Positions 1 through 64,000 of a DNA stretch of 64,000 nucleotides are shown one piece after another. Every line of letters begins with the position of its first letter. Position 1 is the stretch's first letter. A model generated the notes under the pieces. It had not been told where the DNA came from, ran no database searches, and saw nothing but the letters and a program-made list of their open reading frames with translations. Source of the DNA: Candidatus Nitrotoga sp. 1052 (lineage in GTDB: Bacteria > Pseudomonadota > Gammaproteobacteria > Burkholderiales > Gallionellaceae); contig NZ_CAKMHQ010000014.1 of assembly GCF_927312905.1 (NCBI RefSeq), positions 62,001 to 126,000 on the forward strand. Direction: 5' to 3'. The position numbers were made by a program, and so were the translations under genes.

Positions 1-2786
1 TATGGATTGGCTTTTTGCTTGTCCGTGCCATTTCCCGGCCGCTGGAGGACGTAGTGAGGATTGCCCGAGGCGTTGCCGCAGGCAATTTGACGCAGCTAAT
101 CGAAGTTCGCTCAACAAATGAGATTGGCCAGCTGATGAAAGCCCTGAAGGAAATACACGATAACTTGGTGAAGGTCATCGGCCAAGTGCGCGACAGCGAA
201 GCGCGTACCCGTGCAGTGCTGGACAACGTGGATGAAGGCATCATTGCAATTAACGAAGGCGGTGTGATTGAAATCTTCAACCCGGCCGCGGAACAGATTT
301 TTGGCTACACAAGAAACGAGATTATTGGTCAAAATATCAGTCTGCTGACGCAGGAGCCAGGTCAAGGTCAGCATAATGACTCTCTTGAACAACATCAGGA
401 ATTGGATAAACCCACGATTCCTGGAGTGCGCAGGGAAGTGGTCGGCGTGCGCAAGAACGGCACGCATTTTCCGCTGGGATACAAGGCAAATGAAGTCTGT
501 ATAAATACAAAACGTCTTGTTATTGCTGTGACAAGGGATTTGACTGCACGCAAGGAATCTGAGAACGCATTACTGCATGCCATAGAAGACGCCAAGCGGA
601 TTTCCGCAGAGTTAACTAGCTATATCCACGCGATTGACCAGCACGCCATCGTTTCTGTCGCTGACCCTTCCGGGCGCATCATTCAGACCAATGATAAGTT
701 TTGTGAAATCAGCGGCTACCGCCGGGATGAGATACTTGGTCATGATCATCGCATGGTAAATTCCGGGACGCATTCAAGCGCTTTCTTCGCCGAGATGTGG
801 GCCACTATCACCCGTGGCTATATCTGGCGCGATGAAATTTGTAACCGCGCAAAGAGCGGCGAGTTGTATTGGGTGGATAGCGCTATCGTGCCAGTAAAGG
901 ATGCAGATGGGAAGATTGAACGTTACATCTCGGTCAGAGTTGACATAACGAAACGCAAGCAAGGTGAGCATGAATTGATCCGCTTAGGGCGTGTTCTCGA
1001 CGAGTCGTTAAACGAAATTTACGTGTTCGATGCGCAGTCGTTGCATTTCACCATGGTCAGTGCAAGGGCGCAGCGCAACCTCAATTTCTCCATGGATGAA
1101 CTCAGGGGAATGACGGAGCTCAATCTCGAACCCAATCTTACGCATGAAATGTTCGAGCAGCGTATCGGTCCTCTCAGGCGTGGAGAGAAGGACGTTGTGA
1201 CATACGAGGTTGAACACCAAAGGAAGGACAAGAGCCTCTACCCCATAGAGATTTGCATGCACTTGTCAGCTAATGAATTCCCGCCGGTATTTGTCGCTAT
1301 CATCCAAGACATCACCGAGCGCAAAAATATCGAACGCATGAAAAGCGAGTTAATTTCTACTGTCAGCCATGAGCTGCGTACGCCGCTGACCTCGATCCGC
1401 GGCGCCCTCGGACTTATCGTCGGCGGAGTGGCGGGTGAATTGCCACCGCAAGCGAAGATGCTGGTGGACATTGCGCACAAGAACAGCGAGCGCCTGATTC
1501 TACTAGTCAACGACATCCTCGATATGGAAAAAATCGAGGCCGGCAAGATGGAGCTTCAATTCAAACCGGTTGAGCTGATGCCTCTTTTGCATCAGGCATT
1601 GGAAGCAAACTGCGCCTATGGCAGGCAGTTCAATGTGAGCTACGAACTGGAAAACGATCTGCCAGGCATCATGGTGAACGTGGATGCCAACCGCTTGATG
1701 CAGGTTCTGACCAACCTGCTCTCCAATGCCGCCAAGTTTTCGTCCGCCGGCGACAAGGTGACGGTTGCCGTTATTGTCAGTGGCAAGCAAGTTCGAGTGG
1801 CAGTGAAGGATCAGGGCAGCGGCATCTCTGAGCAATTCCGCAGCCAGATTTTCCAGAAATTCGCCCAAGGCGATTCCTCTGATACCCGCAAGAAAGGCGG
1901 CACTGGGTTGGGTCTCTCCATCACTCGGGCGATTGTCGAAAAAATGGGCGGTAACATAGGTTTCAGTTCAGAACCCAATGTATTGACCACTTTCTTCATC
2001 GAATTTCCGATATGGGAAGAAACTGTCGTTACTACTTTTGGCAAGAATGAAGGAAAAGGCAAGCGGGTACTGATTTGTGAAGATGACCACGACATCGCCG
2101 CGTTACTGCGCTTGATGCTGGAACAGGATGGGCAGGTGGCCGATATCGCCTACGATACAGAACAGGCAAAACAAATGCTGGCACAGAGCAACTATGCGGC
2201 AATGACGCTAGATCTGGCGCTGCCTGACCAGAACGGCATCGCATTTATCCGTGAACTTCGCATGGAAAAGAAAACCGCGAGTTTGCCCATCATAGTGGTT
2301 TCGGCCAGGGCGATTGAGGGTCGCCTGGAATTGAACGGCGAGGCGTACAGCGTGATTGACTGGATCACCAAGCCGATCAACCAGGAGCATATGGTGTTGG
2401 CAGTAAGACGGGCAGTTGGACAGTTTTCTGACATACGCCCTCGTGTACTGCACGTCGAAGACGACCCTGATATCTTTCAGGTGATGCACGGCATAGTAGG
2501 AGATACCGCAGATCTCGACCATGCAGGCATGCTTACCGAGGCGAGGCAATTACTTGAGCGGTGCCGCTACGACTTGGTAATTCTCGATCTCACCTTGCCG
2601 GATGGTTCGGGCCAGGAGCTTCTGTCATTGTTGAATGGCGCGACGCCGCCGATCCCGGTTATGGTATTTTCAGCCCGTGAAATGGAACGGGAGGAAATCC
2701 AGAACGTGGCTTCAGCTCTGGTGAAGTCGCGCACCAGCGATGCACAGCTGCTGGCAACCATAAAACGATTGATCGGAGTTGAATAA
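1..2786 (+). CDS. Hybrid sensor histidine kinase, 5' truncated by window edge
   Basis: The frame is open from base 3 and begins inside a hydrophobic stretch, so the N-terminus, including any sensor domain and the first membrane helix, lies outside the window. Numbering from the leucine codon at base 15, I see a HAMP domain (about 1-53), three PAS domains (about 64-184, 205-315, 325-440), a HisKA domain with the phosphorylatable His at about 452 in SHELRTPL, an HATPase_c domain with a GxGLGLSI-type box near 635, and two receiver domains (about 685-800 and 808-920), each keeping its aspartate (TLDLALPD, ILDLTLPD). It should autophosphorylate at the membrane and pass phosphate through its own receivers. 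The next three genes (two CheY-like regulators and an Hpt protein) supply the other parts of a multistep phosphorelay. The signal cannot be inferred. Confidence 0.93.
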   Translation, partial: WIGFLLVRAISRPLEDVVRIARGVAAGNLTQLIEVRSTNEIGQLMKALKEIHDNLVKVIGQVRDSEARTRAVLDNVDEGIIAINEGGVIEIFNPAAEQIFGYTRNEIIGQNISLLTQEPGQGQHNDSLEQHQELDKPTIPGVRREVVGVRKNGTHFPLGYKANEVCINTKRLVIAVTRDLTARKESENALLHAIEDAKRISAELTSYIHAIDQHAIVSVADPSGRIIQTNDKFCEISGYRRDEILGHDHRMVNSGTHSSAFFAEMWATITRGYIWRDEICNRAKSGELYWVDSAIVPVKDADGKIERYISVRVDITKRKQGEHELIRLGRVLDESLNEIYVFDAQSLHFTMVSARAQRNLNFSMDELRGMTELNLEPNLTHEMFEQRIGPLRRGEKDVVTYEVEHQRKDKSLYPIEICMHLSANEFPPVFVAIIQDITERKNIERMKSELISTVSHELRTPLTSIRGALGLIVGGVAGELPPQAKMLVDIAHKNSERLILLVNDILDMEKIEAGKMELQFKPVELMPLLHQALEANCAYGRQFNVSYELENDLPGIMVNVDANRLMQVLTNLLSNAAKFSSAGDKVTVAVIVSGKQVRVAVKDQGSGISEQFRSQIFQKFAQGDSSDTRKKGGTGLGLSITRAIVEKMGGNIGFSSEPNVLTTFFIEFPIWEETVVTTFGKNEGKGKRVLICEDDHDIAALLRLMLEQDGQVADIAYDTEQAKQMLAQSNYAAMTLDLALPDQNGIAFIRELRMEKKTASLPIIVVSARAIEGRLELNGEAYSVIDWITKPINQEHMVLAVRRAVGQFSDIRPRVLHVEDDPDIFQVMHGIVGDTADLDHAGMLTEARQLLERCRYDLVILDLTLPDGSGQELLSLLNGATPPIPVMVFSAREMEREEIQNVASALVKSRTSDAQLLATIKRLIGVE

Positions 2787-2787
2787 C

Positions 2788-3189
2788 ATGGAGAAATCAG
2801 AAAAGCATTCGGTAATAGTGGTAGATGACGACAACATGATGCGAGAGATGCTGAAGTTCATCCTGCGTAGCGAGGATTATCCGGTTATTGGCGAAGCATC
2901 CAACGGCCACGATGCAATCGCGCTATGTGCGAGAAAGAAGCCCGACCTAGTGTTGCTCGACATCAATATGCCAAAAATGGATGGTTTACAAGCGCTGGAA
3001 GAAATTCGCAAAATAAGCCCGGCAACGATTGTGCTGATGGTGAGTGCCGAGGCAACGATGGATAAAGTCCGTGAAGCGATAAAAAAAGGAGCGGATGGCT
3101 TCGTGGTTAAGCCGCTTAATTCTGCCAGCGTTCTGGACAATATAGCGATGTGTCTTAAGAGAAAAGGACAGCAATGGCAGACAATCTGA
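2788..3189 (+). CDS. Single-domain response regulator (CheY-like)
   Basis: A 133-residue protein that is only a receiver domain. The acidic pocket VVDDDN lies at residues 11-16, the phosphoacceptor is D58 in LVLLDINMP, and the late Thr/Ser and Lys positions are present (VMVSAE, VVKPLN). I chose the ATG at 2788 because GGAG at 2775-2778 sits 9 bases ahead; an in-frame TTG at 2779 would place the start on that site. It begins one base after the kinase stop and overlaps the next gene by 16 bases, so the four genes 1-3903 read as one operon. With no output domain it probably acts as a phosphate shuttle or by protein contact. Confidence 0.9.
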   Translation: MEKSEKHSVIVVDDDNMMREMLKFILRSEDYPVIGEASNGHDAIALCARKKPDLVLLDINMPKMDGLQALEEIRKISPATIVLMVSAEATMDKVREAIKKGADGFVVKPLNSASVLDNIAMCLKRKGQQWQTI

Positions 3190-3563
3190 CGCGCATTTTG
3201 TATGTAGAAGATGAGCCTGATATCCAAATGGTGGCGCGGCTCGCCTTGGAAGCACTGGGCGGGTTTACCGTGGAAATATGCAGCTCGGGTGATGAGGCTC
3301 TGCAACGAGCACCTGGTTTTAAACCACAGTTGTTTTTGCTGGATGTGATGATGCCGGGTATGGATGGGCCGAGCACGCTCAAGATGCTGCGTGCACTACC
3401 TCAGTTTTCCTACACACCAGTAATTTTCATGACCGCCAAGGTTCAGCCCGGTGAAGTTGCTGGCTACAAGGACCTCGGAGCAGTCGATGTCATTCCCAAG
3501 CCTTTCGATCCGATGACCCTGGCAAGCAGGGTGCAGGATATATGGGAACGTTGTCATGGCTGA
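3174..3563 (+). CDS. Single-domain response regulator (CheY-like)
   Basis: A 129-residue receiver-only protein. It has the acidic pair in YVEDEPD (residues 10-16), phosphoacceptor D57 in FLLDVMMPG, a Thr in FMTAK and the conserved Lys in IPKPFD. The start overlaps the previous regulator by 16 bases and the stop overlaps the Hpt gene by 8 bases, which points to translational coupling. The two neighbouring receivers are clearly different sequences, so this is not a recent duplication. In the cassette it is a plausible partner of the downstream Hpt protein; which of the two regulators carries the output cannot be told from sequence. Confidence 0.9.
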   Translation: MADNLTRILYVEDEPDIQMVARLALEALGGFTVEICSSGDEALQRAPGFKPQLFLLDVMMPGMDGPSTLKMLRALPQFSYTPVIFMTAKVQPGEVAGYKDLGAVDVIPKPFDPMTLASRVQDIWERCHG

Positions 3564-3903
3564 TTCGAACGAACTGCAAGCAACACTAAAAATTCTATGC
3601 AATACCTATGCCGCGCAATTGCCTGTAAAACTGAAACACCTCGAACAGGTGTGGGAGCAGTTGCCCCAGGATAGTTGGGATGAGGAAGGCTTTCAAACCT
3701 TGCATTGCATGGTGCATAGCCTAACCGGATCGGGAAAGACCTTCGGGTTTTCCTTGCTCAGTGACGTGGCACGCAACCTGGAAGATCATCTCAAGCAGCT
3801 TGCACAAGCAAAAACTGCATTGAGTGATCAACAACGTAGCCACATCCATGGGTTGATAAGTGAGCTGCACCAAGTAACCTTGCACAGGGATGAGGTAAGC
3901 TGA
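3556..3903 (+). CDS. Hpt domain phosphotransfer protein
   Basis: A 115-residue, all-helical protein with the histidine-containing phosphotransfer signature: H54 in MVHSLTGSGKTFG, the H-x2-GS-x2-G-type pattern of Hpt domains. It fills a single Hpt domain with no other module. It starts 8 bases inside the preceding regulator gene and is the last gene of the four-gene cluster. Beyond it lies a repeat and then the convergent cheB. The expected role is relay of phosphate between the receivers of the hybrid kinase and a separate response regulator. The family call rests on the His motif, the size and the context. Confidence 0.85.
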   Translation: MADSNELQATLKILCNTYAAQLPVKLKHLEQVWEQLPQDSWDEEGFQTLHCMVHSLTGSGKTFGFSLLSDVARNLEDHLKQLAQAKTALSDQQRSHIHGLISELHQVTLHRDEVS

Positions 3904-3950
3904 GAAAAATGGGCACCAACGTTTTGTTAAACTTGAAACGGAAGTGCCAA

Positions 3951-4060
3951 TAAAATACCCCACCACATGCAGCGGAGTATTAACTGCGCTCTTCAATCTG
4001 CTGGTTTTCAACCAGCTTTCGCCCAGAGGGATGGGAATTGAACCCGCAGAGATTAAACTC
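3951..4060. repeat. Dispersed repeat, copy A (about 110 bp)
   Basis: This stretch aligns by eye over its whole length with 51714-51822. Shared blocks include GTATTAAC, CTCTTCAA, CTGCTGG, CCAGC, GGGAATT and AGAGATT in the same order and spacing. Copy A lies between the convergent Hpt and cheB genes, a usual place for REP-like elements. The 5' hairpin is decayed here compared with the other copy. No coding potential is evident. Confidence 0.6.
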
Positions 4061-4078
4061 AATACCGAGCAGTTGTGT

Positions 4079-5146
4079 TCATTTCCCCAAAATGGCCCAG
4101 TGCATTTCATGCAATGGCACCACCTTTTTTGCGGCGCCCAGCTTAATGGCTTCCTTGGGCATACCAAACACAACACACGTAGCTTCATCCTGCGCCACCG
4201 TGGGAGCACCAGCGTCCAGCATTTCTTTCAGGCCGCGTGCACCATCGTCGCCCATGCCGGTCATGATGATGCCAGTGGCATTTTTTCCCGCAAACTTGGC
4301 TACCGAGCGGAATAGCACATCCACTGACGGGCGATGGCGGTTAACCAGGGGGCCATCCACCACTTCAACATGGTAGTACGCGCCACTGCGCTTAAGAAGC
4401 ATATGCTTGCCACCGGGAGCAATCAGGGCGAGACCTGGAATAACTCGATCGTTATTTTTTGCCTCTCTCACTTCTATTTGGCACAGGCCGTTGAGGCGTT
4501 CGGCGAATAAAGCAGTAAATTTTTCAGGCATATGCTGCACGATAACAATGCCGGGGCAAACTCGCGGCAGTGCTGTCAGCACGGCTTCCAGAGCCTGTGT
4601 GCCTCCAGTCGAGGTGCCGATGGCAACAATGCGTTCAGTGGTTTGTGCCATGGAGTGAGCAGTGGCAGCAGAAAGAATAGCATCGGCATTAAGTTTTCCA
4701 GCCACTTGCGGTAGCGGTGCTGCCGCTCTGACCTGACGCCTGACATTGGCTTGGGCAGCCGCCCTGACTGCACCCACTAGATCGTTAGATGATTCTAGCA
4801 AAAAACTTTTCAACCCGACTTTGGGCTTGGTAATAATTTCAACTGCCCCAGCGGCAAGCGCCTGCATGGTGGTTTCCGCACCTTTTTCCGTAAGCGTAGA
4901 ACAGATCACCACCGGTGTGGGGTGTTCAGCCATAATTTTTTTTAGGAAGGTGATGCCGTCCATGCGCGGCATCTCCACGTCCAGCACGATTACATCCGGC
5001 CATTCGCGAGTAAGCTTTTCCATGGCAAAAATAGGATCGGATGCTGCGCCAATTACATGAATGTCCGGCTCCTGATCCAATACAGCCTGCAACACCTGTC
5101 GCACTACAGCCGAGTCGTCGACTAATAAGACTTTAATTTTTTTCAT
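4079..5146 (-). CDS. cheB: Chemotaxis protein-glutamate methylesterase/glutamine deamidase CheB
   Basis: A 355-residue protein of normal CheB length. The N-terminal receiver (1-120) has D10-D11 and phosphoacceptor D56 in [12 protein letters not shown]. The C-terminal esterase (about 165-355) has the nucleophile Ser in GTSTGG, the His in VQHMPE and the Asp in GMGDDGARG that make the catalytic triad. It removes methyl groups from chemoreceptor glutamates and deamidates glutamines, and is activated by phosphate from CheA, which gives sensory adaptation. It is the last gene of the minus-strand chemotaxis run, 21 bases after cheD, with cheR just before that. Confidence 0.97.
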
Positions 5147-5167
5147 TTATTTAGTGACGCTCTTAAA

Positions 5168-5698
5168 TCATGCATGGATTGGACCGGGTTTGCGCACCCA
5201 GACATAACCGTTATAAATATCAAATACAATCTGCCGATGGCTATTCCCTCCTAAATCTTCGGCTGCGACCACGAATCCGTGCGAAGCAACCAGCGATCGG
5301 GCAATGGCCATGTTTTTGCAGGGTACGCTTTTGCATGCATTAATATTATTTTCGCAGCCATTAGAATCACATGGATTATTTTTTTTTATACCAGGAAACA
5401 TGTTGCCCGCCCCGAATAATTTCACGCAATATTCTGAAGGGTGCGTTTTTGCTGCTCGAATTTCATGCGCGAACATTTGCATGGCTTCCTTCGCGTAACG
5501 ACCATCGAGAGGAGTCACCGATGCGCTTTCCCGGGATGGCAACAGGTAGTGACACATGCCGCCTATCAATCTTGTCGGATGCCACATAGTAATAGATACA
5601 CATGATCCCAGAAGGGTGCGAAGGCGAGTATTCACATCACCGAAATAAAAATCTCCGGGCTGTAAAAATATCTCGGTAAAACTTTCAGGTTGATTCAT
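5168..5698 (-). CDS. cheD: Chemoreceptor glutamine deamidase CheD
   Basis: A 176-residue protein carrying the CheD core: the catalytic Cys in LLGSCVSITMW (residue about 32) and the His in GGMCHYLLP about 18 residues later, followed by a conserved Asn-rich core (LFGAGNMF). It deamidates specific glutamines in methyl-accepting receptors to prepare methylation sites and often binds CheC or CheY partners. Its ATG overlaps the cheR stop as ATGA, so the two are translationally coupled. A cysteine-rich segment about two-thirds along (NPCDSNGCENN...CKSVPC) is unusual for CheD and could bind metal, but that is speculation. Confidence 0.95.
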   Translation of the reverse strand: MNQPESFTEIFLQPGDFYFGDVNTRLRTLLGSCVSITMWHPTRLIGGMCHYLLPSRESASVTPLDGRYAKEAMQMFAHEIRAAKTHPSEYCVKLFGAGNMFPGIKKNNPCDSNGCENNINACKSVPCKNMAIARSLVASHGFVVAAEDLGGNSHRQIVFDIYNGYVWVRKPGPIHA

Positions 5699-6501
5699 GG
5701 CTTGCGGTATATAGACGGTGCGACTAATTTCAGGCCATCGGTGATTCCGTTGAGGCTTTCAGAATGACTGACAATAAAGTAACCATCTGGCTTCAATAAC
5801 GGCAACATTCGTGCGACAACCTGACGTTTTGTATCTATATCAAAATAAATCATTACATTGCGCAGAAAAATAACGTCAAATTCGCCTAGCTTCGGCAGCG
5901 TTGTATTCAGGTTGATTTGCATGAATTGCACGCGACTGCGCAGGCTGCGCTCAATCATGAAAGTGCCGTCTTGGGAGCCGTTGCCCTTCAGACAATGCTT
6001 AGAGAGCAGAGGCTGCGGAATATTGTGCGCCCGTTCCATGTCATAGTGGCCAGAGCGGGCTTTTTCGAGAACGCGAGTGCTGATGTCGGAAGCGACGATT
6101 TCCCATGGCGTGCGAGGCAGGCCGTCGGCAAGTGTCATGGCGAGACTGTAAGGTTCCTCGCCGGACGAGCTGGCTGCACTCCATAAACGAAATGTTTTGC
6201 CTGTATGCGCCTTGGGCAAAATCTGCCCTCGCAGAAAATCGAAATGTTTGGGCTCACGAAAAAAATAGGTCTCGTTGGTGGTAAGCAGATCCAGTGCAAT
6301 CTGTAATTCCGCTGCTTCGGTACTCTGAGTAATCAGCCGGAAATAATCACCGTAGCTAGACAAATCATGATGCTTCAGCCGCTTAGACAGACGACCAGAA
6401 ACCAACGCTTTCTTTGCATCGGAAAGATTAATCCCGGCGGTACGATGCAACCATGTCCGGAACTGGTTAAACTCATCATCTCTAAGAGTTTCGGCATTCA
6501 T
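5695..6501 (-). CDS. cheR: Chemotaxis protein methyltransferase CheR
   Basis: A 268-residue protein with the two-part CheR layout. A helical N-terminal domain (about 10-75, FRTWLHRTAGINLS...GRLSKRLK) contacts receptors. The SAM-binding methyltransferase domain follows (about 80-268) with WSAASSSGEEPYSLAM as motif I and the conserved FDVIFLRNVMIYF block. It methylates receptor glutamates and opposes CheB. The gene overlaps cheD by 4 bases and follows cheW after a 147-base gap that contains a 10-bp inverted repeat. Confidence 0.97.
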   Translation of the reverse strand: MNAETLRDDEFNQFRTWLHRTAGINLSDAKKALVSGRLSKRLKHHDLSSYGDYFRLITQSTEAAELQIALDLLTTNETYFFREPKHFDFLRGQILPKAHTGKTFRLWSAASSSGEEPYSLAMTLADGLPRTPWEIVASDISTRVLEKARSGHYDMERAHNIPQPLLSKHCLKGNGSQDGTFMIERSLRSRVQFMQINLNTTLPKLGEFDVIFLRNVMIYFDIDTKRQVVARMLPLLKPDGYFIVSHSESLNGITDGLKLVAPSIYRKP

Positions 6502-6579
6502 TGATTTTTTGTTCTACCGTTTATTGTAAATGTTTGGTCTACCAGGGATGTGCAAAACTGCCGGAGTGGAGAACATCAG

Positions 6580-6620
6580 GATGGGAGAATTTTGGTAAAT
6601 TACGCCAGCCTTCTCCCATC
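6580..6620. repeat. Perfect 10-bp inverted repeat between cheW and cheR
   Basis: GATGGGAGAA at 6580-6589 is exactly complementary to TTCTCCCATC at 6611-6620, leaving a 21-base loop. It lies in the only sizeable gap of the chemotaxis operon. There is no following T-run on the minus strand, so it is not a simple terminator. It may be an mRNA stem that lowers or protects transcripts between cheW and cheR. Confidence 0.5.
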
Positions 6621-6648
6621 CATCGTTCACCTTGCGTTTCCTGCTTGC

Positions 6649-7188
6649 TTACACCAATTCTGCCTGAGCAATCTCAGTACTGCTTGCCCCTGAAAGCATG
6701 GCCATTTCATCCACCGACAGCACACGGTCAGCATTGAGAATAATGACGAACTTGCCGTTCACTTTACCCATGCCGCTGATAAAGTCAGCCCGGATCCTGG
6801 CACCGAAGCTCGGTGCCGGCTCAATTTCAGCGGCAGGTATTTCCAGCACTTCTGATACCGAGTCTACTACTACTCCAACATCCTGCTTTTCATCATCCGC
6901 TTCGACTTCAATTATGACAATGCAGCTACGCCGCGTTACTTCGGATGCTGTGCGACCGAAGCGCGCCGACATATCTACCACCGGCACAACTGCGCCCCGC
7001 AGGTTAATCACTCCACGGATGAAATCCGGCATCATTGGTACGGTAGTAAGGTTACCGTATTCGATGATCTCCTTGATGCCGAGGATGCTGATGGCGAACA
7101 TTTCGCCTCCGATCAGGAAGGTTAGATACTGCCCCTCTTCCTGCTGCGAAACGGCCGCATGAATTTCTTTTTTAATTAGTGCGCCCAT
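6649..7188 (-). CDS. cheW: Chemotaxis scaffold protein CheW
   Basis: A 179-residue protein consisting of one CheW domain (about 18-155): QYLTFLIGGEMFAISILGIKE, then the ligand-like block VINLRGAVVPVVDMSARFG and a later DSVSEVLEI. CheW links chemoreceptors to CheA in the signalling array under the inner membrane. It is slightly longer than usual, with a 15-residue N-terminal and a roughly 20-residue C-terminal tail. It follows the MCP gene by 12 bases with an AGGAGA-type ribosome site, within the same operon. Confidence 0.95.
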   Translation of the reverse strand: MGALIKKEIHAAVSQQEEGQYLTFLIGGEMFAISILGIKEIIEYGNLTTVPMMPDFIRGVINLRGAVVPVVDMSARFGRTASEVTRRSCIVIIEVEADDEKQDVGVVVDSVSEVLEIPAAEIEPAPSFGARIRADFISGMGKVNGKFVIILNADRVLSVDEMAMLSGASSTEIAQAELV

Positions 7189-7200
7189 GGCTGTCTCCTA

Positions 7201-8850
7201 TTAAAATCGGGCAAATTCAGCTTCATTTGGGATGCCAGCGAGGGCATGCATGGCAGACTTTGTCTTGGCCTTGGCCGGACGCGTCGCTTTGCTAATATCG
7301 GCCACCACCCTGCTCACGACAGTCTTGCGTTGACTGCTGCTGGCATTCGTTTCGACTTTAAAGAATTCCATCGTCTGTTGCAGTTGCTCCGCCTGGCCGC
7401 TCATTTCCTCAGCGGTAGCAGCCAGCTCTTCAGATGCAGATGCGTTCTGCTGGGTGATCTGGCTCAACTGACTCATGGCGGTATTGATCTGACTTACACC
7501 AGAAGATTGTTCTTCCGATGCGGCGCTGATCTCTTGTACCAGGTCAGAAGTCTTGTTAATGGAAGGCACCATTTCGTCCAACAGTTTGCCGGCCTTCTCC
7601 GCCATCCCTACGCTGCTGGAGGCCAGCTCGCCAATTTCCTGCGCCGCTACCTGGCTGCGTTCTGCCAGTTTACGTACCTCCGCCGCCACCACTGCGAAAC
7701 CCTTGCCATGCTCACCCGCACGTGCTGCTTCGATAGCGGCATTGAGCGCCAGCAAATTAGTCTGATAGGCAATATCATCAATAATGCCGATTTTTTTGGC
7801 GATTTCTTTCATGGCAGACACTGTCTGCTGCACTGATTCGCCACCCTCGGTAGCTTCTTTGGCAGCTTTGCTGGCCATACCGTCTGTGACTTTAGCATTT
7901 TCGGTATTCTGATTAATGGAAGCACTCATTTGCTCGACCGATGCGCTGGTTTCTTCCACACTGGCTGCTTGTTCGCTAGTGGCTTGACTCATGGATTGTG
8001 CGGTCGCGCTTACTTCTTCAGAAGCGCTTGAAAGACTGTCCGAGGCGCTGCGTACTTCGGTGACAACCTGCGACAATTTGTTCACCATGTTTTGCATGGC
8101 TGCGAGCAGTTGGCCGGTTTCATCTTTAGAAGTCACCTCGATATTTGCAGTCAGATTTCCTTCGGCCAACTGGTTTGATACGTTCAAGGCGATATTCAAC
8201 GGCCCGGTAATGCTGCGCGTGACCCAGAAGGCAATACCTGCAGCCAATACCAAGGCAATCCCTACCAGCGCCAGCATCACGTTGCGTGCCATGTTATAGC
8301 TTTCGGCGGCTTCCTTAGCGGCTACCTGCATTAAATCTACAAAGTAACTGTTCAGTGTATTCAAGCTAGCCTGATAAGCGCCCAGGATGGGACGCAGAAC
8401 ATTTTGCAAGAATGCCCGTGATTCATCCTTCTTCCCTTCATTAGTAAGATTTATCAAGGTCTTGTAGCCATCTACATATTTTGTTCGATTATCCAAAACC
8501 TGCTGCAACAATTCCTTACCTTTTGGCAGAACAACAATTTTTTGCAATTTCTCTACGCTTTCTCCAATTTTATTCTTCGACTCAAGAATTTTTGCTTCTT
8601 GCTTCTTCATGTCATCGCGACTATCAGTGAGCATCATGTTTCTTAGCATAATAGCAATGGCAGTGGTTTCGCCCTTGATCTCAGTGATCAAAGCCGTTTT
8701 CATATATCGATCATTAACTACCACATCCAGCATTGTGTTTTGCTGCGAAAGCCGCGAAATAGCTAAGGCCGCGATGATTAACAGCAAAATCCCCACAAGG
8801 CCAAAACCCAATCCTAAACGCATACCTATTTTCATATTTTTAAACATCAT
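7201..8850 (-). CDS. Methyl-accepting chemotaxis protein, classical transmembrane type
   Basis: A 549-residue receptor. A first membrane helix (about 10-32) is followed by a roughly 155-residue helical periplasmic part resembling a 4HB_MCP sensor. A second helix (about 188-210), a HAMP domain (about 211-265) and the long coiled-coil signalling domain follow, whose hairpin tip reads [18 protein letters not shown]. Methylation helices flank the tip. It sits between cheA and cheW, so it is probably the main receptor served by this Che system. The ligand cannot be named. The start ATG has TGGAGAA just upstream. Confidence 0.95.
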   Translation of the reverse strand: MMFKNMKIGMRLGLGFGLVGILLLIIAALAISRLSQQNTMLDVVVNDRYMKTALITEIKGETTAIAIMLRNMMLTDSRDDMKKQEAKILESKNKIGESVEKLQKIVVLPKGKELLQQVLDNRTKYVDGYKTLINLTNEGKKDESRAFLQNVLRPILGAYQASLNTLNSYFVDLMQVAAKEAAESYNMARNVMLALVGIALVLAAGIAFWVTRSITGPLNIALNVSNQLAEGNLTANIEVTSKDETGQLLAAMQNMVNKLSQVVTEVRSASDSLSSASEEVSATAQSMSQATSEQAASVEETSASVEQMSASINQNTENAKVTDGMASKAAKEATEGGESVQQTVSAMKEIAKKIGIIDDIAYQTNLLALNAAIEAARAGEHGKGFAVVAAEVRKLAERSQVAAQEIGELASSSVGMAEKAGKLLDEMVPSINKTSDLVQEISAASEEQSSGVSQINTAMSQLSQITQQNASASEELAATAEEMSGQAEQLQQTMEFFKVETNASSSQRKTVVSRVVADISKATRPAKAKTKSAMHALAGIPNEAEFARF

Positions 8851-8905
8851 TTATTCTCCAAGTGATTATTCTAAGTAAAGGTTGTAAAATTTAGCGACAC
8901 GATAA

Positions 8906-11095
8906 TTAATGAGTAAGTTGCCTGGTTGAAACTTGATGTGTTTCCCGATTGACTGCCTGTTGAACCAATGATGGCACATCCAAAATGAGCGCTACTTCGC
9001 CGCTACCGAGTATGGTGGAGCCACTGATGCCGCGCAGGGTACTGAATATCTTGCCCAGTGGTTTGATTACGGTCTGGAATTCACCCATTAGCTCGTCTAC
9101 CACCAGCCCTGCTTTTTGACCTGCACAGGTCACCACGACCACGTTCTCGCGCCGCGCCCCGGCACCCTCAACTTCGAAATGATCGCGCAGCATTACAAAA
9201 GGTAATACCTCGCCGCGCAGATTGAGATAGCTGCGCTCGCGCGTTAACTGGCGGTCATTTTCGGTCAGCTCAATGCATTCCTGTACCATGTCCAGCGGCA
9301 CTATATAACTGGATTTGCCGACACCAACCAGAAAACCGTCGATAATCGCGAGGGTAAGCGGCAAACGAATACTGACTGTAGTGCCCTGGCCTACCGCGCT
9401 GTCCAAATTCACGGTACCGCGCAGTGCGGTGATGTTGCGTTTAACCACGTCCATCCCTACGCCTCGACCTGAGATACTGGTTACAGCTTCCGCGGTAGAG
9501 AATCCTGCTTCAAAAATCATGTTGAAGATTTCATGATCAGGCGGCGTTACGTTAGGGGCAATCAGGCCGCGTTCCCTGGCCTTTTGCAGAATTCGGTCAC
9601 GGTTAAGACCACCTCCATCATCGACAATCTCAATCACGATGCTGCCCGAATCGTGATAGGCGTTAAGCCGCAGAGTGCCTTTGGCTGACTTACCCCTTGA
9701 CTGTCGAATTGAAGCCGACTCGATACCGTGATCCATGGCATTACGCACCAGATGCATGAGTGGATCTCCAATCTTTTCCACAACGGTCTTGTCCAGCTCG
9801 GTATCTGCACCGGTAATTACCAGTTCAATATCCTTGCCGAGTTCGCGGCCTACATCACGCACCACGCGTTGAAAACGGTTGAAGGTTTCACCAATTGGAA
9901 CCATGCGCAGGCGCAGTGCCCCATCGCGTATTTCCTCCACTAGCCCCGACATCACTGAGGTGGCTTCCTGTAGTCCGTTATCGCTAACGCGCTGAGCAAG
10001 CAAACTTACGCCAGCTCCGGCTATGACCAACTCACCCACCATATTGATCAATTCGTCCAGTTTGTCGGCATGCACGCGGATGTAGCGGTTTTCCTTGTTT
10101 TTACTATCCTTGGACTGAGTTTGCTTATCCAGGGCCGCTTGCACAACTTCATGTTCAACCGAACGTTGTTCTACCAAAATTTCGCCCAGTGGCGTTGTCG
10201 AACCGTCCGGACGGGCACTGGTTTGCTGTTCGCTTAGCCCAGCTTCCAGTTCCTGTTGGGTGAGTGCTCCAGTGGTCACCAGAATTTCGCCTAAACGCGT
10301 TTCACTTTCCGGCAACGAGCGGATTAATTCGATGTATTCCGTCAGCTTGCTGTGGGGTGGCAGAATATGGATTAGGCTGCCTTCCCGTGCGAATTCGAAC
10401 ACTCCCGCTATTGTCGCCTTGTCCGCATCTGACTTAAAATCAATTTCGAAACCGAGGTAACACGATTCCGCATCCATTTCATCGGCAGGCGGCAGAGCAT
10501 CAAACATGGTGGTGATAGAGACGATTTCTCCGAGTGTAGACAAATAGCGGAGGAAAGAAAGCGGATCCATTCCATCTCTCATTACGTTCTGGCCGAAGCG
10601 CAAGGAGATGTGCCAATTGTCCGTCTCTACCAAACCACCGCCGCTGGATTGCAATGGAATTTCTGTCTCCACTTGAACGGCATGACTCATCTCCGAATCA
10701 TCTTGGTAAGCCTGCAACCGAACACGCAAACCACTTTCTCGGGCAATGGCTTCTGCATCCAATTGCCCGCCTTGGGCGGCGACTACGTCAACCAGGTGCA
10801 ACATGTGATCGCCGCTTTCGAGCAATACTGCGATCAGATTGGCCTCAATAACAACGTCTCCATCGCGTACTCGGTCCAGCACGTCTTCAACAATATGAGT
10901 GAAACTGACGATGGGATCCAATCCGAACAAACCGGCTGACCCCTTGATGGTATGCGCGGCGCGGAATATGGCGCCGATCGTATCGGCATCATTCGGATCA
11001 ACTTCAAGCCGCAACAGCGAGTCCTCCATATCTTGCAGAAGCTCGCGTGCTTCGGCGATGTAAGTTTGCAGTGCTTGATCGAGATCTAAACTCAT
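8906..11095 (-). CDS. cheA: Chemotaxis sensor histidine kinase CheA with an MshEN-like motif pair
   Basis: A 729-residue CheA. P1/Hpt (1-105) has H48 in AAHTIKGSAG. A linker domain (about 160-262) follows, then at 267-325 two 24-residue motifs of the RLGxxLx10LxxxLxxQ type. The dimerisation domain comes next (about 336-395), then the kinase domain with N-box HLVRNAMDHG (448-457), VDDGGG and GRGVGMDVV, and a C-terminal CheW-like domain (about 580-710). I placed the start at the ATG at 11095 because AAAGGA precedes it; the open frame continues 31 codons upstream inside the STAS gene without support. CheA phosphorylates CheY and CheB in response to receptors. The motif pair matches the c-di-GMP-binding MshEN signature, though its spacer is 11 residues rather than 5. 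Confidence 0.96.
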   Translation of the reverse strand: MSLDLDQALQTYIAEARELLQDMEDSLLRLEVDPNDADTIGAIFRAAHTIKGSAGLFGLDPIVSFTHIVEDVLDRVRDGDVVIEANLIAVLLESGDHMLHLVDVVAAQGGQLDAEAIARESGLRVRLQAYQDDSEMSHAVQVETEIPLQSSGGGLVETDNWHISLRFGQNVMRDGMDPLSFLRYLSTLGEIVSITTMFDALPPADEMDAESCYLGFEIDFKSDADKATIAGVFEFAREGSLIHILPPHSKLTEYIELIRSLPESETRLGEILVTTGALTQQELEAGLSEQQTSARPDGSTTPLGEILVEQRSVEHEVVQAALDKQTQSKDSKNKENRYIRVHADKLDELINMVGELVIAGAGVSLLAQRVSDNGLQEATSVMSGLVEEIRDGALRLRMVPIGETFNRFQRVVRDVGRELGKDIELVITGADTELDKTVVEKIGDPLMHLVRNAMDHGIESASIRQSRGKSAKGTLRLNAYHDSGSIVIEIVDDGGGLNRDRILQKARERGLIAPNVTPPDHEIFNMIFEAGFSTAEAVTSISGRGVGMDVVKRNITALRGTVNLDSAVGQGTTVSIRLPLTLAIIDGFLVGVGKSSYIVPLDMVQECIELTENDRQLTRERSYLNLRGEVLPFVMLRDHFEVEGAGARRENVVVVTCAGQKAGLVVDELMGEFQTVIKPLGKIFSTLRGISGSTILGSGEVALILDVPSLVQQAVNRETHQVSTRQLTH

Positions 11096-11096
11096 T

Positions 11097-11429
11097 TTAT
11101 TGTCCTTTGTTCTCATTGCAAGAAAGCACCACCGGATCGCCGAAATAAGACGCCAAGTTGCACATATCCAGCACATCGAGCACCGCACGGCTGTGCCCGG
11201 TTAATCGCAAACTTGTTCCGTGCTTTTCGGCTTCGCGCTTAGCCAAGATAAGAATTTGCAGGCCAGCGCTATCCATCTCACTGACCTCTGACAAATCAAT
11301 TTCTCGCTCGCACGGTTGAGCCATATGGGTCATCAGTTCATTCTTCATGTCGGCGGCAGTGTAGATAGTCATGTCACCTTCCATATGCAGTAATGACTGT
11401 CCATTTTTATTTGTTGAGCTGATAGGCAT
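11097..11429 (-). CDS. STAS domain protein (anti-sigma factor antagonist type)
   Basis: A 110-residue protein formed by a single STAS domain, with the candidate phosphorylatable serine in EMDSAGLQILIL (about residue 62). Such proteins bind partner kinases or switch proteins through the serine-containing loop. A STAS gene directly before cheA (its stop is one base from the cheA start) is a recurring arrangement in betaproteobacterial chemotaxis operons, but the partner here is not evident: no anti-sigma kinase or phosphatase gene is in the window. It is probably translationally coupled to cheA. Confidence 0.88.
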   Translation of the reverse strand: MPISSTNKNGQSLLHMEGDMTIYTAADMKNELMTHMAQPCEREIDLSEVSEMDSAGLQILILAKREAEKHGTSLRLTGHSRAVLDVLDMCNLASYFGDPVVLSCNENKGQ

Positions 11430-11462
11430 GGTATTTCCTTATTTAGTCCTCATTGCCAGGTT

Positions 11463-11831
11463 CTAAGGCAATATCAATTTGGCCACCGCAGTAAGCATTT
11501 GCGCCGGCTGAAACGGTTTAACTACCCAAGCCTTGGCACCCGCTGCCTGGCCTTCCTGTTTTTTTCCTTCCTGAGACTCGGTAGTGAGCATGATGATCGG
11601 CGTGAATTTGTAATTAGGTAGTTTTTTTACCTCTTTGACGAAGGTAATCCCATCCATGTTGGGCATGTTCACGTCGCTGATAATAAGGTGGATTTTTTGC
11701 CCGTTCAGTTTTGTCAGCGCATCCTTGCCGTCACATCCCTCAATCACGTCATAACCTGCACCTTTTAATGCGATGCCGACGACCTGCCTCACGCTTGCGG
11801 AATCGTCAACTATCAGTATTGCCTTGCCCAT
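11463..11831 (-). CDS. cheY: Chemotaxis response regulator CheY
   Basis: A 122-residue receiver-only protein with D9-D10 in IVDDSAS, phosphoacceptor D53 in LIISDVNMPNMDG, Thr in MLTTES and Lys in VVKPFQP. Phosphorylated CheY leaves CheA and binds the flagellar switch to change rotation. The position between the MCP at 11840 and the STAS and cheA genes supports it as the cognate output regulator. The gene lies 8 bases after the receptor gene, in the operon driven by the FliA promoter at 13136-13162. Confidence 0.95.
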   Translation of the reverse strand: MGKAILIVDDSASVRQVVGIALKGAGYDVIEGCDGKDALTKLNGQKIHLIISDVNMPNMDGITFVKEVKKLPNYKFTPIIMLTTESQEGKKQEGQAAGAKAWVVKPFQPAQMLTAVAKLILP

Positions 11832-11839
11832 ATTCCCTC

Positions 11840-13078
11840 CTAAAAAAATGTGATTTCTTGTTTCGTGGCTTTCGTGGCCTCGCTGGATTGAATCCCGCGA
11901 TGAGTGTGGACTTGTTCCTGAGTGGCATAGAGTGCCTCCATCTCAGCTAACCATGTTTTGATATTGAGGTGCTTAACCGGGACGGATGCCGCTCTATCCT
12001 GCTTGAATTGCTTCAAGTGCTGATGCAGCTTTTCCATGTTGTTGCGCACATGAACTAATATCTGGCTGACACGATCCTGGAATTGAAGTGAAACCAGCAC
12101 GTCAGATAATTCGTCGCGAATACCTGCGCTTTCCTGTTGTAGCTGGTCAGCGGAGTCTGACAAATGCGAAGTGACGTTAGTAAAGCTTTGCAGTACCTGT
12201 TGAATAATCAATTCAGAATTCGCAACTGATTTGAGATCATGTTCGGAAGAGCTTTCAGCAATCTTGAATACGCTGGCGATGGCGTTGCTGATAATATCCA
12301 CTGTACCTGACATTTTTTTACCGGTTTCACTGGAAAGACTGGATAATTTGCGCACTTCGTCCGCCACCACAGCGAACCCGCGCCCTGCTTCTCCGGCACG
12401 CGCAGCTTCGATCGCGGCATTTAAAGCGAGCAAGTTTGTTTGAGCGGCAATCTCCGCCACCTTGACGGCCATAGCTCTCAGTTCACCGGTGTAATCATTG
12501 AGGCTTCTAACTTGTTCCAGCATGTCGTTGCGACTATGCTGCGCCTCCCTGAGGGAATCGATCACGCTGTTCAGCGATAACTCGCTTTGCGTCATTACCG
12601 CCACTGCCCCGCCCTCTGTACTACCTGCTAAGTCATTAGCGGCGCTTTGCGAAGCACGGACCGACGCCTCCAGTTTTGCGTTAATACCGACAAAACGATT
12701 GGCCAAGTCCATGATGGCTGTTTCGGTCTGATTCCGAGTAGTTTCAACTTGTCTGGACCAGATAGGCACCACCTCCGTGCAGACATCTTCCAAGCCACCC
12801 GCATCAGCATTCGCAAGCTCGATTTCAAATCTTGCTTTGGCATTGTCCAGCTCTTGTGCTACGGCCAACTTAAGCAAAGTGCGATGGCGGCGAACTCCCC
12901 ACTCTCCGACAGCAGCCGATATTCCAACAAGGACTACAGCAGACACAATGTTAGCCCAGCCCAATCCACCCAGAATAAGCAACAGCGAAGCGCCGGCAAT
13001 ACCAACTCCCAAAGCAATTCCCCAACAGAATGCTGCGGTAGCTTTGTGTGCTACTGAATTAACTTTTTTTGCGGCCAT
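11840..13078 (-). CDS. Methyl-accepting chemotaxis protein without periplasmic sensor
   Basis: A 412-residue receptor with two closely spaced hydrophobic helices (about residues 17-62) and no room for a periplasmic ligand domain or an evident HAMP. The rest is a coiled-coil signalling domain with the conserved tip [18 protein letters not shown], and a shortened C-terminal helix ending in a segment rich in Q, H and E. It should sense membrane or cytoplasmic state or receive a signal from another protein. It is the first gene of the chemotaxis operon and directly follows a FliA promoter. Receptors of this layout are known but less common than the classical type. Confidence 0.9.
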
Positions 13079-13135
13079 AATTTCGTCCCCCCACTTTCTT
13101 TTCAGCTTTTATTTAAAAATGAAATCGTCAAATAT

Positions 13136-13162
13136 TTAGCGGCGATTTCTCAATAAACTTTA
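13136..13162 (-). promoter_or_regulatory. FliA (sigma-28) promoter for the chemotaxis operon
   Basis: On the minus strand the sequence reads TAAAGTTT, 11 bases, GCCGCTAA. The sigma-28 consensus is TAAAGTTT-N11-GCCGATAA, so the -35 is exact, the spacing exact and the -10 has one mismatch. It lies about 60 bases ahead of the first gene (start 13078) and downstream of flgL, so the che operon can be switched on as a late flagellar gene set. Confidence 0.85.
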
Positions 13163-13202
13163 ATGCTAAAATTGACAATGTAGGAACTTGGATACAGAGT
13201 TT

Positions 13203-14429
13203 CTACATATAGTTGAAGAGAGACAGTCCAGACACAGCCATAAAAGATTTCTGCGCAGCTTCCAGGCTGGTTTTTTGCTGGTTTAGATCGCTGATCGCCT
13301 TGTTGAAATCCACATCCTGCAATTGCGATAACGTCTCTTTGTACTGCACCCCCATACTTTCACCAGCATTTTGCAGAGCATCCAGCTCGCTCAGGCGTGT
13401 CCCCAACGATGCGCGCACTGTCAGCACATTATCGATGCTGCGATCCAGATTATTTAACGCCTTGTTGCGACTGTTGGTAAATTCCGCTGCTGCTACCGCC
13501 CCCCCCAGTGGATTAGGCGTTCTCAGCGCAGTAATCAAATCAGCGATGGTCTTGAATATGCTTTCGTTGGAGCTGGGCGCTACGGTGAAGACATCTCCGC
13601 TAGCTGGCGCCCCTGTGATATCAAGCTGCAAGCCATCAAAGCTGATTACCTGTCCGCTGACGTAAGGAGTACCTGCTGCTACTGGTACTGGCACCAATGC
13701 CCCCGGCGTAATATTTGTCACACCATAAGTTGTCACACCAGCTGCCACACTGAACGTCACCTGATAATTATTCCCAGTAAGCAACGCCGGATTAGTAACC
13801 ACCCCTGAGCTGACAATGCCACTCCCGGTATTCGGAGCTGCCGCCTGGACATTAAACGTTCCATTGCCATTTTTGACGCGCATAAAAATGTCTGCGCCGG
13901 AATCGCTGGCCGCCAATTGCCTGGAGCTGCTGACCTGAATCATGCGCTGACCATCATCAGTCTGATACTGGACACCAGCATTGTTGTTGGCAAAAGGTTG
14001 TGTTCTGCCCTGAAAACCAGAAAACAGGTAATTACCTATTCCATCTGTGCTATTTGCCAACGTCAGTAATTCTTCCAGACGTCCACTCAAATCCGTCGCA
14101 AAGGTTTGCTTATCAGAATTATTTATCCCCCCATTACCGGCATTAACCGCTACCGTTCTGACGTCCTGCAGCAAATCCGTTACGCTTTGCAAAACGCTCT
14201 CAGCCAACGAGGCGGAATGCTGCACAGCATTTCGATTGATCGCATATTGTGAATTGGAAGCGTCCGATTGAGATACTTCCAGAGCGCGCGCTGAAGCAAT
14301 CGGATCATCTGCCGGAGTGAGGATGCGCCGCTGAGTGGCAATCTGCTGTTGGGTGTGCAACAGCTGGGCCTGCTGTTGATTAAGCAAACTTACGTTGGCA
14401 TTGTAAAGGCTGCTAGTGCTAATACGCAT
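13203..14429 (-). CDS. flgL: Flagellar hook-filament junction protein FlgL (HAP3)
   Basis: A 408-residue protein. Its N-terminus (MRISTSSLYNAN, then TPADDPIASARALE) and C-terminal helix (DFNKAISDLNQQKTSLEAAQKS) are the conserved flagellin-like coiled-coil ends of FlgL. It joins the hook-associated layer to the filament, is exported by the flagellar type III system and has no signal peptide. The middle (about 215-285) carries a beta-rich insert ending ITGAPASGDVFTV that also occurs in the neighbouring FlgK. It follows flgK by 6 bases and should be cotranscribed. Confidence 0.95.
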   Translation of the reverse strand: MRISTSSLYNANVSLLNQQQAQLLHTQQQIATQRRILTPADDPIASARALEVSQSDASNSQYAINRNAVQHSASLAESVLQSVTDLLQDVRTVAVNAGNGGINNSDKQTFATDLSGRLEELLTLANSTDGIGNYLFSGFQGRTQPFANNNAGVQYQTDDGQRMIQVSSSRQLAASDSGADIFMRVKNGNGTFNVQAAAPNTGSGIVSSGVVTNPALLTGNNYQVTFSVAAGVTTYGVTNITPGALVPVPVAAGTPYVSGQVISFDGLQLDITGAPASGDVFTVAPSSNESIFKTIADLITALRTPNPLGGAVAAAEFTNSRNKALNNLDRSIDNVLTVRASLGTRLSELDALQNAGESMGVQYKETLSQLQDVDFNKAISDLNQQKTSLEAAQKSFMAVSGLSLFNYM

Positions 14430-14435
14430 GGCTGG

Positions 14436-16349
14436 CTACTCCCCTAAACTTAACAAAGTATCAAACAAGGAATTGGCAATTTGAATCACCTTACCCGCAG
14501 CTTGATAGGCACGCTGATAACGCATCAGGTTGGCCGCTTCCTCATCCAGATTCACTCCGGAGATCGATTGTTGCGTTTGAATAATCTGATTAACCATGCT
14601 GGTTTGCGCCTGACTGGTTAATTCCAATTCGCGAGTTTTATTACCAACTTGACTGACCAATTGCGCATAAGCGCCCTGATAAGAGGCAGTTCCACCCGCC
14701 ATTGTATTTTTGGTTTGCAAGTTTGCCAGCAGCAGCGCATTACGATTGTCAGCTGTAGCATTGGTGTTGCTTGCCACCGTAAAGGTATCCCCAGCGGCTG
14801 GGGCACCGGTGATCTGCATGGTCCAGCCGTTATAGGTGATAGCGGTGCCCACGGTATAAGCCACGCCTGCAACCGGGGAGCCCGGTATCCCTGTACCTGT
14901 CACAGTATATGTAGTCGGTGGACTATCGAAAACAATGCTGACTGGTTGCTGCAAGTTGGCATTGACAGGAAAAGCTGCATTGACCGTGCCCTCGCTAATG
15001 CGCCCCGAGCCGATATTTGCCAATGATGCATTGGTACGAATTGGCACCGCTGCTGCGATCTTGGAGGTATCACTGATGGCAACAGCAATGTCACGTGCTC
15101 CATTTATGGTCGGGCGTATCATGTAGCTATCGCCCGTTATTGCTCCCGCAGTGGTGGCTATCGTAAGACCGTCCACTGTTTGTGGCAAAGTAGCGAAAGC
15201 CGTAACCGTATTATCCGAAAGACGCGTCAACGTATAAGCAGTTCCCCCGTTAAACCGCAACGAATAATCGCTGCCGGTCAACGCTGAAGTACTGACAACG
15301 CTGGCGCTAATGGTAGCGGTACCAGTATTTGCAGTATTGGAATTGACTAAAGGCACAGGCTGAGCAAAGAAATTACCGCCCAGAGCGCCATTCAGATCCT
15401 GCCCGAGCTTGTGCTGTTGATTAAATGTATCTGCCAATACCAAGGCCACCCGGCCCAAGGCATTTTGTTCAACATCCAGCGACTCGCTACGGAAGGCTAA
15501 AAGCCCCCCCAAATTTCCACCCTGAAAACTATTTTGCTGCGCGCGAATAACGCTTGCACCTGAGCCATACGCCACTTCAAGCCTGAAGGGATCACTAGAC
15601 GATTGAACGGCCTGCAAAGTAATGGTCTGCTCCCCCACCACCAGTGATTGGCCCGCTCCGATGAATACGTTGAAAGTGCCATCGCTTTGCTTAACTACAT
15701 TCGCCTTGATTTCCTTATTCAACTGCGATACGAGCTGGTCACGCTGGTCCAGCAAATCGTTAGGCGTCTGCCCATTGAATGCCGCTTGTGCCAGCACGAT
15801 ATTCTTGTTCATTGATGCAATCTGCTGCGCATAGCTATTTATGGTTGTTACGCTGCTGCTAATCTGGCCATTGATGCTGCTATTAATGTCGCTCATGCGC
15901 TGATTTAACGACTGAAATCGCGACACCAGAAACTGTGCACTACCCAGCATGGCTTGCCGCGCGGCTTGCGACTCGGGCGAGCTGGCAACATTATTTACCG
16001 CGCTGAAAAGCTCCTGCAATGCAGGCGACAAACCGGCATCGGAATCGGCCAGCATATTGTTGATCTGTCCGATCTGCTGATAATAGGTTTCCAATTGGCT
16101 GGCCTGCGCCTGCCCTTGCATAACCTGATTAGACAGAAATTCGTTATATATTCGTTTGACAGTGCTGACCTCTACTCCCTGGCCAATAAACCCTGCGCCA
16201 GTCGCCTGGGGTAAGCGTGTGCCCAGCACGATCTCCTGCCGATTAAAGCCGGGCGTATTTGCATTGGCAATGTTGTGCTCAGTAGTCAACAACCCAATTT
16301 GGGCTGCATTCAATGCACTGACCCCACTTCCGAAAATACCGATTCCCAT
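14436..16349 (-). CDS. flgK: Flagellar hook-associated protein FlgK (HAP1)
   Basis: A 637-residue protein. The N-terminal rod/hook signature SALNAAQIGLLTTEHNIANANTPG spans residues 11-33 and the C-terminal block (NLDEEAANLMRYQRAYQAAG) is canonical for FlgK. It forms the junction ring next to FlgL. Two beta-rich inserts occupy the middle (about 345-415 and 455-530); the second ends ITGAPAAGDTFTV, almost the same wording as in FlgL, so a surface domain is shared by both proteins. It opens the flgKL unit, preceded by a FliA-like promoter and a 23-bp palindrome. Confidence 0.96.
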   Translation of the reverse strand: MGIGIFGSGVSALNAAQIGLLTTEHNIANANTPGFNRQEIVLGTRLPQATGAGFIGQGVEVSTVKRIYNEFLSNQVMQGQAQASQLETYYQQIGQINNMLADSDAGLSPALQELFSAVNNVASSPESQAARQAMLGSAQFLVSRFQSLNQRMSDINSSINGQISSSVTTINSYAQQIASMNKNIVLAQAAFNGQTPNDLLDQRDQLVSQLNKEIKANVVKQSDGTFNVFIGAGQSLVVGEQTITLQAVQSSSDPFRLEVAYGSGASVIRAQQNSFQGGNLGGLLAFRSESLDVEQNALGRVALVLADTFNQQHKLGQDLNGALGGNFFAQPVPLVNSNTANTGTATISASVVSTSALTGSDYSLRFNGGTAYTLTRLSDNTVTAFATLPQTVDGLTIATTAGAITGDSYMIRPTINGARDIAVAISDTSKIAAAVPIRTNASLANIGSGRISEGTVNAAFPVNANLQQPVSIVFDSPPTTYTVTGTGIPGSPVAGVAYTVGTAITYNGWTMQITGAPAAGDTFTVASNTNATADNRNALLLANLQTKNTMAGGTASYQGAYAQLVSQVGNKTRELELTSQAQTSMVNQIIQTQQSISGVNLDEEAANLMRYQRAYQAAGKVIQIANSLFDTLLSLGE

Positions 16350-16523
16350 AAATTCCTTGCCACACTTTGCGTGTTTAAACTTATCGTATGTACTCAGCCC
16401 AGAATGAAGGGTGATAAATAATCACTATTTTTCCCCTCATTTGCGAGAAAGAGAATGCTCCATCTAACGTGCATGGCAATGATGCCGCCCCCGATGATAA
16501 AACTCCCCATGCCCGCTTCCCTC

Positions 16524-16546
16524 ACCCTCTCCCGGTGGGAGAGGGT
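16524..16546. repeat. REP-like palindrome
   Basis: ACCCTCTCCC, loop GGT, GGGAGAGGGT: a perfect 10-bp stem with a 3-base loop, preceded by CCCTC. It belongs to the same CCCTCTCCC/GGGAGAGGG family as the three copies inside the restriction-modification gene at 25.2-26.1 kb. Here it stands alone in the leader between the flgK promoter and flgK. Confidence 0.75.
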
Positions 16547-16606
16547 GCAGATGAATCGCTGCGCGAGTTTCACGTTAACCTGAATAGTTGCAGGACGTTT
16601 TACAAA

Positions 16607-16633
16607 TTATCGGCGCCCCGGAAAATTTCTTGA
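16607..16633 (-). promoter_or_regulatory. FliA-like promoter for flgKL
   Basis: On the minus strand: TCAAGAAA, 11 bases, GCCGATAA. The -10 is a perfect sigma-28 match with correct spacing; the -35 matches at about half its positions. It lies in the gap after flgJ and about 260 bases before flgK, which fits separate late expression of flgKL. Confidence 0.55.
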
Positions 16634-16647
16634 ATTTAGCGACACCA

Positions 16648-17559
16648 TTAACTTACCGTATTAATCCGATTCATGACTTTCACCAATTTGTCCGCATAAT
16701 CAGGATCAGTCGCATAACCCGCTCGCTGTAAGGCATGGGCTAACTCGGGGCTCCCCTGCCCTGACTGCAGTACTTGAGCGTAGCGGGGATTATCTCGTAA
16801 CAGATGTGCATAATCGCTGAATGCTTCGGTATAGGATGAGTAAGCACGGAATTTTTCTACCTGCTTGCTTGCTATTCCATTGTGGTACTCGGTAGTTACC
16901 ACTTCCGCTACCTTTCCATTCCAGTTACCACCAGCCTTGATACCGAACAGGTTGAAACTGGTGCTGCCATCAGACAGACGTATCTCCCGCCGGCCCCAGC
17001 CACTTTCCAGCGCAGCCTGCCCCATTACCAGATGCGTCGGCACACCGGTTTCCTGGCTCGCTTGCACGGCGTGAGGTCTCATGCGACGCACAAAATCTTG
17101 CTGAAACGGGGTGGGCTGGGATGGACTGTTTTTGATCCCATTCGCAAGACTGTCACCAACCGGCACAGGCATCGCACTGGCAGAGCGCGCTGGCGTAGCC
17201 AAAACAGTTTCTGGACTTGCCTGAGCAGCATTAGAGCTGGCCGGCCGGCTCAACTGTTTTATCATGATGTCAGCCAAACCCACCCCTCGGCTGGACATGC
17301 TCTGCACCAATTGCTGATCCAGCATTCCGGTAAACATTTTGGTCTGTTCGCTATCAAACATGCCGTCTTGCGGTGTAGCATCACGCATGGATTTCAGCAT
17401 CATGTTCATAAATACTGTTTCGAACTGTTGCGCAACCAGTTTTAGTGCCTGGTCGGGCGACTGTTTGGCCTGCATACGCAGCTTGTCCAAGCTTTGCGCA
17501 CTCACCGCCAAGCTGCCGGAAACATCGGCCCTGCCAGAAATATCGATTGGGTTGATCAT
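16648..17559 (-). CDS. flgJ: Flagellar rod-capping peptidoglycan hydrolase FlgJ
   Basis: A 303-residue, two-domain FlgJ. The N-terminal rod-binding domain (about 30-115) contains FETVFMNMMLKSMRDA and the QLVQSMSSRGVGLADIM block. The C-terminal glucosaminidase-type domain (about 150-300) has the catalytic glutamate in GQAALESGWGRRE and a later NLFGIKAG. It caps the growing rod and cuts peptidoglycan so the rod can cross the wall. It is the last gene of the flgB-J series, with an 85-base gap from flgI. The two-domain form is the one typical of beta- and gammaproteobacteria. Confidence 0.95.
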   Translation of the reverse strand: MINPIDISGRADVSGSLAVSAQSLDKLRMQAKQSPDQALKLVAQQFETVFMNMMLKSMRDATPQDGMFDSEQTKMFTGMLDQQLVQSMSSRGVGLADIMIKQLSRPASSNAAQASPETVLATPARSASAMPVPVGDSLANGIKNSPSQPTPFQQDFVRRMRPHAVQASQETGVPTHLVMGQAALESGWGRREIRLSDGSTSFNLFGIKAGGNWNGKVAEVVTTEYHNGIASKQVEKFRAYSSYTEAFSDYAHLLRDNPRYAQVLQSGQGSPELAHALQRAGYATDPDYADKLVKVMNRINTVS

Positions 17560-17644
17560 TATCAGTATCTCAATGCATTCAAGGTTCTAAAAATGATAGA
17601 TAGTTGATGCAACACAGGTGTTGTTGCGTTTATAGAGATGTTCA

Positions 17645-18769
17645 TTAAATGATCTCGAGTTCAGCGCGCAACGCCCCGGCAGACTTCATCGCCTGCAAGA
17701 TAGCCAGCAGATCCTGCGGAGTTGCACCTATCGAATTCAATGCCTTCACCACTTCGCCCAACGACACGCCTTTATTCAGCATGACCAACCCCCCTTTATC
17801 GGACTGAATGTCGATTGTGGATTTAGCGATCTGCACAGTTTTACCTTGGGAGAATGGGGGGGGTTGACTCACCATGACATCGGTACTGATCACCACCGTC
17901 AGGTTGCCATGGGAGATCGCGCAATTATCCAACGTCACCATCTGATTCATAACGACCGAACCGGTGCGTGCATTTACAATCACGCGCGCCCCACCCTGCG
18001 CAGGGTCAACCTGCAAATTTTCGACCTGAGAAACGAAAGCCACGCGCGAGCTGCCTATTGGCGCGCGCACCTGAATAGTACGACCATCCAATGCAGCAGC
18101 AATTTCCGTAGTCGGCGAGAGTGCAGAATTGATTGCAGCGGCAAGGCGAGTTGCAGTAGTGAAATCCATGGTCTTTAATTCCAGATGGATGTAATCGCCC
18201 TGCCCCAATACTGTCGGCACGGATCGTTCTACTGTTGCCCCACCGGGAATGCGCCCGACACTCAAGTGATTGATCTGCACCTTGGCATTGGGGGCTGCCG
18301 CCCCCACACCACCAACCAGCAAATTGCCCTGCGACATGGCATACACCTGTCCGTCTGCACCTTTGAGTGGCGTCATTAAAAGTGTTCCTCCGCGCAGGCT
18401 TTTTGCATTACCCATCGAAGAAACTGTGACGTCCATGGCCTGTCCGGGACGCGCGAAGGGTGGGAGCATTGCCGTCACCATTACCGCCGCCACATTTTTC
18501 AATTGCAGGGTGATATTGGGCGGCAGACTTACTCCCATTTGCGTCAACATACTGATCACGCTTTGAACGGTAAATGGCGTTTGTGTGGTCATGTCACCGC
18601 TGCCATCTAGGCCAACAACCAAGCCGTAACCAAGCAACTGGTTTTCTCGCACACCCTGAATGCTGGCGAGGTCCTTGATGCGCTCAGCGTATGAGGAAGC
18701 AGGCACAGCAACTAGCAGTGTCAGTAATATTATTTTGGCAATTCGAATAATAATTTGTAATATATCCAT
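17645..18769 (-). CDS. flgI: Flagellar P-ring protein FlgI
   Basis: A 374-residue protein with a cleavable Sec signal peptide (hydrophobic segment about 8-25, cleavage near ASSYA-ER). The conserved FlgI core follows: RIKDLASIQGVRENQL, GYGLVVGLDGSGD, TLLMTPLKGADG, then a C-terminus rich in conserved glycines. FlgI polymerises into the ring around the rod in the peptidoglycan layer. It lies 14 bases after flgH and is collinear with the rod genes. Length and motifs are normal. Confidence 0.97.
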   Translation of the reverse strand: MDILQIIIRIAKIILLTLLVAVPASSYAERIKDLASIQGVRENQLLGYGLVVGLDGSGDMTTQTPFTVQSVISMLTQMGVSLPPNITLQLKNVAAVMVTAMLPPFARPGQAMDVTVSSMGNAKSLRGGTLLMTPLKGADGQVYAMSQGNLLVGGVGAAAPNAKVQINHLSVGRIPGGATVERSVPTVLGQGDYIHLELKTMDFTTATRLAAAINSALSPTTEIAAALDGRTIQVRAPIGSSRVAFVSQVENLQVDPAQGGARVIVNARTGSVVMNQMVTLDNCAISHGNLTVVISTDVMVSQPPPFSQGKTVQIAKSTIDIQSDKGGLVMLNKGVSLGEVVKALNSIGATPQDLLAILQAMKSAGALRAELEII

Positions 18770-18783
18770 TGCATTAGCCCTTT

Positions 18784-19470
18784 TCAGAACGGCAATACAG
18801 ACAAAAAGACGCGTCCCAGCATGCTCATGACTACAGACATATCAATATGATTGGCACCCTTGTATTCAATATGCGCATCTGCCACTTGGGTGGATAACAC
18901 GGTATTGCTGCCAGTTATGGTGTACGGATTGACTACACCGGAAAACCGGATATATTCATTAGCTTGATTAATCGCTACCTGCTTCTCACCGCTGACTAAT
19001 AAATTGCCGTTTGTTAACGCTTCAACCACAGTCACTGTAACGGTGCCGGCAAAGGTGTTGTCACCCGCATTATTGCTTTTGTTAGCCAAACTGCCGTTTG
19101 AACTACCAGCAACGCCTATGCCATGCATCATCAAATCGGCACCTGGAATTTGCGTGATAACAGGCGTTTGCATAGAAATACTTCCTTTGTGTTCCGCGCC
19201 GCTACTGGATTTTCCGGTAGCCGAGGTCGTTTCTGAAATGATAATGGTGAGAATGTCGCCCACGTTACGCGCGCGTTTCCCCTCATACAGTGGCCGCTCG
19301 TTCTGCCCGGCTTGAAAAATGGCACCGTTATCAGCCCCTGCTTTTTTATCGGACGCACGTGCAGTCATCGGCTGATGAATGTTGGTCGAAGGGGTATGCG
19401 CACAACCCGCAAGAACTAACATCACTCCACACATAATCCAGCTAGACAAGTTCCACATCGCGCATCTCAC
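18784..19470 (-). CDS. flgH: Flagellar L-ring lipoprotein FlgH
   Basis: A 228-residue protein with a lipoprotein signal: a hydrophobic N-terminus ending in the lipobox LAGC (Cys about 22). The FlgH core includes YEGKRARNVGDILTIIISE and GNLLVSGEKQVAINQANEYIRFSG with VNPYTITGSN. It forms the outer-membrane ring of the basal body. The gene starts 5 bases after flgG. Nothing unusual is seen. Confidence 0.96.
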   Translation of the reverse strand: MRCAMWNLSSWIMCGVMLVLAGCAHTPSTNIHQPMTARASDKKAGADNGAIFQAGQNERPLYEGKRARNVGDILTIIISETTSATGKSSSGAEHKGSISMQTPVITQIPGADLMMHGIGVAGSSNGSLANKSNNAGDNTFAGTVTVTVVEALTNGNLLVSGEKQVAINQANEYIRFSGVVNPYTITGSNTVLSTQVADAHIEYKGANHIDMSVVMSMLGRVFLSVLPF

Positions 19471-19475
19471 TCCAC

Positions 19476-20258
19476 TTACATCTGCGTTAATTTTTGCAAC
19501 ATCTGATCCGAAACCGTGATTGCCTTTGAGTTGATTTCATAAGCACGCTGCGTCTGTATCATATTAACCAGCTCCTCAACTACGTTCACATTAGAGGTTT
19601 CCACATAGCCCTGATTCAGCAGTCCGGCGCCATTGGTGCCCGGTACATTGGTGTTGGGAGTTCCGGACGATGCGGTTTCTACATACAGGTTTTCTCCTTG
19701 GCTTTGCAGGCCAACCGGATTAATGAAGACAGCCAATTGCATGCTGCCGATCTGCACCGGTGCCGCAACCCCGGGCTGCGTTACCGACACCGTGCCGTCG
19801 CGGCCTATGGTAACGTTGGTAGCATTGATAGGAATAGTTATAGCAGGCTGCACTACAAAACCGCTAGAAGTCACCAGTTGTCCCTGGCTGTCAGTCTGAA
19901 ATGATCCGCTTCGAGTGTAAGCCGTCGTTCCATCCGGCATGAGTACCTGAAAAAACCCCGCGCCTTGTATTGCTATGTCAAACTGGTTACTGGTTTGCTG
20001 CAGGTTGCCCTGGGTTTGAATGCGCTCGGAGGCAGTCGGACGCACGCCGGTGCCGATCTGCAAGCCGGACGGAATCTGGGTCTGTTGCGAAGATTGCGCG
20101 CCAGGCTGACGTATAGTCTGGTACAGCAGATCCTCGAACACCGCACGCGAACGTTTGAAACCGGTGGTGCTGACGTTCGCAAGATTGTTAGCGATTACGT
20201 CCATCTGAGTTTGCTGCGCTTCCAGTCCCGTTTTAGAAATCCATAAGGAACGAATCAT
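19476..20258 (-). CDS. flgG: Flagellar distal rod protein FlgG
   Basis: A 260-residue protein starting [16 protein letters not shown] with [16 protein letters not shown] close behind, and ending in the conserved [15 protein letters not shown] region: the standard FlgG ends. I chose the ATG at 20258 rather than a GTG two codons upstream (20264) because AGGA lies 8 bases before it and the family begins there. FlgG makes the distal rod. It has no signal peptide and is exported by the flagellar apparatus. It sits between flgF and flgH. Confidence 0.96.
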
Positions 20259-20307
20259 GGTCACTATCCTTTTAAAATTTATAGGAGCGCGATTAGTCGC
20301 GCCGAAA

Positions 20308-21051
20308 TCAAGCGTTCATATTTAGCAATTGACTAGCCTGCTTGGCATTGTTGTCAGCGCTCTGCAACATCTTCATCTGCATATCGAACTGCCGCGCCAG
20401 CGAAATCATGTTAACCATTACTTCTACAGTATTCACATTGCTGCTTTCCAGATTACCGGGGGCTACAGTCACCTCTATATCAGCCTCGACAGGCTTGCCA
20501 TCCCTGGTGCGAAACAAGCCGTCATCACCGCGCACCATCTGCGCTTCCGCCGGATTCACCAGCTTGATCCGCCCAACCACCACAACCTGATTAGGTGGCA
20601 TTCCGCTAAGTACGGTGGAGATGGTGCCATCCTTGGCTACGGTAACTTCGGTATTTGGCGGAATAGTAATCGAGCCAGTATCACCTGCCACATTCAAACC
20701 GTTACGGGTCTGCAGAATACCTTCGGGCGAAACGTGGAAACTGCCGTTACGGGTATAGGCCTCACTGCCGTTTTCCAGTTGCACTGCAATCCAGCCTTTA
20801 CCCTGTACCGCCATGTCCAGATTGCGTCCGGTTGGCTGCATTACCCCTGGTGAAAAATCGGCACCGGCCGTGGAATCCACCACAAAAGCACGCGTCGGCA
20901 AACCTTCGCCAACAATCGGCACTGCACGGAATGCATTAACGGCAGCGCGATAACCTGGAGTGTTGACATTGGATAAATTTTGCCCCACCGTCGCTTGCTG
21001 TTGCAGCGTGTGCGATGCCCCGCTCATGGCGGTATAAATAAGTCTGTCCAC
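20308..21051 (-). CDS. flgF: Flagellar proximal rod protein FlgF
   Basis: A 247-residue rod protein. It starts [20 protein letters not shown] with [12 protein letters not shown], and ends with [21 protein letters not shown], the FlgF version of the rod/hook terminal motifs. It lies between flgE and flgG as in most flagellar operons. The length is normal for FlgF and clearly shorter than the neighbouring FlgE. It is part of the proximal rod. Confidence 0.95.
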
Positions 21052-21088
21052 CCTCTTCTCCTCAGTTAGCCAGCAGCCAGGTAACTAA

Positions 21089-22351
21089 TTAGCGCAGGTT
21101 GGTAATCGTTTGCAGCACTGCGTCCTGCGTCTTGATGGATTGTGCGTTAGCCTGATATACACGCTGCGCCACAATCATATTCACCAACTCGGCAGTCATA
21201 TCCACGTTGGAATCTTCCACTGCGCTTGACTGCAACACGCCCAAACTTGAGCTACCAGGCGTACCTATCAATGGTGGGCCAGAGCTCGCAGAGGAATCCC
21301 ATTCATTGTTTCCCAAAGGCTGCAAGCCCTGCGGATTAGCAAAGTTAGCGAGTAAAATTTGTCCCAATGCCTTGGATTGCCCATTGGTATAGCGTCCCAT
21401 AACGGTACCGTTTGCACTTGTACTAAAACCACTCAACTGACCGGATGTATAACCATTTTGAGCCAGCTGATTCACTGCAAATGTCGCACCAAATTGCGTG
21501 GAAGAAAGAAAATTGAACGTCAAAGGCTGAGGCGTAGTCGAACCTGTCGCATAAACAATGCCACCAGGTACGGTAACTGCCCCTGTCGCTGGAGTAATTA
21601 GTGCACCGGTTGTGTTAAATGTTAAGGTTGGAGATGTCCCTAACAGGGTATTCGCTGCAGTCGCAGCAGTTCCGTCTAAACCGCGGTCGTCGACGGTCAT
21701 ATGGACATCCCAAGTATTCGCAGTCGCATTTTTCACAAAATACTGAGTTGCAATATGGCTGTTGCCCAAACTGTCATATAGCGTCAATGCGGTAGAACTA
21801 TTGTAAGAGGTTGAATCAGTCGGGCTAAAAACAGCCGTGGCAGGCACTAACATACGAGAATCCAGATTTACGCCAACTGATGACGTGGCAGTAGCCTGGG
21901 GAGTAAGAGCCTGAGTAGATATTTGCAATGGCGCTGAACTGCCCAGTGAAATGGCTCCCGTCAGCGGATTAGCCGCGAAACCAGTCAACTTATGGCCCTG
22001 CGCGTTCACTATATAACCGTTCCTGTCCAATTGAAATTGGCCATTTCGGCTATAAGATGCCACGCCATTATTGTCCATTTGATAAAACCCCTGGCCGCTT
22101 ATCGCTATATCCAGAGGGTTGTTGGTTACACTGACATTCCCTTGCCCAAATTGCTGAGCCACAGTTGAAACTTTCGTGCCAATCCCCGCTGCCGAGCCAC
22201 CTGAACCGCCCATAGTATTGGCATACACATCCGCAAACTGGGCTTGCGATTGCTTAAAACCGACAGTACTCGCGTTAGCAATGTTATTGCCGATTACGTC
22301 CAGGCTCTTTGCCGCAGCATTTAATCCACTTAATCCTTGTTGAAATCCCAT
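21089..22351 (-). CDS. flgE: Flagellar hook protein FlgE
   Basis: A 420-residue hook protein. The N-terminus MGFQQGLSGLNAAAKSLDVI with GNNIANASTVGFK, and the C-terminus NVDMTAELVNMIVAQRVYQANAQ, are the conserved ends. The central segment (about 150-350), rich in Thr, Ser and Ala, is the variable outer hook domain. FlgE builds the curved hook under the control of FlgD and a length ruler encoded elsewhere. It lies 15 bases after flgD. Confidence 0.96.
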   Translation of the reverse strand: MGFQQGLSGLNAAAKSLDVIGNNIANASTVGFKQSQAQFADVYANTMGGSGGSAAGIGTKVSTVAQQFGQGNVSVTNNPLDIAISGQGFYQMDNNGVASYSRNGQFQLDRNGYIVNAQGHKLTGFAANPLTGAISLGSSAPLQISTQALTPQATATSSVGVNLDSRMLVPATAVFSPTDSTSYNSSTALTLYDSLGNSHIATQYFVKNATANTWDVHMTVDDRGLDGTAATAANTLLGTSPTLTFNTTGALITPATGAVTVPGGIVYATGSTTPQPLTFNFLSSTQFGATFAVNQLAQNGYTSGQLSGFSTSANGTVMGRYTNGQSKALGQILLANFANPQGLQPLGNNEWDSSASSGPPLIGTPGSSSLGVLQSSAVEDSNVDMTAELVNMIVAQRVYQANAQSIKTQDAVLQTITNLR

Positions 22352-22366
22352 GACACTCTCCTTACG

Positions 22367-23050
22367 TTAGATAATTTGCTTTACTGCAGACATTGCAACG
22401 CTACCTGCCGTACCCACATCCAAAGTAGCTCCATTTGCTCCTGGTGTTACAGCATTTACCATGCCAAAGGTCAAAGCATTCGCGTCAATCTTATTTCCAG
22501 CCAGCATTGCTTCTACCGAAAATTTGTAGGTTCCATTTACGGCAGGTGTACCCGCGTCTGTCTGACCATCCCATGCCAGCGGCTTCACACCAGCCTTCTG
22601 CGGTCCCATTTGCAATGTACTCACAGTGTTACCCGCAGCATCCTGTATCAGCACCTTTACGCTGTCAGCGGGCTGAGCCAGTTCTATCCCACCAATTGCC
22701 TTGCCATCTTTCAGGGTAATTGAAGAGCCTGAAATCAAAACCCCGTGCCCTATCATGCTGGTGGCTGATAAAGACTGTCCAATGGACATACTGTCACTTA
22801 GGGCCTGCAAGGTAGCATTAAGCTTATCAATGCCGCTTACCGTGCTAAGTTGTGCCATCTGCGATGTCACCTGCGCGTTATCCATCGGATTCAGAGGATC
22901 CTGATTCTTCATTTGGGTAACTAGCAGCTTCAAAAATCTATCCTCCGTATCAGCGGCGCTGGTTTCAGTTTTCGACGCAGAATTGCTCTTGGCATTAAGC
23001 GAAGAAATAAGTGCGGAAGCGGGGCTAGCATCTTGAGTTGCGCTAATCAT
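22367..23050 (-). CDS. flgD: Flagellar hook-capping protein FlgD
   Basis: A 227-residue protein with the FlgD N-terminal motif FLKLLVTQMKNQDPLNPMDN (about 44-63) and a C-terminal Tudor/FnIII-like part (VKVLIQDAAGNTVSTLQMG, then WDGQTDAGTPAVNGTYKF). It caps the growing hook so FlgE subunits can add, and is later discarded. It lies 14 bases after flgC. Motifs and length are typical. Confidence 0.96.
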   Translation of the reverse strand: MISATQDASPASALISSLNAKSNSASKTETSAADTEDRFLKLLVTQMKNQDPLNPMDNAQVTSQMAQLSTVSGIDKLNATLQALSDSMSIGQSLSATSMIGHGVLISGSSITLKDGKAIGGIELAQPADSVKVLIQDAAGNTVSTLQMGPQKAGVKPLAWDGQTDAGTPAVNGTYKFSVEAMLAGNKIDANALTFGMVNAVTPGANGATLDVGTAGSVAMSAVKQII

Positions 23051-23064
23051 GGTTTATCCTTTCG

Positions 23065-23469
23065 TTACTGACCTATGGACAGAGTTTTGAGCAACAAACT
23101 CTTGGAGGTATTCATCACCTCCACGTTATTTTGATAGGAACGCGAAGACGAAATCATGTTCACCATCTCTTCCACCACATTGACATTGGGCAGCGTGACA
23201 TAGCCCTTTTCATTGGCCATGGGATGCTTGGGGTCGTAAAGCATTTTCATCGGTGCAGCACTTTCAACCACCCCCGACACCTGTACACCGGCACCGCCTC
23301 CACTTCCCATCGGCGTGGCGCTAAACATCACCTGCTTGGCACGATAGGGCTGGCCGTTTGAACTGGTCGTACTGTCGACGTTGGCCAGATTGCTTGCCAC
23401 CACATTCAGACGCTGCGACTGCGCTGCCATTGCAGAACCTGAAATGTTAAAAATATTAAATAACGACAT
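23065..23469 (-). CDS. flgC: Flagellar proximal rod protein FlgC
   Basis: A 134-residue rod protein. The N-terminus ([20 protein letters not shown], then [12 protein letters not shown]) and the C-terminus ([20 protein letters not shown]) match FlgC, as does the YVTLPNVN motif. It starts 5 bases after flgB. It assembles with FlgB and FlgF at the base of the rod. Confidence 0.96.
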
Positions 23470-23474
23470 AATGA

Positions 23475-23879
23475 TTATCCTTGCAACGCGGTTAATACAC
23501 TTTTGATCTGGTTGTCCACAAATTTCACGCTGGCTTCATAACGCAAGGCATTGTCAGCAAACTGCGCGCGCTCGACATCCATATCCACCGTGTTACCGTC
23601 CGCGCTAGGCTGCACTACATTGCGAAACATTACCGGCGCACCCATTACGTTTTCACCTGTGCCACTGCTCAAGTGATGGGGCACGGTACCCGCCATCTGT
23701 AACTTCGCCCCGTTACCTGACATTGCGCCTTGCAACGTCTTGGCAAAATCAATATCTTTTGCCTTGTAGTTGGGTGTATCGACATTAGCGATATTGGAAG
23801 CAATAAGTTCCTGACGCGCCGAGCGCAGGTTCAGCACGGTTCGATTAAACTGTAATGCGCTATCAATTTTGCTGACCAT
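23475..23879 (-). CDS. flgB: Flagellar proximal rod protein FlgB
   Basis: A 134-residue rod protein with [20 protein letters not shown] near the N-terminus and a C-terminal [20 protein letters not shown] block, typical of FlgB. I chose the ATG at 23879 because AAGGAG lies 9 bases ahead; the frame extends 15 codons upstream without support. It is the first gene of the flgB-J operon here. The usual upstream neighbours flgA and flgM are absent: about 200 bp further on is a restriction-modification gene. Confidence 0.95.
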
Positions 23880-24128
23880 ACTGCTTATCTCCTTCATTAC
23901 TTTTTTACTTCTTCCATGACGCACATACTAAGCACCAATGCGCTATGACTATTGAACGAATAAGCGTGGGAAACCGCCTTAATTTCCGCGTTATAAATGC
24001 AAAAATATTTAAGCGTCGGGCACAAGATGCCTGTGGGAGGAGGTTAGCGGATAGACGAGACGTACATCAAAGTGGGTAATCAGCCTGTCCGAATTTCCGG
24101 AGCGACTTCTGCAGCTGATTCGCAGTAA

Positions 24129-27100
24129 TTAAACTGTGGGGGATTTAAGCAGAGAGCTCGCTCGCGCCAGATTCATTACCAGCAAGCGGCGCAGGATTTC
24201 TTCGTCGGGCATTTCCGATGCATAGTCGTTCCAGCCGTAAGCTTTTGCGACGGCCGCATCCAATACTTTGTGCGCATTATCCAGCCATGCGGGGCGGGCA
24301 TTATAGAGGTTGGTGAGGGTGCGTTTTTTCAGGTCGGCCTCGTGACCGAGTTTGGCAACGGGGCGCATTGGGTAGCCTGCTTTTTCTTCCTCGGGTGTAC
24401 GCACCCAGTCCGTCCACTCTGGCGGGTTAAGCCAGGTCTCGCGCAGTTTGTCCAACTCTTGCGCGGATGTGGCAATCTCGGCGGATGAGGGGTTGGTGTA
24501 ATCGGCTGGTTTGAGGTTGGGTGTCAGTCCTTCGGGAAAGGGGAATGTCTCGAAACACGATTTGGCGTTATAGGTTGGGTCGTTACCCACTCCGTGCATA
24601 GACGCATTCGCTAATGCCCAGATTTCGTGCATGCGCGAGGAAAGCACGCCGAAGGTCACGTCATCCTCGCGCGCGATAGCGTAGAGGCGACTATCCGGCA
24701 GCACGCTAACATCCAGCCACGTGAACATCCTATGCTTGGCGACGCGTGGAGTAGCGATGTAGCGTTTGAGCGGGGCGAATGCGGCGCGTAAGGCTGGCAC
24801 AGTCTCACCGTGCCTCCACCAATATTTTTTACGACCTTCACGATTACCGGCATCACGCATCGGCTTCACCTCGCGCAATACGAGAGCGAATGGCATCTCG
24901 AAGAGAGCGGCTTCTTGCTCTGTGCGGTTTGTTCCAAAGTCGATAATCCAATTATCAGAGGGTCGGCCTGTCACATCCTGCCCGTTCGCCCACGGTCGCA
25001 CCACATCGCTGTTCGGCTTACTGTTTGGATTGGGTTGTTTGAGCCATTGCCGCGCAAGTTCACCGGGAATGTCGAATGAACCGACTTTGACCGGACCTTG
25101 AAAGGCCACGCCCGTATTCTCATTCAGCGGCTTAGCCTGCGTGAGATTCAGCCCTTCACCTGCGGTCAGGTCGGCGTGGATGTTCTCAACGGCCTTGCCA
25201 TCCAGCACAGCGCCCTCACCCTCCGCCCTCTCCCGAAGGGAGAGGGAACCAAAGCACACCAGCGACACGCGCACCGCAGCACCTTCGTTAATCCATTCTT
25301 CATCGCTCCAGGCATTGAAGATGCGGGTGGTATCACAGATTCGCGCCAGCACTTTTTGGTTTGAGCCTTTGCGCACAGATTGTGTGGCAACCAATCCGGC
25401 AAGCTGACAATTGCCCGCTTCAATTTGTGCACGCGATTTCTCAAACCAATATGTAACCAAATCGGCACCGCCCGGCACGCGGTCTGCGTAAATCTTTCTC
25501 AGTGCTTCAGTATATTCATCGCCCAACTCGCTACGCATCTTCTTGTCGCCCAAAAATGGCGGGTTGCCGATGATGACATTCACGGCAGGCCATTGGGCTT
25601 CGTCAAACAAATTGCTTCTTACTCTATTCCCCTCGCCCTCTGGGAGAGGGGCTAGGGGTGAGGGTGATGCAGCTAGTTCATTCCAAAGATCTTGCAAAAC
25701 CGATTCTGTTTCTTGCAACACTTGGTTGTTCCAATAGCGAATGACACGAATGCCCTGCTCTGCTATAAATTTTGTTCTGGCTTCGTCATATTCAATATTG
25801 TCCGCATGCTGACCGCCATCAAGTTCAACAGCGAGTTTTGCCTCATGACAATAGAAGTCAATCACATAAGGCGGCACTGGATGTTGACGACGAAATTTTT
25901 TACCTGCAAATCGCCGGTCTCTAAGCAACATCCAAAGCAAATTTTCTGCGTCAGTCTGGTTTTTTCTTAACTCTCTGGCGAATGCTCTTAATTCGGGCGG
26001 AATATTTGTATTACTACAAACAGCACCCTCACCCTTAACTCCTCTCCCAGAGGGCGAGGGGCAAGAAAGCAACGCATCGCGATTTTCAATATGGTCGAGC
26101 GGTTGGAGGATGGGGTTCTTGCGAATGGGATAGCCGTGTTTGAGCATCCACTGGATTTCACCAATCCACACGGTGACGCGTGCGAGTTCGGCGGCATAGG
26201 GATTGATTTCAATGCCCAGCACATTGGCGGGCGAACATTCGATGGTGATTTGACGTTGTAATCCCAAGGCTTCTGCTTCCAGATTTGCCCGGTGTTCGAG
26301 GTCTTTCAGTGTGCGCAAAGCAAGGTAAAGAAAGTTTCCGCTCCCGCACGCTGGATCCAGCACGCGAAAGGCTTTGAGCCGTTCGAGATAGGTAATGAAC
26401 ACGGCTTGCGCGTCGCGTTCGGCCTTGTCGCCACTCTTCTTGCGCTTGGCGATGTGTGCAGCAATCGCGGCCCGCGCGACTTCCCATTCCGCTGCCAGCG
26501 GTTCGATGATGACGGGGTTGATGATGCGCAAAATGGATTTCTGGTCGGTGTAGTGCGCACCAAGCTGGGAGCGTTTCTTGGGATCCAGGCCGCGCTCAAA
26601 TAGCGTTCCGAATATGGAGGGTTCAATGCCACTCCAATCGAGTTTGGCGGCTTCGTGAAGGATTTTTATTTCGACGGTATCGATAGGCAGGACTTCAACC
26701 TTCTCGAACAATCCGCCATTAAACCAGTGAATATCCTCTAACGCAAAGTCGCCCCCCTTGCGCATCGCGTTAAATAACTCTTCCAAGCGCGTGGAAAGTT
26801 TGACGGGGTCGGTCTGGCTTTTATCCAGCAAGCGCTCGAACAGCTTGCCGGGAAGTAGTTCGGCATCTTCGGCGAACAAACAAAACAGGCATTGATTGAG
26901 AAAATGCGCCACGGTCTGTGGCGCGTGGCCTCTGGCGTTCAACGATTGCGCGAGGGCGGCGAACTTGCCCGCCGCTTCTTCGGTGATTTCAGAAATGGTG
27001 CGTTGCGGGTGGAACTTGTCCGGGGCGGTAAACAGCCAGCGCAGTTTGTCGAGATTGGCGGGTTCGCTGATTTCTTCCAGCGCGATGGTATGAACTTCGG

Positions 27101-27455
27101 AAGGCGCGTTGGTAAAGTGAGTGTGGATTTCGATGATATTGGTATCGCAAACCACCAAGAGCGGCGGATTGTCCAACGCCAGCGCGTAGGTCATCAACTG
27201 TTTCAGGGCTTCGCCCAAGTTGCGCCGCATCGCTTTATATTCAAACGCGAAATGGCCTTGCTTCCACACATCCGCCCAGCCTTGCCCGGCTCCGGTGCGG
27301 GTTGCCCCGCGCTCGAAGCAATAGGTATCGTGACTGGATGGTGAAGGGTGAGGAACGCCAACTAGCGCGCACAGGTCAATAAAGTGAAGTTGGTAGCTGG
27401 CGCGCTCTTTGAGAGGATTGTCTTTCCACTTCTGGATGAACTGTTGAGGAGTCAT
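24129..27455 (-). CDS. MmeI-like single-chain restriction-modification enzyme carrying a DUF559 insertion
   Basis: A 1108-residue protein. N-terminal nuclease part (about 1-150) with a PD-(D/E)xK pattern: D62, then E72-x-K74 in FAFEYK. A helical spacer follows, then an N6-adenine-type methyltransferase with motif I LDPACGSGNF (366-375) and motif IV IIGNPPF (628-634), and a target-recognition and C-terminal region after about 770. This is the Type IIL (MmeI family) layout, in which one chain both methylates and cuts DNA. Between ENRDALL (458-463) and EAQWP (619), where relatives should run almost straight to motif IV, there is a roughly 150-residue insert containing a complete DUF559 nuclease-like domain. 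A second, short in-frame palindrome insert lies at about 737-750. The frame is open throughout. Whether the enzyme still works is unknown. Confidence 0.88.
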   Translation of the reverse strand: MTPQQFIQKWKDNPLKERASYQLHFIDLCALVGVPHPSPSSHDTYCFERGATRTGAGQGWADVWKQGHFAFEYKAMRRNLGEALKQLMTYALALDNPPLLVVCDTNIIEIHTHFTNAPSEVHTIALEEISEPANLDKLRWLFTAPDKFHPQRTISEITEEAAGKFAALAQSLNARGHAPQTVAHFLNQCLFCLFAEDAELLPGKLFERLLDKSQTDPVKLSTRLEELFNAMRKGGDFALEDIHWFNGGLFEKVEVLPIDTVEIKILHEAAKLDWSGIEPSIFGTLFERGLDPKKRSQLGAHYTDQKSILRIINPVIIEPLAAEWEVARAAIAAHIAKRKKSGDKAERDAQAVFITYLERLKAFRVLDPACGSGNFLYLALRTLKDLEHRANLEAEALGLQRQITIECSPANVLGIEINPYAAELARVTVWIGEIQWMLKHGYPIRKNPILQPLDHIENRDALLSCPSPSGRGVKGEGAVCSNTNIPPELRAFARELRKNQTDAENLLWMLLRDRRFAGKKFRRQHPVPPYVIDFYCHEAKLAVELDGGQHADNIEYDEARTKFIAEQGIRVIRYWNNQVLQETESVLQDLWNELAASPSPLAPLPEGEGNRVRSNLFDEAQWPAVNVIIGNPPFLGDKKMRSELGDEYTEALRKIYADRVPGGADLVTYWFEKSRAQIEAGNCQLAGLVATQSVRKGSNQKVLARICDTTRIFNAWSDEEWINEGAAVRVSLVCFGSLSLRERAEGEGAVLDGKAVENIHADLTAGEGLNLTQAKPLNENTGVAFQGPVKVGSFDIPGELARQWLKQPNPNSKPNSDVVRPWANGQDVTGRPSDNWIIDFGTNRTEQEAALFEMPFALVLREVKPMRDAGNREGRKKYWWRHGETVPALRAAFAPLKRYIATPRVAKHRMFTWLDVSVLPDSRLYAIAREDDVTFGVLSSRMHEIWALANASMHGVGNDPTYNAKSCFETFPFPEGLTPNLKPADYTNPSSAEIATSAQELDKLRETWLNPPEWTDWVRTPEEEKAGYPMRPVAKLGHEADLKKRTLTNLYNARPAWLDNAHKVLDAAVAKAYGWNDYASEMPDEEILRRLLVMNLARASSLLKSPTV
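25213..25247. repeat. REP-like palindrome inside the restriction gene
   Basis: Reads CCCTCACCCTCCG and then the stem CCCTCTCCC-GAA-GGGAGAGGG (25226-25246). It is translated in frame as SLSLRERAEGEGAVL in the restriction protein. It belongs to the same family as the inverted repeats around the DUF559 segment and the free copy at 16524-16546. Confidence 0.8.
25630..26060 (-). mobile_element. DUF559 endonuclease-like module bounded by 35-bp inverted repeats, inserted in frame
   Basis: The two ends, 25630-25664 and 26026-26060, are inverted copies of one 35-bp sequence with 32 identical positions (CCCTCACCC at the inner side, AGAGGGCGAGGG at the outer side). Between them is a minus-strand reading frame for a DUF559 domain (host protein residues about 485-595): FARELRKNQTDAENLLW, RRQHPVPPYVIDFYC and the active-site-like LAVELDGGQH. 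D533, E544 and D546 are likely metal ligands in this Vsr-like fold. DUF559 proteins are usually free-standing, about 120 residues long. Here the domain has no start or stop of its own and is read as part of the host enzyme. Confidence 0.75.
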
Positions 27456-27676
27456 TTGCTCGGCATGCTATTTAACTGACGTATCGTACTACGGATACCG
27501 AGGCTGTGTGAAAACTCAATTACGGCCCGTTTTCTTGGGTGCACAATGTTCCGTTCAAAGCTCTGGTCAACCTAAATTCGATCAAGCGACAACAGCTCTA
27601 AATAAGGCTAATTCAAGTTCGGAGTGCAACGGCCGATTATAACTCCAACAAAATATCAATAAATAATGGGTGCACG

Positions 27677-28489
27677 ATGAAATCTGCTATCAGCACGAGT
27701 GAACTCTCAGTTTTCCTGGTCGAACCTTCCGGCCTGCAGGCGCGCATTGTCCAAAAATATCTCAGCGATCTTGGTGTATTGAACACACAGATTTTCCAGG
27801 ATGGAACTTCAGCACTTGAGGCCATGCGCATGCAACAACCTGACCTAACCATCAGCTCGATGTACCTGGATGATATGTCTGGCTCAAAACTGATTGAAAT
27901 AATGCGTGCCGATCAAGCCTTAACTAACATAGCTTTCATCCTGATTTCCAGCGAGGACAACCCGCTTTACCTAGATCCCGTGCGTCAATCCGGCGCCTGC
28001 GCCATCCTGACCAAACCGTTTGAACTTAAACACTTACGCGCAGTTATCTTCACGACGCTCGACTATCTCAGTCCGGGTAGCCTCGCGCTGGAAAAGGATG
28101 ACTTCGACGTTGAAAATCTGCATGTTCTGGTAGTGGATGACAGCTCCAGCGCACGTTCCTACCTGATCAGGGTGCTTAAAAATATCGGCATCAAGAATAT
28201 TACCGAAGCTGAAAACGGCAAGCGGGGGGCGGAAATCGTCCAGGGACATTCCTTCGATCTGGTCATTACCGATTACAACATGCCAGAAATGGATGGAGGG
28301 GAACTGGTTGAATTTATTCGCAACAAGAGCTGGCAAAATACGCTGCCAATAATAATGATCACCAGCGAACAGGATGAGAACCGGCTTGCCGCCGTGAAGC
28401 AGGCGGGCGTTTCAGCGATATGCGACAAGCCTTTTGATCCATCGCATATTAAAAACTTAATCGAGCAGATATTTACGTCTGCACATTAA
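27677..28489 (+). CDS. Tandem-receiver response regulator with a degenerate first receiver
   Basis: A 270-residue protein made of two receiver domains (about 10-130 and 148-268) and no output domain. The second is complete: D154-D155 in VVDDSS, phosphoacceptor D199 in LVITDYNMPEMDG, Thr in IMITSE and Lys in CDKPFDP. In the first, the acidic pair is replaced (FLVEPSG) and the acceptor position is Ser61 in DLTISSMYLDD, although the Lys in LTKPFE remains, so it cannot be phosphorylated in the normal way. It probably acts as a binding or regulatory domain. It is a single gene between the restriction gene and a cassette-like unit; its partner is unknown, though the chemotaxis block is near. Confidence 0.88.
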   Translation: MKSAISTSELSVFLVEPSGLQARIVQKYLSDLGVLNTQIFQDGTSALEAMRMQQPDLTISSMYLDDMSGSKLIEIMRADQALTNIAFILISSEDNPLYLDPVRQSGACAILTKPFELKHLRAVIFTTLDYLSPGSLALEKDDFDVENLHVLVVDDSSSARSYLIRVLKNIGIKNITEAENGKRGAEIVQGHSFDLVITDYNMPEMDGGELVEFIRNKSWQNTLPIIMITSEQDENRLAAVKQAGVSAICDKPFDPSHIKNLIEQIFTSAH

Positions 28490-28623
28490 ACCAATTACAC
28501 CGGCTGGATAATTCCAATATTTCCCGGCAACACTATCCGTTTCTGATCACATTTTTCCAAGACCGTGCCGAATGTCCATTTGCAGTGGTAAATATTAGAC
28601 GCTGATTTACAAGTTGTTTACAC

Positions 28624-28685
28624 ATCCAACATCAAAACTCAGGGGCGACTCGCTTTCGGCGCGTCGCTGAAATGGACTGTTACGT
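28624..28685 (-). other. Integron attC-like recombination site
   Basis: Read on the minus strand, the site runs from ACGTAAC (28685-28679; one mismatch to RYYYAAC) to GTTGGAT (28630-28624), which matches the GTTRRRY core. Between them an imperfect stem, TCAGCGAC with GTCGC-CC-CTGA, has unpaired bases on one side, as in attC sites. The stop codon of the neighbouring gene overlaps the first core, as in gene cassettes. The call is by eye and needs a structure model. Confidence 0.45.
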
Positions 28686-29177
28686 GTCGTTTCGCTCACT
28701 GAACAATCCAAAAAAAAGATTTGCAAACAAGATACCTACACCAAGCAGCAACCCACCGACACCAATATAGGTAAGCAGTTCTGTCACCGGGTGAGTATGT
28801 GCCGCTCCTGTGCCTATAGACGGCGCGACAATAAACATTGTCAGCCACGCGAGCGGATAACAGCCGCCAAGGCCGATGAATATTGCAGCAATCGTTTTGA
28901 ATCGTTGCTTGAGGCTAGATGCTGAAACAAGCAGCAATAAGCCAATCGAGAATGCGGCTATTCCTGTGGCGTGAAAGTGCGCTCGCTGCACATAGCGCCA
29001 TATCTTTTCAGGGCTGTTCGCGTCATGAAGTTCTGGGTGCGCAGCGATTCCTTGAGTTACATACGTTTCAAACAAAGCCTCGTTGATCCCAAAGCTTACG
29101 CCAAGACCAATACCGAAGAGCAAGCCAAGCATTACCAACGCAAGGCCAGCTTTTATGCTTGTGAGGTTGTTGTTCAC
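28680..29177 (-). CDS. Small four-helix membrane protein, possible integron cassette gene
   Basis: A 165-residue protein with about four hydrophobic helices (about 7-28, 70-90, 95-120, 130-155). Conserved-looking polar residues lie in the first loop (WRYVQRAHFHATG) and there is a short charged C-terminus. I chose the GTG at 29177 because GGAG lies 6 bases ahead; a TTG at 29189 overlaps that site. I do not recognise a named family or function. The upstream flank reads GTTAACGTGTC and the end of the gene reads GACACGTAAC, so the two ends are nearly complementary. An attC-like site overlaps the stop. Together these suggest a promoterless gene cassette. No integrase is in the window. Confidence 0.65.
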   Translation of the reverse strand: MNNNLTSIKAGLALVMLGLLFGIGLGVSFGINEALFETYVTQGIAAHPELHDANSPEKIWRYVQRAHFHATGIAAFSIGLLLLVSASSLKQRFKTIAAIFIGLGGCYPLAWLTMFIVAPSIGTGAAHTHPVTELLTYIGVGGLLLGVGILFANLFFGLFSERNDT

Positions 29178-29531
29178 TGAGTTCTCCAAGACACGTTAAC
29201 GAATAGCGCTTGCCCGCCGCTCTTTCCAAACTTGTCATAACCAATCTACTTTTTAAGTATATTTAATTCTTAAAATTCCGTCTGTGTGTGACCGTACATA
29301 CCGAAACATAAAGGGTGTCCGGGAATGAAATATGCACTTAAAAATTCGCAAAATTTATCCAGAGCGATGAGAAATGGCTGCATTTTGGCTACTTGCTGAC
29401 TATGATATAGCTTGATTTCTGCTACCATTAGTCATGCGTTGCGCCACAAGATAATTTCACTTTTTGACCTCAATAACACCAATTACGCAGCGCAGAACAA
29501 GTACCAACATAATTTATTTAAAGGAAGCATC
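29178..29531. other. Intergenic region before ilvD
   Basis: It starts with the cassette boundary CGTTAAC at 29194-29200. The rest is AT-rich with no convincing ORF: the ilvD frame is open to 29412 but lacks a ribosome site there. A weak -10-like TATGATATAG lies near 29400. I see no terminator-antiterminator leader or named riboswitch. AAGGA at 29521-29525 serves ilvD. Confidence 0.5.
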
Positions 29532-31208
29532 ATGCCTAGCAACATCCACAGTAAAGCCATCACACAAGGTGTGCAGCGTTCACCTAACCGCGCCATGTTG
29601 CGCGCTGTAGGTTTTGGCGATGGTGATTTCAACAAGCCTATTGTAGGCATTGCCAATGCGTATAGCACTATTACCCCCTGCAATGCTGGGTTGGGTACTT
29701 TAGCGACACGGGCTGAGCAAGCGGCCCACGCCGCTGGTGCGATGCCACAGATGTTTGGAACGATCACAATTTCTGACGGCATTTCGATGGGTACCGAAGG
29801 GATGAAATGCTCGCTGGTGAGCCGCGAGGTGATTGCTGACTCAATCGAAACGGTCTGTCGTGGTCAAAGCATGGACGGCATACTCGCCATCGGCGGCTGC
29901 GATAAAAACATGCCGGGCGCCATGATTGCCTTCGCACGTTTGAACATTCCTGCTATTTTTGTTTATGGTGGCACCATCAAACCGGGTCACCTCAACGGAC
30001 GTGATTTGACCATAGTCAGCAGTTTCGAGGCAGTGGGTCAATTTATCGCGCATAAAATTGATGCAGCTGAGCTTCTGGCCGTCGAGCGCAAAGCCTGTCC
30101 CGGTGTTGGTTCCTGTGGTGGAATGTTTACAGCTAACACCATGTCATCAACATTCGAAGTGATGGGCATGAGTCTGCCGTATTCGTCCACCATGGCGGCA
30201 GAAGACGCGGAAAAATCTGACAGCGCAGCGCGGTCAGCCGAAGTGCTGGTGCAGGCCATCCAGAAGCAAATATTACCGTCTCAAATTTTAACGAAAAAGG
30301 CTTTCGAGAACGCAATTTCCGTGGTTATGGCGGTAGGTGGCACGACTAATGCGGTCTTGCATTTGCTGGCAATCGCGCATGCGATGGGTGTTGACTTAAG
30401 CATTGATGATTTTGAAACGATCCGGAAACGCGTCCCTGTTTTTGCCGATATGAAACCATCCGGGCGCTACGTGGTAACCGACCTTCATAAAGCCGGCGGC
30501 ATTCCGCAGATCATGAAGATGCTGTTGGTGCACGGCTTGCTGCATGGCGACTGCTTGACTATCACCGGCGAAACTATCGCGGAGGTACTTAAAGACATAC
30601 CCGCAGAACCACGTTCTGATCAAGACGTGATCCGCGCTTGGAATAATCCAATATATTCACAAGGACATTTAGCGATTCTTAAAGGCAATCTGGCGCCGGA
30701 AGGTTCGGTGGCCAAAATCAGCGGCATTAAAAATCCGAAAATCACCGGCCCCGCGCGCGTGTTCAATTCAGAAGAATCTTGCATGGAAGCGATTCTTGCA
30801 GAAAAAATCAACGCTGGGGAAGTGCTTGTAATCCGTTACGAAGGTCCGAAGGGGGGGCCAGGGATGCGTGAAATGCTGTCACCCACTGCAGCCTTGGTAG
30901 GCGCCGGAATGGGCGAAAGCGTCGCGCTTATTACCGACGGTCGCTTTTCAGGTGGCACTTATGGCTTTGTAGTGGGACACGTTGCACCCGAAGCGGCAAT
31001 GGGCGGTACCATAGCACTGGTCGAAGAAGGAGATTCCATTACCATTGATGCTGAAGCACGCCTGATACAACTGAATGTGAGCGACCAAGAACTTGCGCGG
31101 CGTCGTGCCCTGTGGCAACCGCCGGCACCACACTATAAACGCGGCGTATTAGCAAAATATGCACGACTGGTATCTAGCGCAAGCTTAGGCGCGGTTACGG
31201 ACGCATAA
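29532..31208 (+). CDS. ilvD: Dihydroxy-acid dehydratase IlvD
   Basis: A 558-residue enzyme that dehydrates 2,3-dihydroxy-isovalerate and -3-methylvalerate in valine, isoleucine and leucine synthesis. It has the iron-sulfur cluster cysteines in [10 protein letters not shown] and [16 protein letters not shown], and the C-terminal [11 protein letters not shown] block. I chose the ATG at 29532 because AAGGA is 6 bases ahead and the family begins near [12 protein letters not shown]. It stands alone on the plus strand, followed by a hairpin-forming repeat. Length and motifs are normal. Confidence 0.97.
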
Positions 31209-31300
31209 ACATGGGCATGCTTATCCAATTTTTATTCAACAAATGAATAATTTTTGATAGAAGTGCAATAGTTAATGTGTAATCACGGATGAAAAGCGTA

Positions 31301-31339
31301 GCGGGATGTAAGGTGCGATTTATGCACCCCACATCCCGC
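31301..31339. repeat. Stem-loop repeat between ilvD and tldD
   Basis: GCGGGATGT (31301-31309) pairs with ACATCCCGC (31331-31339), and inside it GGTGC (31312-31316) pairs with GCACC (31324-31328). This is a strong two-part stem in the space between convergent ilvD and tldD, followed by CGCATACACCCTACGC. The GTAGGGTG-type wording is common in REP families. It could help end transcription from both sides, though no T-run follows. Confidence 0.65.
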
Positions 31340-31351
31340 TGCGCATACACC

Positions 31352-32809
31352 CTACGCAGTACCGCCCACTGTCAGTCCATCTATTCTTACCGTTGGCTGA
31401 CCCACCCCGACCGGCACGCTCTGGCCTTCCTTGCCACAAACGCCGACACCAGGATCGAGCGCCATGTCGTTGCCTATCATGGAGATACGGGTTAATGCCT
31501 CAGGGCCATTGCCGATCAGCGTTGCACCCTTTACCGGGTAGGTTATTTTGCCGTCTTCAATCATGTATGCTTCAGAGGTTGAAAACACAAATTTGCCGCT
31601 GGTAATATCCACCTGCCCCCCGCCAAAGTTCGCGGCATATAGCCCGCGCTTGACTGAAGCAATAATATCCTTTGGGTCTTTATCGCCATTCAGCATATAG
31701 GTGTTGGTCATGCGCGGCATCGGCAGATGCGCAAATGATTCGCGCCGAGCATTACCGGTGATTGGCACGCCCATCAGGCGCGCATTCAAAGTATCCTGTA
31801 AATAGCCCATGAGAATGCCGTCCTCGATCAAAACCGTGCGTTGCGTAGGATTGCCTTCATCATCCATTTGCAGCGAGCCACGCCTGTTAGCAATCGTGCC
31901 ATCGTCCACTACCGTCACACCCTCGGCTGCTACCCGTTCACCGATGCGGCCGGAAAAAGTGGAGCTGCCCTTACGGTTGAAATCACCCTCCAGGCCGTGG
32001 CCAACGGCCTCATGCAGCAGAATACCAGGCCAGCCGGAACCAAGCACCACAGTCATGTTCCCCGCCGGCGCGGGCTTGGCATCCAGATTAATTACTGCCT
32101 GATGTACCGCCTTGGCGGCGTAATCGTGTAATACTTCGTCCGTAAAAAAGGCATAGTCGAAACGTCCGCCCCCGCCAGATGAACCCTGCTCTCGTTTACC
32201 ATTGCTTTCTACAATAACTTGCACCGACAGACGCACCAGTGGGCGAATGTCAGCATTCATCAAGCCATCGCTACGCGCCACCAGCACCACGTCATATTCG
32301 CCTGCCAGTCCAGCTATCACCTGAGTAACACGTGGATCCAGGGCGCGCGCATAACGCTCCAGGCGTTCCAGCATCGCAACCTTGTCCGCATCTTTCAAAC
32401 TGGCGATAGGGTCGTGTGGTAGATAGAAATGTTTGTTGCTGTTCGCGCGTAACAGCGGCACAGTTTGCGTCCCGCCCTGCCGTGCAATCGCGCGCGTGGC
32501 CAGTGCTGCACTTTCCAAGGCTGCCAAACTGATGTCATCGGAATACGCGAAAGCGGTCTTTTCACCGCTCACCGCCCGCACGCCTACGCCTTGATCTATA
32601 CCGAAGCTGCCAGATTTGACGATGCCTTCTTCAAGCGACCAGCTCTCGGCGCGACTGTATTGAAAATACAGGTCAGCGTAATCCACTTTATTCGCCAGCA
32701 TTTTGGAAAACATTTGCTCCAGATGGCGAGTTTCAAGCGCATGCGGTGCAAGCAGTGACTGCTGTGCAAGGGCAAATACAGTATCGTTATTTTGCATTGT
32801 CAAACCCAT
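31352..32809 (-). CDS. tldD: Metalloprotease TldD
   Basis: A 485-residue protein of the TldD/PmbA family. The zinc-site motif [11 protein letters not shown] (HExxxH type) is clear, followed by [17 protein letters not shown] and, near the end, the GGTA C-terminus with conserved [15 protein letters not shown]. TldD works with TldE/PmbA in a heterodimer that degrades unfolded peptides and, in some bacteria, matures microcin B17. Its partner is not in the window. The start could also be the ATG four codons downstream (32797); neither has a strong ribosome site. It follows the nitrilase and yhdP genes in the same direction, a common betaproteobacterial order. Confidence 0.95.
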
Positions 32810-32971
32810 ATAAATTTAAAAATCATTACAAAAAATTCAGCTCATTGATGAGGCGCGTATTTGAAGCTGTACAAAATTACAAAGAATACTTTTCATTGAG
32901 ACAAGCTTCGCATAAAGTCGTTCCTCACTGAAAATCAAGAGCCAGGCGCTTCACCTGTCTTACACCTAACA

Positions 32972-33826
32972 TCAGGTAAGGATGCGGTGTGACAGCGCTG
33001 GCAAGCTGGCGCGCAAGCTAGCATGATAGGATGGATTTATTTCCTCGACCACGACTCCTGAGCCGCGTGGCAATCGATCCAGTACCCTACCCCACGGATC
33101 GACGATCATACTATTGCCGTGTGTTTCGCGGCCATTGATGTGATAACCGCCCTGCCCCGCGGCCACAACATAAGCCAGATTTTCGATGGCGCGTGCGCGC
33201 ACCAATATCTCCCAATGCATTTTTCCAGTGGTCTCAGTAAAGGCGGAAGGCAGCACAATAATATTTACATCGCGCATAGCACGGAACAACTCAGGAAAAC
33301 GCAAATCGTAACAAATCGCCAAACCAATGCGACCGAACGGACTATCCACCACCACTACCTGCGTACCTGGCTCAATAGTACGTCCCTCGTGATAATGCTC
33401 ATTGCCAAGCTCGAGATTGAACAAATGGATTTTGTCATAGCGCGCTACCTGTTCTCCATTATCGTCATACACCAAACAGGCATTACGCATTTTGTCCGGC
33501 GCATCCGCCACCAGCGGAATGGAGCCGCCGACCAGCCAGATTTTATGCGCACGCGCAGTCTCACTCAGAAAAGACTGGATCATGCCGCTACCCGGTTGCT
33601 CGCGCACCGCCAGTTTATCCGTATCATTCAGTCCCATGATGGGAAAGTATTCCGGTAATACAACCAGGCGTGCTCCCTGATCCACAGCTTTTTCGATCAG
33701 GCGGCGTGCCTCGCTTAGGTTACCCAGAACATTTGGCCCCGAAGCCATTTGCACGGCAGCAACCTTGAAAGTCTTAGTTTGCGCATGAGCAGCGACACGT
33801 CGTTGGGTGACATTTTTGTCTTGCAT
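32972..33826 (-). CDS. Carbon-nitrogen hydrolase (nitrilase superfamily, Nit1/Nit2-like amidase)
   Basis: A 284-residue enzyme with the nitrilase triad: Glu in VVLPEYFPIMG, Lys in RYDKIHLFN and Cys in GLAICYDLRFPELFRAM. It resembles the group that hydrolyses deaminated glutathione (metabolite repair), which is likely from the FPIMG and HYHEG-type loops but not certain among the related omega-amidases. About 20 extra residues precede the conserved KVAAVQMASG, so the true start may be later. It lies between yhdP (28 bases upstream) and tldD and is probably cotranscribed with them. Confidence 0.9.
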   Translation of the reverse strand: MQDKNVTQRRVAAHAQTKTFKVAAVQMASGPNVLGNLSEARRLIEKAVDQGARLVVLPEYFPIMGLNDTDKLAVREQPGSGMIQSFLSETARAHKIWLVGGSIPLVADAPDKMRNACLVYDDNGEQVARYDKIHLFNLELGNEHYHEGRTIEPGTQVVVVDSPFGRIGLAICYDLRFPELFRAMRDVNIIVLPSAFTETTGKMHWEILVRARAIENLAYVVAAGQGGYHINGRETHGNSMIVDPWGRVLDRLPRGSGVVVEEINPSYHASLRASLPALSHRILT

Positions 33827-33853
33827 ACTTTCAATTCTTTCATAGTATTACTT

Positions 33854-36800
33854 CTATGGTGACGCAACAGATTTGCTTACACCCACTTTTTCTACATTCG
33901 GGTTGGCCCATGCACCCGTAATATTGTATTCAAACGACACCAACTTATCGAGCGGTTCGCGCAATAACTTGTTGGCAATGAAGACCCCAATGCCCACTGC
34001 CGGACCAGCGGCAAATGCGCTCAGTAGCGATGCTGTGTTCCCCACTGTAGGCAGAATGCGCACACGCAAGTTTTGCGTTTCGTGATTCAGGTCCACCTGC
34101 CCTCTCATAGTCACTTTGGCGGCCGAGCCTTCAATTTTAAAGTCATCGGTCAACATAACCCCCTTCTTGACTTGCGCCACTCCGTTGATGCTATCAAATT
34201 TAAAACCTGTGCTGAAAATATCCGTAAAATCCAGCGCAACGCGCTTAGGCAGCGCTTGCAGGCTCAAGATGCTGAGCAGCTTACCCATACCCGGATCGAT
34301 TTTCAGGAACTGTCCTTTACCGGTGCTCAGCTTGAGCGTGCCATCCAATGTGGCATAGCTGAATTCAGCTGGCGCGCCAGGCCAGGAAAACGTCCCTTCA
34401 AGTTTTCCGCTGCCGTCCTTCACGCTATTTGGGTAGCCGGAACGGCCAAGAATTTTCCCCGCATCGCTGATTTCCAGCTTGAGGTTGACTTGAGTCTGTT
34501 CCCCACTTGGGGCCATCTGCCATTTTCCATCCGCAGTCAACACACCATCTGGGTTAGTGATAATTAAACTCTCCAACAGCCAGTCGCGCTCGTGCTGTTG
34601 TGCAAATAATTCCAACTTGCCCAGATTCTTGCCATTTAGTGTAATACTGCCCACCTCCAAGTCGAGCGCAGGATGTTTTATGCCAGCAATATTTTTTTTG
34701 ATAGCATTAGATTGAGTTAAAGTAGTTTTCTTTTTGTCACTTTCATCCCGATCCAGTTCCAGAGACAAGTTTTTCAAGCGGGCGGCAAACTTACCGTTAC
34801 CCTGCGGATGCCAGCTCACTTCACCATTAATTGACTTAGCTGCCAGTAGCGCAACCACCGTACCATTAACATTACGTGCGTTGATACGGACATCATCTGC
34901 CATATAGCCATATCCACTGATTTTCTGGATCAGCAAATCAGCACCTGCGAGACTTACCGGCGTCAACTCGTCAGACGCGCTAGCCAACGCTCCCCAGCCT
35001 TCCAACGATAACTGCGGCATGGTGCCGACTAGCCACACGCCATCCTTTTCCAACCACTTGCCAACATTGCCAAAGTTTACCGTACCACGCTTGACGATCC
35101 GCTCACCACCCTCATCCAAACGCAAAAATTTCGCGCTGAAGAGCTTGCCATATTGCACCGATAACAGATCCTGTTGCGTAGTCATGCTATTCATCTCGAA
35201 GCGCAGCGGAATAATCTCGTTAGCGCGCTTTGCAAATGGCGCAGGCAGGTCAGATGCCAGCCCGACCAAATTGGAAGTGAGTTGCATACTGATCTGCTTT
35301 TTTAACACCGTAATTTCTGACTCCCAATCGCTGCTACCATGCAGATAATTTAGCAACGAATGCGGCTCTACCTCACGCAAGGCATCTATATTTGCACGAC
35401 CGACTATCTTTGCATTTACAGCGCTACCTTTATTGCTCTGCAATTTTAGGGTGGCAGGCCCTCCAAGAACTAGCATAGTGACGTTCTGCGTGCGTACCGA
35501 TGATTCACTGAACAGCAGTTCGCCATTAACTTTATGTAAAATTGGCACACTCTTGCCCAAGCTCACTTCATTGTCGAGAAAATGGTAACGGCCAGAAACC
35601 GTTGCCGACTTACTACCACGCAATTGTATGTCCACCTGTAGATTCAGATTGCCATTACCACTCGACGTCATGTTGTCGGTGAGACCATCGATATACCCGC
35701 GAACAGGACTTTGCCGAATAAAATCCAGACCATACTTCGTTTCGCCCACCGACTCACCCCGCACTTGCAAGAGCAGGCCAGGGCTTTTTATATCAGGTAG
35801 AACCACACTAATATTTTTCAGAGACCCGCCCACAGTCATAGCAGTCGGAGCAGTCACCTCAAGCCGTTTGCCCTGAATCACCAATTTCGCAACGGCATTT
35901 TCCACGCGCGGCCACCCTTTCGCGTACTCCACTATCACGCCAGTTGCGCGCGCCCGGATCTGAAACAAACCATTACGGTTTCCATCAAATGGAAAATCCT
36001 TCAAATTACCCTTCAGGCGCAGGTTAAAATCATCTGCTTGCCCGTCGACCAAGGCATTTCGTATCCAATTATGGGCTTCGCTATTCAACGCAACCAACGG
36101 AATATACCGAGCTGTATGGCGCACTGCGGCGCGCGTCAGATGAACAGTCAAGTCAATCAGACCGGGGCCTTGAGGTAGTGACTGATAGCTACCAAAAAAA
36201 TTCCCGGCAAGGTCGGCGTTAGCAATGGAAACCTTGTTAAACTTGACTTCCATCCCGCGGTCATGTTTTTTCCAACTAAACTGTGCAATGAGCGAATCAA
36301 ATGCCAAAGGCTCTGGCATGATCAGTGGCGCATCCACCGCAGAATTGCGCGAGTTAAGTGACAGCGTGCCATTGACGTCGTTACCATCCACTTGGCCGCT
36401 CAATCGAGTAAATCCTGGGATGTTACCCGCGCGCTGTATGGATAGTCCGTCAAAACGCGCCTTGATCTCGTAATCCAATAACTTGTCAAAATCACCCAGC
36501 CATTTTGCTTGCACATCGGAAATTCGTCCCTGAGGCGCGAATTTAGTTAGCTGCTGCTTCAGACTAGACGTCAACGGCAGAAAATGTGTCAAGTTGGTGA
36601 ATCTGTCCATATCCAGCGTATTGATACGCACCTCACCGCTAGCAGGTTGTTTGTCTGCAGCATCTGCAAAACGCAGGTATAAATCAATGGGCTGCAACAC
36701 CAGGTCATTATTCATCTGCAATGATAATTTTCGCGTGGAAATCTCAAAGCCCCGAGCCACGTCGTGCCATTCAACACGACCGCGCAGCTTAATTACATCG

Positions 36801-37708
36801 AGAAGCGGCAAATCATCGGCCAATTGTGTCTGTACATCTGCCAGCGCCAGATCAGCAGTAAACTGATTGATTTTTCCCTTCTCGACACCCAGCCAACCGC
36901 GTAACGCACCTCTGCCGCGTTTGGGCGCAATGGGCAGCGGTAACCACGTATTCCATGCGGCAACATCGACATAGTCAAGCTGGGTATACAACTCCCCGCG
37001 CCAAGCATTGAAGTTATCAAAGCTGGTACCGAAAAAATCACCGCGCAGATCCAGTTGCGCAGACAACTCCGCTGGAGGTTCCGCTCGCATCGAAAAACTG
37101 TGACGACGTCCTCTGTTTTCAATGAGCATGTTCACTTGATTTAATATCAATGGGGGCGCAGCACGCTGCTCGTCCTGCCAAGTAATGCGCGCATCACGCA
37201 CCACAATGTGTTTTTGGTGTAGTAACCAATCCGCCAGCCCGTGATCCGCAGGCTGGCCGGGAATATTGCTCGACATCGTCATGCCAGCGATATGCAACAA
37301 GCCTTGCGCGTCCCGCTTGATCAACAGATCCGGCTGGTTAATCTCCAGGCTATATAGTCGTACCTGGCCCGTCAGAGCTGTCATCCACGACACCACATTG
37401 TCCACTCGCTGCAATGCGAGCAAAGTTTTCCCCTGTTTATCCAGAATAAGCACATCAGTAAACAACAGATGCGGGCGAATGCCATGCCAGTCTGCCTCAA
37501 TCTTGCCAATAGTCACTGGCTGACCGACAACGTGACTGGCCATAGCACTGATGTTGTCGTGATAGCGTTCGATATCCGGCAATATCCAGTAACGCAATGT
37601 CAACAACAATCCCCCGCCAACGAACAACAGCAACACTGCACCAAACAGCGCGAATCGTGTTAATTGATTGCAGCAGCGCCCGAAAAAGCGCAAGCAAGCT
37701 CTCAACAT
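33854..37708 (-). CDS. yhdP: YhdP family AsmA-like envelope protein
   Basis: A protein of about 1284 residues, normal for YhdP (TIGR02099/DUF3971 with an AsmA-like C-terminus). One N-terminal membrane helix (about 18-40, FALFGAVLLLFVGGGLLLTL) anchors a very long periplasmic beta-rich part. The C-terminal AsmA-like block has GKGQFLKIDPGMGKLLSIL and DFTDIFSTGFKFDSI. YhdP, TamB and YdbH in E. coli move phospholipids between the membranes across the periplasm. I placed the start at the ATG at 37708; the frame runs 11 codons further to a TTG without a ribosome site. It is divergent from glnE and begins the yhdP-nitrilase-tldD unit. Confidence 0.93.
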   Translation of the reverse strand: MLRACLRFFGRCCNQLTRFALFGAVLLLFVGGGLLLTLRYWILPDIERYHDNISAMASHVVGQPVTIGKIEADWHGIRPHLLFTDVLILDKQGKTLLALQRVDNVVSWMTALTGQVRLYSLEINQPDLLIKRDAQGLLHIAGMTMSSNIPGQPADHGLADWLLHQKHIVVRDARITWQDEQRAAPPLILNQVNMLIENRGRRHSFSMRAEPPAELSAQLDLRGDFFGTSFDNFNAWRGELYTQLDYVDVAAWNTWLPLPIAPKRGRGALRGWLGVEKGKINQFTADLALADVQTQLADDLPLLDVIKLRGRVEWHDVARGFEISTRKLSLQMNNDLVLQPIDLYLRFADAADKQPASGEVRINTLDMDRFTNLTHFLPLTSSLKQQLTKFAPQGRISDVQAKWLGDFDKLLDYEIKARFDGLSIQRAGNIPGFTRLSGQVDGNDVNGTLSLNSRNSAVDAPLIMPEPLAFDSLIAQFSWKKHDRGMEVKFNKVSIANADLAGNFFGSYQSLPQGPGLIDLTVHLTRAAVRHTARYIPLVALNSEAHNWIRNALVDGQADDFNLRLKGNLKDFPFDGNRNGLFQIRARATGVIVEYAKGWPRVENAVAKLVIQGKRLEVTAPTAMTVGGSLKNISVVLPDIKSPGLLLQVRGESVGETKYGLDFIRQSPVRGYIDGLTDNMTSSGNGNLNLQVDIQLRGSKSATVSGRYHFLDNEVSLGKSVPILHKVNGELLFSESSVRTQNVTMLVLGGPATLKLQSNKGSAVNAKIVGRANIDALREVEPHSLLNYLHGSSDWESEITVLKKQISMQLTSNLVGLASDLPAPFAKRANEIIPLRFEMNSMTTQQDLLSVQYGKLFSAKFLRLDEGGERIVKRGTVNFGNVGKWLEKDGVWLVGTMPQLSLEGWGALASASDELTPVSLAGADLLIQKISGYGYMADDVRINARNVNGTVVALLAAKSINGEVSWHPQGNGKFAARLKNLSLELDRDESDKKKTTLTQSNAIKKNIAGIKHPALDLEVGSITLNGKNLGKLELFAQQHERDWLLESLIITNPDGVLTADGKWQMAPSGEQTQVNLKLEISDAGKILGRSGYPNSVKDGSGKLEGTFSWPGAPAEFSYATLDGTLKLSTGKGQFLKIDPGMGKLLSILSLQALPKRVALDFTDIFSTGFKFDSINGVAQVKKGVMLTDDFKIEGSAAKVTMRGQVDLNHETQNLRVRILPTVGNTASLLSAFAAGPAVGIGVFIANKLLREPLDKLVSFEYNITGAWANPNVEKVGVSKSVASP

Positions 37709-37809
37709 AAAATGGGATGGCCCCGTGATGTAAACAAACAAGCCAAGGCGTGCATAGCAGATTTATAATGAACCATGAAGTATGAGCAGTTTAACCCTAA
37801 GCCCCCTCA

Positions 37810-40530
37810 ATGAATACCGTCATCACGCCCATTTCCGTTAATTTTGACATTGCTTTACAGCGCGCCCTGCGCTGCAGTCGATATGCACAGCGACTGCTCG
37901 ACAGCGAAGGCGAACTACTGCCGTGGCTGCGCGCGCACTATGCTCAACCTTGCAACATAGATGAAATGACGGCATGGCTAGCCACCATACCAGTAACGAA
38001 CGAAGAATCGCTGTCACGCGCGCTACGCTGCTTGCGCAAGCGCGTCATGCTCAAGCTACTGACTCGCGATTTGGGCGGACTGGCCAATCTGGAGGAAGTA
38101 ATGACCTGCATGTCTGCACTGGCAGAGCTGGTCGTGCAACGCGCGCAATATTTTATTATGGAAACACTGGTACAACAGTATGGCCAGCCGATAGGTGTAC
38201 TGAGCGGCACGCCGCAACAATTGCTGGTAATTGGCATGGGCAAACTGGGCGGCATGGAACTCAATGTTTCCTCTGATATTGATCTTATTTTCGTCTACCC
38301 GGAAGACGGCAACAGCAATGGTTCTCGCAGTATAAGTAACCACGATTTTTTTACCCGCCTGGGGCGTCGCCTCATTAACCTGATTAACGAACTAACCCAA
38401 GAAGGCTACGTATTCCGCGTGGACATGCGTTTACGGCCTTATGGTGAGAGCGGACCACTGGTAATGAGTTTCGCAGCAGTGGAGGAATATCTGGTAGAAC
38501 AAGGTCGAGAATGGGAACGTTACGCCTGGATTAAAGCTCGGGTAATCTCTCCGACAGATTATCCCGCTACACAAGAACTCATGCAGCTCGTGCAACCCTT
38601 CATATTCCGCAAGTATCTCGACTTCGGCGCATTCGAATCCATGCGCAAACTGCATGCGCAAATTAGCCAGGAAGTGCAGCGCCGCGATCGAATTGATAAT
38701 ATCAAACTGGGGCCAGGTGGCATCCGCGAAATTGAGTTCATAGCCCAAGTTTTTCAACTGATACGGGGTGGACGCGATGCCAGCCTGCGTATCCGTCCCA
38801 CCTTGCAAGTGTTGCAACTTCTGCGCGAAAACGGCCAACTTACACCAGACACCGTAATCGGGTTGAGTGCAGCTTATGTGTTTTTACGTAATCTGGAACA
38901 TCGCCTGCAATATCTGGATGACCAGCAAACTCAGGATTTACCGAAAAATATTGCAGATCAGGCGTTACTAGCCGAAGGCATGGGCTATCCGGATTACTGT
39001 GCCATGTTGCAAAAATTAAACCACCATCGCTCGTTGGTAAGCGAACAGTTCGCCCAAATTTTCAGCACTCAGCAAGATAACACAATAACAAGTGCGCTTT
39101 GGCGCGAAAATTTGAACGCGGAAGAGTTGCAAAATGACCTTGGCAAATTAGGTTATGCAGACACAACCACCTTGGCTGAACGGCTGTTGCATATCCGTGA
39201 CAGCGGCCGTTACCGCCAACTGCCGGACACAAGCCGCCAACGCATGGATAAACTGATCCCGCAGTTCATCACGCTATGTGCAGTGCCGAACAACCGTGAC
39301 CAAACCTTGCCGCGCATACTAAATCTGTTGGAAAGCATTAGTCGACGCGCCTCCTATCTGGCCTTTCTGGCCGAATATCCAAAGGTTTTGCCACGTTTGG
39401 TCGAACTTGCCAGCGCCAGTGAGTGGGCATGCGAATACTTAATTAAGCATCCCATTCTGCTGGATGAATTGCTCGATGCGCGTGAAATCTACCGTGCGCC
39501 CGATTGGCTTGCTCTTGATACTGAACTGCTGACGCAACTCGATCACTGCAATACCGATACAGAACGCCAGATGGATGTGCTTCGTCAGTTTCAGCATGTC
39601 CAAACATTCCATTTATTGGCAATGGATTTACAAGGCCTGTTGCCGTTGGAAACGCTAAGCGATCACCTCAGCAACTTGGCCGACCTGATTTTGCGTCACG
39701 TGTTGCAACTGTGCTGGCGTGATGCGCGCAAGAAGCATCAACAGCAAGCGCAATTTGCCATTATTGCCTATGGCAAACTGGGTGGTCGCGAACTCGGCTA
39801 TTCTGCCGATCTCGACCTGATTTTTTTGTACGACGATCAACATCCCGACGCAGCAGAAATCTATGCCCGGCTGGCTCAGCGCATCAATACCTTGTTAAGC
39901 AGCTATACCTCAGCGGGCCGTTTGTATGAAATAGATTTGCGCCTGCGCCCGAATGGCGCTAGCGGTTTGCTGGTCAGCTCCATTCCCGCATTCGCCGAAT
40001 ATCAGCAGCATCACGCTTGGGTGTGGGAACACCAGGCGCTGACGCGAGCGCGCTTCTGTGCCGGGGATGCGCAAGTGGGCAAGCAATTTGAAATCATTCG
40101 CAACAACGTATTGTGCAAACCGCGTGATCTGAATGTGCTGCGCCAGGAGATCGTGGCAATGCGGCAGAAAATGCTGGACACCCATCCAAATGACAGCGAT
40201 TTATTTGATATCAAGCATGATCGCGGCGGCATGGTGGATATCGAATTCATAGTGCAATTCTTAATACTGGCACATGCTCACACCGAGCCAGAATTGACTG
40301 CCAACAGCGGCAACTTGGCACTACTAATGCTCGCCGGTGAATTAGGATTAATAAATGTAGAGCTGGCGAAAGCGGCCAGCAACTGCTACCGCACCCTACG
40401 AGCACTGCAACACAAAATGCGCCTGAATAACCAATCACCCTGTCGGGTTGACAGGAAAGAAATCGACACCACATCGGTGATTACGCTATGGGAAGAACTC
40501 TTGGGGCCACATCGTCAAGAAAAAAAGTAG
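37810..40530 (+). CDS. glnE: Bifunctional glutamine synthetase adenylyltransferase/deadenylyltransferase GlnE
   Basis: A 906-residue enzyme with two nucleotidyltransferase domains separated by a helical linker. The N-terminal deadenylylase part has GMGKLGGMELNVSSDIDLIF (about 144-163). The C-terminal adenylylase part has AYGKLGGRELGYSADLDLIF (about 653-672). It attaches or removes AMP on glutamine synthetase under PII control. Length and both GKLGG motifs are normal. It is a single gene divergent from yhdP; immediately beyond it the conserved chromosome ends and a patchwork of mobile remnants begins. Confidence 0.97.
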   Translation: MNTVITPISVNFDIALQRALRCSRYAQRLLDSEGELLPWLRAHYAQPCNIDEMTAWLATIPVTNEESLSRALRCLRKRVMLKLLTRDLGGLANLEEVMTCMSALAELVVQRAQYFIMETLVQQYGQPIGVLSGTPQQLLVIGMGKLGGMELNVSSDIDLIFVYPEDGNSNGSRSISNHDFFTRLGRRLINLINELTQEGYVFRVDMRLRPYGESGPLVMSFAAVEEYLVEQGREWERYAWIKARVISPTDYPATQELMQLVQPFIFRKYLDFGAFESMRKLHAQISQEVQRRDRIDNIKLGPGGIREIEFIAQVFQLIRGGRDASLRIRPTLQVLQLLRENGQLTPDTVIGLSAAYVFLRNLEHRLQYLDDQQTQDLPKNIADQALLAEGMGYPDYCAMLQKLNHHRSLVSEQFAQIFSTQQDNTITSALWRENLNAEELQNDLGKLGYADTTTLAERLLHIRDSGRYRQLPDTSRQRMDKLIPQFITLCAVPNNRDQTLPRILNLLESISRRASYLAFLAEYPKVLPRLVELASASEWACEYLIKHPILLDELLDAREIYRAPDWLALDTELLTQLDHCNTDTERQMDVLRQFQHVQTFHLLAMDLQGLLPLETLSDHLSNLADLILRHVLQLCWRDARKKHQQQAQFAIIAYGKLGGRELGYSADLDLIFLYDDQHPDAAEIYARLAQRINTLLSSYTSAGRLYEIDLRLRPNGASGLLVSSIPAFAEYQQHHAWVWEHQALTRARFCAGDAQVGKQFEIIRNNVLCKPRDLNVLRQEIVAMRQKMLDTHPNDSDLFDIKHDRGGMVDIEFIVQFLILAHAHTEPELTANSGNLALLMLAGELGLINVELAKAASNCYRTLRALQHKMRLNNQSPCRVDRKEIDTTSVITLWEELLGPHRQEKK

Positions 40531-40642
40531 CACTCGCCTGACAAAGGCCAAACACAACGACAACCCGACTCCAACCCGGATTTTTCGAGATGGAGACGCT
40601 CACGACCATGCACCTCGCGTTATCACAATCTACTCGCAAGAT

Positions 40643-40690
40643 GTTGCTACGAACAAAGGGGTCGGGCGTTCGAATCGCTCCGGGCGCGCC
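40643..40690 (+). pseudogene. 3' half of a tRNA-Arg(ACG), probable integration scar
   Basis: The stretch reads as an anticodon arm with CT-ACG-AA in the loop, a variable region GGGTC, a T-arm GGGCG-TTCGAAT-CGCTC and the acceptor end CGGGCGCGCC. This is very close to the 3' half of proteobacterial tRNA-Arg with anticodon ACG. The expected 5' half (GCGCCCGTAGCTCAG...) is missing upstream, so this is not a functional gene. Partial 3' tRNA ends are typical products of site-specific integration. Confidence 0.7.
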
Positions 40691-40976
40691 TTTTCATTTC
40701 AAACTGAACAAATAATTTTGGGCACTCCGAAGCTGATACTGGTGAATCGCGGGAATGTGCCAAAACCGGAAATTGGATTAGTCCCTGAAATTAGCTTAAA
40801 TTCTGAGCAGCCGAAAATCTTCTTGTTCGAATTGGAGTTGTGAATACACATAGTGAATACACATAGCTTTACATTCGTTAGGCTGTCCACATGTTATTCA
40901 GTTGGTATAGCCACAAGTTTACCTCGCTGAAAATAAGGAAATTGCCTATTCTATTTTTTGCCAGGGGGGTATAGCA
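40691..40976. other. Gap after the tRNA fragment with a 13-bp tandem duplication
   Basis: Contains TGAATACACATAG twice in a row (40841-40853 and 40854-40866). About 45 open codons without a start codon run up to the TGA at 40841-40843 on the plus strand; this may be a gene remnant but I do not recognise it. AGGGGGG at 40963-40969 is the ribosome site for the next small ORF. No promoter can be named. Confidence 0.4.
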
Positions 40977-41171
40977 TTGATCACACTCGTGCTCAAGGTG
41001 AAGAAGGGCCAGATGACCACACTCATCGAGCGCCTGCCGGAACGCGAAACTACCGGCTGGCACAAGCTTATCGCCCCCGACGGGGAGCTCAAGCGTGAGG
41101 ACGATGCCGTCGTGTATGTCTCGGCCAGTGCGGGGAAGAAGAAGATTGAGCGGTATCAGGTGGCGCAGTAG
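40977..41171 (+). CDS. Small hypothetical protein, 64 residues
   Basis: An unrecognised 64-residue protein rich in Lys and Glu, with no signal peptide or membrane helix. It contains RETTGWHKLIAPDGELK and ends in KKKIERYQVAQ. The start would be TTG at 40977, with a strong AGGGGGG ribosome site 7 bases ahead; a TTG start lowers confidence. It lies directly upstream of the 25-codon ORF and the PEP-CTERM peptidase-like gene and may be in one transcript with them. No function is proposed. Confidence 0.45.
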   Translation: MITLVLKVKKGQMTTLIERLPERETTGWHKLIAPDGELKREDDAVVYVSASAGKKKIERYQVAQ

Positions 41172-41206
41172 GCACGGGTGAAGGGGAAACGAAAGGAGGA
41201 AGGGTC

Positions 41207-41284
41207 ATGTTTGGTTTCTTACTGAGTATTAACCGAGTACGGCAGGAGGGTTTTGTGGTGGCGCGGAAAAGGGCAAGGCCGTGA
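41207..41284 (+). CDS. 25-residue leader-type ORF overlapping the next gene
   Basis: ATG at 41207 follows AAAGGAGG (41192-41199), the best ribosome site in this region, and reads MFGFLLSINRVRQEG to a TGA at 41282-41284. That stop overlaps the GTG start of the PEP-CTERM gene as GTGA, while that gene has no good ribosome site of its own. The simplest reading is a short translated leader that couples translation to the next gene. It could also be the decayed start of a longer gene. Confidence 0.45.
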   Translation: MFGFLLSINRVRQEGFVVARKRARP

Positions 41285-42111
41285 GAGTAGACAAGCTAGT
41301 TTTCTTTACTTGTGCGGCTGGGGTACTGCTGAGTCTGTCACCACACATCTTGCGAGCGGAAATTCTTGAAGCAATGATTCCGTCCTCGTTGTATGGAACT
41401 CTCGACCAAACAAAGACGAAATGCCCGGCGAAGGGGTGTGGCCCAACGGCTGCGGTGAACTCGTACGTCTTCCTGCAAAAAAAATACCCCACAGTTTACG
41501 ATACGAGACTTGTCCCATCGGTCGACCCCAATAAGCCGACCACTGAAGAACAAGCGAGGATCGCTAACCTTCTGATGACCGAAGAATTCATGAATACTAA
41601 TCCACTCAGGGGAACGTACTGGAGTTGGTTCGTGTTCGGCAAAGCAACATACATTGACTATACGTCATCTACGCCCACTACTACCTATAGGGCGCAAAGC
41701 AGGTTCGATTGGGTAGGCGATTCGGGCATGCCGCATCCCCAGCCGTCGTGGGTGGAGGATAACCTTCCCAACGGCCCGACCATCGATTTCATATTTGGAG
41801 AACTCAGAGATTGGGAAGACGTGGAGATATATGTTGACGGTCACTATCTGACTGTGACCGGAATCAAATATGACACCGCAAACCTGTTGGGCACCCTTTA
41901 CTACGTCGATCCTCTTGGCGGGAAGGCGGGCAAGGCAGACATCGCGCAGGGTGATGCAAATGACCCAATCACTATCTTGTATGACGGTAAATTAGTTACG
42001 ATAGACGTTGCCGTATCGGAGTCCCCGATACCCGAGCCGAACATCATATTGCTCATGAGCACAGGCATTCTGATACTGACTGGTATGAGGCGGTTGGCTA
42101 TAGCCCGGTAG
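41281..42111 (+). CDS. Secreted papain-like (C39-type) cysteine peptidase homologue with PEP-CTERM anchor
   Basis: A 276-residue protein with a signal peptide (hydrophobic about 6-22, cleavage near ILRA). The C-terminal sorting signal has IPEPN (about residue 251), a hydrophobic segment and a basic tail (GMRRLAIAR), i.e. PEP-CTERM. The body has a cysteine in KGCGPTAAVNSYVFL, the pattern around the nucleophile of C39/papain-like peptidases, a later His in DGHYLTVTGIKY and an Asp in YYVDPLGG, giving a plausible Cys-His-Asp triad. It is probably exported, processed by an exosortase encoded elsewhere and held in the envelope. The GTG start at 41281 is coupled to the 25-codon ORF. Substrate unknown; whether it is an active peptidase is an inference. 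Confidence 0.72.
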   Translation: MRVDKLVFFTCAAGVLLSLSPHILRAEILEAMIPSSLYGTLDQTKTKCPAKGCGPTAAVNSYVFLQKKYPTVYDTRLVPSVDPNKPTTEEQARIANLLMTEEFMNTNPLRGTYWSWFVFGKATYIDYTSSTPTTTYRAQSRFDWVGDSGMPHPQPSWVEDNLPNGPTIDFIFGELRDWEDVEIYVDGHYLTVTGIKYDTANLLGTLYYVDPLGGKAGKADIAQGDANDPITILYDGKLVTIDVAVSESPIPEPNIILLMSTGILILTGMRRLAIAR

Positions 42112-42152
42112 GTTGTACTGAATGAAATGAAGCCCAACATCACAGGCTACGG

Positions 42153-42432
42153 ATGAACACATGCGTTACCGACGTGCCGATGCAGCGGGAAGCACATCTT
42201 CTCACTGTGAATCCGTCCAAACGGCGCTCCGATGTATTGGTGCGGTATATCGATGACTTGCGTGCCGTCATGAAAACGGTGAAAGACGCGCATCCGTTGG
42301 CTATCCTGGCGATTGTGGCGTTACCCGAACACCTGCATGCGACACGGCGCTTGCCGCCGGGCAATGCCGACTATCCGCTGTGCTGGTCGCCCATCAAAGC
42401 CGGTTTCTCGCGGCGGCTGGCAAAAGACGGGC
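42153..42432 (+). pseudogene. RAYT (REP-associated tyrosine transposase) remnant
   Basis: The first roughly 93 codons match the N-terminal two-thirds of a RAYT/Y1 transposase: LLTVNPSKRRSDVLV, a helix, then LPEHLHATRRLPPGNADYP with the HLH metal-binding (HUH) pair, and WSPIKAGFSRRL. The part that should hold the catalytic tyrosine is missing; at about 42433 the sequence changes to an IS630 fragment in another frame. The long open frame that continues into the cytochrome gene downstream is accidental. RAYTs are linked to REP palindromes such as those elsewhere in this window. Confidence 0.75.
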
Positions 42433-42550
42433 ATGCCAGCCACCAAGATAACAACACTGTTTGCTGCACTGAATATGCTGGATGGCAAGATGCTGTCAAT
42501 GACCGACCCACTCCACCGGCATCAGAGGTGGCTGAAGTTTCTCAATTGGA
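42433..42550 (+). pseudogene. IS630-family transposase fragment (middle part)
   Basis: In the frame of base 42433 the translation reads TTLFAALNMLDGKMLS, then PLHRHQRWLKFL. This is the segment after the first catalytic Asp of IS630-type transposases (TTLFAALN...HRHQEWLKFL). There is no start and no further homology after CTCAATTGG. A second IS630 fragment, in the opposite orientation and holding the following part of the protein, lies at 44853-45190. Confidence 0.7.
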
Positions 42551-42695
42551 AATACGTCAGCCCTTTAGATTCATTTCATATCGGAAGAGGCCCCCTAGTC
42601 GTTACGCCAGATCTGTTGTACTCTGCATTTCACGACTCGCATCCATCTGCTCTGATGCGTATTGCCCGATCACAAACTTTACAAGGAGCCTAGCC

Positions 42696-43013
42696 ATGAA
42701 GAAATTTTTTGCTATATTCTTATTAATGTGTGGTACAGCACAAGCCGATCCCTTTGCCAATGGTCAACCTGAAGCTGGTAAAAAAGTATTCGACAAATAT
42801 AAATGTAACAGTTGCCACGACGGCATGATGGGCGGTAACGGCAATGCCATTTTCACGCGCCCCGGCAGCAAGGTGAAGGACCCGCAGCAACTATCGGCAG
42901 TAGTTATAGTATGCGCTCGTAATGTGCGTGCTAATTTTTCCTCACAGATTACTACACAGGAAAAACTAGACCTCTCAGCCTATCTCAACAAAAATTTCTA
43001 CAAATTCAAGTAA
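42696..43013 (+). CDS. Small periplasmic mono-heme cytochrome c
   Basis: A 105-residue protein with a signal peptide (FFAIFLLMCGTAQA, cleavage near residue 17) and one heme-binding motif CNSCH at about residues 38-42. Methionines in HDGMMGGNG lie just after it, and a possible distal ligand lies further on. The start ATG at 42696 has AAGGAG 7 bases upstream; the same frame continues open into the RAYT remnant, but that is chance. It would carry single electrons in the periplasm. Its neighbours are a ferric-reductase-like flavocytochrome and a b5-like protein, so a short redox chain is plausible. A Met axial ligand is not certain. Confidence 0.85.
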   Translation: MKKFFAIFLLMCGTAQADPFANGQPEAGKKVFDKYKCNSCHDGMMGGNGNAIFTRPGSKVKDPQQLSAVVIVCARNVRANFSSQITTQEKLDLSAYLNKNFYKFK

Positions 43014-43167
43014 GCGCTGTGACAACATAATCCATCATCAGCTGATGGAAAGGCGAGCTAGGCAGCGGGGCATGTTATTGCCCGGGGGATCGCAGGACAT
43101 TTGTGAGCACCTGAAAACCAAAATAGGGCCTGCCAGCCCTTGGCAAGCTTGAGTGCTTATAGGCCTC

Positions 43168-44418
43168 ATGACGATACTGCGCAACCTATCTATCCCACTA
43201 CTGATCGTGACCTGTACGGTCAGCCTTATTTGGTGGGCCTTTCCTGAGGGGCTATCAACGGCACGGACCTTGGGTATTGTCTTGGGTTGGGCCGGTTGCA
43301 GCCTCCTACTTGCCAGCCTGTTATTGATGCTTCGGGAAACCTGGCTGGCCCAGTGGCTAGGTGGACTGGAAAGGATGTATCAATGGCATCACTGGACCGG
43401 CACGACCGCTTATGTTCTGCTACTGGCGCACCCCCTAGTGCTCGCTGCCGATGTCTGGCCGAATTCTCGACTGCTGGCATGGCAGACGCTTTCTCCATTC
43501 AGTCAGGGCTGGCCAATATGGGCGGGTTGGCTGTCGTTGCTGTTCCTGATGCTTGGGTTGGCTGCCACCTTCATAATGCGCATTCCCTATCAGATTTGGC
43601 GCTTGCTCCATTTCGGGCTGGGGGTAGGTGTGCTCCTCGGTTTGGTTCACCTCGTTTTACTCGGTATCAGTGAACCCGTTCTGCCGATTTTTGGTCTTGC
43701 CGTCTCTTTCTTGGGGTGGCGAGTTATTCGGGATGACTTGGGTTTGGCTGCGCGGCCATACGTCGTGGGATCGGTAAAGTCAGTTGCCGAAGACATAGTC
43801 GAAATTTCTCTGAAGCCTCTGGCAGACCCTGCTGCCATAACGCCGGGACAGTTTGTTCTGGTCGCCTTTTCGGGGCCGGCGTTCCGTGATTGCGGGGAAT
43901 TCCACCCATTCACTGTCAGCTCGATTGGTGCCAATCATGAGATATGCATCGTGGTCAAAGCCCTAGGCGATTGTACGCGGCACATCCAGTCTGTCGAGCC
44001 CGGCGCGATGGTCCGGGTGCATGGCGCGTTCGGAACTTTTCTGGCAGACCGGCCACCGACTCCGCAACTCTGGGTAGCCGGCGGCATCGGTATTATTCCC
44101 TTCCTGGCTTTGCTGCGGGCTGGCCCTGTAAATCAGCCGACGACACTCCTCTATCTTTATCGAGCCGAAATGGACGCTGCTTTTTTACATGAATTGCAAC
44201 TCATCGCCAAGGGGGATCAACTGCTTTCCCTGAAGGCATTGGCTACCGGCGACAAAGCGCCGGATCTCAATTCCCTCCTTCCCGATAGTCAAGGACTTGC
44301 AAATTACGAGTGCTATCTGTGCGGGCCGCGAGGCATGGTTGCAGCACTTAGAAAAGATCTGCACAACCGAGGCGTTACGCCCCACCAAATTCACTTTGAA
44401 AAATTTGAGTTTCGATAA
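43168..44418 (+). CDS. Ferric-reductase-like flavocytochrome (heme b membrane domain + FAD/NAD(P) reductase domain)
   Basis: A protein of about 416 residues. The N-terminal half has about six membrane helices with pairs of histidines in WHHWTGTTAYVLLLAHPLV and in LLHFGLGVGVLLGLVHLV, fitting the ferric reductase-like transmembrane domain that binds two hemes b. The C-terminal half (about 200-416) is a ferredoxin-NADP reductase-like module: GQFVLVAF, FAD motif HPFTVSS, nucleotide motif GGIGIIPFLALLR and the terminal YLCGPRGM. It would move electrons from NAD(P)H across the membrane. The ATG at 43168 is preferred (AGG 7 bases ahead); a GTG five codons earlier is possible. Its stop overlaps the next gene as TAATG. 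Confidence 0.88.
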   Translation: MTILRNLSIPLLIVTCTVSLIWWAFPEGLSTARTLGIVLGWAGCSLLLASLLLMLRETWLAQWLGGLERMYQWHHWTGTTAYVLLLAHPLVLAADVWPNSRLLAWQTLSPFSQGWPIWAGWLSLLFLMLGLAATFIMRIPYQIWRLLHFGLGVGVLLGLVHLVLLGISEPVLPIFGLAVSFLGWRVIRDDLGLAARPYVVGSVKSVAEDIVEISLKPLADPAAITPGQFVLVAFSGPAFRDCGEFHPFTVSSIGANHEICIVVKALGDCTRHIQSVEPGAMVRVHGAFGTFLADRPPTPQLWVAGGIGIIPFLALLRAGPVNQPTTLLYLYRAEMDAAFLHELQLIAKGDQLLSLKALATGDKAPDLNSLLPDSQGLANYECYLCGPRGMVAALRKDLHNRGVTPHQIHFEKFEFR

Positions 44419-44786
44419 TGCGTCGACTCTACCTATCCGCTACGCTTATTTTTTGGCTGCTGGTGACAGCTTTCTGGGCCGGGAGCCTGTGGTTGCCGCC
44501 TGCTGAGAAAAACGCCGCTATCGCTGTTGACAAATCGATTTCACCGACTGAATTGGCCAAACATAAAGCACCAGAAAACTGCTGGATGGCCATTCGCGGT
44601 AATGTCTATGATTTAAGCGCTTATTTGCCCGAACATCCATCGCAGCCGGATATCCTTCTGCCCTGGTGTGGCAAGGAAGCGACTGACGCTTATAACACCA
44701 AGACCAAAGGGCGTCCGCACTCCCCCTATGCTGACGAATTACTGGTCAAATACCGAATCGGAATATTGGCTTCGGGCAAACCTTGA
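44418..44786 (+). CDS. Membrane-anchored cytochrome b5-like heme-binding protein
   Basis: A 122-residue protein with one N-terminal membrane helix (about 5-25) and a cytochrome b5-like domain (about 42-118): LAKHKAPENCWMAIRGNVYD, YLPEHPSQPDI and a later H in GRPHSPYADELL. The His in EHPS and the His in RPHS are the likely axial heme ligands; the usual HPGG is changed to HPSQ. The start overlaps the reductase stop as TAATG, so translation is coupled. With the flavocytochrome it would form a transmembrane electron-transfer pair whose acceptor is unknown. Confidence 0.85.
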   Translation: MRRLYLSATLIFWLLVTAFWAGSLWLPPAEKNAAIAVDKSISPTELAKHKAPENCWMAIRGNVYDLSAYLPEHPSQPDILLPWCGKEATDAYNTKTKGRPHSPYADELLVKYRIGILASGKP

Positions 44787-44852
44787 TGGCTGTCCGCCAC
44801 TAGTGTAGTGCGTCAATTAGAAGAGCTCTTATTCAAGGCAGTGCGAGCACGG

Positions 44853-45190
44853 ATCACCTAAGCGAGAATGTCGCTGGCTTTTGCTGTCCAGATGAACGGT
44901 TTCGGTTTGGCATTGTATGCAGCGATGTATTCTTTGATGGCAGCCTCCAAGTCAGCCACGCTGGTGAACACTCCGCGGCGGATGCGCTTGTCGGTGATAT
45001 CGCGGAAGAAGCGTTCGACCATGTTGAGCCAGGAAACACTGGTAGGCGTGAAATGCATATGAAAGCGAGGGTGCTAGACCAGCCATGCCTGAACATCGGG
45101 TGTTTGTGAGTGGCGTAGTTGTCCACAATGAGGTGCAGTTCCTTTGTCTTTTGTGTTTTGCGGTCGCTCATTTTGAGAAACCGCCACTCT
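44853..45190 (-). pseudogene. IS630-family transposase fragment (C-terminal part)
   Basis: Two minus-strand frames together give the end of an IS630 transposase: KELHLIVDNYATHKHP (the second catalytic Asp region), then after a frameshift near 45065 HFTPTSVSWLNMVERFFRDI with the terminal Glu, and KEYIAAYNAKPKPFIWTAKA. It lacks the N-terminal half and is frameshifted, so it is dead. Its upstream end resembles the last bases of the plus-strand fragment at 42433-42550 (GTTTCTCAA shared). Confidence 0.8.
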
Positions 45191-45325
45191 TGATCCCACA
45201 GCGTCAACGGTCTCAACCAGTACATTGTCATTAACAGCAACGCAATCACTCATGATGCCAACGGCAACCTCATCACCTGCCAGCTCCCGTTTGATCATTG
45301 TCCGCTCCAGTTTTTTCAGCATATT

Positions 45326-46285
45326 TCAGGTGTTGATGCCTGGCCATTTACTGCACATCACAAATCCGCGTGTCGCTTCGCGCCAGCTATTATCCATATC
45401 ACGCTGGAGTTCGACCACTTGCACAGACTCGTCGGAAACCGCGAAATGTGCATCGAGTGCAGCGCATATCTCAGTCTGCTGCATCACACTGGCTCCCGCA
45501 TCCAAGCGTACCGGAGCCAGAAAACGTAAGCGTGGCAGTATAGTCCAGTAGCTATCCGGTGTTGTTTGCGGTAGTGAGCCAACCGGGTGACGTATCCACC
45601 AGCCAGACAAATGGTTGTCAGATACTCCAGGGATGGGGGTGATAGGAATGAAATACTTTCCTGCTTGTGTTGCAGGATAGAACAAGTAGCCTTTGATGAA
45701 TGCCTGTGTTTTCTTCAGCACTAATCCTTTGGGCAGTGCTGCTCGCCCAGCGGGTGTGTGACCTAATTGAAGCTGATGCTGGAATACGCGATCCAATTTA
45801 ATATCGAGCCGGTCGCGCACCGCAAGGCCGATGAATGCATGTTGCTCGGACAATGGCTCCGCTTGCAGATAGAACTTTACGGCGGTTTCCCAATGACAAA
45901 TATTTCCATCGGCATCACGAAACAAAAAATCGTATTCACCCAAGGTGCGTTGCGCATTTTGAACCTGCAAATTGGTGGCGATGATTTGCGTATCAGGTAT
46001 GTGCGCTAACAAAAATGCGATAAGCGATTCAAAATATTGGCCAAGGCGACGTGTTGGACGCTGGGTAATAAAGTCATGCAAGCTGCGCGGCTCAGCATCC
46101 AATGCAGCCAGCCACTGGGCACATGTTTTTATTTGCGTGCGACACCAGGCATCGTCCACCACGCCTCCGGCATAAGCGGCCCAAGTTTCATCCAGCAAAC
46201 CAGGCGAACCAATAGCCCACGCGAGGTCGCGAACAATGGGGTCGCGCAATGAGTCCATGAACGAATCTTTTGGGAGAGGAGACAT
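45326..46285 (-). CDS. DUF1853 family protein
   Basis: A protein of about 319 residues recognised as DUF1853: LRDPIVRDLAWAIGSPGLL at the start, LGQYFESLIAFLLAH, then GEYDFLFRD and HWETAVKFYL (E and K arranged as in restriction-endonuclease-like folds), and a C-terminus with GFVMCSKW. The function of the family is unknown; the GEYDF...HWE.AVKF pattern suggests a PD-(D/E)xK fold, which is an inference. The start is uncertain: ATGs at 46285 and 46258 both lack good ribosome sites, and the frame is open to 46327. It lies beside an IS630 remnant and is followed on the same strand by nothing obviously linked. Confidence 0.8.
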   Translation of the reverse strand: MSPLPKDSFMDSLRDPIVRDLAWAIGSPGLLDETWAAYAGGVVDDAWCRTQIKTCAQWLAALDAEPRSLHDFITQRPTRRLGQYFESLIAFLLAHIPDTQIIATNLQVQNAQRTLGEYDFLFRDADGNICHWETAVKFYLQAEPLSEQHAFIGLAVRDRLDIKLDRVFQHQLQLGHTPAGRAALPKGLVLKKTQAFIKGYLFYPATQAGKYFIPITPIPGVSDNHLSGWWIRHPVGSLPQTTPDSYWTILPRLRFLAPVRLDAGASVMQQTEICAALDAHFAVSDESVQVVELQRDMDNSWREATRGFVMCSKWPGINT

Positions 46286-46350
46286 GTAGACTAAAATTGC
46301 TGGGCTATGGCGGCTGAGTGAGTGCAATTGGGTAACAGCAGGGCATTCCT

Positions 46351-47169
46351 CTATACGGGTCTATAGCCCACGCTGATGAGAATTTCAACATTCAGCCAAA
46401 TGCCTTGCTCATCGACAAGTAATTCTGTTTCTTCCTGATGTGCTTGACGGAAATGTGCCAGATCAGAGGAAGAAAGCTGACTCAATAAGCCACGGAAGCC
46501 GCTGTACCATAAAATATCCCACCACTCTTCAAACCCGGCAAGATGGTATCCAACCTGATATGTTTGCGTATGCAATCGTTCCAGTCTCGCTGATTGATAC
46601 AAAGTGCGGATTTTCTCTACACTATCCAGTCGTTTCCAGGACAAGGATGGCATAGTTACCCCATAGGTCAGAATGCGCTCGATAAATTTTTGCGACAGGG
46701 GTTCCATAACCGCACCCGTAAAACTTGAGATTCCAATAGCGCCACCGGGTTTAACAAGTTTGGCGATCGTCTTGAATCCGACTTCCATATCAGGCAAAAA
46801 GAAAATGCCAAAACCGCAACAAGCGGCATCGAATAAGTTGTCGGTATAATTCGAAGCCTCCATATCCAGGCACAGAAAATCGAGATTGGTTAACTGCCGT
46901 TCCTGAGCTTTAACCTTGGCTTGCGCTAACATTCCATCGGATAAATCAATGGCTGTTACATGCCCTGCGCCCAGCCGCTGTGCACAAGCCAGCGCAACCG
47001 AACCTGTGCCAGTACCTACATCCAACACATGTTCATTTCCAGTAAACCTCATGCTGTTCGCCAAATGTTCTGCCGCCGCTGAAAAAAAGCGCAGCGCAGG
47101 TTTGTCATAACCTTCTGCCGCATTATTGAAGGTTTCTTTGATTTTATATTTTCGTTCTTGCATATCCAT
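46351..47169 (-). CDS. Class I SAM-dependent methyltransferase (UbiE/type-11-like)
   Basis: A 272-residue protein with the Rossmann methyltransferase motifs: motif I HVLDVGTGTGSVALA (about 47-61), the acidic AIDLSDGMLAQA (motif II) and FDAACCGFGIFFLPDM (motif IV region). The opening FNNAAEGYDKPALRFF resembles UbiE/COQ5 and related small-molecule methyltransferases. The C-terminal domain is larger than in UbiE, so the substrate is open. It is divergent from the Fur-box region upstream, which could also regulate it. Confidence 0.85.
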   Translation of the reverse strand: MDMQERKYKIKETFNNAAEGYDKPALRFFSAAAEHLANSMRFTGNEHVLDVGTGTGSVALACAQRLGAGHVTAIDLSDGMLAQAKVKAQERQLTNLDFLCLDMEASNYTDNLFDAACCGFGIFFLPDMEVGFKTIAKLVKPGGAIGISSFTGAVMEPLSQKFIERILTYGVTMPSLSWKRLDSVEKIRTLYQSARLERLHTQTYQVGYHLAGFEEWWDILWYSGFRGLLSQLSSSDLAHFRQAHQEETELLVDEQGIWLNVEILISVGYRPV

Positions 47170-47436
47170 TAACCGTTACCCACGTTAGGTAATTAGGTGT
47201 AAAGATAACACCTTTATAGCGCAGAACGTTGCTCATCGCAAGAACAAACATCATATAACATATTGAATATATTTATATTAAATATAAAACGATATTAAAG
47301 TTGGTGCCCATATTGTGACGCAACTACATGGTTGCAATAACGTATTCCAACTGGCCAGAGCACAAAAATTTCTTCAAATTGCATCGCAATGATGCTGTGA
47401 TTAATGCCTCTCCTGTTGTTTGCCCCTGATGCACTA
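47170..47436. other. AT-rich intergenic region
   Basis: Low-complexity, AT-rich sequence between a divergent methyltransferase gene and the iron-regulated pair. No ORF or RNA gene is visible. Promoters for both sides probably lie here, but I cannot assign -35/-10 boxes reliably. Confidence 0.5.
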
Positions 47437-47486
47437 GATGATAATAATTATCAAATACATTTACATTACAAATGATAACGATTATT
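47437..47486 (+). promoter_or_regulatory. Two Fur-box-like operators
   Basis: GATAATAATTATC at 47440-47452 is a perfect 6-1-6 Fur palindrome (GATAAT-n-ATTATC). GATAACGATTATT at 47474-47486 is a second site with two mismatches. They lie 160-210 bases ahead of the DUF2325 gene. Ferric-uptake-regulator repression in the presence of iron is the standard meaning of such sites. Confidence 0.7.
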
Positions 47487-47648
47487 ATTACAGCTGTTAT
47501 CAGATATAAAGCAGTTCTTGATCAGCATGATTTAGAGCAAACAGAAATTAAGTGCATAAAAGCTTGGCAGCTGGCCATATTACCCACTCATTTGGTAATA
47601 AACAGCAAATGCTGCCGGTCAATGCATATCAATCATAAAAGGAAAATC

Positions 47649-47981
47649 ATGAACGCAATGGTAATTGGTGCGGATAGTTTGGGAAATATTCCGAAACTTC
47701 TTTCTGACTGGGATATAAACATCACCCGGCATATCACTGGACGGCATGTGTCACATCAGCGGAAACCACAGGGATTGCCCAAGAATACGGAACTTTTGAT
47801 ATTATTCACGGATTTCTTGGGGCATAACGTAATGCGCCATTTTCGTAACATGGCGCAAACTCAAGGTGTACCTTTTATCGCTTGCCGCCGATCTGCAAGC
47901 TGCTTGGCGCAGTCGCTGGAATGTTGTTTTAATAGAAAAGTAGATCAATCAAAATGTCAAAATTGCCCATTCCACCCCTGA
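47649..47981 (+). CDS. DUF2325 family protein
   Basis: A 110-residue protein recognised as DUF2325: VIGADSLGNIPKLL at the N-terminus, HITGRHVSHQRK, then LILFTDFLGHNVMRHFRNMA and a C-terminal PFIACRRSASCL. A cysteine-rich tail (CQNCPFHP) could bind a metal or cluster. I chose the ATG at 47649 because AAAAGGA lies just ahead; the frame is open to 47472 across the Fur region without support. The family has no established function. The Fur boxes upstream and the FMN-binding gene 16 bases downstream suggest an iron-responsive redox unit. Confidence 0.85.
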   Translation: MNAMVIGADSLGNIPKLLSDWDINITRHITGRHVSHQRKPQGLPKNTELLILFTDFLGHNVMRHFRNMAQTQGVPFIACRRSASCLAQSLECCFNRKVDQSKCQNCPFHP

Positions 47982-47997
47982 TTTTTTTATCGCTTTT

Positions 47998-48486
47998 TTG
48001 CTCATGCTATTGCCATGCTTAGCACAAGCCGTAGAACACGTTTACCCGCAGCCGGAAGAATTCATTGATGAATTATTTAAGGTAAAGCCGAACGTAAAAT
48101 TGCTATTGTTGACTAAAGATATGCAGTCCGAGGTTTCCCGCATTCTTGGCCATGCACCCAGGCAGTTGCGTCAACGATATTGGAGTGAGGGTGCGCGAAC
48201 GTTATGGATTCTAGAAGAGATAGGTAAAGACGATCCAATTACCGCAGGATTTGTCGTAAAAGACCGTCGAATCGAACAGGCTAAGGTATTGATTTACCGT
48301 GAGCACAGGGGGATGGAAGTGCGCTTTCCAGCTTTTTTGAAACAATTCACCGGTGTTTCTCTAAGCAGTGGAAATAATCTTGATCGGCAAATTGACGGTA
48401 TTTCCGGCGCCACGCTTTCGGTGCATGCCATGGAACGCATGGCGCGTGCAGCACTGTATTTTGACAAACTTAGCCGCACCAAATGA
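47998..48486 (+). CDS. Exported FMN-binding domain protein
   Basis: A protein of about 160 residues with a hydrophobic N-terminus ending in CLAQA and an FMN-binding domain of the NosR/RnfG type: DGISGATLSVHAMERMARAA, where the Thr of SGAT is the usual site of covalent FMN attachment. The domain occupies about 60-155. The start is odd: TTG at 47998 or ATG at 48004 leaves a signal peptide without its basic N-terminus, while a possible start (ATG at 47954) lies in a different frame across two T-runs, so a sequencing or real frameshift is possible. It follows DUF2325 by 16 bases and is probably in the same Fur-controlled operon. Confidence 0.78.
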   Translation: MLMLLPCLAQAVEHVYPQPEEFIDELFKVKPNVKLLLLTKDMQSEVSRILGHAPRQLRQRYWSEGARTLWILEEIGKDDPITAGFVVKDRRIEQAKVLIYREHRGMEVRFPAFLKQFTGVSLSSGNNLDRQIDGISGATLSVHAMERMARAALYFDKLSRTK

Positions 48487-48523
48487 GTTCAAATCCATTG
48501 CATTGCTGACCACAATCCCTGGT

Positions 48524-50494
48524 TTATTGAATTACGTTCTTTAGTTGTTCAAGAATCGCCGGGTTTTCCAGCGTCGAAATGTCCTGCGTTATTTCTTCAC
48601 CCTTGGCAATGGCGCGCAACAAACGACGCATGATCTTGCCGGAGCGCGTCTTGGGCAGGTTGTCACCGAAGCGAATTTCGTCTGGCTTGGCAATTGGGCC
48701 GAGTTCCTTGCTGACCCAGTTACGCAGACTTTCCGAAACTTGTTTTGCGGTTGTGGCATCCTCCGGCCGCGAGCCTTTTAACACCACAAATGCCACTATG
48801 GCTTCTCCTTTTATATCATGCGGCTTGCCGACTACAGCGGCTTCGGCCACCAGCGGATTTGACGCCAGCGCAGATTCTATTTCCATAGTGCCTAAGCGAT
48901 GGCCGGATACTTTCAGTACGTCGTCAATGCGTCCCAGGATCCAGAAATAACCGTCTTCGTTGCGGTGTGCTGAATCACCCGCCAGGTAAGCGCCTTTCAT
49001 TTCATCTGGGAAATAGCCTGTGCGATAGCGCTCATCATCGCCCCATATGGTGCGGATTTGGGACGGGAAAGAACGTTTGATGACGAGAAAACCCCCATGT
49101 TGGTCATGCACTTCGTCACCTGCTTCGTTGACAATGGCGGCCATTATGCCGGGCAGCGGCAGGGTGCAGGAACCAGGTTTGGTTGCCATTGCTCCCGGCA
49201 GAGGTGCAATCATGTGGCAGCCGGTTTCGGTCTGCCACCAGGTGTCCACAATGGGACAGCGCGACTGGCCGACTACGGTGTAATACCACATCCATGCATC
49301 TGGATTGATCGGCTCGCCTACGCTACCGAGCAGACGCAGACTGGAAAGGTTGTATTGCTTCGGCAATTCGCCACCTAATTTAATCAGCGAGCGGATGGCG
49401 GTGGGCGCAGTATAAAATGTGGTGACCTGATGATCCTGAATCATCTTCCAGAAACGCCCGGCATCGGGCCAAGTGGGCACGCCCTCGAATATCACTTGTG
49501 TCGCACCCATCGCCAGCGGGCCATATGTCACATAGCTGTGACCAGTCACCCAGCCCACGTCAGCGGTGCACCAAAAAACATCAGTAGGCTTATAGTCAAA
49601 TACCCATTGCATGGAAACCATGGTGCCGAGCAGATAGCCGCCGCTGGAATGCTGCACCCCTTTGGGTTTTCCGGTAGAACCTGAGGTATATAAAATGAAC
49701 AATGGATGTTCCGCGCCCACCCATTCCGGTTCGCATGTGAATGGGAGATCGGCGATCAGATCATGCCACCACAGGTCATGTTTCGCATTCCACTGCACAT
49801 CATTGCCCGCGCGTTTATATACGATTACGCTATGCACTGCACCGCAACCGCCCATGCTGAGCGCCTCATCCACGGCTGGTTTGAGCGGCATCATTTTGCC
49901 GCCGCGGAGTTGCGCATCGGCGGTAATGACGGCACACGCCTGCGCATTTTCGATACGCTCGTTCAGGCTTTTGGCAGAGAAGCCGCCAAAAACGACTGAA
50001 TGGATTGCACCAATGCGCGCGCATGCCTGCATCGCTACCACTACCTCAATGCTCATGGGCATATAGATAACTACACGATCGCCCTTCTGAATATTGCGCG
50101 ACTTTAGCGCATTGGCAAACTGGCACACGCGGGCGTGTAACTCGCGGTAGGAAATCTTGGTCACCTGGCTGTCGTCCGCCTCGAAAATCAGCGCGGTTTT
50201 TTCAGGTTGCGTCGCCAGATGCTTATCCAGGCAATTATAAGAAACATTCAATTCGCCATCCGCAAACCACTCGTAAAATGGCGCGCGACTCTCATCCAAC
50301 ACCGTATTGAACGATTTGTGCCATTCGATATGCTCGCGTGCTAGCCGTGCCCAATATCCTTCGTAGTTTTGTGCCGCCTCCGTGCACAGGGCCTGGTACG
50401 CTGCCATGCCAGAAATATTAGCCTGTTCGACGAATGCATTGGCAGGCTGAAAAACGCGGGTTTCTTGCAAAACTGATTTGATGCTGGTGGGCAT
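48524..50494 (-). CDS. acs: Acetyl-CoA synthetase Acs
   Basis: A 656-residue AMP-forming enzyme of standard length. The P-loop is [15 protein letters not shown] (about 272-286), with further core motifs DTWWQTETG and YRTGD-like [18 protein letters not shown], and near the C-terminus [12 protein letters not shown] with the lysine that is reversibly acetylated in this family. It makes acetyl-CoA from acetate, ATP and CoA. It is a single gene; the sequence upstream of its start is an IS graveyard. Confidence 0.97.
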
Positions 50495-50733
50495 GGTGCT
50501 CCCTCGGTATGGTTAATGTTTCGTATTTGGCGGGATCAATGTAGATTTTTTTTCGGGTAGCGTCAACAATAAAGCTCACTGATGTAGCAAGCAAATAATC
50601 TATCTGGTCTTAATATCACATGAATTGTCCGGTTTAACTCAGTCCCTGAAAGTCTGTCGGACAATTTCTCGAAAATCAATTGTCCGCCCAGTAAAATACC
50701 GGTTGGCACGGCAACGCAACAAACAGGGTGCAA

Positions 50734-51050
50734 ATGATCGGATTTATTACAGCAGATCGTCATACAAATTATCTGCTGCCGCCATCGGTGGAAAACTGGC
50801 TCCCAAGAATTATCCGGCGCGCTTCATTGTTTCCATCGACCCGCAAGATTAAGCGTGTAGCCTGCGACTCCGTGCGTTCCGCTACATCGCCGCCAATAAA
50901 CATCCACACACTACACGCTGGTCCACTTTCAAAAAAAAGAAGATGCTACCTTTATTATTTCCCAACCTCTGCCTTATTGGCCAAACTTGTTGGCGATACT
51001 TCAATTGGCGTCCTACCATTTGTAAACCGATGACAGCGCCATCTCCCGCC
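50734..51050 (+). pseudogene. IS1182/IS5-like (DUF772) transposase remnant, 5' part
   Basis: The ATG at 50734 opens MIGFITADRHTNYLLPPSVE, the typical start of transposases of this group. After a frame change, KIKRVACDSV and FRYIAANKHP (from the neighbouring frames) continue the expected order (KIERATYDSVAFRYIAAN). The rest, to about 51300, is too decayed to read. A dead transposase gene; no end repeats identified. Confidence 0.65.
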
Positions 51051-51418
51051 CCAGCTCCATTTCGAATTGGGGCTTGATCTGGCTGACCACCAAATGCCGC
51101 CGATACTGGCAGACTCCATGAACGGTTTGAGTAGTTCAACTTCGCGCTCAAGGGTGAAACGCGCACTAACTGTCCTTTATCGCCTACGGCTCCGCCCGCA
51201 GCAATGAACTGGTTGCGCAAACGACACGCCCAACTTTCAGACAATTCGATGGCTGTTTGCTCCAGACTCATGCTGTATTGAAATGACAAACAACCGTCTA
51301 TGCTTGTAGTAACTGTTCAATCGTCGTCGCCGAAGCAATGACTTTAAGTGCGCTATCAAGTACATTCTGGCCTCACGCGGGCAGAATCACATCCGAGATG
51401 TGGATAACAGCAACGGTG

Positions 51419-51700
51419 TTATTGCGCGAGATCGTAGCGCTGGACTATATGCGGGGAAGCCGCAGCCAGCTACGCGCTTATATGCACGACCTTAAGCGAC
51501 CTTGCCGATGATTCCGGTCGTGCGGTTCGAGCGGATGCAAGTCGACTGGGTCGAGTTTAGCAAAAGCAAAAATTCGTTTTATGCTTTCTGTGCGACGCTA
51601 GGTTCAGCTGGGTGAGCTTTGTTAAATTCACCGACATGAAGTAGAAACACTGATCGCGTGCCACCAGTACACCTTCCAAACATTCGGTGGCATCACCAGG
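51419..51700 (+). pseudogene. IS21-family IstA transposase remnant
   Basis: Shifting among plus-strand frames gives LDYMRGSRSQLRAYMHDLK, VVRFERMQVDWVEFSKSK, FYAFCATLG and KVETLIACHQYTFQTFGGI. These follow in order the central catalytic part of IstA (VRFE..QMQVDW.EF...FVATLGYSR...FEAFGG). At least two frameshifts and a stop make it non-functional. The istB helper gene is not seen. Confidence 0.7.
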
Positions 51701-51713
51701 CGCTTTCAGTACG

Positions 51714-51822
51714 AAAATAAAGCACCCCGCAGCGAGCTACGGGGTATTAACACCACTCTTCAAGCTGCTGGCTATAGCCAGCCTTCGCTGCAAGCAACGG
51801 GGAATTTACCCAAAGAGATTGA
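51714..51822. repeat. Dispersed repeat, copy B (about 110 bp)
   Basis: Homologous along its length to 3951-4060. Here the 5' end keeps a hairpin, ACCCCG (51724-51729) with CGGGGT (51740-51745), and the 3' half reads GGGGAATTTACCC, then AGAGATT. It directly follows the IS21 remnant. The two copies are in the same orientation on the plus strand, 48 kb apart. Confidence 0.65.
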
Positions 51823-51923
51823 AGTAAGCGGTGATCGCGCGCGACGCCGTAGGCGAAGTTGCGCATCGCTTCCACGCCGGATTAGAGTCGTGAATACGCG
51901 TCTGCCACGGAGAACTGTTGATC

Positions 51924-52868
51924 TCAACCGCGGCGGCGGCGAGCAAATCCAAGTCCCGCAAGTCCGAGTCCCAGCAGCGCCAAGGTTGCAGGTTCCGGGA
52001 CGGTTTGGCCAGGCGCTCCAGCTTGGTCAAAACCGCCGCTGTTCTGAATTTCGGTCGCGTTCGGGATTCCGGTACCCGTACAGCCGATGGAGATGGTGTC
52101 GTTAATCATCGTCACAGCCCCCGTGTGCGCCAAGGCTCTGCCACAATGGTTGGTTACCCCATCGTTCATGAAGATGCTCGTACTTGCGAGAATATTTCCT
52201 GCGAACGCAGTGTTTACGTCGAGGGTCGCGGAGCTGCCAACATTCCAATACAGCCCGACACCGGCGCCGGACCCTACATTGATCACGTTCACTGACGAAT
52301 TAGGCGATGTGATCAGCGACGAGCTCGGGAACAGGAACACCCACACCGCGTTGGGATCGCCCAGGCCGTCGAGGGTGAGCGCTCCCGTCAAATTACTCGT
52401 CGCAAAGGGTACCGTGTAGACGCCCGGATTGAGCGTGCCAGCTAGAGTCAGGTCCCCGTTACTCAAAGTGGTGCCGGGTCCCATGAGATTCAGAGTCGTG
52501 ATCGCCCCGACGAGTTGAGTATCAGCAAGAATCGCGAACGCATCGTTTTGGTGTGCAAACGCATCGGATCCAGTAAAGGTTCCTGGACCTTCATTAGCCA
52601 GAGTTCCAAAAAAGCCCGTTATACCGGTGGTTGAGGAATTGTTTGAGACGCCAAGGTTTCCGCCAAGGGTGGTCGGAAGAGTACCGGTATTGGTTACCGA
52701 CGAGGCACCCAGAACCGCGAAGCTAGCCAGAGCCGAACCCAACAATGGCGTGGCCCATGCAGGGGAGGAGCCGCAAAACACACCAATCACTGCCAATGAC
52801 AGTATCGACAACGATTTAAGTGAGCTGATAGTGCGTGTACTTCTTGCATATTTGGATGCGATTTTCAT
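51924..52868 (-). CDS. Ice-binding-like (DUF3494) exported protein with PEP-CTERM anchor
   Basis: A 314-residue protein. The N-terminal signal region is long (hydrophobic about 20-40, cleavage near AWA-TP). The body is the DUF3494 beta-solenoid fold: LGSALASFAVLGASSVTNTG, then TLAGTLNPGVYTVP, LDGLGDPNAVWVFLFPSSSL and VGLYWNVGSSATLD. The C-terminus is a PEP-CTERM signal (VPEPA, about residue 290, hydrophobic helix, then FARRRRG). DUF3494 proteins include ice-binding adhesins, but many members bind other surfaces, so ice binding is only one option. The neighbours are IS remnants, suggesting an acquired gene. Confidence 0.88.
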   Translation of the reverse strand: MKIASKYARSTRTISSLKSLSILSLAVIGVFCGSSPAWATPLLGSALASFAVLGASSVTNTGTLPTTLGGNLGVSNNSSTTGITGFFGTLANEGPGTFTGSDAFAHQNDAFAILADTQLVGAITTLNLMGPGTTLSNGDLTLAGTLNPGVYTVPFATSNLTGALTLDGLGDPNAVWVFLFPSSSLITSPNSSVNVINVGSGAGVGLYWNVGSSATLDVNTAFAGNILASTSIFMNDGVTNHCGRALAHTGAVTMINDTISIGCTGTGIPNATEIQNSGGFDQAGAPGQTVPEPATLALLGLGLAGLGFARRRRG

Positions 52869-53480
52869 GCTGATCTCCGTATGGGGTTAAATAAAAAACA
52901 ATCAAGTTTGGACAAACCATCATGAACACTACCAAGAATACAAGCATTATTCATGCCACAAATATATTATATTTTTTATCAATTACTTATGAAATAATTT
53001 TTGGTGCATGTGGCCAGACGTGTAAAAATTACCGACATAAAAAATCAGTAGGTACCAATTATATGAGATGGAAGGCGAAGAAATACCCGGATAAAGCCAT
53101 TCTGATACCCGGGTCGAGGCTTTTTTCTCCGAGCCATTCTGGATAAACATGAAAGTAATCGCCCATTAGGGAACTGCTGAACAAATAACGGCTTCCACAT
53201 TTTGGTTCTATGTAATTAGTAGTGTGCAATCTTTCGACAACTGCAAAATGAACAGCAAGAATAGTCAGCTGAAAATCTGTTCGCGCTTATTCGGGATAAA
53301 TACTACGTGGTACTTACACTTCCATCTCGTGTGTCTTAAACTCTGGCACCCTATCATCGTGAATCTTCATCTCTTAATCGAGATTACAGACCCACTCTCA
53401 CCGGGGGTGTATAGGTCAAACCTTTGTGAGTCCCCCGGCAGAGCCGGGGCTTTACCTCAGTGAATGAAGAGCTGGAAAAC
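52869..53480. other. Gap between the PEP-CTERM gene and an IS3 element
   Basis: AT-rich, with no ORF I would defend. A possible terminator-like stem (AAAGCC with GGCTTT, followed by a T-run) lies near 53094-53128. A perfect hairpin CCCCGGC-AGA-GCCGGGG lies at 53433-53449. The rest shows no recognisable family. Confidence 0.5.
53433..53449. repeat. Perfect 7-bp hairpin near the IS3 element
   Basis: CCCCGGC, loop AGA, GCCGGGG, followed by CTTTACC. It is either a small REP-like palindrome or the 3' hairpin of a lost element. It lies 31 bases outside the left IS3 end. Confidence 0.6.
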
Positions 53481-53519
53481 TATAGTGGACCCCTCCGTCA
53501 AGACAATAATGCATCGAGT

Positions 53520-54500
53520 TTAAGAGGGTAGCTCCTCACATGCAGCGGAATGGCGCTGCCCCAGTTTTGTTTCTGTCTTTTGTTTCCGATCAATTTCTTT
53601 TCTGGCGCCGTATTTGTCCACGATGCTTGCTCCGCCGCCGCACGCTGTCCGGTAGACCTCATCCGGGGTGCTGTAGTCCAGCGACTGGTGCGTCCTTTCC
53701 ATGTTGTAAAACACAAAGTATTCCGTCAGGCCCAGCAGCAGCTCCGGCATGGTAGCGTAGCCTTTCAAATACACGTCCTCATGTTTGACGCTGCGCCAGA
53801 GCCGTTCCACAAAGATATTGTCCAGTGCCCGGCCTCGCCCGTCCATGCTAATCGCGATGCTGTGCGCCTTGAGAACGTCAGTAAATACTGCACTGGTGAA
53901 CTGACAGCCTTGGTCCGTGTTGAATATCTCCGGCACACCGTAGACCTGTATCGCTTGTTCCAGGCAGTCCACGCAGAATCCCGTATCCAGCGTATTCGAC
54001 AACCGCCATGCCAGCACCTTGCGCGAATACCAGTCGATCACTGCAACCAGATACACAAAGCCTCGCGGCAGCCTCACATAGGTAATATCCGTACTCCACG
54101 CTTGATTGGGGCAGGTCACGTTCACGCCTCTGAGCAAGTACGGGTAAATCTTGTGCTGCGGGTGCGGACGGCTGGTGTTCGGCCCGGGCACCATGCCAGC
54201 CAATCCCAGCATCACCATCAATCGCTGCACACGCTTGCGGTTGATCTTATGACCCAAATCACGCAGGTAAATCTTGATCTTACGGCTGCCGTAAAACGGG
54301 TGACGTGTGTACTCAACGTCAATCAATGCCATCAACATCAATTCCTGCTCATTCGGCTTTGAGGCCACCGAAGGCGCATAGACAGTGGATCGTGCCACAT
54401 CGGTCAGTTCACATTGCCGGGTCAGCGCCAGTGGCTCGGCGGCGCCAACCCATTGCTTGAGCACTTCTATTGGCTGATCCCGGACTTTTTTTTGAGCCAA
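53520..54500 (-). CDS. IS3-family transposase OrfB (DDE catalytic part)
   Basis: A frame of about 326 codons with the IS3 catalytic core: WSTDITYVRLPRGFVYL (first Asp), FNTDQGCQFTS (second Asp) and FVERLWRSVKHEDVYL (Glu). The N-terminal HTH_21-like part contains FYGSRKIKIYLRD. It is normally produced as an OrfAB fusion by -1 frameshifting from orfA; an independent TTG start at 54500 lies in the overlap. No stop or frameshift damages it, so the element may still be active. Confidence 0.92.
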   Translation of the reverse strand: MAQKKVRDQPIEVLKQWVGAAEPLALTRQCELTDVARSTVYAPSVASKPNEQELMLMALIDVEYTRHPFYGSRKIKIYLRDLGHKINRKRVQRLMVMLGLAGMVPGPNTSRPHPQHKIYPYLLRGVNVTCPNQAWSTDITYVRLPRGFVYLVAVIDWYSRKVLAWRLSNTLDTGFCVDCLEQAIQVYGVPEIFNTDQGCQFTSAVFTDVLKAHSIAISMDGRGRALDNIFVERLWRSVKHEDVYLKGYATMPELLLGLTEYFVFYNMERTHQSLDYSTPDEVYRTACGGGASIVDKYGARKEIDRKQKTETKLGQRHSAACEELPS

Positions 54501-54790
54501 TCCAGTTCCATCTTCAATCGGCCAATTTCTGAATACAGTCGTTCCGGACTGGACGATGGATCGATGGGTTTCGGTCCCCGCTTGGCATCAAACAGACTTC
54601 CTGCCTGCGCTTGCAATTCCTTCTTCCACAAACCAACCTGTGTGGGATGCACCCCAAATTCCTGACCAATTTCATTCACCGTTTTGATGCCACGGATCCC
54701 TTCGATGGCCACCTTGGCCTTGAATTCACCACTGAAATTCTTACGCTTCGTTTCACTCACAACTCGCTCCTTTTTACAGCAGGCTACCAT
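54467..54790 (-). CDS. IS3-family OrfA (helix-turn-helix)
   Basis: A 107-residue protein beginning at an internal start near the right end of the element. It has an HTH_Tnp_1-type domain (KRKNFSGEFKAKVAIEGIRG, VNEIGQEFGVHPTQVGLWKK) and a leucine-zipper-like tail (YSEIGRLKMELDWLKKK). It binds the IS ends and, through the frameshift, forms the N-terminal part of the transposase. The 3' end overlaps orfB by 34 bases. Confidence 0.9.
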   Translation of the reverse strand: MVACCKKERVVSETKRKNFSGEFKAKVAIEGIRGIKTVNEIGQEFGVHPTQVGLWKKELQAQAGSLFDAKRGPKPIDPSSSPERLYSEIGRLKMELDWLKKKSGISQ

Positions 54791-54825
54791 CTTAATTCAC
54801 TGTCCGGAAAACGGGGTCCACTATA

Positions 54826-55119
54826 AACCGCAAGAAGAAAGATGCCATGATGCGCGGCGATTGTAAGGAAGTTTCTCGCTTGGTGAAAGGTAAATCCGCT
54901 CATCCTTCGACAGGCTCGGGACGAATGGATTTACTTCTTCTGCAGATGGTTGACAGTTGATTACCCACTCTATTTCACATAGAACTCACATTTTTTTCTC
55001 TGCCGTTTTTTTGAGCAAAGCTCGACCGTCAGATCCTCCTTCGGCATCATTCATCGCCGAATTACCTGTTTTTCTGCATTGCCGTCCGCTGCCAAGACGC
55101 GGCAGACGCACTCCGCCCC
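54826..55119. other. Region with a REP-like motif, no gene
   Basis: Holds CATCCTTCGACAGGCTCGGGACGAATGG (reported here as a REP-like motif near 54901-54928), a wording seen widely as a dispersed repeat in proteobacteria. The remaining sequence has open frames on both strands, but none looks like a protein. Confidence 0.45.
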
Positions 55120-55260
55120 TCAGTGGGCTATCAGCCGCCCACGCAGCAAGTACAGATTCGCCAATCCCATCAAGCCGACGGCATTCTTCTCCAAGCTTAG
55201 GTAGCGCGTGTTGCTGAGCCAAATTGCCGCTTGATCACCGAAACCCATGCTCCACCTGTG
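55120..55260 (-). pseudogene. IS5-family transposase C-terminal remnant
   Basis: The minus-strand frame ends NTRYLSLEKNAVGLMGLANL, YLLRGRLIAH and a TGA at 55120-55122. This is similar to the end of IS5-type transposases (RYRGLAKN...LFALANLYLARR). Only about 47 codons remain and no start is present. Confidence 0.5.
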
Positions 55261-55626
55261 CTTATTGATCTGGCTAGCAGCCCGTTGAACTTCGGGTTTC
55301 GTTACCGCATAACATATTGCTTTTTATAAATAAATTTTCATAAATAATAGGCCATCAATATAATCAATTAGTTACGGTGAAGTCCGACAGGCTTCTCAGA
55401 TATGTTTGAACTTATCTTCTAGTCGAACTGCCAAACTGCACAGCAACTAAAACTTCCACTTCAAACTTACTTGGCCGTACCAATAGATGGAGGAATGCTT
55501 CCGGTTACGTTTCTTCAGGCTCGCCGAAAGATTCCGTCCAGCCTGTGTGATCAAAAGTTTATAATATAAATTTATTCAATGGACTCACTTTTAGCCATTA
55601 ACTATCAAGTACGTTCAGGAGATTCT
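55261..55626. other. Intergenic region before the DUF3617 gene
   Basis: AT-rich, without a believable ORF or RNA gene. CAGGAG at 55616-55621 is the ribosome site of the next gene. The frame of that gene is open back to 55579 but without support there. Confidence 0.5.
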
Positions 55627-56157
55627 ATGCGTAAAACTCTTCTTTCAATATCATTATTGTTCGCGGTATCTATTGCAAATTCGGCAGAATTTAATGTGCG
55701 CCCGGGATTATGGGAAATGACGACGACATCTGGCCTATTGGCGCTAGTGCCAATGATTCCGCCGGATCAAATGCAAAATTTGACGAACTTGGCTAAACAA
55801 TACGGATTTGACATGCCTAAAATTAATAATGGTGCAGCAACATCTCATGTTTGCATTACCCAGGAAATGGCGAATCAAAAAATTCCAACTTTTTTGAATC
55901 AAAATCAATATGGATGTGATATTAAAAATGTGACCCAAACAGGGGGCGACTATAAAATAAACCTTATTTGTGAGAGCTCCATCCTTAAGGGGAATGGAAT
56001 AGCCGAGGGGTTTTTTTCGAATCCAGAGAGCTTTGCAGGGCGAACTGAATTCAATGGTGTTGTTCAGGGCAATCCTGTTAATGAACGCGCCTACACTGAC
56101 GGTCGCTGGATGAGTGCAAGCTGCGGAACTGTGAAACCTCTCCGTGCCCATCGTTAA
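55627..56157 (+). CDS. DUF3617 family exported protein
   Basis: A 176-residue protein with a signal peptide (LLSISLLFAVSIANSA, cleavage near residue 19). The DUF3617 pattern follows: NVRPGLWEMTTTS, a Met/Pro-rich loop, HVCITQEMANQ, a cysteine in QYGCDIKN, another in INLICES and a final TDGRWMSASCG. The spaced cysteines may form disulfides in the periplasm. The function of the family is unknown. The ATG at 55627 is chosen for the AGGAG ahead. It is a single gene with no operon partner visible. Confidence 0.85.
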   Translation: MRKTLLSISLLFAVSIANSAEFNVRPGLWEMTTTSGLLALVPMIPPDQMQNLTNLAKQYGFDMPKINNGAATSHVCITQEMANQKIPTFLNQNQYGCDIKNVTQTGGDYKINLICESSILKGNGIAEGFFSNPESFAGRTEFNGVVQGNPVNERAYTDGRWMSASCGTVKPLRAHR

Positions 56158-56424
56158 GCGAATGTACGACAATTATGTCGTTAGGGAGAGCTTTCCATAG
56201 CAACTCGAAGCTGGAGAGCAGGGAATACTTCCTTACCCCTGCTCCCATCCAATAGAATCCTTGCCAAAAACGTTTTCTTAAAATACGGCTATGTATGAAA
56301 TACGGTGGGTAATCAACTTACAACCTCCCACAGAAGAAGTAGCTGGCAATTTCTTGTTGTTAATCTTGCACATATCGTAGGATTTCCACTACGAATCACA
56401 TAGATCCTAAAATAGCCATATGGG

Positions 56425-57201
56425 CTATTCGTGCGTGGCAATTTCCTCTAGTCGAATTCTTCGCTCGGACAACTCCTGTAGTAACTGTTCCGCCAAGTCA
56501 CCCAAGGGATCGCCGCCTCTCAACTCGGCTCTTTCAATTGTGATTTTGAGTTTATAAATATCCGATTGTTTTTTTTCATACAATTCTTGCTGAATTTCAT
56601 CCATACGACGACGCAGTTGTCCAGTACGACGGATGATTTTCAAGATTTTTAACTCCACACCCTGATCAGCAATTTCTTCAGGATCCTCGATCTCCTGCAT
56701 CCGAGGATCCTGGATGAACTCCAGCACCAGATTTTCAATGGCCTGCTGGTCACCGCGCTCGTAGGCAAGGTTCACCTTTATCATCAATCCGTGGCGGCGC
56801 AGGCGCTCGGGTTCCGTGGTGGCGCGGTCGGGGTGCATCATCATGGCGGCGCGCCGGAATGCCTGCTTGAGTTGCGGCGTAATAACCAGTGGTGGAGGTG
56901 GCTGGGCCTCTATCAAACCAGCTTCTTCGGCCGACTTTCTAGCCTGCTCCTGCGCGGCTTGTGCATGGACTTGAGCAGCTGCATCATCGGGGGATAGCCC
57001 CGCCTGTGCGTTAGCAATTTGCGCGTCCAGTTCATCTAACTGAGCATAGAATCGCCCGACCATTTCATAATAGCGGCGCTGGAACTGTGCTGTTTCTGTT
57101 TTGGCTGTTTCCAGTTCCAATTCAGCCGAAATTACCTGCTCTGCAAGCTTAACCTGATCACTCACCAGACGGGTAAGCTCCTGATCTAAAGTGAGCTTCA
57201 T
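56425..57201 (-). CDS. J-domain (DnaJ-like) protein with coiled-coil N-terminus
   Basis: A 258-residue protein. The N-terminal half is a long charged coiled coil (about 1-95), followed by a proline run (QPPPPL). A J-domain-like segment at about 108-165 keeps the HPD motif (H123-P124-D125 in MMMHPDRA), which in J-proteins stimulates Hsp70/DnaK. The C-terminal half is helical. The start ATG at 57201 overlaps the stop of the Sel1-repeat gene as ATGA, so the two are translationally coupled and probably act together; a TTG at 57216 is less likely. The client or pathway is not evident. Confidence 0.8.
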   Translation of the reverse strand: MKLTLDQELTRLVSDQVKLAEQVISAELELETAKTETAQFQRRYYEMVGRFYAQLDELDAQIANAQAGLSPDDAAAQVHAQAAQEQARKSAEEAGLIEAQPPPPLVITPQLKQAFRRAAMMMHPDRATTEPERLRRHGLMIKVNLAYERGDQQAIENLVLEFIQDPRMQEIEDPEEIADQGVELKILKIIRRTGQLRRRMDEIQQELYEKKQSDIYKLKITIERAELRGGDPLGDLAEQLLQELSERRIRLEEIATHE

Positions 57202-58922
57202 TCTGGTGTTTGCCAACCAAGAGTGAATTCGTTAAGTTTCTCCCACGCGGCGCGATCGATTTGCTCTCTATTGCTAATCCCTAGCGCCTTCAATTGTTCC
57301 AACGCTCTGGTTTCGCCTTGCTGTCCGGCCTTGCGATACCAGGACGCAGCCTGCTGGTCATCCTGTGTAACACCCAGGCCTTTGCTGTACATGAATCCCA
57401 GATTAAATTGTGCTTCTGCATGTCCCTGCTCTGCGGCTTTGCCGTACCAAGATACCGCCTGCTGATAATCCTGTGTAACGCCCTGGCCGTTGTCGTACAT
57501 AATGCCTAGCGTGTATTGCGCTTGCATATCTCCCTGCTCTGCAGCCTTTAAAAACCAAAACACAGCCTGCTGGTCATCTTGGGTAACCCCCAATCCATTG
57601 TTGTACAAGAACCCTAAATTTAATTGAGCTGTAGCATGCTTCTGCTCTGCGGCTTTGTTATACCAGGATACAGCCTGCTGGTAATCCTGTGTAACGCCTT
57701 GACCTTTTTCATACAAGAATCCTAGATTGAATTGTGCCTCCGCATGCCCCTGTTCTGCAGCTTTACCATACCAGAATGCAGTCTGCTGATAATCCTGAAG
57801 CACGCCCAAACCTTTGCTGAATGTAGCTCCTACTGCATATTGCGCCCGCACATGTCCCTGCTTTGCGGCTTTTAGATACCAAAACGCGGCCTGCTGATAA
57901 TCCTGTGTAACGCCTTGGCCTTTGCTGTACATAATGCCTAGTGCGTATTGCGCCCGCGCATGTCCCTGCTCTGCAGCCTTCATGTACCAAAATTTAGCCT
58001 TTTCGTGGTCTTGCGCAACCAATTGGCCGCTGTTGTACATGGCTGCCAAATTGAATTGCGCTCGAGCGAACCCTTGTTCTGCGGCTTTGCGATACCAGGA
58101 CGAAGCAAGTTCGTAGTCCTGTGTGATGCCTTGACCTTTCTCGTACATATATCCGAGAGCTTGTTGCGCCCATGCATTGCCTTGCTCTGCACCCATGTGA
58201 TACCAAAACATAGCCTGCTCATAGTCCTGTACAACCCCTTGCCCGTTGTAGTAGATGGTACCTAGAGCATATTGTGCTCGCGTATGTCCTTGTTCTGCGG
58301 CCTTGAGATACCATAACATTGCCTGCTGATAATCCTGTATCACGCCCTGTCCGTTGTAGTACATGGCCCCCAGATTATATTGCGCCTGTTCAAGTCCCTC
58401 TTCTGCCGCCTTTTGGTACCAACAGAGCGCCTGCTCGTAGTCTGTCCCGACCACTTCGCCGAGCCAATATAGCCTACCCAAATCATTCCATATTTCAGGG
58501 TCATTTTGATTTTGGTTGGCTATACACCAGTCGAAGGCCAGCCTTGCGTAATGCTGAGCATGTTCCTTGTGGACGGGAAAACTCCGCCCACCACTGTGAA
58601 GAAGCGATAATGGGAAATAGGCTTTGCCATATTGACTATCCGCCAATCGTTTGAAGGCATCCAAGGCGTCTTTCAGATCGTCGAGATCACCGCGTGTCCA
58701 GACGATACCAAAGCCTGATTTATCGCCAAGCTCTGTAATATGGTTGTAGACATCCCGTGCTTGGCGATAAAGCGCGTCGAGGTCTTCTGCCAGTGACGGA
58801 TCTTTACTATTCATAACTGCCGCCATCCCTCGTGCGACAAGACCGCCGCGTTGCCCTAAATGTACAACAACTTCCTGAGTGGTTACTTTGGCTGGAAGAT
58901 TTGTTTGTTCGGTCATAAGCAT
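57198..58922 (-). CDS. Sel1-like repeat protein (11 repeats)
   Basis: A 574-residue protein. A helical N-terminal part (about 1-145) is followed by eleven 36-residue Sel1 repeats (about 146-541) of the form YxLGxMYxxGQGVxQDYQQA, then WYxKAAEQGHAxAQ. The matching DNA is a 108-bp tandem array (about 57300-58487). No signal peptide is seen, so it is probably cytoplasmic. Sel1 arrays are protein-interaction scaffolds. Adjacent repeats are very alike, so copy number may vary by recombination. The start may be the ATG at 58922 or 58916. It is coupled to the J-domain gene. Confidence 0.92.
   Translation of the reverse strand: MLMTEQTNLPAKVTTQEVVVHLGQRGGLVARGMAAVMNSKDPSLAEDLDALYRQARDVYNHITELGDKSGFGIVWTRGDLDDLKDALDAFKRLADSQYGKAYFPLSLLHSGGRSFPVHKEHAQHYARLAFDWCIANQNQNDPEIWNDLGRLYWLGEVVGTDYEQALCWYQKAAEEGLEQAQYNLGAMYYNGQGVIQDYQQAMLWYLKAAEQGHTRAQYALGTIYYNGQGVVQDYEQAMFWYHMGAEQGNAWAQQALGYMYEKGQGITQDYELASSWYRKAAEQGFARAQFNLAAMYNSGQLVAQDHEKAKFWYMKAAEQGHARAQYALGIMYSKGQGVTQDYQQAAFWYLKAAKQGHVRAQYAVGATFSKGLGVLQDYQQTAFWYGKAAEQGHAEAQFNLGFLYEKGQGVTQDYQQAVSWYNKAAEQKHATAQLNLGFLYNNGLGVTQDDQQAVFWFLKAAEQGDMQAQYTLGIMYDNGQGVTQDYQQAVSWYGKAAEQGHAEAQFNLGFMYSKGLGVTQDDQQAASWYRKAGQQGETRALEQLKALGISNREQIDRAAWEKLNEFTLGWQTPE
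57300..58487 (-). repeat. 108-bp tandem repeat array encoding Sel1 units
   Basis: Eleven in-frame units of 108 bp. Units 6, 8, 10 and 11 share long nearly identical stretches (QGVTQDYQQA and AAEQGHAEAQF wording), suggesting recent internal duplication. Confidence 0.85.
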
Positions 58923-59167
58923 TTACTCGTTAATTAATTTTGTACGCTTTAAATGCGTGAATTGATTATTTTCGATTTTCATTGTGTGTTACGCAAGATG
59001 GCCATGAAAAATTAGACTTATAGAGCCGGACATCAAATAAATTGATAGAACATACAGATTCCGGCCTTCGCGGGTATAAAGAATCGTACTATTTAATGGC
59101 CGACTCTATAGCAAGGTTTATAGTACAGACACAACAAATTAAACTGGTCTTGAATGGCTACATATGA

Positions 59168-59791
59168 TCATTGATAAAACTCAATTTTTCCTGTTTGAGT
59201 GTCATACATACCGCCCACAATTGCTATCTGGTAATTCTCCAGCATCTCCCGCAGAACTGAGCTCCGGTGTTTAATGTTGGCAATCGTCTGGAATACATTG
59301 GCCATGGCAACCTTCTCTACAAACTCTGAATTTTGAGAGTTGCGCTCTGTTGTTGGCTCGCGAACACGCGTCACTGCTAGCTTAAGTTTGTTAATTAGAG
59401 CGGTAAAGTTACCAAACTTGATATCGTCGCATGCGGCCATGATCGCGCCGCAACCGCTATGTCCTAACACAACGATTATTTTCGCTCCTGCGATTTTGCA
59501 AGCGAACTCCATACTGCCAAGAATATCTTCGTTAGCTATGTTTCCTGCTATCCGAATGCTGAAGAGATCCCCTAAGCCTTGATCGAAAATTAGTTCAGCT
59601 GATGTCCTCGAATCGATGCAACTCAAAACCACGGCAAAAGGGAACTGCCCTTCTGAAGCTTCTTTTAATTGTTCTAACAGATCGCGGTTGATAGTGAGAT
59701 TTTGTGCAAAACGTTCATTTCCCTCTTTAAGAATTTGAAATGCCATCTCCGGTGTAAGAGATGCTTGAGTTTCTTTGGTATGCGTTCTCAT
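59168..59791 (-). CDS. Beta-class carbonic anhydrase
   Basis: A 207-residue enzyme with the beta-carbonic-anhydrase zinc ligands C58, H111 and C114 (SCIDSR and LGHSGCGA) and the Asp60-Arg62 dyad. It interconverts CO2 and bicarbonate and is usually a dimer or tetramer in the cytoplasm. The core blocks FSIRIAGNIANEDILGSMEFA and LGHSGCGAI are intact. It is a single gene with no carbon-fixation genes beside it, so its role (bicarbonate supply or pH) is open. The 245-bp gap before it has no gene. Confidence 0.94.
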   Translation of the reverse strand: MRTHTKETQASLTPEMAFQILKEGNERFAQNLTINRDLLEQLKEASEGQFPFAVVLSCIDSRTSAELIFDQGLGDLFSIRIAGNIANEDILGSMEFACKIAGAKIIVVLGHSGCGAIMAACDDIKFGNFTALINKLKLAVTRVREPTTERNSQNSEFVEKVAMANVFQTIANIKHRSSVLREMLENYQIAIVGGMYDTQTGKIEFYQ

Positions 59792-59881
59792 TTAATCTCC
59801 TCTAAATAAATACCCTGCTGAACTTATACTTAATGAAGACACACTACATTACAATGCGTGAAGTGTTAATTCAATGTTTAA

Positions 59882-60517
59882 CTATTGATCCGGCCTGCTG
59901 AAATTTGAAGTATTCATACGGCATATTTTACGCGATGATGCTGGAAGTTTTTTGACGCGCTCAAGTGATTGCTCCAATGTCTGCATATGCTCTGTTGTTG
60001 CCGCGGCTTTCAGCTTGGCCTTGATGTGCGCTGGAACTTTTGAACAAATGGCGTGCTTCAAGTCGGTGTTGAGCGACTCTTCCAGATTCAGTTCCGAGCT
60101 GTGGCTGAGTAGATAGAACAACTTTATCTTAATCTTTGCGCTCAAATGACATGACTGCAACGTCGTTGCTAATATTATCCTATATTTCTCAGTTAGCCCG
60201 ATGCCAAGACTAGTAGCGCAGGCGTTTTGGTAGTATTTAGGCGTTGGCGCAGTAATTTTTTCAACGATATAGCAGGCCAGCGCCTTCCATCGCTGGACAG
60301 GAAGCAATTGAGACGTAGTTGCTCGAAAATGCTGCAAACCCGCGCGTACGCTGGCGACGAGTGCTTTGACATAAGCTGACGCAGCATGTATGAGCGACAT
60401 AAATGGAATACGGCTGCAAACCTTGATGCAAGTAAAGGCATTTCCGGATGGAACAACGCAGGTTACGTTCCGGGTACCCAAAGCGGAACGGAACCGGTTT
60501 ATAGAGTGTGTGCTCAA
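59882..60517 (-). CDS. Hypothetical protein, unrecognised
   Basis: Up to 211 residues. The C-terminal two-thirds (from about residue 40, ATG at 60400) are helical with balanced charges (VPAHIKAKLKAAATTEHMQT, LEQSLERVKKLPAS) and look coding. The first 39 residues are less convincing and overlap a short plus-strand frame (60390-60572). No signal peptide, membrane helix or known motif is seen, and no good ribosome site precedes either start. I cannot assign a function. It lies between carbonic anhydrase and the O-acyltransferase pair. Confidence 0.45.
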   Translation of the reverse strand: MSTHSINRFRSALGTRNVTCVVPSGNAFTCIKVCSRIPFMSLIHAASAYVKALVASVRAGLQHFRATTSQLLPVQRWKALACYIVEKITAPTPKYYQNACATSLGIGLTEKYRIILATTLQSCHLSAKIKIKLFYLLSHSSELNLEESLNTDLKHAICSKVPAHIKAKLKAAATTEHMQTLEQSLERVKKLPASSRKICRMNTSNFSRPDQ

Positions 60518-60615
60518 GCGGTTTGACTATGCTCACAACATGGACGGAGCAACGGTGCCACGCTGCTATTAACGTGTCTCTTTATAGATTCAACAACACC
60601 CGTTATAAGGGTTAA

Positions 60616-61707
60616 TCAAGGATTCAGCAGAAAAGTAAGCAGTGTTTCAGCAGCGATCAGGTTGCCGCTTGAACCCCAGTGGGTGTCGTCAGGTAGGTAG
60701 ACGTCCTGCTCTCCCTCGCGGATGGCAGAGATCAGTGCCTGGTCAAGGCGCGGCATCACTCCAGGGAGATGACCAGAAAGCTCGGAGAGGGCGCTAATAT
60801 CACGCAAACCTTTGTCGAGAAGGAAGTCAGCGTAGGCTGTTAACTTGTCGGGGGCTACCATGAGAACAAACCGGGTTTGTCCATTTGCTTCGACCTGCTT
60901 GCGTATCTTCTCGAATTGACAGCTTATTTCTTGCGTATTCATTTTACGCCACCAAGCCACTTTCCGTAAGTCATCTTTATAAACTAACAATGCTTGTTGA
61001 TTAACACTAGAAAACGGCGCTTTTTTTTCCAACCCTACCTTCACTGCATCTGTGTGTGCATCCCCAAGTAACTTACGCAGGAGGCTATTCCAGAGATAGT
61101 CCCGAACGTATCCCAGCTTAATGTCGTACCAAGCAGTCTCTCGCTTGACATAATTTGCAAGACCTTGGAATTTTCTCACATGAAAAGGCGCTGTAACAGG
61201 CGAAGGTCTAGTAGTTACGCCGACTCGCTTGAGCAAGTCGGTTGCATCGCAAGACTGGTCATGCTTGATCAGCAAAGGAAGATCGCGCTCCACATTTTCG
61301 AGAATAAAAATCTTGGGCGGTGTTTTGCGGAAGACAGGATTTTCGAGGATCTGTTCTACATGTATTTTGTTGGTATCCAGCGTGGCTATCGACCAACCTT
61401 TAGCTGCAACAAGATAGTTTTGCCAGCGGAGATGTGGTCTTCCAGTAGAAAAAGAATCACCTAGCACCACCACATCGTAATAATGCTCATATCGCCCAAT
61501 CTCAGACAATGGCGGCTGGAACTCCAACTGTGGCTTGTTCCATCCGAAATCCTTTTCCGCGTAAGAGCCAATACGTGTCAGGTCACCGGATAGCGGCTGT
61601 AGATACACACCCAAACAAAACAATCCAAACGCCAGAACCAGCACCAGAGCGAGCAACCCCAGAACAAAGCGGCGATGAGATTCAAAACTGGAAATATAAG
61701 AACTCAC
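60616..61707 (-). CDS. AlgJ/AlgX-like SGNH-fold O-acetylation protein
   Basis: A 363-residue protein with an N-terminal membrane helix (about 13-33) and a periplasmic SGNH-hydrolase-like domain. The nucleophile is Ser85 in VVLGDSFSTG, with the Asp-His pair in LPDDTHWGSSGN (about 341-343). Such proteins take acyl groups passed by an MBOAT partner and transfer them to a polysaccharide in the periplasm. The gene overlaps the MBOAT gene by 26 bases, which supports joint action. No polymerase or export genes for the polysaccharide are in the window. Note the C-terminal end is just past the active-site block. Confidence 0.85.
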   Translation of the reverse strand: MSSYISSFESHRRFVLGLLALVLVLAFGLFCLGVYLQPLSGDLTRIGSYAEKDFGWNKPQLEFQPPLSEIGRYEHYYDVVVLGDSFSTGRPHLRWQNYLVAAKGWSIATLDTNKIHVEQILENPVFRKTPPKIFILENVERDLPLLIKHDQSCDATDLLKRVGVTTRPSPVTAPFHVRKFQGLANYVKRETAWYDIKLGYVRDYLWNSLLRKLLGDAHTDAVKVGLEKKAPFSSVNQQALLVYKDDLRKVAWWRKMNTQEISCQFEKIRKQVEANGQTRFVLMVAPDKLTAYADFLLDKGLRDISALSELSGHLPGVMPRLDQALISAIREGEQDVYLPDDTHWGSSGNLIAAETLLTFLLNP

Positions 61708-63241
61708 TAACCTTCCCCATCTCGGTTACTGCGTAAAGCAAGCACATTCCAATGGTGGTTAGCCAAAGCTTGTCCGGCTGCCAGCGCAGCCATTTAGTTG
61801 GCGTAACGTTCTCTAACGCCGGCTTGAAGTTTGCCATGATCTGCTGGGTATTTGGCGCCAGCCAAGCTAGCGCCCACAGGGCTACGATCCACCCTATCAT
61901 CATGTCAACCTTTCCATCGATTGCTGGAAGCGGTCCAAAGTGAATTCCCAAACTCCCCATAAGCTCCACCAGCCGCCAGTGGAACAGTCCGTACCAACTG
62001 CCGGGTAGGATTGCGCCATTCAAACCGGCCATGCCACTCAGTATAGAAAGTGCAGCATCAAAATTTTTGGCACGAAAGAATACCCAACCTATAACGACAA
62101 CAAGAAAGGTCAGCGTCATACCGGCGAAACGTCCAGGCGAAGTGCTGCGCTTCAAGTCGTGTCCCAATGCCTTACGCACTTGGTGCCAGGCATGATTGAT
62201 GACCAGATAAAGGCCATGCAGCGCACCCCACATTATGAATGTCCAGCCAGCCCCATGCCATAGGCCGCCCAACAGCATGGTGGCGAACAGATTGAAGTAG
62301 CGTCGCGCAGGGCCTTTGCGGTTACCTCCAAGCGCGAAGTACAGATAGTCTCGCAGGAAGCGAGATAGAGTCATGTGCCAGCGCCGCCAGAATTCGATGA
62401 TGTTCACCGCTTTGTATGGCGAGTTGAAGTTGAGCGGCAGCTTCACGCCGAACAGACGGGAAATGCCGATGGCCATGTCGGAATAGCCAGAGAAGTCGAA
62501 ATAAAGCTGGAAGGTATAAGCTAATGCCCCGCCCCATGCTTCCAAGAAGGTGCTCGTACCGCCATCGGCAGCGGCTGTGAATACCGAGCTGGCGAAAGGG
62601 GCGATGCCATCGGCCAGCACCACCTTTTTGAACAGGCCAATGCTGAAGATAGTCAGGCCGACTGACAGGTTTTCCCAATCTACCCGATAGGTGGCCGGAA
62701 GCGCGAACTGCGGCATCATTTCCTTGTGGTGCAGAACCGGCCCGGCGATCAGATGGGGGAAGTAGGTTACGAACAACCCATAGTGGATGAAGTTGGCTTC
62801 TTTCACTTCTCCGCGATAGGCATCCACCAGAAATGCAATCTGTGTGAAGGTAAAGAAGGAAATGCCCAAGGGCAGGATGATAGGTTCGATCTGCCAGCCC
62901 AAGTTCAACGCGGTATTAGCATTTTCAACAAAGAAATTGGCGTATTTGTAGTACCCAAGCAGGCCCAGATCGGCGGCGATGCCTAGGCCGAGAATCCACT
63001 TTTTGCGATTGACATGACCATGTGCATGCTCCTTGGAGAGCGCCATGCCGACTGCGTAATTAAAGAGTATGGAAGCCAGCAATAATCCGACATAGGCGGG
63101 ATTCCACCAGCCGTAGAAAAACAGTGACGCCGCAAACAACCACAATGCAGCGAGAGGCCAACTGTATCGGCCAATTTGGAAAAAGCCAAGAAACGTGACC
63201 GGCAGGAAAAGAAAAAGAAATGCGTAAGAATTGAAAAGCAC
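61682..63241 (-). CDS. MBOAT O-acyltransferase, AlgI-like
   Basis: A 519-residue polytopic membrane protein (about ten helices) of the MBOAT family. LFNSYAFLFLFLPV opens the protein, with FDFSGYSDMAIG, the EFWRRWHMTLSRFLRDY block and the catalytic His in GGLWHGAGW (about residue 329). It is likely to move an acetyl group from the cytoplasm to the AlgJ-like partner. I chose the GTG at 63241 because CAAGGA lies 6 bases ahead and the family starts there; the frame is open 15 codons further. Which polysaccharide is modified is unknown. Confidence 0.9.
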   Translation of the reverse strand: MLFNSYAFLFLFLPVTFLGFFQIGRYSWPLAALWLFAASLFFYGWWNPAYVGLLLASILFNYAVGMALSKEHAHGHVNRKKWILGLGIAADLGLLGYYKYANFFVENANTALNLGWQIEPIILPLGISFFTFTQIAFLVDAYRGEVKEANFIHYGLFVTYFPHLIAGPVLHHKEMMPQFALPATYRVDWENLSVGLTIFSIGLFKKVVLADGIAPFASSVFTAAADGGTSTFLEAWGGALAYTFQLYFDFSGYSDMAIGISRLFGVKLPLNFNSPYKAVNIIEFWRRWHMTLSRFLRDYLYFALGGNRKGPARRYFNLFATMLLGGLWHGAGWTFIMWGALHGLYLVINHAWHQVRKALGHDLKRSTSPGRFAGMTLTFLVVVIGWVFFRAKNFDAALSILSGMAGLNGAILPGSWYGLFHWRLVELMGSLGIHFGPLPAIDGKVDMMIGWIVALWALAWLAPNTQQIMANFKPALENVTPTKWLRWQPDKLWLTTIGMCLLYAVTEMGKVSEFLYFQF

Positions 63242-63499
63242 GTTCTGTCCTTGGGTATTGGTTTTTGTAATTTTTGCCGACAGCAATTATGAATTAGGAT
63301 AGGGAACCCAACCCCATAAGTCAAACTTCTTGATTTTTGCTCGTTTAAATCAAACTTCGTAGAATGCAATCCACCAGTAATCTAGAGGGAATCCGTTTTC
63401 AGGTTACAGTCGTCGCACCCTGAACATTAAGTAACGACAAACATGACGTATCAGTCAGCGAAGAGTAAAATGCACCTTTAGTTAGATAGTTGATTACGA

Positions 63500-64000
63500 A
63501 TGTCCATTCAGTGGTTTCCCGGTCACATGGTTTCGGCGCGCAAAAAAGCAGCCGAAACCATGGAACGCATCGATGTGATAATAGAAGTGCTGGATGCACG
63601 CGTGCCGGAAGCAGGCAGCAATCCTGTCATTAAGGAGTTGCGCTTGCATCGCCAGCGGCCCTGCCTGAAAATCCTCAATAAATCCGATCTGGCGGATCCT
63701 GCTGTCACTACTGCCTGGCTGAACTTCTACAATGAACAGAAAGGAATTAAGGCCGTAGCGCTATCCTGCAAAAAACCGGGAGATGTCGCCAAGATTCCAG
63801 GTTTGTGCGAGATGCTCGCCCCGCATCGTGATATCAGACTTAAACCGTTGCGCATGATGATCATGGGCATCCCCAATGTAGGGAAATCCACACTGATAAA
63901 TGCGCTGCTGAAACGCCGGGTGGCAGCTGTAGGTGACGAGCCGGCAGTGACCAAAAATCAGCAGGGATTCGACCTGAATGAACGGATGACGCTGATCGAT
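63500..64000 (+). CDS. Ribosome biogenesis GTPase RbgA/YlqF family, 3' truncated by window edge
   Basis: The first 167 codons of a circularly permuted GTPase. It opens IQWFPGHMVSARKKA, then has the G4 motif NKSD (in ILNKSDL) before the G1 P-loop GIPNVGKST, the order typical of YlqF/RbgA. DARVPEAGSN is also characteristic. These enzymes act in late assembly of the large ribosomal subunit. The C-terminal half is outside the window. The upstream 213 bases hold no gene. Confidence 0.93.
   Translation, partial: MSIQWFPGHMVSARKKAAETMERIDVIIEVLDARVPEAGSNPVIKELRLHRQRPCLKILNKSDLADPAVTTAWLNFYNEQKGIKAVALSCKKPGDVAKIPGLCEMLAPHRDIRLKPLRMMIMGIPNVGKSTLINALLKRRVAAVGDEPAVTKNQQGFDLNERMTLID

Follow-up and report, generated by a model that had tools for sequence, protein, structure and literature searches.

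DUF559 is a very common protein domain of unknown function. In 2022 it was placed in the family of EDxHD homing endonucleases and was found there inside inteins (PMC9403480). Two kinds of short palindromic repeats are close to the locus described here. REPINs are inverted pairs of REP sequences that are moved in trans by RAYTs (PMC3116915), and REPs inside genes are already known (PMC3733652). The coding palindromes of Rickettsia (RPE) and Wolbachia (WPE) are inserted in frame and do not inactivate their hosts, which are housekeeping genes like priA (PMC4224334).

The present locus is in a window of 64,000 nucleotides from Candidatus Nitrotoga sp. 1052, i.e. the whole stretch of DNA that was analysed. 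We consider it probable that a widespread selfish element, homing-like, compatible with the reading frame and made of a single gene, has one of its copies at 25629-26061, with DUF559 standing between inverted palindromes.

The cassette and its host gene

The features are listed in Table 1. The host frame is open over all its 1108 codons and the DUF559 insert is read through in frame. Pfam finds MmeI_N, MmeI_hel, MmeI_Mtase, DUF559, Eco57I and MmeI_TRD in the product, which matches the MmeI structure PDB 5hr4 with an E value of 2.7e-42. The DUF559 match (residues 489-594, E 9.9e-38) reaches 128.8 bits, the curated cut-off of PF04480 being 20.6. The frame, the Pfam domains and the motif positions all agree with the original prediction that the domain is read without a stop inside an MmeI-like host, between methyltransferase motifs I and IV. 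Homologues of the host without the insert are 78-91% identical to it.

Table 1. Features of the DUF559 cassette, its host gene and related palindromes (window coordinates).
Feature	Position	Strand	Remarks
Host ORF, MmeI-like type IIL restriction-modification enzyme	24129..27455	(-)	1108 aa including the insert; ORF list, Pfam
Whole cassette, palindromic arm - DUF559 - palindromic arm	25629..26061	(-)	In frame; 20 of the 22 compared host loops lack it
5' arm (host reading direction)	26021..26061	(-)	41 nt, 90% complementary; encodes PSPSGRGVKGEG linker
3' arm	25629..25669	(-)	41 nt, 90% complementary; encodes PSPLAPLPEGEG linker
DUF559 (PF04480) nuclease domain	25674..25991	(-)	Invariant E, D, E-x-D, H; Pfam, AlphaFold, Foldseek
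Host methyltransferase motif I (DPACGSGNF)	26331..26357	(-)	Sequence
Host methyltransferase motif IV (NPPF), past the insert	25554..25565	(-)	Sequence, comparison with 5hr4
Second palindrome, single, in frame in the MmeI-like host, SLSLRERAEGEG	25213..25247	(.)	In homologues, too, this loop is a hot spot of palindromes
Intergenic palindrome, same family as the cassette arms	16520..16546	(.)	

The inverted arms had been described as 35-bp ends; they are confirmed as inverted but are slightly longer (41 nt at 90%). They are 351 nt apart and, by inspection, start with CCCC or CCTC and end with GGGTGAGGG. Their score, calculated for the 300-nt flanks of DUF559, is 31, as compared to a best value of 14.5 in 1000 Markov resamplings of those flanks. 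The palindrome core is present in 4 copies in the window (16525, 25226, 25630 and 26040), where 0.01 would be expected by chance. It is shared by the copies at 25213-25247 and 16524-16546 (the latter delimited here as 16520-16546), which had rightly been assigned to the palindrome family of the cassette ends. Strict copies of the repeat are few in the window's genome (G000, 3.23 Mb), i.e. 7 only, 3 of them within the MmeI-like host gene.

The intergenic palindrome is part of a longer repeated unit (window 16480-16580; GTGAAACTCGCGCAGC...CCCTCTCCC...GGGCATGGCGAGTTTTA) that is found at several intergenic sites of the same genome and is possibly a MITE. The genome also has a second, free DUF559 gene (L002, G000:C41, approximately 1376-1821), located within a type I restriction operon. 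This gene stands directly after two palindrome copies of another family (AAATCCCCCCTAGCCCCCC...), which form a pair on one side of it; the pair, AAATCCCCCC..CCCCCTTTTTCAAAG, is unlike that of the window.

The insert is only about 145 residues long and nearly all of its non-linker part is DUF559. Its size bears on the suggestion that the cassette is an intein or an intron with a DUF559 homing nuclease, a suggestion that draws on the report of DUF559 as an EDxHD homing endonuclease within inteins (PMC9403480). Against this, none of the hosts scanned with Pfam has a Hint or intein domain, the insert has no Rfam intron match and the frame is open throughout, which makes a spliced element extremely improbable.

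The insertion loop in homologues

More than 20 host homologues (78-94% identity) were found among 150 genomes of the window's family, and the insertion loop, between NRDALL and EAQWP, was compared in 22 of them. The loop is empty in 8 (e.g. DAVLNTDGSEAQWP), carries short palindromes in 12, mostly clearly in frame, and holds DUF559 in 2, namely in the window and in L122 of the single-contig genome G092 of the same genus. The palindromes belong to several unrelated families and occur singly or as inverted pairs, with no DUF559 between them. Note that most palindrome loops were told from the empty ones by a hairpin test, the exception being L124, which was scored from its paired long arms, and that the palindrome-bearing homologue L130 is frameshifted. 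The loop of the second palindrome (25213-25247) is likewise a hot spot among the homologues. The empty, palindrome-only and DUF559 states thus show a recurrently colonised, tolerant loop and not a one-off fusion. DUF559 at this site in all homologues, without repeats, had been named as an outcome that would speak against the original prediction, and this is not what the homologues show.

In two of the homologues, L126 and L132, pairs of CGTC-type REPs (CGTCATACCCGCGCAGGCGGGTATCC) are in frame at the loop that holds DUF559 in the window. REPs of this class are said to lack a dedicated transposase.

Many of the genomes used come from draft or metagenome assemblies, which would be the ground for suspecting an assembly artefact or a chimeric contig. 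The same insert is nevertheless found at the same site in the single-contig genome G092, and dozens of other, independent genomes show this architecture, so this explanation retains next to no probability.

Inverted arms at DUF559 loci

Eighty DUF559 loci were taken from a genome collection (Proteobacteria, Armatimonadota, Bacteroidota, Chloroflexi, Nitrospirota, Myxococcota and others). Inverted flanks with a score of at least 16 were found at 70% of these loci versus 1.0% of 2501 control placements, which had equal geometry and were taken from the same loci at a distance of 1 kb or more. The repeats hence mark the borders of DUF559 elsewhere as well; had they proved unrelated to these borders, this would have counted against the prediction. 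When the flanks were restricted to 150 nt, arms were seen at 48 of the 80 DUF559 genes versus 7 of 374 neighbouring ORFs, and one of these 7 is itself a second DUF559. When further copies were added, both from these genomes and from the window's family, arms passed in 112 of 156 entries (L151 duplicates L021). Within the window's family, 25 of 29 DUF559 genes have arms versus none of 30 ParE toxin genes used as control (L341-L370). Chance palindromes are ruled out by the control placements, the ParE control, the resampling and the core counts in the window.

Each element has arms of its own. DUF559 paralogues within one genome are only approximately 40-60% identical, each with its own arm sequence. 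The similarity of arms is 0.79 for the pair in an element, 0.47 for different elements of a genome and 0.40 over the whole set. The identity of the DUF559 proteins correlates with the similarity of the arms (rho 0.31, the maximum in 500 free permutations being 0.16), with no excess over within-genome shuffling of the arms, which reaches an equal or higher correlation in 71 of 500 cases. For this reason a specific pairing of nuclease and palindrome is suggested only, on the basis of sequence comparison.

Target duplication had been proposed as a check, and no direct repeats of 3-9 bp were found above permuted pairing in 101 elements. Pfam detected no known transposase domain either, and a classical transposon was therefore rejected. 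At L167 (G022:C174:78783 and 79348) two equal-scoring DUF559 genes stand in tandem between similar palindromes, possibly a recent duplication of the cassette. A plasmid search for relatives gave only matches below 60% identity.

An alternative is that REP-like palindromes are spread by other machinery, such as RAYT/Y1 transposases or repair copying, and that DUF559 is cargo caught between two inverted copies. This would fit with the palindromes of several families that occupy the same loops without DUF559, with the Y1_Tnp genes present in the window's own genome (G000), and with the movement in trans of inverted REP pairs in REPINs (PMC3116915). However, the enrichment is specific, as ParE, which is likewise small and mobile, gives 0/30 and other ORFs give 7/374; the two arms of an element match each other and not the arms of neighbours; the nuclease is under purifying selection (see below); and 6 of 20 genomes with DUF559 elements are without Y1_Tnp. 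The last observation rules out RAYT as a required mover, and we regard the cargo explanation as a whole as unlikely.

Two other small gene families were inspected in the window's family. PF13366 (PDDEXK_3, GxxExxY-type nuclease) has inverted ends of short-period repeats in 30 of 30 cases (L371-L400), the repeats being CACAGAG, CACGAAA or CGCAGATT, and also TTAGCCACAGAGAACACAGAGGTCACAGAGA, GTCCACGAAAGACACGAAAGGCACGAAAA and CCGCAGATTACGCAGATT, all unlike the DUF559 palindromes. PF05635 (23S-rRNA-IVS four-helix-bundle) has such ends in 20 of 29 cases (L311-L340), with TTAGTCG, GTAGC or GGATTC, and also AGCTGGTAGC and GGATTCAGG, as repeats. There may thus be several elements of this kind besides or including DUF559, each a small gene whose inverted ends are its own.

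In-frame insertions into unrelated host proteins

According to Pfam, DUF559 lies within long frames of a DUF1156 methyltransferase, RecG, an Eco57I-type enzyme, TrpC and PriA, in another MmeI between the TRD and the C domain, and at the N-terminus of CbiC. In the window's family the hosts are an MmeI paralogue site, HrpA (at two sites), methionyl-tRNA synthetase (MetRS) and HsdM, and all 20 in-frame copies that were fetched have arms. MmeI enzymes are entered in frame at three sites overall. In MetH the domain is in frame and arms were not detected. The proposed search for repeat-flanked DUF559 inside other ORFs was thus productive, as the host proteins with in-frame copies include nine or more that are unrelated to one another.

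The hosts are complete on both sides of the insert in RecG (between residues 415 and 418 of PDB 9wm0) and in TrpC (between residues 150 and 155 of PDB 6y88), and the interrupted TrpC is the only copy in its genome. The trpC of the window's own genome (L404, G000:C31:39805-40563) has an open frame of 385 aa versus 273 aa in G092 of the same genus.

The MetRS linker was compared in 74 genomes. A DUF559 cassette was found in 8 and palindromes of several types in at least 19, while the others look empty, keeping in mind that the split between empty and palindrome linkers was made by text patterns and that at least one linker scored as empty is repeat-derived. The catalytic domain of MetRS is single-copy in all 8 genomes with the cassette; since this is their only MetRS, the interrupted enzyme must work. 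The cassette palindromes encode linkers of the PSPxGRGxxGEG and PSPLxPLPxGEG types. Besides DUF559, MetRS (linkers of L241-L310) and HrpA have many in-frame palindromes of several families in the window's family, and further in-frame palindrome residues follow ALCDRL in L238.

The list of hosts is also relevant to the idea that a restriction enzyme recruited DUF559 as a nuclease or repair domain, for example for Vsr-like repair near the methylated site. DUF559 is Vsr-like, in Caulobacter it has a functional link with a methyltransferase (PMC12907096), and several of the hosts are DNA enzymes. TrpC, CbiC and MetRS, however, share no DNA theme, close homologues of the window enzyme are without DUF559, and the palindromic borders are left unexplained. 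As the hosts are diverse and the homologues empty, we reject such a function of the fusion as very improbable.

Fold, selection and phylogeny of the nuclease

In the AlphaFold model of the window DUF559 the core is confident, most of the domain having pLDDT values above 94, whereas the ends encoded by the palindromes are disordered. Foldseek placed the gonococcal DUF559 structure 3hrl first, followed by the catalytic domain of I-Bth0305I (PDB 3r3p; E 1.9e-4, TM 0.78 on the target), with Vsr as a weaker match. Residues E42, D71, E82, D84 and H88 are invariant in 40 DUF559 sequences and are candidates for the catalytic E-D-x-H-D constellation. The model thus assigns the Vsr/EDxHD catalytic fold to the window domain.

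Purifying selection on the inserted nuclease is strong; dN/dS of inserted DUF559 domains was 0.05-0.10 in all calculable pairs. In the DUF559 tree, which has few columns and many unresolved forks, nearly all in-frame copies fall into one 31-row clade that spans several phyla, and the PriA, MetH and CbiC copies are outside it. The window copy is nearest to the RecG insertion of another betaproteobacterium and near to a methyltransferase insertion of Armatimonadota, being 64-65% identical to both. Copies from the same site cluster: those of MetRS form one clade, and those of the HrpA site need two changes on the tree, with the copy from the second HrpA site nested within.

The MetRS host tree is noisy, has long branches and is poorly resolved. 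The 8 rows with the insert are scattered over it and require 8 changes, and for most pairs the divergence of insert and host is similar. Because of this noise and similarity, spread between copies of the same site and repeated loss are indistinguishable at MetRS. Between the window and G092 the insert has a dS of 0.14 versus a host mean of 0.35 (p 0.0009). The segments of the host are a mosaic with dS values of 0.14-1.2, and we do not claim a homing tract from the low dS of the insert, as the host segments themselves cover this range.

A model for the spread of the cassette

The homing-like element would most likely work as follows. The predicted nuclease would nick or cut DNA, perhaps at loops that bear palindromes or are prone to form hairpins. 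Repair of the break would then copy the palindrome-nuclease-palindrome cassette into the cut site, and those insertions that preserve the frame would survive, as the host protein could go on working. What presumably lets the cassette persist in frame is the translation of its palindromes into short and flexible linkers free of stop codons, together with independent folding of the nuclease. Activity of the nuclease, movement of the cassette by this nuclease and a role of the palindromes as its substrate are inferred here.

Several parts of the picture were established directly, i.e. the anatomy of the cassette, the association of the palindromes with DUF559, the in-frame insertion into multiple hosts, the selection, the fold and the lack of target duplications. 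Empty and filled alleles of one site both occur, in the loop of the MmeI-like host as well as in the MetRS linker, and no insertion or excision event was observed directly in the genomes compared. The distribution of the cassette points to its mobility, and the original picture of a small selfish unit of nuclease and palindromic ends is supported. Repeats and nuclease are separable, however, since the loops in question are also entered by palindromes that have no DUF559. For the same reason the palindromes may move independently of DUF559.

A broader proposal, which could equally hold or fail, is that DUF559, PDDEXK_3/GxxExxY and 23S-IVS genes with inverted repeats of their own form an unrecognised class of minimal mobile elements that have neither a transposase nor an intron or intein. 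The DUF559 branch would be specialised for insertions that preserve the frame of working and even essential proteins, and would be the autonomous partner of some coding palindromes. If these proposals are true, DUF559 is in many cases a genetic parasite, and a nuclease partner exists for at least some of the orphan palindromic repeats scattered over bacterial genomes. Selfish DNA would then colonise essential proteins without splicing, by encoding its own flexible linkers, and would be a natural source of domain insertions. The long-standing question of how palindromic repeats spread would become directly testable with one purified nuclease.

Comparison with known systems

REP/REPIN sequences and their RAYTs resemble the cassette in that short C/G-rich palindromes form inverted pairs around one small nuclease gene, the repeats are element-specific and occur as solo and paired copies, and there is no clear target duplication. 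The RAYT, however, is an HUH tyrosine transposase, whereas the enzyme here is a DUF559 nuclease of the Vsr/EDxHD type; no Y1 (PF01797) transposase lies between the repeats, and inspection of the cassette arms revealed neither of the terminal tetranucleotides GTAG and CGTC. REPINs are essentially confined to extragenic DNA (PMC3116915, PMC3733652), whereas the palindromes described here are at both ends of the insert and in frame inside ORFs. In other words, the cassette has the inverted palindrome pair of a REPIN and lacks its extragenic location.

With the EDxHD homing endonuclease I-Bth0305I the cassette shares the catalytic fold and a selfish, patchy distribution. Enzymes of that type belong to phage group I introns and have DNA-binding extensions (PMC3943268), whereas the cassette has palindromic ends, is not associated with an intron or intein and lacks an additional domain for DNA binding. 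It is in none of the settings of the EDxHD type, i.e. in an intron (no Rfam match), in an intein (no Hint domain) or free-standing beside the target. VsrA of Caulobacter has the same Pfam domain; it is a presumed very-short-patch repair nuclease for which repeats or mobility were not reported (PMC12907096).

The RPE and WPE palindromes are similar in being in frame and in preserving the host ORF. They carry no enzyme, whereas the cassette holds a complete nuclease domain under selection between two palindromes. We found no paper linking DUF559 with inverted repeats in the open-access literature searched. As known coding palindromes, genic REPs and REPIN/RAYT systems do not pair in-frame palindromes with DUF559, we take the combination to be new: the cassette joins coding palindromes with a homing-type nuclease, in an arrangement that is apparently undescribed.
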